IMG/VR virus record: IMGVR_UViG_3300024999_000350
Coordinates: 1 to 26,030 of that record
Direction: 5' to 3' (one strand)
DNA length: 26,030 nucleotides
Origin: a virus
Of the stretch, positions 1-26,030 are shown piece after piece (positions within the stretch are counted from its first letter, which is position 1; each line of letters begins with the position of its first letter). A program made the translations under genes and the position numbers. The notes below the pieces were generated by a model, which did no database searches, was not told the DNA's origin, and saw only the letters and a list, made by a program, of their open reading frames with translations.

Positions 1-1
1 G

Positions 2-37
2 GCAACTGCTGTGGCATTGGGAATAAAGATACCTTGA
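2..37 (+). CDS. C-terminal end of an upstream small protein (partial)
   Basis: The frame from base 2 reads ATAVALGIKIP and then stops at 35-37, just before the ribosome-binding site of the next gene. The residues AVALGI resemble AVVLGI in the membrane protein at 162-290, and the DNA at 8-24 and 198-214 matches at 16 of 17 bases in the same frame. This suggests the tail of a paralogous, possibly truncated, membrane peptide. The start lies outside the window, so the call is weak. Confidence 0.3.
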   Translation, partial: ATAVALGIKIP

Positions 38-50
38 TAGGAGGGTTTAG

Positions 51-146
51 ATGATAGTTTGGAGTTGCGAAACATGTGTTAACAAATCTTGCCCATTGAA
101 GGTAAGGAACAAGGGGATATTTTGCTTGGGGTATATGGGTAAATAA
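51..146 (+). CDS. Small Cys-rich protein (31 aa)
   Basis: ATG follows the ribosome-binding site AGGAGGG at 40-46. The 31-residue product begins MIVWSCETCVNKSCPLK and has cysteines at positions 6, 9, 14 and 25. CxxC followed by C and C is the spacing of a minimal zinc-binding knuckle. I recognise no family. It is one of several very small Cys-rich proteins in this phage (see 990-1148, 2267-2485, 3129-3278, 6148-6300). It sits in a tight string with the membrane protein and late activator that follow, so it is probably cotranscribed with them. Function unknown. Confidence 0.55.
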   Translation: MIVWSCETCVNKSCPLKVRNKGIFCLGYMGK

Positions 147-161
147 AGGGGGAAGTAAAAG

Positions 162-290
162 ATGAAAAAGGGATTAGAAAATATTGTAGCAGGTGTAGCT
201 GTGGTATTGGGAATCGCTTTCTTGATTGGGCTTATCGCGTTGGGGTGGTATGTAAAACTGAAGTTTTTGCGTTGGGGATTAGGACTATAG
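162..290 (+). CDS. Small single-pass membrane protein (42 aa)
   Basis: ATG at 162 follows a purine-rich GGGGGAAG. The product starts with a short basic segment (MKK), then about 22 hydrophobic residues (roughly 8-30), then a basic tail with K and R. This is one transmembrane helix, perhaps with the N-terminus inside. The stop codon lies inside the ribosome-binding site of the next gene, so the two are translationally close. No family recognised. A holin is possible in principle, but the gene is far from any endolysin and shorter than usual holins, so I do not call it one. Confidence 0.5.
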   Translation: MKKGLENIVAGVAVVLGIAFLIGLIALGWYVKLKFLRWGLGL

Positions 291-301
291 GAGGGCTGAC
301 C

Positions 302-835
302 TTGGCCATGATAAAAGAAAGTCAAAACATTCTCGAAGAACGCTTGAAGCTCTACAAAAAACACAAAGCAGAAATCACTACAGCATCACAGAGAATAACA
401 GTATGGCAGGATGCTTTAAAAAGTGGGGAGCTATGGATGTTTGAGAATAGCGTTAGTCGGGTGGAGGGAATGCCTCATGCGACTACCACAACGTCACCAA
501 CGGAACGCATTGCAGCACAAAGGGAAGTTACTGCCGAGTTGGTGCAGGAATGGATTGACGAAGACAAATCAAAGGTGCGCTACAAAACAGTAGAAATAGA
601 ACAGATTGACGAGGCATTGAGGGCGTTGACTAGGGAGCAAAGGACTATCATTGAGTCGAAGTATTTCGAATCCGAGACATGGAGAAATATTGAGATTATC
701 TTTAATGAGCGTCATAATGTTGGCAGGGTATATATTACGGCTGGAATGCTTGGAAAGATCAATAAAGAGGCATTGGAAGTGTTGTGGGAGATACTAGGTC
801 CGTTGCTTCAGAGGTATCTATATTGCAGGAAGTAG
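302..835 (+). CDS. ArpU/RinA-type late transcription activator
   Basis: Probable DNA-binding activator of late gene expression. The C-terminal third (about residues 108-175) reads like a sigma region 4 HTH: IEQIDEALRALTREQRTII, then ESKYFES-TWRNIEIIF. This is the hallmark of the ArpU/RinA family, which in Bacillota phages sits just upstream of the terminase genes and switches on packaging and structural genes. The N-terminal half is charged and helical. The start is chosen as TTG at 302, six bases after AGGAGGG (289-295); ATG at 308 is an alternative and changes only two residues. Length of about 177 aa fits the family. The expected recognition helix is less canonical than in typical members (FNERHNVGRVYITAGM), so family placement is good but not certain. 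Confidence 0.7.
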   Translation: MAMIKESQNILEERLKLYKKHKAEITTASQRITVWQDALKSGELWMFENSVSRVEGMPHATTTTSPTERIAAQREVTAELVQEWIDEDKSKVRYKTVEIEQIDEALRALTREQRTIIESKYFESETWRNIEIIFNERHNVGRVYITAGMLGKINKEALEVLWEILGPLLQRYLYCRK

Positions 836-854
836 CATAGTTACTGTTTTATTA

Positions 855-882
855 TTACAATATTATAAGTTAAGGGTATAGT
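855..882 (+). promoter_or_regulatory. Candidate sigma-70 promoter after the activator gene
   Basis: TTACAA (855-860), a 16-bp spacer and TATAGT (877-882) resemble a vegetative promoter. It would start transcription near 889 and run into either the terminator at 927-970 or the 52-aa gene at 990. Seen by eye only; the region is AT-rich, so chance matches are likely. Confidence 0.3.
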
Positions 883-894
883 AATCTGATAAAA

Positions 895-920
895 TGATAA
901 TATCGCATAATGACAATATC
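895..920. repeat. Direct repeat TGAYAATATC x2
   Basis: TGATAATATC (895-904) and TGACAATATC (911-920) match at 9 of 10 bases and start 16 bp apart, in the intergenic region right after the ArpU-like gene. Such repeats could be a binding site for the activator, but nothing in the sequence proves this. Confidence 0.3.
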
Positions 921-926
921 ATAAAT

Positions 927-970
927 AAAGACGCTCTCGGCCTACAATGTGACTCGGAGCGTCTTTTCTA
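927..970 (+). terminator. Intrinsic terminator
   Basis: A perfect 10-bp stem, AAAGACGCTC (927-936) with GAGCGTCTTT (957-966), encloses a 20-nt loop and runs into TTTTCT. It lies about 90 bp after the late activator gene and just before the next ribosome-binding site. Confidence 0.75.
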
Positions 971-989
971 ATTTCTTGAGGTGATTACC

Positions 990-1148
990 TTGAATTGTAA
1001 ATTATGTACACGGCGGAAGACATGTTGGCAGAGGGATAAGCCTCCTAAGAATTGCGTTAGGTTTGTTGATTTTGCGGATAGTAAGAGGTTTAGCGCTGTC
1101 GATAGGGCGATGAGGCAAAATAGAGGGGTTTGGATTGCGCCGGAATAA
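990..1148 (+). CDS. Small Cys-rich protein (52 aa)
   Basis: TTG at 990 follows GAGGTGA with good spacing. The product begins with (M)NCKLCTRRKTCWQRDKPP and has cysteines at positions 3, 6, 12 and 22, a plausible four-cysteine zinc site. The remainder is basic and polar. No family recognised. It is the last plus-strand gene before the convergent minus-strand cassette: its stop lies only 18 bp from the last minus-strand stop. Confidence 0.6.
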   Translation: MNCKLCTRRKTCWQRDKPPKNCVRFVDFADSKRFSAVDRAMRQNRGVWIAPE

Positions 1149-1174
1149 AAAGATGAAGCCCTATTTCTAGGACT
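1149..1174 (-). terminator. Terminator of the minus-strand operon
   Basis: On the minus strand a 7-bp stem (one G-U pair) closes a GAAA tetraloop (1157-1174) and is followed by TCATCTTTTT. The stem overlaps the stop codon of the last minus-strand gene. It separates the minus cassette from the convergent 52-aa gene. Confidence 0.6.
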
Positions 1175-1451
1175 CCGAGACGTTGAACAGGTAGCCTTTT
1201 AAAACTTCTTTCATTGCCTGTAGTTGGGTTAAGGATTTGCCCTCCTTCATCCAAGATTCGTCGTTATAGTGGGCATCACCAGAATACAGTTTGCTTATGT
1301 TCTTAGTGTGTTCCTCTGAATTCGATGGGTAAACCCTGACTCCAATCGTTTTGACATGGCCGGAGAAGTCAACGAATGTGCATAGTTCTGTATTTTCGTT
1401 GATCAGGACAGCTAGGGATATGATCTCCATTACGAGTTTGTAGTTCGTCAT
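1167..1451 (-). CDS. Hypothetical protein (94 aa)
   Basis: Starts at ATG (1451) after AAGGAGGATAACAC, a strong site. The product MTNYKLVMEIISLAVLINE... has a mixed alpha/beta look, one cysteine and a central charged stretch (SNSEEHTKN). I recognise no motif or family. It is the last gene of the minus-strand operon, whose terminator overlaps its stop codon. Probably a phage accessory protein; function unknown. Confidence 0.65.
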   Translation of the reverse strand: MTNYKLVMEIISLAVLINENTELCTFVDFSGHVKTIGVRVYPSNSEEHTKNISKLYSGDAHYNDESWMKEGKSLTQLQAMKEVLKGYLFNVSES

Positions 1452-1497
1452 GTGTTATCCTCCTTACGCCGATATAGCCCGGTTTGGCTTTAGTTAG

Positions 1498-1797
1498 TTA
1501 TCCTATTACCACTCCATCTACTACCAACTTGGGCTGGTGGGATTCCTGATATTCCAAAAACATGGAGTGAGTGGATAGTGACCATTTTTCCTCGTAACCC
1601 ATAGCCTTAGTAGCTTGAAGTTCAAATGATTGAGCTTCTTCCTTTGTGAATAAATGCAATTCATAACAGGCTGCGAGGTATCCGATCAGTTGGTCATACT
1701 GACCCTTGTCGCTAGACTTGGTCAATTCTTCGATCTGATCTGAGATAACGACCGTTTTGTCTCCTTTTACTTCAGTGGCAAAAATTGTGTTTTTCAT
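1498..1797 (-). CDS. Hypothetical acidic protein (99 aa)
   Basis: ATG at 1797 sits one base after the stop of the zinc-ribbon gene upstream, with GAAGGAATTAAG as ribosome-binding site, so the two are translationally coupled. The product begins MKNTIFATEVKGDKTVVISD and is moderately acidic. Its middle looks helical, with a LxxLLF/EEA pattern near residues 38-60. No domain recognised. Cotranscribed with the other minus-strand accessory genes. Confidence 0.65.
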   Translation of the reverse strand: MKNTIFATEVKGDKTVVISDQIEELTKSSDKGQYDQLIGYLAACYELHLFTKEEAQSFELQATKAMGYEEKWSLSTHSMFLEYQESHQPKLVVDGVVIG

Positions 1798-1798
1798 C

Positions 1799-2266
1799 TT
1801 AATTCCTTCTTTCGTTTTCTTCGTTAGGTTCAGTAATCCTCAGTTGGTCCAGTAGCTCTTTTAGCTTTGCGTACTCGGTGTCAGTGAGTTGAAATGATCG
1901 GCGAGTACGTCCGGTTGGATTTCCTTGACACGGAGAGCATTCAGCGCAGTACCTTTGATGGCCGGATTTTATAATGTAATTTTTACCACAAGCAACACAT
2001 ATTCCCGTACTACCAATGGACCGTGAGGTGCCTGAACGCCTATCAAGGTAATAGCCCTTACTCCGTTCAGATTGCTTAATTGTCCTACAGGATGGACAGT
2101 AAAGAGCATTTGGTCCTCCTAGGAATAATATTTTACATCGCTTACAGGTTATGCTACCTAGATTCCGTTCCCCCTGCTTTACCTTACGGCAAACTGGACA
2201 ATATTTAGTTTTTGGCCAACCAGAAAATAATAATCCGCATTGCTCACAAAGTTTAGGTAGTAGCAT
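1799..2266 (-). CDS. Triple zinc-ribbon protein with RHH-like tail (155 aa)
   Basis: Three tandem ribbons are visible as CxxC pairs: C7/C10 with C23/C26, C41/C44 with C57/C60, and C90/C93 with C107/C110. The first two repeats are clearly homologous (CEQCGLLFSG...YCPVCRKVKQGER against CKRCKILFLG...YCPSCRTIKQSER). The tail GNPTGRTRRSFQLTDTEYAKL resembles the tail of the next gene upstream and the standalone RHH protein at 2962-3129. ATG at 2266 abuts the stop of the upstream gene (2267), so they are coupled; no strong separate ribosome-binding site is seen. Likely a nucleic-acid-binding protein; target unknown. Confidence 0.7.
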   Translation of the reverse strand: MLLPKLCEQCGLLFSGWPKTKYCPVCRKVKQGERNLGSITCKRCKILFLGGPNALYCPSCRTIKQSERSKGYYLDRRSGTSRSIGSTGICVACGKNYIIKSGHQRYCAECSPCQGNPTGRTRRSFQLTDTEYAKLKELLDQLRITEPNEENERRN

Positions 2267-2485
2267 TTAATCAATAGCCTTCCGTTCGGCGTCTATTAGC
2301 TTTTTGATCTTTATATACTCATCGTCGGTAACGGAAAGGGTTTGACGTTTTCTGCCAGTTGGCTTTCTTCCGGCCCCTGGTCTATGACCACCGTGTAGGG
2401 GATTGTTTTGGCAGTCTCTATTGTAGTTAACTAGACTGCAAGATTGGCATTTTCCATCGTTTTGGGTGCAGTATGGCTTAATCAT
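2267..2485 (-). CDS. Cys-rich protein with RHH-like tail (72 aa)
   Basis: ATG at 2485 follows GGGAGGACCAATC. The N-terminal part carries C6, C13, C16 and C25, a possible zinc site. It is followed by HRPGAGRKPTGRKRQ and then TLSVTDDEYIKIKKLIDAE. The GAGRKP stretch and the TDxEY segment are shared with the standalone RHH-like protein at 2962-3129, and the GR-rich/TDxEY segment also with the triple-ribbon protein at 1799-2266. A DNA- or RNA-binding role is inferred from the basic linker and strand-helix pattern. Its stop is immediately followed by the ATG of the triple-ribbon gene. Confidence 0.65.
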   Translation of the reverse strand: MIKPYCTQNDGKCQSCSLVNYNRDCQNNPLHGGHRPGAGRKPTGRKRQTLSVTDDEYIKIKKLIDAERKAID

Positions 2486-2497
2486 GATTGGTCCTCC

Positions 2498-2806
2498 CTA
2501 AAACTCCAATATTACCTTTTTATAACTTTCGTCGCACACCTCGCTAATGGGGTGGTTCTCTTCATTTTCGTCGTACCCTAGAACGGAGGAACACATTTCA
2601 TCGCTATACTCTACTTCGGCGAATGTAGGATCTATGCCTAAATCGTATGCGGATCGAAGTCTGTGGCATCCCTCTAGTGCTGCATAATGTCCGAAGCACT
2701 CCATCCACACAATATGGATAGTTGGAGATCCCATATTTAGCATTCGGGACTTAACTTCGTCGAGATGCTCCTCGTTAAAGTGGTTATGCAAAAGTGCTAT
2801 TTTCAT
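2498..2806 (-). CDS. ParB/sulfiredoxin-fold-like protein (102 aa)
   Basis: The segment ALEGCHRLRSAYDLGIDPTF (about residues 43-62) matches the G-x-HR-x-x-A-x-x-LG signature of ParB/Srx N-terminal domains, which bind nucleotide or DNA. The upstream HIVWMECFGHY strand fits the fold. The protein is short: only the core domain, with no HTH and no partner ParA, so partitioning is unlikely. The start ATG at 2806 follows GGGAGGTTGCAAC. It is the first gene behind a strong minus-strand promoter (2838-2867). Assignment rests on one motif, so confidence in the fold is moderate. Confidence 0.55.
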   Translation of the reverse strand: MKIALLHNHFNEEHLDEVKSRMLNMGSPTIHIVWMECFGHYAALEGCHRLRSAYDLGIDPTFAEVEYSDEMCSSVLGYDENEENHPISEVCDESYKKVILEF

Positions 2807-2837
2807 GTTGCAACCTCCCTTTATTTGATCTTGATTT

Positions 2838-2867
2838 ATTGTAACATAATCATGTTTTGATTGTCAA
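2838..2867 (-). promoter_or_regulatory. Strong promoter of minus-strand operon B
   Basis: On the minus strand: TTGACA (2867-2862), an 18-bp spacer and TACAAT (2843-2838). The spacer holds the inverted repeat AACAT-N4-ATGTT, which could be an operator, perhaps for the RHH protein encoded just upstream. It drives the genes from 2806 down to 1167. Confidence 0.7.
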
Positions 2868-2944
2868 CTACTTTTTCAAGTTTATTTTAGGATGGCTTGA
2901 GCTTAGTGATTAGCGTTGCAACTGCAATGTTAATTGGTGGGATT

Positions 2945-2976
2945 AGGTAAAGGAAAGACCACTATTTAGTGGCCTT
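2945..2976 (-). terminator. Terminator after the standalone RHH gene
   Basis: The minus-strand RNA forms an 8-bp stem AAGGCCAC/GTGGTCTT (one G-U pair; A-C mismatch on the opposite strand) with loop TAAATA, then TCCTTT. It overlaps the stop codon of the gene at 2962-3129 and separates minus operons A and B. Confidence 0.55.
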
Positions 2977-3129
2977 AGTGCGGATGTAATCGCTGATTGT
3001 TTGCCCTGATGCTGTGGCTAGTTGGCGTATGGTGGACCATTCTGCGTCGGTCATGCGGATTGTGCGGTTGGTTGCTTTTTCTGCGATGGGTTTTCGTCCG
3101 GCTCCGGTTCGTTTACCACCACTGGTCAT
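2962..3129 (-). CDS. Ribbon-helix-helix DNA-binding protein (55 aa)
   Basis: The product MTSGGKRTGAGRKPIAEKAT then shows a strand-helix-helix pattern: TNRTIRMTDAEWSTIRQLAT and SGQTISDYIRTKA. The -RTIRMTDAEW- strand followed by two helices is typical of small RHH (MobC/CopG-like) proteins that act as dimers on operators. The ATG (3129) overlaps the TAA of the gene upstream by one base. It shares the GAGRKP-plus-TDxEx module with the two genes downstream in operon B. Probably a regulator, possibly of the promoter at 2838-2867. Confidence 0.65.
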   Translation of the reverse strand: MTSGGKRTGAGRKPIAEKATNRTIRMTDAEWSTIRQLATASGQTISDYIRTKATK

Positions 3130-3278
3130 TAACTATTTGATTCCTCCTTAAAAGTATAGCACCATCCCTGTACTAGATACTCCTCGCTACACTCATTATC
3201 TTTTTGATATACACACTCTAGGCACAGGTGAATTATAGTTTCGCAACCTTCTCTATGCGGGCAATTTGAAATCAACAC
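3129..3278 (-). CDS. Small Cys-rich protein (49 aa)
   Basis: GTG at 3278 lies about seven bases after GGAGGT; TTG at 3275 is an alternative. Six cysteines (C6, C12, C19, C22, C30, C40) in 49 residues include one CxxC in HLCLECVYQKDNEC. This suggests metal binding. The stop overlaps the ATG of the RHH gene (TAATG), so the two are translationally coupled. No family recognised. Confidence 0.6.
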   Translation of the reverse strand: MLISNCPHREGCETIIHLCLECVYQKDNECSEEYLVQGWCYTFKEESNS

Positions 3279-3329
3279 GGTTACTACCTCCTTTTACACT
3301 AGGATTGACCGCCTAGCTCGGTTTGCTTA

Positions 3330-3584
3330 TTAGCTGACTATGTTTCCGCGAAAGGACATATTGAAGTGTTTACTGAAGTGGAATTGTTGACCTGGCGTAA
3401 GATCTTTATAAACTTCAGTAGGTACGATAAGATCCTTAAAGTAACTTGCTTTTACTAAAGTGGAGAATGTTTCATAGTATTCGTTGGATAGTTCTTCCTG
3501 CATTGAGACTGTGAATAAGTCTCCCATTCCTTCAGCCTCAAGTTCTGCTTTTTGCTCGGCTAGGTATTCAGTACGTTTTTGCAT
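3330..3584 (-). CDS. Hypothetical protein (84 aa)
   Basis: ATG at 3584 follows GAGGGGGAAAC, which decides the start over a longer reading frame beginning at 3632. The N-terminus MQKRTEYLAEQKAELEAEGM is strongly helical and charged. The C-terminal part (TPGQQFHFSKHFNMSFRGN) is more aromatic. No domain recognised. It is the first gene of minus-strand operon A, ahead of the Cys-rich and RHH genes. Confidence 0.6.
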   Translation of the reverse strand: MQKRTEYLAEQKAELEAEGMGDLFTVSMQEELSNEYYETFSTLVKASYFKDLIVPTEVYKDLTPGQQFHFSKHFNMSFRGNIVS

Positions 3585-3622
3585 TATTGTTTCCCCCTCA
3601 TTTGTTTTTGTTCGATAGGATA

Positions 3623-3651
3623 ACAATAACATAGCTAATTGAATTATGCAA
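3623..3651 (-). promoter_or_regulatory. Candidate promoter of minus-strand operon A
   Basis: On the minus strand TTGCAT (3651-3646), a 17-bp spacer and TATTGT (3628-3623) lie about 40 bp before the ATG at 3584. Both hexamers match consensus at about four of six positions, so this is a weak call. Confidence 0.35.
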
Positions 3652-3689
3652 GTGCATTTATCAAATATTGTTAAGTTTATTTTGTTTTG

Positions 3690-3714
3690 CGTTGCTTTAT
3701 AGAAGCAATGTTTT
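3690..3714 (+). terminator. Terminator-like hairpin upstream of the small terminase
   Basis: CGTTGCTT and AAGCAATG (one G-U pair) form an 8-bp stem around a 5-nt loop, followed by TTTT. It lies between the divergent minus operon and the start of the packaging genes. The T-tract is short. Confidence 0.35.
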
Positions 3715-3738
3715 AAGAGTGCTATTAAGTTATTGAGT

Positions 3739-3822
3739 ATGGAAGTATTGGATTGGTTAGTAGTGGGCTTAGGATTGATTGTAGGGCTTGTGGGGAGTAG
3801 TTATAAGGAGGTAGTTAGCTGA
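3739..3822 (+). CDS. Membrane micropeptide overlapping terminase start (27 aa)
   Basis: The frame reads MEVLDWLVVGLGLIVGLVGS and ends in YKEVVS. It is almost all one hydrophobic helix. Its TGA overlaps the ATG of the small terminase by one base, and the ribosome-binding site of that gene (AAGGAGG) lies inside it. This is the classical geometry of translational coupling. No good ribosome-binding site precedes ATG 3739, so expression is uncertain. Confidence 0.4.
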   Translation: MEVLDWLVVGLGLIVGLVGSSYKEVVS

Positions 3823-4358
3823 TGATAACAGAGAGAGTAAAACATGCAGGAGGTAGGCCTTCTAAGTATGATCCTAAATATGTAGAGATGGCCCGGAATA
3901 TATGTTTATTAGGTGCCACTGATGATGATTTGGCCCGGATATTAGATGTAGACGTTTCGACTGTAAACAATTGGAAGATAGAGCATCCAGAGTTTTTCGA
4001 GTCCATTAAAAATGGCAAGGAGATTGCTGATGCTGAAATAGCTTCTAAACTGTATCATAGAGCGTCTGGATACAGCCATCCTGAGGACAAAATCTTCATA
4101 CATGATGGCGAGTCTGTCATTGTGCCAACAACTAAGCATTATCCTCCTGACGCTACTTCTGCCATTTTTTGGTTAAAGAACAGACAACCTGCTAAATGGA
4201 GAGATACGCAAAACATAGAGGTATCTGGTCCTAACGGCGGCCCTCTGCTCATCCAGGCTGTTTCTGCATACTCAGACGAGGACTTACAACTCATAGCAGA
4301 GATAATGGAGAGGGCACAAATACAGGGCGATGTCATCGATATTGACCCTACCGACTGA
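3822..4358 (+). CDS. terS: Terminase small subunit
   Basis: Recognises phage DNA and loads the large subunit for packaging. The N-terminal half is the signature HTH of this family: GGRPSKYDPKYVEMARNICL, then GATDDDLARILDVDVSTVNN and WKIEHPEFFESIKNGKEIAD. Next comes the common SKLYHRASGYSH segment, where the family usually oligomerises. The length of 178 aa is normal. ATG follows AAGGAGG at 3806-3812. The large subunit lies 2 kb downstream instead of adjacent, separated by a non-coding region and three small genes, which is unusual spacing. Confidence 0.88.
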   Translation: MITERVKHAGGRPSKYDPKYVEMARNICLLGATDDDLARILDVDVSTVNNWKIEHPEFFESIKNGKEIADAEIASKLYHRASGYSHPEDKIFIHDGESVIVPTTKHYPPDATSAIFWLKNRQPAKWRDTQNIEVSGPNGGPLLIQAVSAYSDEDLQLIAEIMERAQIQGDVIDIDPTD

Positions 4359-4397
4359 CATATTATGTATGCTATTCTCAATTAGAGTGTCATCCTA

Positions 4398-4421
4398 ACT
4401 GATAATGGGATCACTGATAAT
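4398..4421. repeat. Direct repeat ACTGATAAT x2
   Basis: ACTGATAAT at 4398-4406 and 4413-4421, start to start 15 bp, about 40 bp after the small terminase gene. Small terminases bind short repeats near their own gene in several phages; here the link is inference only. Confidence 0.35.
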
Positions 4422-4714
4422 TAGATAATCGCTGAAACCGTTGCAGGAGTAAGGATGTAGGGGTTTGGCGAATGTGACACAACGGAATTATGTAACATTA
4501 TGATATAGTAATATAGTTTTAGTTGGTGGCTTGTTGAGTGGCCGCTGCTTCCTTGGGTGGATGGCATTGGCTGCTCTGCCTGCTCCGTCTCTACTGTTGT
4601 CTCTGGTTCGCCCTGCTCTTGCTCCTGCCTTGCTGTGCTGCTGATCGGACCGGGTTGCTGTGCTGATCTGTAGATTAGGGGTGATGAGGGTTGAGGTATT
4701 TTGAGATTCCGAGG

Positions 4715-4746
4715 TACCCCCTATACCCATATAGGCAGTCGGGGTA
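4715..4746. other. Bulged stem-loop
   Basis: TACCCC-CTATA (4715-4725), loop CCCA, TATAG, a six-base bulge GCAGTC, and GGGGTA (4741-4746) form an 11-bp interrupted stem. No T-tract follows, so it is not a standard terminator. It may be a cruciform or protein-binding site in the packaging region, or an RNA element. Confidence 0.45.
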
Positions 4747-4832
4747 AAGGGTCGATCTGTATGTATATCTCACTAACCCTCGATAACTAATTCTTAAAAA
4801 CAACTACCCCCCCATACCATTGAAAAGCAAGG

Positions 4833-4857
4833 TTCTAGTATAGCGTTATTCCTAGAA
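4833..4857. promoter_or_regulatory. Operator-like inverted repeat
   Basis: TTCTAG and CTAGAA, each 6 bp, are separated by 13 bp and lie 40 bp before the ATG at 4897, followed by an AT-rich stretch that could contain a -10 element. Spacing suits a dimeric repressor site. Confidence 0.35.
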
Positions 4858-4896
4858 TATATTTTATAAATTTTTTACAGAGAAAGAGGAAATAAG

Positions 4897-5277
4897 ATGA
4901 ATATTAAATCAAAATTAATAGAGCAATTAGAAGTGCTTGAGAACTTACAACTACTAGCTATAAACTCCGGAGCGTTCGATACAGCATTAAGCACTTCGAG
5001 AACAATCCTTGACTACATTAAAAATATTGAACAGATTGAACATTCCAATGCCGGCGCAGAAGAAGTCAAAGATGATGAATGTAAAAGCTGTTACAGAGCA
5101 TCATATATCGGATGCGCAAAGCTACACGGCAATACTATCTGCCCTAAATATGAAGAAGCAATGGCAACGGAAACGCTACACCATGACATATCGAAAGTAT
5201 CTGGACTACCCGTTGAATTAGTAAAGCGGGTATTAGGTGGAGAAGCATATGTAATGAGCATACCGATAGTTCGTTAA
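4897..5277 (+). CDS. Hypothetical protein with Cys motif (126 aa)
   Basis: ATG follows AGAGGAAATAAG. Residues 1-50 are helical (MNIKSKLIEQLEVLENLQLL...). A central segment contains CKSC (about 62-65), then IGC and TICPKY, giving four cysteines in about 20 residues and a likely zinc site. The last 30 residues (LPVELVKRVLGGEAYVMSIP) are again helical. No family recognised. It lies between the non-coding region and the winged-helix gene and could be part of the same early or regulatory group. Confidence 0.65.
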   Translation: MNIKSKLIEQLEVLENLQLLAINSGAFDTALSTSRTILDYIKNIEQIEHSNAGAEEVKDDECKSCYRASYIGCAKLHGNTICPKYEEAMATETLHHDISKVSGLPVELVKRVLGGEAYVMSIPIVR

Positions 5278-5441
5278 CTGCGTTGGTACGTAGGATACGT
5301 ACGTTAAGCCTTGTGCATAAAAAGAAAACAAAAGCGACCTCATGCCTAGCGCCACAAGGGTTTAGGGAAAAATATAATCTCACATTTTTGTGCTGAGAGA
5401 CATGCCGTATACACATTTTTGTGTGATAGGGAGTGACAATA
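5278..5441. promoter_or_regulatory. Regulatory region rich in palindromes
   Basis: This 164-bp gap holds TACGTA twice (5287-5292, 5296-5301), the inverted repeat CCTTGTG (5309-5315) with CACAAGG (5353-5359), a good -10 hexamer TATAAT (5373-5378) without a clear -35, and two CACATTTTTGTG palindromes. It controls, or is bound by, the winged-helix protein that follows. Confidence 0.5.
5381..5423. promoter_or_regulatory. Tandem palindromic operator candidates
   Basis: The 12-bp palindrome CACATTTTTGTG (CACA/TGTG arms) occurs at 5381-5392 and again at 5412-5423, 31 bp apart, about three helical turns. The first begins 3 bp after TATAAT, where the transcription start would fall. The second is just before the ribosome-binding site AGGGAG of the winged-helix gene. 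This layout fits cooperative repressor binding on one DNA face. Confidence 0.55.
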
Positions 5442-5987
5442 TTGGCTGTAAGATTAGTAAAAGACATTAACGCTGATGGGGAAGTTTTTAGCGAAAAGGA
5501 AATAAAGATGCCTGATAGATTCAATGAAGATGGTTATCTTATCCCTTACAATAAGCGTGGTTCCAAGATGTTTGCCGACGTTCCATTCCCTGAGCGCATG
5601 AATGATGCGGAGATAGGTAAAACTGCAAGGCTGGCAAAGTTGATGGTATCCACTTCTAACATGTTGGGATACAGAACTAGAACAGGGATCATGCCATATA
5701 CGGAAAAAGAGTTAATTGATCTTGTTGGGTTATCTTCGTATCGTGGTAAGGAATACATTTCCAAGATGATAAACGTTGGCATGATGCAAAGGAATAAGAG
5801 AATTATAGGCGAGGTTGAGAGTGAGGAATTCTATCTTAACCCTGCTTATTTTTTTGCAGGAAAACGCCTTTCCCTAAATCTCTATTTATTATTCAGGGAA
5901 AATCTGGACCCCATATTATCGCAATGGGCAAGAAGCGAATTCCAACAAGCTGCAATGCTTCAGGTTAAGCCTCGCGAACATAAGTGA
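5442..5987 (+). CDS. Winged-helix DNA-binding protein, RepL-like
   Basis: The middle (KTARLAKLMVSTSNMLGYRT, then YTEKELIDLVGLSSYRGKEY, then ISKMINVGMMQRNK) reads as a winged HTH. The following segment FYLNPAYFFAGKRLSLNLYL resembles the NP-x-Y/F-x-x-GK motif of RepL-type plasmid and phage replication initiators and related regulators. TTG at 5442 is preferred because AGGGAG lies about seven bases upstream; GTG at 5433 abuts that site. About 181 aa. Palindromes at 5381-5423 in its leader suggest autoregulation. A replication role is possible, but its place inside the packaging genes favours a regulator. Family call is moderate. Confidence 0.6.
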   Translation: MAVRLVKDINADGEVFSEKEIKMPDRFNEDGYLIPYNKRGSKMFADVPFPERMNDAEIGKTARLAKLMVSTSNMLGYRTRTGIMPYTEKELIDLVGLSSYRGKEYISKMINVGMMQRNKRIIGEVESEEFYLNPAYFFAGKRLSLNLYLLFRENLDPILSQWARSEFQQAAMLQVKPREHK

Positions 5988-6147
5988 AACCTTTGCTCCC
6001 CCCCCCTAACCCCTTCTTCTATTTCAAAACCCTTGATTCTGCCACGTTCCAACCTTGTCCACCGTTAAGGACAGGCAATGAGTCAATGGACGTACTGATA
6101 AACGTATCAAACAACGTTAAGTACAAGCTAATTCAGGAGTGAAAATT

Positions 6148-6300
6148 ATGTCTGAAAATAGATCGTGCAAAATGTTCAGCCCCACTGACCCTACATATGA
6201 GAAAACAAACTGCGCTTCATGTACGTTCTGGGGTGGAGAGAAGTGTGTAGATGAACAGGGTGTAATAGCGGTTGGATTGCTTGCAGAATTTGAATGGTGA
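6148..6300 (+). CDS. Small Cys-rich protein (50 aa)
   Basis: ATG follows AGGAGTGAAAATT. The product MSENRSCKMFSPTDPTYEKT then NCASCTFWGGEKC has cysteines 7, 22, 25 and 33, a probable zinc site, and ends in LLAEFEW. Its stop lies in the ribosome-binding site of the large terminase gene, so it is in the same operon. It may be an accessory to packaging or a Zn-ribbon regulator. The 160-bp gap before it contains a run of nine C (5998-6006) and a small inverted repeat TGTCC/GGACA. Confidence 0.6.
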   Translation: MSENRSCKMFSPTDPTYEKTNCASCTFWGGEKCVDEQGVIAVGLLAEFEW

Positions 6301-6313
6301 AAGGTGATGGACA

Positions 6314-7930
6314 ATGGCAGAGGTTAAAGTTAAGAAGGCTGATGCTGTGTCTAAGCCTAAGATAAAGCAGAGTGATTTGCCATCGTTAGTGGCGATACAG
6401 GCTGAGCTAGGCAAGAGAAGTTGTCAATACTTTATAGAGAAGTTCGTTAAGATTGAGGATCGGGACGCTGATGAGTTGGCAGTTCCTTTTACTTTATGGC
6501 CTAAGCAGGTAGGAGCGCTAGAAAGCTTTGTTAACAACAGATTGAACATTGTATTGAAAGCAAGACAGCTTGGTCTAACATGGCTTGCGTTGTCTTATGC
6601 GGTATGGAAGATAATACATCAACCTGGTTACGCGGTTGTTGCAATGTCAAAGCGTGAAGAAGATGCAAAGGAATTAGCAAGGCGTATCGGATTCGTTTTA
6701 AAATATCTACCACCTACTATGATTCAGGACAAGAAAACTGCTGGAAAATGGGCAGGATTAACATGGGAAGCAACCACCCTAACTATCACCATTAATCATC
6801 CCGGAAAAGAACCCAGTGTATTTAATTCCCTGACTTCAGCTCAAGATTCAGGACGTTCATTGACTGCTAGTTTAGTTATCCTTGATGAGTGGGCCTTTCA
6901 GCAATGGGCAAGGGAGATATATGCCAGTATATATCCCACAGTGAACCGCCCTACTGGTGGTCAAATTATCGGATTGAGTACGGCAAAGAGAATGACATTG
7001 TTCGAGGAAATATGGAAAAAATCGGTAGCAGGTGTCAATACTTTTGCTAGGGTATTTCTATCGTGGGATACTGACCCAAGGAGAACCGAAGAGTGGTACG
7101 AGCAGACTAAAAAGGATTTATCTAACTCTTATCGAGCTGAGTACCCGAATACAGCCGAAGAAGCTTTCGAGGCTTCTGAGGGCATAGCATTCCCTGAGTT
7201 CAGCCACGAACTTCATGTTATTGAACCATTTGTAATTCCTACACATTGGAGACGTTGGAGATCGGCAGATAACGGTTACACGGATTCATTCGCCTGGTAT
7301 TGGTTTTGCGTCGATGAGGGCGGAACGGTGTACATCTACAGGGAATACACAAGAGAACCTAAGGACCCAAAAGTTAGCTACTCGGATCAAGCAAAACAAG
7401 TTGTTTTAAAGAGTGGTTCGGAACGTATCGGCTTTACTGTAGTTGGACATGATGCCTTTTCTATTCATCCTCTTACTAAAAGCACTAGCACTCCGCAAGG
7501 TAAATCAATCATTGACTTCTATATCGAAGGTGGTGTTACTGATTCATTAAGGGCAGTAACCGACAGGACCTTCCGTAAAGCCGTTTATCACGAGTATCTA
7601 AAGCCATACTTTGATGAGAATACGGAGAAGATGACGAGTAAGGTTAAAATATTCAATACCTGTACTAAGTTAGTTGAAACATTACCCCAACTTCTGATAG
7701 ATGACAAGAACCCCGAAAAGGTTATGGAATGCTCATACGATCACTGGTACGATGGTGCGGGATATGGATTAATTTCCCATCACAGTAATAAAACGGAATT
7801 AGAAGTCAGTTATAATTACAAGGATTTACCAGAGGATGTAATTGAGGATTTGGATCGTTGTCGCACTCAGGAAGAACGTCAATATATTCTATCTAAAATT
7901 GGCAGGATGCCACAAACTGTATGTAGGTAA
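6314..7930 (+). CDS. terL: Terminase large subunit
   Basis: ATP-driven packaging motor and nuclease. ATPase motifs: a Walker A-type LKARQLGLTWLAL (about 81-93), Walker B VILDEWAF (188-195) and the coupling motif GLSTAKR (220-226). The RNase H-like nuclease shows acidic positions in SADNGYTDSFAWYWF (D319), VVGHDAFS (D380) and SYDHWYDGAGYGL (D476/D480). At 538 aa it is full length. ATG at 6314 follows AAGGTGA; the nearer ATG at 6308 gives a six-residue dead end. It works with the small subunit at 3822-4358 and docks on the portal. An RHH/HNH module is inserted directly after it. Confidence 0.92.
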   Translation: MAEVKVKKADAVSKPKIKQSDLPSLVAIQAELGKRSCQYFIEKFVKIEDRDADELAVPFTLWPKQVGALESFVNNRLNIVLKARQLGLTWLALSYAVWKIIHQPGYAVVAMSKREEDAKELARRIGFVLKYLPPTMIQDKKTAGKWAGLTWEATTLTITINHPGKEPSVFNSLTSAQDSGRSLTASLVILDEWAFQQWAREIYASIYPTVNRPTGGQIIGLSTAKRMTLFEEIWKKSVAGVNTFARVFLSWDTDPRRTEEWYEQTKKDLSNSYRAEYPNTAEEAFEASEGIAFPEFSHELHVIEPFVIPTHWRRWRSADNGYTDSFAWYWFCVDEGGTVYIYREYTREPKDPKVSYSDQAKQVVLKSGSERIGFTVVGHDAFSIHPLTKSTSTPQGKSIIDFYIEGGVTDSLRAVTDRTFRKAVYHEYLKPYFDENTEKMTSKVKIFNTCTKLVETLPQLLIDDKNPEKVMECSYDHWYDGAGYGLISHHSNKTELEVSYNYKDLPEDVIEDLDRCRTQEERQYILSKIGRMPQTVCR

Positions 7931-7962
7931 AAAAAGGAACGAGCTAATCACTTAGCCCGTTC
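7929..7962 (-). terminator. Terminator of the minus-strand RHH gene
   Basis: On the minus strand GAACGGGCTAA, loop GTGA, TTAGCTCGTTC (one mismatch) is followed by CTTTTTT. The hairpin overlaps the RHH stop codon. It is convergent with the large terminase gene, whose stop is at 7928-7930. Confidence 0.75.
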
Positions 7963-8096
7963 AAATAATCCATTAGTATTGTGATAACCAAGTTATTAAA
8001 GCTCCTGTTTTTATTCTTCGCTATTTCCTCTAACTGCTTCTTTAATTCTTTTGGGATAGTAATATTTGTCCTTGTGTTCTCTTCGCTTATCGCCAT
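7944..8096 (-). CDS. CopG/Arc-like ribbon-helix-helix repressor (50 aa)
   Basis: The product is almost exactly one RHH domain: strand TRTNITIPKEL, helix KKQLEEIAKNK, turn NRS, helix FNNLVITILMDYL. RHH proteins dimerise and insert the strand in the major groove; most are repressors. ATG at 8096 follows AGGTGATTAATA. It is divergent from the HNH endonuclease gene, and both promoters share one -35 element (8116-8167), so it probably represses itself and the endonuclease. It lies on the opposite strand to the late genes and has its own terminator. It could formally be an antitoxin-like protein, but its neighbour is a nuclease of the homing type. Confidence 0.75.
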   Translation of the reverse strand: MAISEENTRTNITIPKELKKQLEEIAKNKNRSFNNLVITILMDYLNGLSD

Positions 8097-8115
8097 TATT
8101 AATCACCTCGAAAGT

Positions 8116-8167
8116 ATTATATCACTAATCCCATCGTGTTGCAATGGTGGTGTCATCGTGGTATAAT
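8116..8167. promoter_or_regulatory. Symmetric bidirectional promoter sharing one -35 hexamer
   Basis: The layout is ATTATA (8116-8121), 17 bp, TTGCAA (8139-8144), 17 bp, TATAAT (8162-8167). TTGCAA is its own reverse complement, so it can act as -35 for TATAAT in both directions with identical 17-bp spacers. Minus transcripts enter the RHH gene, plus transcripts the HNH gene. The heptamer CATCGTG occurs twice (8132-8138, 8154-8160) and may be an operator repeat. Confidence 0.75.
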
Positions 8168-8188
8168 ATAAGTAAGGAGGTAATAACT

Positions 8189-9109
8189 ATGAGTGAAATT
8201 AAGACTAAGGCGTGCCCTGGTTGTAAGCGTGATCTAGAGTTGTCTAGAATGTATTTTTTTGTAAGAAAAACCACGAAGGATGGATTCCACAACAGGTGCA
8301 GGGAGTGCGATGGTAAGAGTTTTGCGCAACCCAAGGTTATCGCGAAGGAAGGTTACAAAATATGCTCAAAATGTGGGATAGAGTTACTATGTGACAATTT
8401 CGGGATATGCAAGCAGAACGTTGACGGCCTACATGGTCAATGCAAAGAGTGTGTAGCCATTTACATGGGGCAATGGAGAGACGACAATAGGGAAATAAAT
8501 ACTGTAAAGCGGAAGTTAAGGTATGATGAAAATAGAGAGGTTTTCATAAACAGAGTAAAAATATATCAATCAAACAATGTAGAATCCGTCGTCAAGAGAA
8601 GAAGTCTGCACTATATAAAAAATAAAGTTTCTATCGGCATAGAAAGAAAGATTTATCAAAATAAGAATAAGGATAATATCAGGGAGTACCATAGGAGATA
8701 TAACTTTAAAAATAAGGACATTATTTCCGAGCATAATAAGGAGTATCACAAAAGTCATCCAGGTGCAGCCAGAATACGAAACCAAAGACGTAGGGCCAGG
8801 GAAAAGAAACTCCTCCATACGTTTACTAATGAACAATGGGGAGAATCCTTGCTATACTTTGATAACAAGTGTTGCTTTTGCGACAGAGAAACAAAACTTA
8901 CGATGGAACATATATACTGCGTTGCTAGTGGCGGGGAGTTTACGAGGCAGAACATAACGCCTTCTTGTTTTACGTGCAATAGCAGTAAGCACACTAGGGA
9001 ACCATTTGAGTGGTTTAGGGAACAATTGTTCTATTCACCTGAACGTGAACAAAAAATCCTCTCCTACCTCGGATACAAAAACAATCGACAACAACTAGCT
9101 CTATTTTAA
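8189..9109 (+). CDS. HNH homing-type endonuclease with N-terminal zinc fingers
   Basis: 306 aa. Two N-terminal zinc-finger units (C9/C12 with C37/C40; C59/C62 with C85/C88) are followed by a long basic, helical linker with repeated YxxNK-type units (about 100-205). The C-terminal HNH nuclease has CCFC (C228, C231), the catalytic-type MEH (H241), QN and CFTC (C260, C263) before NSSKH. It ends EREQKILSYLGY...QQLALF. ATG at 8189 follows AAGGAGG; a longer frame reaches 8144 but starts before the -10. It has its own promoter and terminator between terL and portal, typical of a selfish free-standing endonuclease. A paralogue lies at 17396-18406. Confidence 0.85.
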   Translation: MSEIKTKACPGCKRDLELSRMYFFVRKTTKDGFHNRCRECDGKSFAQPKVIAKEGYKICSKCGIELLCDNFGICKQNVDGLHGQCKECVAIYMGQWRDDNREINTVKRKLRYDENREVFINRVKIYQSNNVESVVKRRSLHYIKNKVSIGIERKIYQNKNKDNIREYHRRYNFKNKDIISEHNKEYHKSHPGAARIRNQRRRAREKKLLHTFTNEQWGESLLYFDNKCCFCDRETKLTMEHIYCVASGGEFTRQNITPSCFTCNSSKHTREPFEWFREQLFYSPEREQKILSYLGYKNNRQQLALF

Positions 9110-9121
9110 TAAGGAAAACTC

Positions 9122-9148
9122 AAGGCGCTCAACCGAGTGCCTTTTCTT
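9122..9148 (+). terminator. Terminator of the first HNH gene
   Basis: AAGGCGCTC, loop AACC, GAGTGCCTT (one G-T pair) followed by TTCTT. It closes the HNH unit just before the portal ribosome-binding site. Confidence 0.75.
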
Positions 9149-9174
9149 ATGCTCATTTTTAGGAGGTGGTTCAA

Positions 9175-11316
9175 ATTTTAGACAAACTCAAAAAGCTAGG
9201 GGGTGAAATCATCACTAAGATCAAAGATAAAAAGCTCTCCATGAAAGAGGAATCAGAACAGCAAGCCAAGCTAAAAAAGTGGATTGACAAGTTTGAAGAG
9301 GCTAGAACTGGCATCGACGAGGCACTCAGAGACGAGCGAGAAGCAATCTACCTTGGCACAAAAACAGTGGATGGCAATATAAATGCCCGTTCATCGAATG
9401 GAAAGCGAAAACAAGCGAACAACGTCGTCAACCTAGTCCTTGAGTTCATCGAGACGGGTGTTGACAGCACAATCCCCCAACCCTCAGCCCGAACCAAACT
9501 CCCCGGCTATGAAGCTCAAGCCATGATGATCGAAGACTCTCTCACCTCTGACATAACAGAACTTGGCATGACAGCAATCAACGATGTAAACGAGCGCATA
9601 ACCCCGGTGCAGGGCTACTCTGCTATGCTCGTAGGCTGGAACCCAGACTTTAAACATCATCTTTACCGAGGCGAATTAGAAATAGAATCAGTTCACCCAA
9701 AACGCATCGTTCCACAGCCCGGGGTATTCTCCCTGCAAGCCATGGACTACTTCTTTATTCTGTCCTCAGTCACAAAGAACTACATCAAGAAGCGATATGA
9801 TGTGGATCTCGAAAACTCGGGAGAACAATTCCCTAACATTAGTATTGTCAGCAACACCACTCAGCCCAACAACCCTGACATGGTGACAGAGATTGTCTGC
9901 TGGTATAAGAATGATGATGGAGAAGTATCGAAGCTCGTTTGGTGCGAGGAACAAATTCTTGAGGACATGGAGAACTTCTACGCTCGACGCATTAATGGAA
10001 AGATCCAAGAGTTTGAAGAACTAGGCACCGAAGTAACTCTCTCATCCGGCGAAGTCCTCCCCGTAGGAGCAAAGGTTCCATACTTCACCCCGACACGCTA
10101 CCCTCTAATCATTCGCGAAAACATTCCCCTAAACTTCGCGTTCGGTGGACAATCGGACGTGGACGTTATCCGCGACCAACAGGACGCTTATAAAAAGGTA
10201 ATATCCACCATCGAAGAAAAGATTATGCGCGGTTCCGTTGTTATTACTGCATTAGAAGGTCATAGACTCAACCTATCCAATGAATTATATGGAATTATTA
10301 GGGGAAATCAATCAGAACTCGCGGCATTAGGCGTAAAGAACCTATCTGCAAGCATTGGTGATGACCTTGCCTTTGCTCAACAGCAATACAAAGCAGCGCA
10401 ATCAACACTCGGCATCACAAACTCATACCAGGGAAAATCAGACTCAACCGCAGTATCCGGCCTAGCAAAACAAATCCAAGTACAACAGGCATCCGGACGC
10501 CTTCGCTCAAAAGAATCAAATAAGTATGCCGCGTTCAAGCAACTCTACGAAATAATGTTCGAGTTCAAGCTTGCCTTCTATGATGAGCTTCGACCATTCG
10601 TGACAAAGGATGCTAACGGTCAGGACTCGTTTGGCGATTTCAACAAGTATGCCTTCCTTGTTCGCGATAAGGCCGGCGAACTCTACTACAACACAGACTT
10701 TATCTTTCAAGCTGATGCAGGCGCAGGACTACCGAGGGATAAGATGTGGCTATTCTCTCAAGCGACAGAAATGCTGAAGTATGGAGCATATAACCCAACC
10801 CCCGCCTCCGTTGTTCTGTGGACCCAACTTGTGGCGCAGAAATTCCCTAATGCTAAAACGATACTCGACAGCATCAATAAGCAACTCGAAGCACAGGCGA
10901 AGGCACCACCACCACAGCCGGAAGCTAAGGTATCTATTAACTATGAGGACCTAATGCCTGACGCTCAATCTCAAATGTTAGGAAAGATGGGGATCAAATC
11001 ACAAGGAGGACAACCGGAACAGATGGGGCAGCTACTACAGATGCCACAACAAGGTTTGCAACCGACACCAATGTCGGGAGCAAATGAACAACCTCAAGAA
11101 ATGCCACCACAAGCCACACAACAGCCTATGGAGGCACAACAACCGCAGGAACAGATTGACCCACAGTCACAGGTGATGCAAATTCTACAGGAGGCTCTAG
11201 CGAATATGAGTCCAGAAGAACGGCAAGCTTTTGAGAGTGCAACTGATGAGCAGAAGATGAGGGTAGTTCAAATGTTAATGGAACAACAGGGTCAACAGCA
11301 AGAAGGAGGGCAATAG
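9175..11316 (+). CDS. Portal protein
   Basis: Forms the ring at the unique capsid vertex through which DNA is pumped. Support: position after terL and before scaffold and capsid, a length of about 713 aa, and the portal-like core (WNPDFKHHLYRGELEIESVH; FGGQSDVDVIRDQQDAYKKV; IEEKIMRGSVVI). From about residue 590 the tail is Gln/Pro/Met-rich, as in many podovirus-type portals. Start: AGGAGGTGG (9161-9169) is followed at five bases by ATT (9175). The in-frame GTG at 9166 lies inside that site, and the next ATG is at 9241. ATT initiation is therefore proposed but not proven. Many codons end in C in the first half, unlike terL. Confidence 0.85.
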   Translation: MLDKLKKLGGEIITKIKDKKLSMKEESEQQAKLKKWIDKFEEARTGIDEALRDEREAIYLGTKTVDGNINARSSNGKRKQANNVVNLVLEFIETGVDSTIPQPSARTKLPGYEAQAMMIEDSLTSDITELGMTAINDVNERITPVQGYSAMLVGWNPDFKHHLYRGELEIESVHPKRIVPQPGVFSLQAMDYFFILSSVTKNYIKKRYDVDLENSGEQFPNISIVSNTTQPNNPDMVTEIVCWYKNDDGEVSKLVWCEEQILEDMENFYARRINGKIQEFEELGTEVTLSSGEVLPVGAKVPYFTPTRYPLIIRENIPLNFAFGGQSDVDVIRDQQDAYKKVISTIEEKIMRGSVVITALEGHRLNLSNELYGIIRGNQSELAALGVKNLSASIGDDLAFAQQQYKAAQSTLGITNSYQGKSDSTAVSGLAKQIQVQQASGRLRSKESNKYAAFKQLYEIMFEFKLAFYDELRPFVTKDANGQDSFGDFNKYAFLVRDKAGELYYNTDFIFQADAGAGLPRDKMWLFSQATEMLKYGAYNPTPASVVLWTQLVAQKFPNAKTILDSINKQLEAQAKAPPPQPEAKVSINYEDLMPDAQSQMLGKMGIKSQGGQPEQMGQLLQMPQQGLQPTPMSGANEQPQEMPPQATQQPMEAQQPQEQIDPQSQVMQILQEALANMSPEERQAFESATDEQKMRVVQMLMEQQGQQQEGGQ

Positions 11317-11319
11317 CAA

Positions 11320-11766
11320 TTGTTACCTCCAAAAGAAAAACTTGAAGAAATTGTGAAGTCGCTTGCAAAAATCATGCGTATTCAGGATTGGGATATTGAA
11401 ATAAAAGTTCTAACGTCCCAAGAAATGAAGAAAGAAACTGGTGAGTGGGACAATCGTGGTGAAGCGTACCGTAACTTGCGTTATAAGTACGCTATCATTC
11501 GCCTGAATGAGCATGGAATAGATATGAATGAAGATTGGTATCATGTCCTATTGCATGAAATGAAACATATCCAAACAACTGAATTTATCTACACGTTTTA
11601 TCAAAATTTGGATAGCCTGACTATTCCGGAATCATCTAAAAAGTTGTTTATAGACCAAACAACAGACTACTACGAACAATGGATGAATGTATGTGCTAGG
11701 GAATTTGCGGTACTTTATCCGGTAACTAATTTCATCAAGGAGGACAATAATAATGGCAAAGGCTAA
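11320..11766 (+). CDS. HExxH zincin-like metallopeptidase (148 aa)
   Basis: The motif LLHEMKHIQ gives the zinc ligands and catalytic Glu of a zincin (H79, E80, H83). A third ligand could be E128 in VCAREFAVLY. The N-terminal part (KLEEIVKSLAKIMRIQDWDI) looks like the usual strand-helix prelude of SprT/ImmA-like minimal zincins. TTG at 11320 follows AAGGAGGG, whose gene (portal) stops at 11316. Placed between portal and scaffold, where other phages carry the prohead protease; no ClpP-, S49- or U35-type protease is seen in the window. A maturation role is inference. Its 3' end overlaps the next gene by 14 bases. Confidence 0.7.
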   Translation: MLPPKEKLEEIVKSLAKIMRIQDWDIEIKVLTSQEMKKETGEWDNRGEAYRNLRYKYAIIRLNEHGIDMNEDWYHVLLHEMKHIQTTEFIYTFYQNLDSLTIPESSKKLFIDQTTDYYEQWMNVCAREFAVLYPVTNFIKEDNNNGKG

Positions 11767-11905
11767 GAAGGAATCTCTTGCTAAAGAAAAGGCAGAGCAT
11801 GGCAAGGGTAAAATGGCCAAGATTGACATTATGCTAATGAAGAGTATGCCCGGGATCGGAATGTCAAAAGGTAAGAAAAGTGGAATGAAGAAAGGGAAGT
11901 GTTAA
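11753..11905 (+). CDS. Small highly basic protein (50 aa)
   Basis: ATG after AAGGAGGACAATAATA, overlapping the end of the zincin gene in another frame. The product is very Lys-rich: MAKAKKESLAKEKAEHGKGK at the start and KGKKSGMKKGKC at the end, with a short hydrophobic patch (IDIMLMKSMPGIGM) between. Probably binds DNA or RNA, or packs in the capsid by charge. No family recognised. It is followed four bases later by the RyR-domain gene. Confidence 0.6.
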   Translation: MAKAKKESLAKEKAEHGKGKMAKIDIMLMKSMPGIGMSKGKKSGMKKGKC

Positions 11906-11909
11906 TTCA

Positions 11910-12275
11910 ATGTTGAAATGGGAAAAGGAATTTTGTGCAAAAATATGTCACGAAGCCAATAAATCGTTCTGTGAAAGTATTGGAGATTTTACGCAGTTGA
12001 GTTGGGACGATGCTCCTGATTGGCAAAAACAATCTGCCATCAATGGGGTTAGTTTTCATGTGGACAATGAAAATACGAAACCATCCGATAGCCATGTAAG
12101 TTGGTCAAAGGAAAAAATAGAAGGTGGATGGGTTTATGGGGAAGTGAAGGACGCGGAAAGGAAAACTCATCCGTGTCTAGTACCTTATGAACAACTACCC
12201 ATTGAGCAACAAAGTAAGGATTATATCTTCAAGGGTATAGTCGATGCTTTTCAGAAACACAGAAATGCCAACTGA
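11910..12275 (+). CDS. RyR-domain protein (121 aa)
   Basis: Matches the phage version of the RyR (ryanodine receptor repeat-like) domain. The N-terminal segment AKICHEANKSFCESIGDFTQ precedes WDDAPDWQKQSAINGVSFH, and the core WVYGEVKDAERKTHPCLVPY is followed by EQLPIEQQSKDYIFKGIVDA. The family is widespread in phages; its function there is not known. The domain fills the whole protein. It lies inside the portal-to-capsid cluster, so it may be virion-associated or simply a late accessory gene. A terminator begins two bases after its stop. Confidence 0.75.
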   Translation: MLKWEKEFCAKICHEANKSFCESIGDFTQLSWDDAPDWQKQSAINGVSFHVDNENTKPSDSHVSWSKEKIEGGWVYGEVKDAERKTHPCLVPYEQLPIEQQSKDYIFKGIVDAFQKHRNAN

Positions 12276-12276
12276 C

Positions 12277-12300
12277 GAACCGAGAAGGTTCTTATTTTTT
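12277..12300 (+). terminator. Short terminator after the RyR gene
   Basis: GAACC, loop GAGAA, GGTTC, then TTATTTTTT. Only 5 bp of stem but a good T-tract. Confidence 0.6.
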
Positions 12301-12330
12301 GCCCATTTTTAGTTAAGGAGGTGAAGCACA

Positions 12331-12450
12331 ATGGCAGAGAAAATGAAGATTCCACAAAACAGCGCAGGGTACATCAAGGCTACCAACATGGACAAGAAAA
12401 ACGCTGCGCCTAAAAAAGTCACTGGCAAAGACCTTCGTTCCGGGAAATAA
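12331..12450 (+). CDS. Small basic protein (39 aa)
   Basis: ATG after AAGGAGGTGAAGCACA, one of the best ribosome-binding sites here. The product MAEKMKIPQNSAGYIKATNM then continues DKKNAAPKKVTGKDLRSGK: basic, polar and probably unstructured. It is framed by a terminator on each side, so it may be an independently made small virion or regulatory peptide. No family recognised. Confidence 0.55.
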   Translation: MAEKMKIPQNSAGYIKATNMDKKNAAPKKVTGKDLRSGK

Positions 12451-12478
12451 GGTAGCTACTTCGGCTACCTTTTCTCTT
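12449..12478 (+). terminator. Terminator after the 39-aa gene
   Basis: Perfect 8-bp stem AAGGTAGC/GCTACCTT with a 7-nt loop and TTCTCTTT. The stem begins in the stop codon. Confidence 0.7.
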
Positions 12479-12554
12479 TGCCTAGTAGTGGCTGACTCAC
12501 TGGAATTAGACAGTGCAATACGTTGGCGAACGGATACGCAAAAGGAGATTGACA

Positions 12555-13454
12555 ATGTTTATTAAGTTTAGGAATTTACGCCCATTTATGGATGAGGTAG
12601 ATAGCGGAGGCGGTGGTGTCGCTACATCGCAGGAGTCGAGTGAATCAACGGAGTCCACAGAATCAACTACGGATACCTCGGAGCAATCGACAGATTCCAC
12701 AGAGTCTACTACAGACCAAAGTGAAGGAACAACTGATAAGCCAACTGAGGTAGAGAAGCCCAAGCAAACTCCTGAGCAAGACAGAGCTTATGCAGACCTT
12801 CGACGGAAGGCTGAGGCGGCAGAACGTCTTGTCGCAGAAACAAAGGAACAGCATCAAAGGGATATTCAGATCGCCAAGAAGTTCGGGAAGTACGGCGTTT
12901 ATTCCGATGCTGATGTAGCACAGAAGTACGGTCAGTCGCATGGCATCCAGAACATTGCTCAGTTTGAAGAGGCTCTAAGGCGCGAGGAATATGCTGCTAA
13001 TGGAATCGATCCCGACATGGTAAAGAAGCTTGTAGATGAGCACCCAGACCTTCAGGCAGCTAGGGAATTTAAGCAAGCTGCTATTCGGGCACAGGAGGAC
13101 AACTTCCTCGTTAGTTCGTTTGACGAGCTGACAAAGGAGTATTCGGACATAAAAAAAGTCGATGATGTCCCTCCTGATGTTTGGCGCAAATGGAGAAACG
13201 GTAGTACCGGGTTAACGCTGAGTGAGGCTTATCTCGTAGTTGAGAGAAAGAACATTGAGACGAGAAAAGTCGAGGCAGCTAAACAGGCGACATTGAACAA
13301 CCTTCAGTCTAAGGAACATGTTCGGGGCAATGGCAAGGGGTCCGAGGGGGAAACCGTCAGGATTCCCGATGATGTCATGGAAATGTACAAGAAGTTCAAT
13401 CCGGGTAAGAGTATGGATGAGTACAAGAAGCATTATAAAGCGAGTAAAAATTAA
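12555..13454 (+). CDS. Capsid scaffolding protein
   Basis: About 299 aa. After the start MFIKFRNLRPFMDEVDSGGGG comes a low-complexity Ser/Thr/Glu segment (about residues 25-62), then a charged, helical region (KAEAAERLVAETKEQHQRDI) and a basic C-terminus ending KKHYKASKN. A helical acidic body with a basic helix-turn-helix end is the usual scaffold layout, and the gene is followed by a decoration candidate and the major capsid protein. ATG at 12555 follows AAGGAGATTGAC; a longer frame from 12513 has no site. Sequence identity to known scaffolds cannot be judged by eye, so the call leans on position and composition. Confidence 0.7.
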   Translation: MFIKFRNLRPFMDEVDSGGGGVATSQESSESTESTESTTDTSEQSTDSTESTTDQSEGTTDKPTEVEKPKQTPEQDRAYADLRRKAEAAERLVAETKEQHQRDIQIAKKFGKYGVYSDADVAQKYGQSHGIQNIAQFEEALRREEYAANGIDPDMVKKLVDEHPDLQAAREFKQAAIRAQEDNFLVSSFDELTKEYSDIKKVDDVPPDVWRKWRNGSTGLTLSEAYLVVERKNIETRKVEAAKQATLNNLQSKEHVRGNGKGSEGETVRIPDDVMEMYKKFNPGKSMDEYKKHYKASKN

Positions 13455-13467
13455 GGAGTGGATTTAG

Positions 13468-13869
13468 ATGGCTTTTAAAGTAGTTGGTGGACTTAATGGA
13501 ACACAGGCACCTTTCGAGTATTTCCTTTTAACTGATAACGAGGGAGCAACCCTTGGTGAAGCGTTGTCGCAAACGTCTGGAAGATTGACAAAGTGTGCTG
13601 CAACCGGAGTGCCGGAGTTTATTGCAATGTGTGATCGTACTGCTGAGGCAACTTCCGTTACAGATTTACCAGTTATTCGGGTTACGGAGTTGCTGGAGTT
13701 TTCTACAAAGAGTATGGCGACTGTAGCCGTAACGTTGATCGGTACGAAAGTTACGTTGCATACTGACGGGTTGCTTTGCACCGGGACGAGTTCCAGTGGG
13801 GTGTTTGAGATTAGTGCAACCGATGGGGCGACGACTACTTCCAACGTGAAGGGCTATTTCCGCAGATAA
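13468..13869 (+). CDS. Putative head decoration protein (133 aa)
   Basis: ATG after AAGGAGTGGATTTAG. The product is mainly beta, with many Thr, Val and Gly (ATVAVTLIGTKVTLHTDGLL near residues 84-103) and few charges. It sits between scaffold and capsid genes, where many phages carry a decoration or cement protein. LPVIRVTELLEF near the middle supports a compact beta fold. No diagnostic motif seen, so this is a context-based call. Confidence 0.55.
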   Translation: MAFKVVGGLNGTQAPFEYFLLTDNEGATLGEALSQTSGRLTKCAATGVPEFIAMCDRTAEATSVTDLPVIRVTELLEFSTKSMATVAVTLIGTKVTLHTDGLLCTGTSSSGVFEISATDGATTTSNVKGYFRR

Positions 13870-13886
13870 GTTTAGTTGAATTAACG

Positions 13887-13917
13887 AGGGACTTCTCAAA
13901 TGAGGGGTCCTATTTTT
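13887..13917 (+). terminator. Terminator before the capsid gene
   Basis: An imperfect stem of about ten pairs with one bulge (AGGGACTTCTC with GAGGGGTCCT, loop AAAT) runs into TATTTTT. Confidence 0.55.
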
Positions 13918-13945
13918 ATGCACAAATTTAAAGGAGTGAGTTTAC

Positions 13946-14947
13946 ATGATTTTTAGTAAAGCAAGTGGAGTAAATGATTCGATCTATGGAAAAAGTCAAG
14001 AACCTATCAAGATGATGTTAGAACAAGCTGAAGAGGCTTTTCAGAAAATGTCCATCATTGATAAGGTGTTTTACATGGATGAGACTAAGGATTTCGCCAA
14101 TAAGTATACAAGCGAGACGAGTCTCTCGAATTTCCTACCTACCGGAGAGAATGGCAAGTATCCAGAATCCTCCATGCAGGAAGGTTACTCGAAGGTAATT
14201 GAGCCGATGACTTGGAAAAACCAATTTAGCGTAACTCAGGAAATGATTGAAGACGCTAAGTTTGGAAAGGTTAAAAGTCGCGCTTCTGCTTTCATGCTTT
14301 CTCATAATCGTACTAAAGAACAATTTGGCGCAGGAATTCTCAACAATGGGAACTTAACCACAATGAGTTTTGGAGGAAAGAATTTTGACATCTCCGGCGC
14401 AGATGGCAAGGCGATGTTTGCGGTTGATCATCCATCCATTACGGGTGGTACTGCTGCACAGTCTAACTTGTATAACGGTGCATTTTCTTACGATAACTTG
14501 TCGTATGCAGAAGAAAAGATGCACTATTTCAAAGACGAGGATGGCAATCTCTTAAGTTGTACACCTGACACAATTATTATCCCCGATAAGGCTAGTATTA
14601 AGAAATTGGTATTTGAGGCAATCGGGTCAGACATGAACCCCACCACCGCTAACAATGCCGCATCAATACACTTTGGAAGGTACAATATTATTTTCTCACC
14701 TTACCTTACGGCACTTGCTGGAACAACCGTAGGGCAAGAGTCGTGGATTCTCATGGACTCTGCATTCAACGAGGCATATCAAGCCCTCATTTGGCTTGAC
14801 CGTATTCCACTAACAACCAAGAGTTACATTGACGAAACCACGGATGCAAATATTATGGCCGGCCGCAGTCGCTATGCTGCTGCTTGTAATTCATGGAAGT
14901 GTATTCTCTGTTCTGCACCCGGTCTTTCCGGTGCATCAAGCTTCTAA
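13946..14947 (+). CDS. Major capsid protein
   Basis: 333 aa, ATG after AAGGAGTGAGTTTAC. Probable HK97-fold shell protein. Supporting points: the position after scaffold, a size typical of the class, an N-terminal helical arm (MMLEQAEEAFQKMSIIDKVF), an E-loop-like segment (NFLPTGENGKYPESS), and the common central block WKNQFSVTQEMIEDAKFGKV and KSRASAFMLSHNRTKEQFGA. The P-domain and A-domain are suggested by IIIPDKASIKKLVFEAIGSD and ILMDSAFNEAYQALIWLDRI. It has a cysteine-containing C-terminus (CNSWKCILCS). No separate protease domain is fused. Confidence 0.82.
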   Translation: MIFSKASGVNDSIYGKSQEPIKMMLEQAEEAFQKMSIIDKVFYMDETKDFANKYTSETSLSNFLPTGENGKYPESSMQEGYSKVIEPMTWKNQFSVTQEMIEDAKFGKVKSRASAFMLSHNRTKEQFGAGILNNGNLTTMSFGGKNFDISGADGKAMFAVDHPSITGGTAAQSNLYNGAFSYDNLSYAEEKMHYFKDEDGNLLSCTPDTIIIPDKASIKKLVFEAIGSDMNPTTANNAASIHFGRYNIIFSPYLTALAGTTVGQESWILMDSAFNEAYQALIWLDRIPLTTKSYIDETTDANIMAGRSRYAAACNSWKCILCSAPGLSGASSF

Positions 14948-14955
14948 TCCTAACG

Positions 14956-14985
14956 GGCGGGTAGAAATACTCGCCTTATCTTTTT
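14956..14985 (+). terminator. Terminator after the capsid gene
   Basis: GGCGGGTA, GAAA tetraloop, TACTCGCC (one G-T pair), then TTATCTTTTT. A strong intrinsic terminator after the most highly expressed gene. Confidence 0.8.
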
Positions 14986-15000
14986 GAGGAGGTAATTATA

Positions 15001-15519
15001 TTGGGAGTATCAAACTTTGATAAAATCGCAACTAAGGAAGGATTTATAGTCGGCACCCCAGGGGCAGAAGTCACAGTAGTCGGCACAGCTGGACAACTCT
15101 ATCAATCCGGCACAATCCTCACGGCAACCGCAGCAGAACTAAATCGTTCCACAAAGAAAGTAACAGGCGCACTCGCGGCCGTCGATACAGGCGGTGGAAT
15201 ATTCGCATGGGCAAACCCTGAAGCAGGAGCAATCCTAGTAACTCATGTAGTCCTAAATGTAACAACTAAAACTACCGGAGCATGTTCCATTGATGTTGGA
15301 ACTACTGCTACCAATGCAACAACTTCCAGCGACACCTTAATTGATGGCAAAGACATCGCTGCTGCAACAGGCATCTTCACCAACGATGAGAGCGCTGGAA
15401 CAAATGGCAAGCCATTTAAACGCCTTGCATCCGGCAAATGGGTAACAGGTTCGATGGTAGCTGGTGGAGCAACAGCAGGGCTTGTAGGCACTTATGAAAT
15501 CTATTACACAGCACTATAG
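15001..15519 (+). CDS. Putative head fibre/decoration protein (172 aa)
   Basis: TTG start after GAGGAGGTAATTATA. Gly/Ala/Thr-rich and beta-predicted. It contains LTATAAELNRS (about residues 40-50), a short motif common in phage fibre proteins near the shaft-to-head junction, then a jelly-roll-like C-terminus (VLNVTTKTTGACSIDVGTTA). It lies between capsid and adaptor genes, so a head decoration or head fibre is likely. Codons end in C or A more than in the neighbouring capsid gene. Confidence 0.55.
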   Translation: MGVSNFDKIATKEGFIVGTPGAEVTVVGTAGQLYQSGTILTATAAELNRSTKKVTGALAAVDTGGGIFAWANPEAGAILVTHVVLNVTTKTTGACSIDVGTTATNATTSSDTLIDGKDIAAATGIFTNDESAGTNGKPFKRLASGKWVTGSMVAGGATAGLVGTYEIYYTAL

Positions 15520-15544
15520 AGGGCTTAATTGCCCTCTTCTTCTT
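15518..15544 (+). terminator. Terminator overlapping the stop codon
   Basis: Perfect 7-bp stem AGAGGGC/GCCCTCT, loop TTAATT, then TCTTCTT. The left arm includes the last bases of the stop codon. Confidence 0.65.
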
Positions 15545-15554
15545 AGGAGGATTT

Positions 15555-15818
15555 ATGCAAGAATCACAAATCGACACATCAACAACAGAACGGCAACTAC
15601 TCTATGACATTCGCACAGAGATGCGTAAAACAAACGAACTACTCACTGTCATTATTAGCAGACAGGACACAGCAAAGCAGGATGCTCTAAACGACCTACT
15701 CTCAAAACTTCTCGAATCCCTAAACCCAATCGCGAAGGGCTTAGTGCAGAAAGAAGTTAATGTAGTAAAGCGAAAAGTAACACCAAAGAGGGGGAATACC
15801 ATTGCCAAGATTAAGTGA
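15555..15818 (+). CDS. Small coiled-coil protein (87 aa)
   Basis: ATG after TTAGGAGGATTT. Residues 12-60 (RQLLYDIRTEMRKTNELLTV and on to DLLSKLLESLN) form a clear amphipathic helix or coiled coil, followed by a basic tail (KRKVTPKRGNTIAKIK). Possibly a head completion or oligomerisation factor; no family recognised. It overlaps the next gene by 17 bases, so the two are coupled. Confidence 0.6.
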   Translation: MQESQIDTSTTERQLLYDIRTEMRKTNELLTVIISRQDTAKQDALNDLLSKLLESLNPIAKGLVQKEVNVVKRKVTPKRGNTIAKIK

Positions 15819-16347
15819 TGCACAAGGACATGAGATTGAGCTAGATGAAACAACAAACGGACTACCTATTATCACAACTGACCACGCTGCTGTCCATGAT
15901 AAGATGGGCTTTTCTGTCTCAGGTGTATTCGCATCCGTAGCAAATGGTGCAACTGTAAACTATGCGTTCAAGACTCCAACCGTAGCGAGTGGAAAGATTA
16001 TTCACCTCAAGGTAAAAGAGTTCTATGCGGCAGGTAATAATGTTAGGACAGACTTCTATGAAGCACCTACTAATGCCCCTACTAATGGGACTGATTTAGT
16101 GGCGTATAATCACAATCGAGTAGGGACTATACCTGCTACAACAATGCAAGCTATTAAAACCGCAATGGACCTTAATTTAACCGGTGCGCTGAATCTTGAA
16201 ACCCTTACATTTGGAAATAGTTCTGTTGTTAGGACTTCAGACATCGAGAGGGTATTGAATCCTGACACTTGGTATATTCGCACATTTACGAATGGTAGTG
16301 GAGCAACGGCTAGTATCAACTTCTTCAACTTCTGGTATGAGGAATAG
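15802..16347 (+). CDS. Beta-rich virion structural protein (181 aa)
   Basis: TTG start at 15802, about seven bases after GAGGGGGA, within the end of the previous gene. After a short polar N-terminus (SDAQGHEIELDETTNGLPII) come beta strands and the segment YEAPTNAPTNGTDLVAYNHN, a pattern seen in phage decoration or spike-like proteins, then a C-terminal strand FTNGSGATASINFFNFWYEE. It lies directly upstream of the adaptor gene. Exact role unknown; a capsid or tail surface protein is the best guess. Confidence 0.55.
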   Translation: MPRLSDAQGHEIELDETTNGLPIITTDHAAVHDKMGFSVSGVFASVANGATVNYAFKTPTVASGKIIHLKVKEFYAAGNNVRTDFYEAPTNAPTNGTDLVAYNHNRVGTIPATTMQAIKTAMDLNLTGALNLETLTFGNSSVVRTSDIERVLNPDTWYIRTFTNGSGATASINFFNFWYEE

Positions 16348-16358
16348 GAGGGGTGTAG

Positions 16359-17267
16359 ATGAATCTTGGAGAGATAAGGGATTTAGCATACAAGCTCGCC
16401 AATACCTACAGTGCAGACGGGCAGCTAGTCGCGCTATCTGACAATGCAGATGCCCGACTAGCTATGACTGATTTTATTAACACTGGTTATTACAAGAGTT
16501 TGCAATTTACACCAGTTGAGGCAGTCTATAGCATCACTCAAAAAAGCATACCAAATCTATTAAATATGTACTCTTCCTTTAATTTAGTTCAGCATTTGGA
16601 TGAGGATTACACGGTTACTGCAACAAGTGCAAAAAGTTATTACTTTGAAGCTGACAAGGATTGCGTAGTTTATATCGAGGAAAATATTGCGGGAGTGTGG
16701 ACCACTCTATCTACTATTACAGTTACCGGAATAACATCCTTTATTGAATACAAGGGACTAATCACTGCATCAAATGTATCTAATGATATCCGCATACGCT
16801 TTTCTGGAAATTATCCCTATAACATACGCCGAACAGCTTTGTATTTTTATTCCTTTGCGAGTGCTGATGATGTTCCTAAATTTAAGCCGTATATAAATTA
16901 TCCATTGCCAGCAGATTATATCTCGCTCAATAAGATTGTGGTTAACGGAGATGACAGAGAGCACAGCACACTCATTGACTACAGTATCGAGAAGAAAAAT
17001 TTAGTTTTGAACTATTTTTACTCAGGAAGCTTTGATGTTCATTACTTTAAAAGACCAAATCCATTAGCGTTAGACTCTGATATTCCGGAAACCCCTATAG
17101 AGAGTCATTCGTACTTGGCATATTTTTCAAGCGGAAGTTGGTTATTTAGTACGGGTCAGCAAGCTCAGGGGTTGACGCTTATTAACCAATTTGATTCCTT
17201 TATGACGGAATCTAGCCCATCAATTGATGAGCAAAACGGGACGATTGAGAACTTCAATAATTGGTAA
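16359..17267 (+). CDS. Head-tail adaptor (tail tubular protein A-like)
   Basis: 302 aa, ATG after AGGAGGGGTGTAG. The N-terminal MNLGEIRDLAYKLANTYSAD and ARLAMTDFINTGYYKSLQFT resemble the first helices of podovirus adaptor proteins. A beta-sandwich insert follows (SAKSYYFEADKDCVVYIEEN; IRIRFSGNYPYNIRRTALYF), and the C-terminal YPLPADYISLNKIVV and ESHSYLAYFSSGSWLFSTGQ fit a return to the helical core. It would sit between portal and the nozzle encoded at 18441-20255, the usual gene order. The HNH2 promoter -35 lies over its last codons. Confidence 0.6.
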   Translation: MNLGEIRDLAYKLANTYSADGQLVALSDNADARLAMTDFINTGYYKSLQFTPVEAVYSITQKSIPNLLNMYSSFNLVQHLDEDYTVTATSAKSYYFEADKDCVVYIEENIAGVWTTLSTITVTGITSFIEYKGLITASNVSNDIRIRFSGNYPYNIRRTALYFYSFASADDVPKFKPYINYPLPADYISLNKIVVNGDDREHSTLIDYSIEKKNLVLNYFYSGSFDVHYFKRPNPLALDSDIPETPIESHSYLAYFSSGSWLFSTGQQAQGLTLINQFDSFMTESSPSIDEQNGTIENFNNW

Positions 17268-17290
17268 TTATGCCTGAAAAGTGGTATAAT
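17261..17290 (+). promoter_or_regulatory. Promoter of the second HNH gene
   Basis: TTGGTA (17261-17266), an 18-bp spacer and TATAAT (17285-17290). The -10 block gtggtataatataagta (17281-17297) is identical over 17 bases to that of the first HNH gene (8158-8174), which shows common descent of the promoter and gene. Confidence 0.7.
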
Positions 17291-17294
17291 ATAA

Positions 17295-17369
17295 GTAGCG
17301 AATAGTAGGGAGTAGCTACCTTGCTATGGGGGATTTCCTAGTCCCCCGCGCTACGAAATGGCTAGGAAA
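17295..17369 (+). ncRNA. Structured 5' leader of the second HNH gene
   Basis: Three helices can be drawn: GTAGCG (17295-17300) with CGCTAC (17349-17354); TAG-AGG with CCT-CTA inside (about 17303-17325); and GGGGGA (17328-17333) with TCCCCC (17342-17347). The 8-nt loop of the last helix, TTTCCTAG, is perfectly complementary to CTAGGAAA at 17362-17369. A pseudoknot or a switch between two folds is therefore possible. Nothing similar precedes the first HNH gene, whose leader is about 15 nt. Not a family I can name; likely controls translation or transcription of the nuclease. Confidence 0.5.
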
Positions 17370-17395
17370 AAACCTTATAGGAAGGGTTGTTTTTT

Positions 17396-18406
17396 ATGTC
17401 TGAAATGAAGAGATGTTCAACTTGTAAACAGGAATTACCGGCAGATAGGATACATTTTCATTCAGCTGGCGATCGTAATGGAAGGTTGCGGTCTTCATGT
17501 AAAGAATGTGAAAAAATTAAACATGCCAAATCTAAGCCTTATAAGCCTGTTGCCAAGAAAGATCATAGGATATGCACGGCGTGTGGTATTGAATTCCCAG
17601 AGACGATTGAGTATTTTCAACTAAGAGCGCGGAGCGATAAATTTAGAAGTCTTTGCAAGGGTTGTATATCTAAACAAAAGGCCAAGAATTATCAAAACAA
17701 TCAGGAAAAGTTTATTGTTCGCTCAAAAATGTATTATTCGGAACACAAGGACAGAATGCGTAATTGGGGGAGGGAATATTACTACAGAAATAAAGAACGC
17801 ATAACGATTCAGCGCATCGAGAAGAGGGAAATATACTTAAATCGCTCTAGGTTATGGAGGGAAGCCAATAAAGAGTATATAGTCAAAAAGGGTAAGGAAT
17901 ACTACGATTCCCACAAAGAGTCAATATCTAAAACAGCTAAGATATATCGCATGAAAAATGAAAAGATTATTGCGTTTAAGAGGAGAATGAAGTTCGAGGA
18001 AAATCCAGAATTATATTTATCTAAGCGAAGAGCCTATTTTATTGAGAACAGGGAGAAAATTCGCTTCTATCATCATGGCAGAAGGGTCAGAATACGCGAA
18101 TTACCCAGTACATTAACTATCTCGCAATGGGATAGCATAAAATTAAGCTTCGACAACAAATGTTGTTATTGCGGTGAATCTAAACCTCTTGCTCAAGAAC
18201 ATTTTTTACCAGTAATAAGAGACGGGGAATATTCCCACAACAACATCCTGTGCGCTTGCCAATCTTGCAATAGCTCAAAGGGTACAAAGTCATTTTTTGA
18301 ATGGTATCCAAAGTTTAAACATTATTCAAAACGGCGTGAACGTAAAATACTAACCTTTTTGCACTACGAAAAAGATACTCATATTCAACAATTAGCACTC
18401 TTATAG
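17396..18406 (+). CDS. HNH homing-type endonuclease, second copy
   Basis: 336 aa paralogue of the protein at 8189-9109. Two zinc-finger units (C7/C10 with C35/C38; C60/C63 with C87/C90), a basic linker with repeated YY-x-x-NK/SHKE units (about 110-225), and an HNH core CCYC (C256, C259), QEH (H269), NN and CQSC (C288, C291) before NSSKG. The ends match too: ERKILTFLHY...QQLALL. ATG at 17396 follows AGGAAGGG by about ten bases; the site can lie in the loop of AAAAAACC/GGTTGTTTTTT. It is inserted between adaptor and nozzle genes with its own promoter and terminator. No RHH gene accompanies it. Confidence 0.85.
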   Translation: MSEMKRCSTCKQELPADRIHFHSAGDRNGRLRSSCKECEKIKHAKSKPYKPVAKKDHRICTACGIEFPETIEYFQLRARSDKFRSLCKGCISKQKAKNYQNNQEKFIVRSKMYYSEHKDRMRNWGREYYYRNKERITIQRIEKREIYLNRSRLWREANKEYIVKKGKEYYDSHKESISKTAKIYRMKNEKIIAFKRRMKFEENPELYLSKRRAYFIENREKIRFYHHGRRVRIRELPSTLTISQWDSIKLSFDNKCCYCGESKPLAQEHFLPVIRDGEYSHNNILCACQSCNSSKGTKSFFEWYPKFKHYSKRRERKILTFLHYEKDTHIQQLALL

Positions 18407-18418
18407 GGTGCTTTTCTT
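18394..18418 (+). terminator. Terminator of the second HNH gene
   Basis: AGCACTC, loop TTATA, GGGTGCT (T-G pair) and TTTTCTT. The loop and right arm include the stop codon. Confidence 0.7.
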
Positions 18419-18440
18419 ATGCGAAAATGGAGGTGATGAA

Positions 18441-20255
18441 TTGCAGATAAAGATCCCCAAGTTCGCTTCGACTTCTCGCGAGTTAACCTACTCTGACTTT
18501 TCAGGTGGACTAGACTACAGGTCAAATCCTAGTCTTTTGGCAATAAATAAAACGCCTGAGTGCCAAAACGTCCGCGTCCGTGACGGTACAATCGGTAAAA
18601 GACCAGGCTATTCCCGCCTATACCCCACTTCCCTTGGCACAGGTTCCATCAACGGAATATCCCCCTACGTCAAGGCATCTGGAACAAAATTTCGCCTAAT
18701 CGCATGGGGCACAAAACTTTACACCCAGGAGCTCAATAACCAACCAGTCGAACTCAAGGCAGGCCTAGCAAACGCTAAGGCTCATTTTTTTATCCTATCC
18801 GACACCCTGTATATACACAACGGCACCAACTACCTGTCCTTTAACGGTACTACCTGTGCTGATGTCGTCGGCTACATCCCCCTAGTCCTCATCGGTCGTT
18901 CACCAACGGGTTCCCCAAACTATGGTACCCCACGCGAATCTTTCAATATTATCTCCCCTGGCTTCCGTACCTCATTCTCCGCAACAGGCACGGCAACAGC
19001 CTACACCCTCCCATACACCTCTCTCGACGCAACAGCCATAACAGCCATAGTCAACGGCGTATCCATGGTCGAAACAACAAACTTCACAGTCAACCGTACA
19101 ACAGGAGTGGTTACTTTCAATATCGCTCCTGCTATCGGAATAGATAACGTCATAATCACAGCGTTCAAGGCATCGCTCACCACCCCTGCACTAATCCTTA
19201 ATTGCACTAAGGCCGAAGTTTACGGAGGCAAATCAGAAGCGACAGTATTCTTCTCCGGCAACCCAAACTATGCTGACTTAATATGGCACTCTCGCCTTTA
19301 CGGAGAAAACTACAACGCCGACTATTTCCCTGATGATGCAGTGCAAAAAGTACCGGGCAATGTCGCAGGACTAGCGCATATCTTCGACCTACTCTATGTT
19401 TCGCACAGCAAGGGTCATGGATACCTCTCCTATGCAGATGGCACATCCTACCCCATATTCCCCTATGCTGACATCAATCTTGAAAAGGGTAGCGACATAC
19501 CGGGTTCTATCCAAGAGGTCAACAACGCTGTCATATGCGCCTCTACGAGCAATGGAGTAATGCAAGTCCTATCGGATACTACTGTCAATAATCGCTTATC
19601 CATAAACGACATTAGCGACCTAGTAAATAAGTCAGGTTCAGGCAGAACAGACTTAGGTATCCTCATGGAAGGTAATCTAACGAACGCTATATCCTATAAC
19701 CATGATGGGTATTACGGACTCTACATTAATGATGTCTGCTACGTATGGGACTACAAACTCAACGCATGGCTATTCGACACGAACATTCCCGCATCATGCT
19801 TTGCTGTAATCGACAACACACTCTGCTTCGGAAGTAACACAGATGGCATCGTCTATCAATTCGACCCATTAATCGCAAATGATGATGGTGTAGCGATTGA
19901 CGCATGGTATGACTTGCGAGAGGAATGCGCTGGAACACCAAACATGGTTAAGGTGATTAATAGGATAGGTCTACTCGCCAAGCCAATGAGCAGGGGATCA
20001 ACGCTCGTCTCATTCCGTTCTCGCAAAAGCAATAGCGATGTCGTATTATCCATGCAGACGAGCGCATTTAGTTTTGTTGGCTTCTGTTTTGTTAACTTCA
20101 CATTCAACACATCATTCTTCCCTGTACTGAAGAGAAAACGAATGTCAAAACGAGCTAACTATTTTCAATTTAGATTTTCCAATAATGTACTTGATGAGGG
20201 GATGAGCGTTATTTCTCTCAATGTGCAGTACGACCAAGGAAGCGAGGTGCGATAA
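18441..20255 (+). CDS. Tail nozzle / tail tubular protein B-like
   Basis: 604 aa. TTG at 18441 follows GGAGGTGA; a longer frame to 18408 overlaps the HNH terminator. The N-terminus has SDFSGGLDYRSNPSLLAIN then ECQNVRVRDGTIGKRPGYSR, the opening typical of podovirus nozzle proteins (P22 gp10/T7 gp12-like functions). The body is made of repeated short beta blades (YNHDGYYGLYINDVCYVWDY; LFDTNIPASCFAVIDNTLCF). It forms the tube below the adaptor. Codons end in C much more often than in the adaptor gene, a sign of separate origin. The stop overlaps the fibre ATG by one base. Confidence 0.68.
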   Translation: MQIKIPKFASTSRELTYSDFSGGLDYRSNPSLLAINKTPECQNVRVRDGTIGKRPGYSRLYPTSLGTGSINGISPYVKASGTKFRLIAWGTKLYTQELNNQPVELKAGLANAKAHFFILSDTLYIHNGTNYLSFNGTTCADVVGYIPLVLIGRSPTGSPNYGTPRESFNIISPGFRTSFSATGTATAYTLPYTSLDATAITAIVNGVSMVETTNFTVNRTTGVVTFNIAPAIGIDNVIITAFKASLTTPALILNCTKAEVYGGKSEATVFFSGNPNYADLIWHSRLYGENYNADYFPDDAVQKVPGNVAGLAHIFDLLYVSHSKGHGYLSYADGTSYPIFPYADINLEKGSDIPGSIQEVNNAVICASTSNGVMQVLSDTTVNNRLSINDISDLVNKSGSGRTDLGILMEGNLTNAISYNHDGYYGLYINDVCYVWDYKLNAWLFDTNIPASCFAVIDNTLCFGSNTDGIVYQFDPLIANDDGVAIDAWYDLREECAGTPNMVKVINRIGLLAKPMSRGSTLVSFRSRKSNSDVVLSMQTSAFSFVGFCFVNFTFNTSFFPVLKRKRMSKRANYFQFRFSNNVLDEGMSVISLNVQYDQGSEVR

Positions 20256-21271
20256 TGGCATTCCCAACAAAGGATACTTTCACTTTTGATTTTGAAGCGC
20301 AGTCCGATTATCCGAATTGGACTCCTGCTCAGACGAAGGAATACATGAACGCTCGGGGAGAAGAGTTGAGGGTAGCCTTAAATGCAGTCGCTAATCTCCT
20401 TAACGCCACAACGAGCGATGCTAGTGGCGCTGACAATACCGGCATACCCGAAACCATAGCAGGTAGTGGAACAAATGTAAGAGATAGGACAGACTGGCTG
20501 TACGCTCAAATTGTTGCCGCAGTATTGGGGGCAATACCTGATGGTTCATTATCTACGATTAAGTATGCTGATGGGTCAGTGACGGCGGCTAAGGTTGCGG
20601 CGGATGTTGCTACTCAGGCTGAGTTAGATGATTTGGCAGGGGTAGGGAGAACAACCGAAACCGTCAAGGGGAATGCCGATTCCCTTGCTATACATCAGGC
20701 GGATTATGCGCATCATTACGCAGTAGATGCTGGCAGTACAGACGATTATGCGATAACTCCCGATCCAGCCATAACGGCTTATGTAGCAGGGCAAATATTT
20801 CAAGTCTTATGCCCAACGGCAAACACTGGGGCGTGTACCCTAAACGTCAATTCAAGGGGCGCAAAAGCAATCAAAAAGAATGTTGTCACTGATTTAGTGA
20901 CAGGAGATATTGTAGCGGGGCAAATAATTAGTGTGATTTATGACGGAACAAACTTTCAAATCGTTAGTAATTTACCAGTAGACATTAGCTTAAAGGCGTC
21001 TATCGTATCAGGAAGTTATACGGGCAATGCTACAGGCGGGAGAACAATTTCGGTAGGGTTTACTCCTAAATTAGTAATCATAACCGAACAAACAGATACC
21101 AGAAACGAATGGACAATAACCAATGCAACATATGCAGTAGTGCATGAAAACTTTAGTGGTTATCATGAAGTAACGACAAATGTAAAGTTAACAACAGGAG
21201 GCTTTATTGTCGGAACGACTGATTACGCTAATGCAAGTGGTAAAACTTATTATTATGTAGCGATGGGATAA
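20255..21271 (+). CDS. Tail fibre / receptor-binding protein
   Basis: 338 aa. The N-terminus (FDFEAQSDYPNWTPAQTKEY) is a tail-attachment type segment. Next comes a shaft hinge DGSLSTIKYADGSVTAAKV, a beta domain (IFQVLCPTANTGACTLNVNS to IISVIYDGTNFQIV) common in phage fibres, and a C-terminal tip (SGSYTGNATGGRTISVGFTP then TGGFIVGTTDYANASGKTYY). The tip module with G-x-RTI-x-VGFTPK is found at the distal end of many Bacillota phage fibres. It is coupled to the nozzle gene by a one-base overlap. Host receptor unknown. Confidence 0.78.
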   Translation: MAFPTKDTFTFDFEAQSDYPNWTPAQTKEYMNARGEELRVALNAVANLLNATTSDASGADNTGIPETIAGSGTNVRDRTDWLYAQIVAAVLGAIPDGSLSTIKYADGSVTAAKVAADVATQAELDDLAGVGRTTETVKGNADSLAIHQADYAHHYAVDAGSTDDYAITPDPAITAYVAGQIFQVLCPTANTGACTLNVNSRGAKAIKKNVVTDLVTGDIVAGQIISVIYDGTNFQIVSNLPVDISLKASIVSGSYTGNATGGRTISVGFTPKLVIITEQTDTRNEWTITNATYAVVHENFSGYHEVTTNVKLTTGGFIVGTTDYANASGKTYYYVAMG

Positions 21272-21282
21272 GGAGGGATAAA

Positions 21283-21603
21283 GTGTATACAGTTATTAAT
21301 AGCATATCGGGGGAAGAAATTCGCAGTCACTATATGTTTCGATGCTCAAATATTTTTCCTAATTTAATACTTGCAAATGATGAACAAGTTATCTTTATCC
21401 CCGATTTGCTTGTAGAAGAAATAAACTCTGCCTACGAGTGTAGCATAACGGTGGATGAAGAAGGAGTTGCAACAGTAATAACTGTTACTAAAACGATGGA
21501 GCAATGGAAGCAGGAAAACCCGTTGCCACCACAGGAGCCAACCGAGTTGGATTATTTATTAGACCTAGACTTTAGACTATGTATGCTTGAACTAGGACTA
21601 TAA
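21283..21603 (+). CDS. Small tail-region protein (106 aa)
   Basis: GTG start after AAGGAGGGATAAA. The first half looks beta (MYTVINSISGEEIRSHYMFR), and the end PLPPQEPTELDYLLDLDFRL is a Pro-rich linker with an acidic helix. Similar short proteins follow fibre genes in Bacillota prophages and may be fibre chaperones or connectors, but no family is assigned. Transcribed with the fibre gene. Confidence 0.55.
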   Translation: MYTVINSISGEEIRSHYMFRCSNIFPNLILANDEQVIFIPDLLVEEINSAYECSITVDEEGVATVITVTKTMEQWKQENPLPPQEPTELDYLLDLDFRLCMLELGL

Positions 21604-21623
21604 AATACTTGGAGGAATGTAAA

Positions 21624-21794
21624 ATGACGTACACTTATTGCAAAAAAGTAATTACAAATACCACATACACAACCCAAGCACAAAAGGATGAAATGCAAAC
21701 AAAATTGGATGTATTCTTGCTCAATGATCGCATAAGCCAAGACCAGTACAACGAGTTAACGTCATTATTGGCAGCTAAACCAATTGCTGCTTAG
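21624..21794 (+). CDS. Small helical protein (56 aa)
   Basis: ATG at 21624 follows GGAGGAATGTAAA; a TTG at 21609 lies in the ribosome-binding site. The helix KDEMQTKLDVFLLNDRISQD and YNELTSLL is a recurring short pattern in Bacillota phage tail regions, next to fibre genes. Function not known. Confidence 0.55.
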   Translation: MTYTYCKKVITNTTYTTQAQKDEMQTKLDVFLLNDRISQDQYNELTSLLAAKPIAA

Positions 21795-21848
21795 TAGACA
21801 GTAGACGCATTATACGACACACCAATCAAAATAATAACAGTCAAAACC

Positions 21849-21876
21849 AAGGGCTGAAAGGCTCTATTACTTTTGT
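21849..21876 (+). terminator. Terminator-like hairpin
   Basis: AGGGCT, GAAA tetraloop, GGCTCT (two G-T pairs) and ATTACTTTTG. It separates the tail-fibre group from the internal virion protein genes. Confidence 0.5.
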
Positions 21877-21901
21877 CTGTTTCTCATAAAGGAGGTATGA
21901 A

Positions 21902-23410
21902 ATGGCAACAGCAGAAGAGATAAGGAGAGCAAGCATCGCGGCTGCTCAGACAGATTCGCAAAAGAGTTTATATACTACTCCATCGAACGCATTACCCAAT
22001 CCTAATAACCCTGCATCACCCGACCCCCTTACAGGTGCCACTAGGTTTAACGCATTACCCAATCCTAATAACCCTGCATCACCCGAACCTACAGCTAATC
22101 CAAATACTACTTCTCCGACTACTCCGCCCGTAACCCCAGAAACACCAGCAACTACCCCTCCTGCTACCACTCCTGAGGTAATACCCCCTGTAACCCCAAC
22201 TGTTGATTACGCTGCTCAAATACAGGCGGCTATAGCGGCTATGCAGGCATCGTCCAACCAACAAACAGAGGCGGCGGCAGCAAGAGAGGCGGCAGCAGCA
22301 GCAACTAGGCAAGCTGAAGCGGAGGCGATAAGGGTACGTCAGACTCAAGCACTCGCAGACCTGAAGTCCACGATGGAAGGGCAATTAGCTTCGCAGGTTG
22401 GGACGCTTAATACTGAGAGGTCTAAGATACCGGGGCAAACGGAAACGGCGAATAATGCAGCATCATCGACAGGAATGGTGAATGCTCAACATATTCGCAA
22501 TGCTTTATCCCAAATGGGGTTACTGCAATCGGGAGAATCAGCAACACAACAATTGGCCAACAACTCTAATACTGCTAATAATATCAATGCCAATAATCTT
22601 GCAGGACAACAACTTGACGCAAGTTTTGCAGATAAGATAGTCGCTGCTCAGGCTCAGGCTGCAGTTGACTATAACAAGGCGTCTTATCAATATGGCAGAG
22701 ATGCAGTAGCGGATAATCAGTGGCTAGTGACCTCTGGACAGGCGCAACAATCTATTAACAACCAGTCCTCGCAATTCGCTCAATCGCTTGGCATGTCTCA
22801 ACAACAATTGGCGGCAGAGATAGCGCAGAACGGGGCACAAAATTCCTTGGCTGCTGCAGGATTAGCACAGAATGCTAGTCAGTTCGCGGCTCAAATGGGG
22901 CTGAGTACGGCAGAATACTATTCGGGGTTACAGCAATGGGCACTCAATTACAATGCTACCATTGACCAACAAGAGTTTAACAACGGCATTGCAGTCGGGA
23001 ATACGACAGGTAATTACCCGGGCGACATTAGCTCTGGAACGGATAGGGTTGTTGTAAATCCTGATGGAACAATTAGCGTTGTACCTGTAGATGTAACAGA
23101 CCCTGTTGTTGAGGATCAGGTCGGTGATGTGATTGACGATTCAGGGAATATAACCCCTGATATGAATGGGACAACGACAGATAAGTCAGGAACTAGATGG
23201 AACAATTACCCCGTGGTAGGACCGGACCATGTTGCTCCTTCTAAGAATGCTAACGGGGACACATTAGTTGGCTATCGCCTAAGTTATAGCTCGCATGGTA
23301 AGAAGTATTATGTCCCTATGTATTCCGATCAGATAGGTTCTGGCGTTGTGCCTAGAGGATACAGGAAGACGGGAGACATAGACGGGATACCAACTTATAA
23401 GGAATCATAA
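21902..23410 (+). CDS. Ala/Gln-rich internal virion or ejection protein (502 aa)
   Basis: ATG after AAAGGAGGTATGA. Layout: short charged N-terminus; a Pro/Thr/Asn-rich linker (about 25-100) with a repeated unit NALPNPNNPASP; a very Ala/Gln-rich helical core (about 100-360); then an acidic beta C-terminus. Large Ala/Gln-rich helical proteins after the tail genes are typical of podovirus internal or ejection proteins that leave the head with the DNA. No catalytic motif is seen. The DNA encoding the linker carries a perfect 38-bp direct repeat. Confidence 0.6.
   Translation: MATAEEIRRASIAAAQTDSQKSLYTTPSNALPNPNNPASPDPLTGATRFNALPNPNNPASPEPTANPNTTSPTTPPVTPETPATTPPATTPEVIPPVTPTVDYAAQIQAAIAAMQASSNQQTEAAAAREAAAAATRQAEAEAIRVRQTQALADLKSTMEGQLASQVGTLNTERSKIPGQTETANNAASSTGMVNAQHIRNALSQMGLLQSGESATQQLANNSNTANNINANNLAGQQLDASFADKIVAAQAQAAVDYNKASYQYGRDAVADNQWLVTSGQAQQSINNQSSQFAQSLGMSQQQLAAEIAQNGAQNSLAAAGLAQNASQFAAQMGLSTAEYYSGLQQWALNYNATIDQQEFNNGIAVGNTTGNYPGDISSGTDRVVVNPDGTISVVPVDVTDPVVEDQVGDVIDDSGNITPDMNGTTTDKSGTRWNNYPVVGPDHVAPSKNANGDTLVGYRLSYSSHGKKYYVPMYSDQIGSGVVPRGYRKTGDIDGIPTYKES
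21986..22086. repeat. Perfect 38-bp direct repeat inside a gene
   Basis: Bases 21986-22023 and 22049-22086 are identical over 38 bp, start to start 63 bp, and both are in frame, so loss or gain of one unit would keep the protein in frame (21 codons). Each encodes NALPNPNNPASP followed by Asp or Glu. Confidence 0.85.
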
Positions 23411-23426
23411 GGAAGGATGATTAACT

Positions 23427-24050
23427 ATGCCTACGATTGATCCGAATAGGCCGGGATACTATACGGATGGTACACCTATACAGGGAACCTCCGGGCAGAA
23501 TCAGCAAGCAGGTTATCCGATTGGGACGAATATAAGTGGTTCTGCTCCGATCCAAGACCCTGCGATAGCACAACAGGCGAATACTATTAGGGCTGCGTCA
23601 GAAACTACACAGCCTATCAGTAGACCGGGTAATCCGTATAACGCTCAGGGTGGCAAGGTGACTCATATAACTGCAGATAACAAGACGGTTGATAGCGGAA
23701 GAGGAGCGTATGATTATTACGGGGTTCCTACGCTTGCATCGAGAACGCAGGGGAATGAACAGTATGAGTTTGCAGAGAAGTTGAAGCAGTGGGAGAAGGA
23801 ATTTGAGGAGAAGAGGAAGCAGAGTGGATTTACAAACCAAATGGATTGGAATAAATTTGATGGATTCGCTGCCTTTAATCCAATAACGGGAGAAAGGTAT
23901 GATGTTCCCCATGCGAATAGCAATTCAAGCGTGCAACTTCCGTCATCTATCTCTAATCTACACCCCAGTGTAACCAATGTGACGCGCAGCTCTGACGGAA
24001 GTTACTCATGGACTAATCCAAATGGTAGCAGGGGTTACTATAAAGGCTAG
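23427..24050 (+). CDS. Hypothetical internal virion protein (207 aa)
   Basis: ATG after AAGGATGATTAACT. Polar, Asn/Gly/Ser-rich ends surround a charged helix (EYE-type segment EFAEKLKQWEKEFEEKRKQ, about residues 114-132). No family recognised. Its position between two likely ejection proteins suggests a minor internal component. Confidence 0.55.
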   Translation: MPTIDPNRPGYYTDGTPIQGTSGQNQQAGYPIGTNISGSAPIQDPAIAQQANTIRAASETTQPISRPGNPYNAQGGKVTHITADNKTVDSGRGAYDYYGVPTLASRTQGNEQYEFAEKLKQWEKEFEEKRKQSGFTNQMDWNKFDGFAAFNPITGERYDVPHANSNSSVQLPSSISNLHPSVTNVTRSSDGSYSWTNPNGSRGYYKG

Positions 24051-24078
24051 GAGTTGATCAAGGAAAGGATGATAACGT

Positions 24079-25431
24079 ATGGCTGTATATGGCTTACAGG
24101 CCGATTACGAGAAAAATAAGGAAAAGGGAGTCCAGCTTTATGTTCCTGGGCAAACCAAACTTGGAGATAATGATATATTCTTGGGCGGCGTAGGGACGGG
24201 CATTACAGACGAAATGCTTGGTCCCTCCGTGACGAGAGTGTTCGGGGATGATGCCGAGGGTACATCTAGGGCATTCGACTCTTTCCAAAAAAGTAACCAA
24301 TCTCCATTTGAGACAAACGATATAGCGGCACAAATGAAGGCTGTAATAACCGCCAATAACGCTCCTCGTCCTGACTCCGAGAGGGGGAGGCCGTCCATGG
24401 ATAGACTTACTATGGAGCAGAAGCAAATTCAGGATGCTGTTGCAAACTCATTGGGGGAAAGAAAGTTTGGGCATGAGCAGAACCAGGATTCAATAACCAA
24501 TAAGTACAAGCAAGATACTCTCGACCATACTATTAGTCAAGATAACTTTTCCAATGAATACGATGTCGGTAAAATGATGGCTAATTACAAGGGTCAAGAC
24601 ACCTACGAAAAAACTGTTGATGCCATTAAGAATGCTCAGTGGAAAGCAACCCTTGATTCTAATAATTATAATGACGCGGAAAGCCGTAAGATATCCCAAC
24701 AAAATGCCAATGTCAACGAGCTGAATGTTACCGGGGAGTGGCCTAGTAGTGGAGGTGGCGCAAGCACGGGTGAGTACTCATCATCCATAAATAAATACGC
24801 TCAACAGTTTAATATATCTCCTGGGCTTATCAGTGCGGTCATTAATCAGGAGAGCGGAGGTAATGCCGGGGGGCCTGATAGTTCAGCAGGTGCGCAAGGG
24901 TTAATGCAACTCATGCCTAATACAGCTAGGGAATTAGGGGTTACGGACCCTTATAGCACAGACCAGAATATTATGGGCGGGACAAAATACCTTAGTCAGC
25001 AATTGCAGAAATACGGGAATAATGAGTTGGCTTTAGCTGCCTATAATGCTGGGCCTGGTGCGGTTGACAATGCTATTAGTAAGGCTGGTAGTAGGGATTG
25101 GTCTGCTGTATCTCAATACTTGCCTGGTGAAACACAAAATTACGTGCCATCTATCTTAAAAAATGTAAAGATAGCTCCATTGAAAACCAAAAAGCCAGAA
25201 CCGTTTAGCGATGCCGCCACCAACAGTATGATGAATCAGATGAAAGGCGCATTGGCTGAAGGGGCGACTATTGATGATCTAGTAGAGGACTTGGGTGTAT
25301 ATCAAGGTGATGGTACGGCAAAGCTCAGGAACTACGACAACAGCTTTCTCATGAATTGGCTTCAGTCACAAAAGAGGAAGGCCGAGAGTCAGGCTGATGG
25401 AATAACTAATTCGGCATTTAAGCAGTGGTAG
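24079..25431 (+). CDS. Internal virion protein with lytic transglycosylase domain
   Basis: 450 aa, ATG about nine bases after AAGGAAAGG. The SLT domain spans about residues 236-365: ISPGLISAVINQESGGNAGG holds the catalytic Glu (E258), followed by AGAQGLMQLMPNTARELG and the YNAGPGAV motif (322-329). Such domains locally open peptidoglycan so DNA can pass during infection. The N-terminal 230 residues are polar and helical; the last 80 include a short helical region ending AFKQW. It lies among internal proteins, not beside a holin, so it is an entry enzyme and not the lysis endolysin. Confidence 0.85.
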   Translation: MAVYGLQADYEKNKEKGVQLYVPGQTKLGDNDIFLGGVGTGITDEMLGPSVTRVFGDDAEGTSRAFDSFQKSNQSPFETNDIAAQMKAVITANNAPRPDSERGRPSMDRLTMEQKQIQDAVANSLGERKFGHEQNQDSITNKYKQDTLDHTISQDNFSNEYDVGKMMANYKGQDTYEKTVDAIKNAQWKATLDSNNYNDAESRKISQQNANVNELNVTGEWPSSGGGASTGEYSSSINKYAQQFNISPGLISAVINQESGGNAGGPDSSAGAQGLMQLMPNTARELGVTDPYSTDQNIMGGTKYLSQQLQKYGNNELALAAYNAGPGAVDNAISKAGSRDWSAVSQYLPGETQNYVPSILKNVKIAPLKTKKPEPFSDAATNSMMNQMKGALAEGATIDDLVEDLGVYQGDGTAKLRNYDNSFLMNWLQSQKRKAESQADGITNSAFKQW

Positions 25432-25449
25432 TATTAAGGGGGCGTTGCC

Positions 25450-26030
25450 GTGGCTTGGTTAAGCAATAGCACTCAATCTAAAACAAAATGGCTAAAGGAC
25501 CCCGGTTCTCTTTTGGAGGAAGATGATTTTTCGACTGCTCAGAAATCCATGAGAACAGAGGTTAATAACAAAACCTCTGCACTTAGATCAAGGTCGTTAC
25601 CTATTCCGGGCGAAGGTGATGACAGGAATTGGATTGAGCGGAAGCTCAACACGCCACAAGATACAGGATTACTAGGAGACATCCTCGATGTTATCTCTCG
25701 CGGCCAATACGCCTCTGCTAATGTGGCAAAAACATTGGCGGATGGCAAAGATGATTCGTTAGGGGATGTCGCAAGTTCTGCGTATCGAGGATTAAGCGGT
25801 GAGGATAAAACTTCCTACGGAGATGTGCTTGAGCAATCGGGGATGGAGCGTGGTAAACTACGTTCCACTCTCGGATTCGCGGCTGATGTGCTTTTGGACC
25901 CTACTACCTATTTAACCCTTGGGGCTGGTGCAGGGGCTAAGGTTAGTGGCAAGGTGGCCGCTAAGGGATTGGGAAAGGTTATCCCTAAGGCACTAGGTAA
26001 AGAGGCTGTAGATCGCGGTGGACTGAAGTT
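25450..26030 (+). CDS. Large internal virion protein, N-terminal part
   Basis: GTG at 25450 after AAGGGGGCG; the frame stays open to the window end, so the gene is truncated by the edge. The 193 visible residues start (M)AWLSNSTQSKTKWLKDPG. Near residues 139-160 comes FAADVLLDPTTYLTLGAGAG, a segment known from large phage proteins that become internal core or multi-domain proteins. The gene likely continues far beyond the window. It may insert in the host envelope during DNA entry. Confidence 0.65.
   Translation, partial: MAWLSNSTQSKTKWLKDPGSLLEEDDFSTAQKSMRTEVNNKTSALRSRSLPIPGEGDDRNWIERKLNTPQDTGLLGDILDVISRGQYASANVAKTLADGKDDSLGDVASSAYRGLSGEDKTSYGDVLEQSGMERGKLRSTLGFAADVLLDPTTYLTLGAGAGAKVSGKVAAKGLGKVIPKALGKEAVDRGGLK

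Follow-up and report, generated by a model that had tools for sequence, protein, structure and literature searches.

The window (the whole 26,030-nucleotide stretch of viral DNA analysed here) carries its terminase region, portal and virion genes all on the plus strand. Between terL and the portal gene lie two divergent genes. The one on the minus strand (7944-8096) encodes a 50-aa protein consisting of a bare Arc/CopG-type ribbon-helix-helix (RHH) domain, as judged from Pfam and fold: RHH_5 (26.9 bits, cut-off 26) and Arc (22.2 bits, cut-off 20.4) both scored above the gathering cut-off, the AF2 model was helix-helix, and the best Foldseek matches were all RHH proteins, Arc and CopG included. 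The plus-strand gene (8189-9109) encodes a 306-aa nuclease with a zinc-ribbon and an HNH domain (PF01844, 24.4 bits, cut-off 21.4), and is probably a free-standing homing endonuclease. A strong intrinsic terminator was predicted for the RHH transcript (7937-7962, minus strand; 11-bp stem and T run), the stem of which is retained, with changes, in the related phage L023; a terminator-like hairpin follows the HNH gene (9122-9143, plus strand), with similar hairpins in L022, L020 and L006.

No relatives were found in the viral contigs with the window HNH protein as sole query; they were reached via terminase and RHH protein searches. The terL-portal junction was empty (about 20 bases) in the terminase relatives L005, L011, L013 and L027, which lack the RHH/HNH insertion, and was filled with different cargo in further terminase relatives; in L004/L022 and L020 it held an HNH gene without RHH. 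The window TerL ends in KIGR-MPQTVCR and that of the empty-site relatives stops at or just past KIGR (7895-7930), which suggests that the final terL codons and the stop were replaced by the insertion. At the portal start (9166-9200) relatives L022 and L003 use TTG, where the window has ATT preceded by AGGAGG; its portal gene would start either at this ATT or at a weak GTG at 9166.

Other observations were made at this junction and elsewhere. RHH-less HNH genes or remnants occupy the same junction in L022 (7600-7740), L017 (4320-4470), L020 (4740-4930) and L006 (7590-7820), with a TGGTATAA(T) motif directly behind terL and hairpin-like leaders; RHH-less HNH genes at this junction are perhaps cassettes that lost their repressor. 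An insert of about 1.1 kb, which may be an intron or intein, interrupts TerL after residue 482 in L015 and L016. A further window HNH gene of this type (17396-18406) has no RHH neighbour, and a minus-strand gene at 2962-3129 encodes a NikA/MobC-like RHH protein with homologues in L009 and L022.

The intergenic region contains the symmetric arrangement described in the sequence-only reading of this DNA: ATTATA-17-TTGCAA-17-TATAAT was matched exactly at 8116-8167, with 17-bp spacers both ways, once in the window and in none of 100 dinucleotide shuffles. Each direction scored 10/12 as a promoter with an extended -10 (TGG-TATAAT on the plus strand, TGA-TATAAT on the minus strand); the promoters are predictions from consensus matches, and so are their starts. 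The palindromic -35, TTGCAA (8139-8144), is common to both directions, the -10 of the RHH promoter lies at 8116-8121 (minus strand; TG at 8124-8123) and that of the HNH promoter at 8162-8167 (plus strand; TG at 8159-8160), the two hexamers being 46 bp apart start to start and the predicted transcription starts about 65 bp apart. The predicted 5' leaders (8109-8096 and 8174-8189) are only about 13-15 nt each and start at the Shine-Dalgarno sequence; the RHH-side leader distance is kept in most loci of the window's RHH family.

The same reading had placed the CATCGTG repeats on the plus side and proposed them as RHH binding sites. The two copies instead flank TTGCAA, one per side: copy 1 (8132-8138) abuts the -35 on the RHH side and is a possible second, weaker operator (O2), and copy 2 (8154-8160), 22 bp from copy 1, overlaps the extended -10 as well as the probable RHH site (O1, see below), an overlap that supports the proposed link between repeat and regulator.

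Recurrence of the promoter pattern and of the RHH/nuclease pair

In phage L023 a protein 84% identical to the window RHH over 50 aa is divergent to an HNH protein about 38% identical to that of the window, at a different place, between the small terminase gene and a gene homologous to window 5433-5984. The intergenic region aligns gap-free across the two promoters: TTGCAA and the HNH -10 (TATAAT) are invariant and both spacers are 17; the RHH -10 reads TACAAT, as it also does in L187, and in place of the CATCGTG copies stand CATTATG and CATGGTG. The view that a single -35 serves divergent RHH and HNH genes is thus supported, the arrangement being kept in relatives.

The exact promoter pattern was found in 97 stretches of the viral contigs, against two for the letter-reversed pattern (a somewhat too harsh control, since its AACGTT contains CpG) and two for the same hexamers at 12-bp spacing; its recurrence is not chance. 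Among 391 bacterial genomes of one class it was present in 10 and the control in one, and no RHH/nuclease cassette was recognised among the pattern matches of those 10 genomes. At 36 of the 70 unique viral pattern sites a neighbouring gene encodes an RHH protein from one of two families (one from family A, 35 from family B), so that a search for the DNA layout alone leads to RHH/nuclease cassettes. The family B partners at these sites (Pfam, 32 scanned) were HNH (9), GIY-YIG (8) and TnpB (7), with LAGLIDADG and HNH_3 also present. Long ORFs enclose eight of the 70 sites, most of which eight are probably chance occurrences. An interpretation of the 97 matches as cI/cro loci was dropped, ORF analysis having given RHH_3 plus nuclease for about half. 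In L155 (3178-4270) the same pattern separates a probable HNH-type gene from a divergent small ORF (61 aa) that is RHH-like and of a third kind.

Both families consist of RHH proteins of about 50 aa, A being that of the window and B corresponding to Pfam RHH_3. Overlapping -35s were found in 30 of 43 distinct family A loci (0.2 expected from dinucleotide shuffles), nearly all with 17/17 spacers and both -10s extended, in two sub-types: in one, both strands read TTGCAA; in the other, TTGACAA supplies TTGACA and, one base off, TTGTCA. For family B the protein search gave 43 of 63 distinct loci; these loci overlap with the pattern matches, so the protein and pattern searches are not fully independent. 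The remaining divergent gene pairs in the same loci had overlapping -35s in one case out of 94, itself the RHH cassette of L227.

The family A divergent partners belong, by Pfam, to HNH/HNH_5, TnpB, GIY-YIG, NUMOD4-HNH_3, HNH_2/HNH_3 and DUF559/MTES_1575; those of family B (56 scanned; the families may overlap) to TnpB (13), GIY-YIG (10), HNH (9), LAGLIDADG (5) and HNH_3 (3). By these domain assignments the selfish nucleases joined in the cassette are of at least five unrelated kinds: HNH, GIY-YIG, LAGLIDADG, TnpB and PD-(D/E)XK-like. Closely similar regulators stand beside different partners. The family B proteins of L132 and L079, 89% identical, neighbour GIY-YIG and LAGLIDADG respectively; the family A cores of L193 and L211, 97% identical, neighbour an AP2-like protein and NUMOD4-HNH; and in L192 a family A protein 87% identical to that of the window neighbours TnpB.

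This re-use argues against a toxin-antitoxin pair in which the RHH protein neutralises the nuclease by protein contact. RHH antitoxins are common, and the only PDB sequence match was the EndoAI antitoxin (E 0.008), but the RHH protein keeps 80-97% identity beside at least five unrelated partner folds, has 47-54 aa (a bare 50-aa domain in the window) without a toxin-binding tail, and is encoded divergently from its partner and not in one operon as in type II systems; we consider this explanation very improbable. It is hardly credible, too, that the RHH protein serves as a DNA-targeting or accessory subunit, constant neighbour of selfish nucleases though it is: TnpB is RNA-guided, the GIY-YIG, HNH and LAGLIDADG enzymes have DNA-binding parts of their own, and the RHH motif is located in the promoter.

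Some plasmid-borne family B proteins had non-nuclease partners. Family A was detected in two of the 391 bacterial genomes of one class, a rarity on which a chromosomal system was rejected. On a Peptoclostridium plasmid (L327) a family B RHH gene is divergent from an apparent TnpB gene (1000-2480) that is missing from the listed annotation. The Streptococcus thermophilus dairy phages SW1151 (L335) and CHPC1042 (L326) share the same RHH and the same CTACATGTAG site; SW1151 has kept the RHH gene but little of the HNH gene, and the retained RHH may confer immunity to nuclease carriers.

Candidate operators and the RHH beta-strand

A candidate RHH operator, O1 (TGGTGTCA, 8148-8155), was located in the HNH promoter spacer on the basis of conservation over 28 loci and of co-variation with the RHH beta-strand. 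The window sequence departs from the family consensus TGATANCA and is a poor palindrome, its fit to the class being loose. The nuclease-side spacer of family A was of the TGATANCA type at positions 4-11 in all 22 loci with the strand RT[NLQIV][IL]T[IL], and read TTACGTAA there in all six with R[SA]NL[IV]I. HNH partners occurred in both groups, indicating that the motif follows the regulator and not the nuclease. A weaker second operator-like copy was present in the RHH-side spacer of many family A loci and is degenerate in relatives.

The candidate operators of family B lie at spacer positions 1-10 and are mostly palindromic, with the pairs KDLK..RTP and GTCCTTGGAC, RGLK and CTACAWGTAG, RERY and CTTACGTAAG, and RIRIGNA and repeated CTTATAG. 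Similarity of operators and of beta-strands was correlated in partial Mantel tests (r = 0.71 for family A, n = 28; r = 0.62 for family B, n = 35; permutation p = 2e-4 each), which allow for the remainder of the RHH protein, so that the confound of common descent is reduced, not removed. Records outside the rule set showed KDLK with GTCCATGGAC (L327), RGLK/RGLT with CTACATGTAG (L326, L330) and SDLK..RIGN with CTTATATAAG (L333), which fits; L332, with KDLK and GATATC, is an out-of-sample failure, and L331 has a strand class for which the rule makes no prediction. The RHH protein may bind the operator sequence-specifically through its beta-strand, on which this co-variation bears indirectly.

Proposed regulation of the nuclease and comparison with known systems

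The reading that we favour, with a probability of roughly three in four, is that the RHH protein represses the divergent nuclease gene from the spacer operator and regulates itself, within a mobile cassette inserted between terL and the portal gene. A single -35 would carry two host sigma-70 type promoters facing opposite ways; the dimer encoded by the leftward RHH gene would bind the short palindromic operator in the HNH promoter spacer, and probably also the weaker copy beside the -35, blocking polymerase at the HNH promoter and regulating its own gene. In an RHH-free cell the nuclease would be expressed at once, in a burst; in a cell that already contains RHH it would stay off. Repression of the nuclease is the best-supported step of this scheme: the O1 centre (8151.5) is at about -22.5 of the HNH promoter, inside it, as expected for a repressor. 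Self-regulation, of either sign, is likely.

The common -35 would keep the region compact and admit one polymerase at a time. The earlier suggestion that the two genes are mutually exclusive by design holds only in part: exclusion at a single hexamer, of uncertain regulatory weight, follows from geometry, but several family A loci with separate -35s (among them L193, L208, L228, L211 and L179) keep operator-like sites and nuclease, so that a common -35 is not required. The same loci, which also retain the RHH gene, speak against the proposal that regulation comes mainly from polymerase competition, with the RHH protein incidental. The exact 17/17 spacing, the overlap of the -35s in most loci and the inability of one hexamer to hold two polymerases simultaneously agree with competition, but the operator co-varies with the RHH strand, and in the E. 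coli bidirectional promoters with a common -10 basal activity is too low for competition (PMC12825309); we regard it as unlikely. Those promoters resemble the window in their pseudo-symmetric DNA, on which polymerase takes two mutually exclusive orientations, but share the -10 and not the -35, and their starts, defined as 7-25 bp apart, mostly lie 18 bp from each other (PMC12825309, PMC10268837), against about 65 bp predicted here.

Self-regulation could also take the form of a bistable switch, in which O1-bound RHH represses the nuclease and activates its own promoter, the common -35 sharpening the choice. Lambda OR2 sits near -42 of PRM, the same place as O1 relative to the RHH promoter (about -42.5), and in family A the palindrome score was higher on the nuclease side in 15 loci against two. 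This bias was weak in family B (19 against 12), however, where the operators lie nearer the -35, and GTCC-class half-sites extend over the -35, favouring repression of both promoters; we consider such a lambda-like switch rather doubtful. Slightly less so, though still tentative, is the broader proposal of a portable RHH and common -35 cassette, repeatedly joined to unrelated nucleases, with a lambda-like switch and a readable strand-to-operator code.

Each element has precedents: RHH repressors, divergent phage switches and regulated homing endonucleases have all been described. The P22 immI arc/mnt-ant switch, with RHH repressors and divergent Pant/Pmnt promoters, is alike in its small RHH repressor, its operator within or near promoter elements and the divergence of the RHH gene from the gene thought to be controlled. 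It differs in that its effector is an antirepressor and not an HNH nuclease, and it is one locus, whereas the present cassette is common to many nuclease families; to our knowledge, Pant/Pmnt have not been described as using one palindromic -35. The controller proteins of restriction-modification systems are likewise small DNA-binding regulators that time a nuclease, but are of the HTH type, whereas here an RHH protein accompanies selfish nucleases without a methylase. T4 I-TevI is autorepressed via an operator overlapping its own promoter, and free-standing T4 homing endonucleases are regulated as well (PMC2988022). The likeness lies in a selfish phage nuclease repressed through such an operator; I-TevI represses itself and the promoters are T4 late/middle ones, whereas in the present cassette unrelated nucleases share a separate RHH gene. 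The open-access literature searched held no description of RHH proteins with TnpB, homing endonucleases or GIY-YIG, nor of an RHH cassette common to unrelated selfish nucleases via overlapping -35s, and the text of a paper on phage nuclease genes (PMC10448857) contains neither 'promoter' nor 'ribbon-helix-helix'.

Free-standing homing endonucleases and TnpB have mostly been studied as enzymes, and phage restraint of such cutters is known for few cases. The DNA signature locates such cassettes without protein knowledge, and the matched operator/strand pairs would supply small orthogonal repressors ready for use. If the lambda-like cassette were true, the nuclease would be induced zygotically in naive cells, followed by self-maintained silence and immunity to like cassettes. 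If the favoured reading is true, one repressor re-used across nuclease folds would explain how these nucleases are tolerated and timed.
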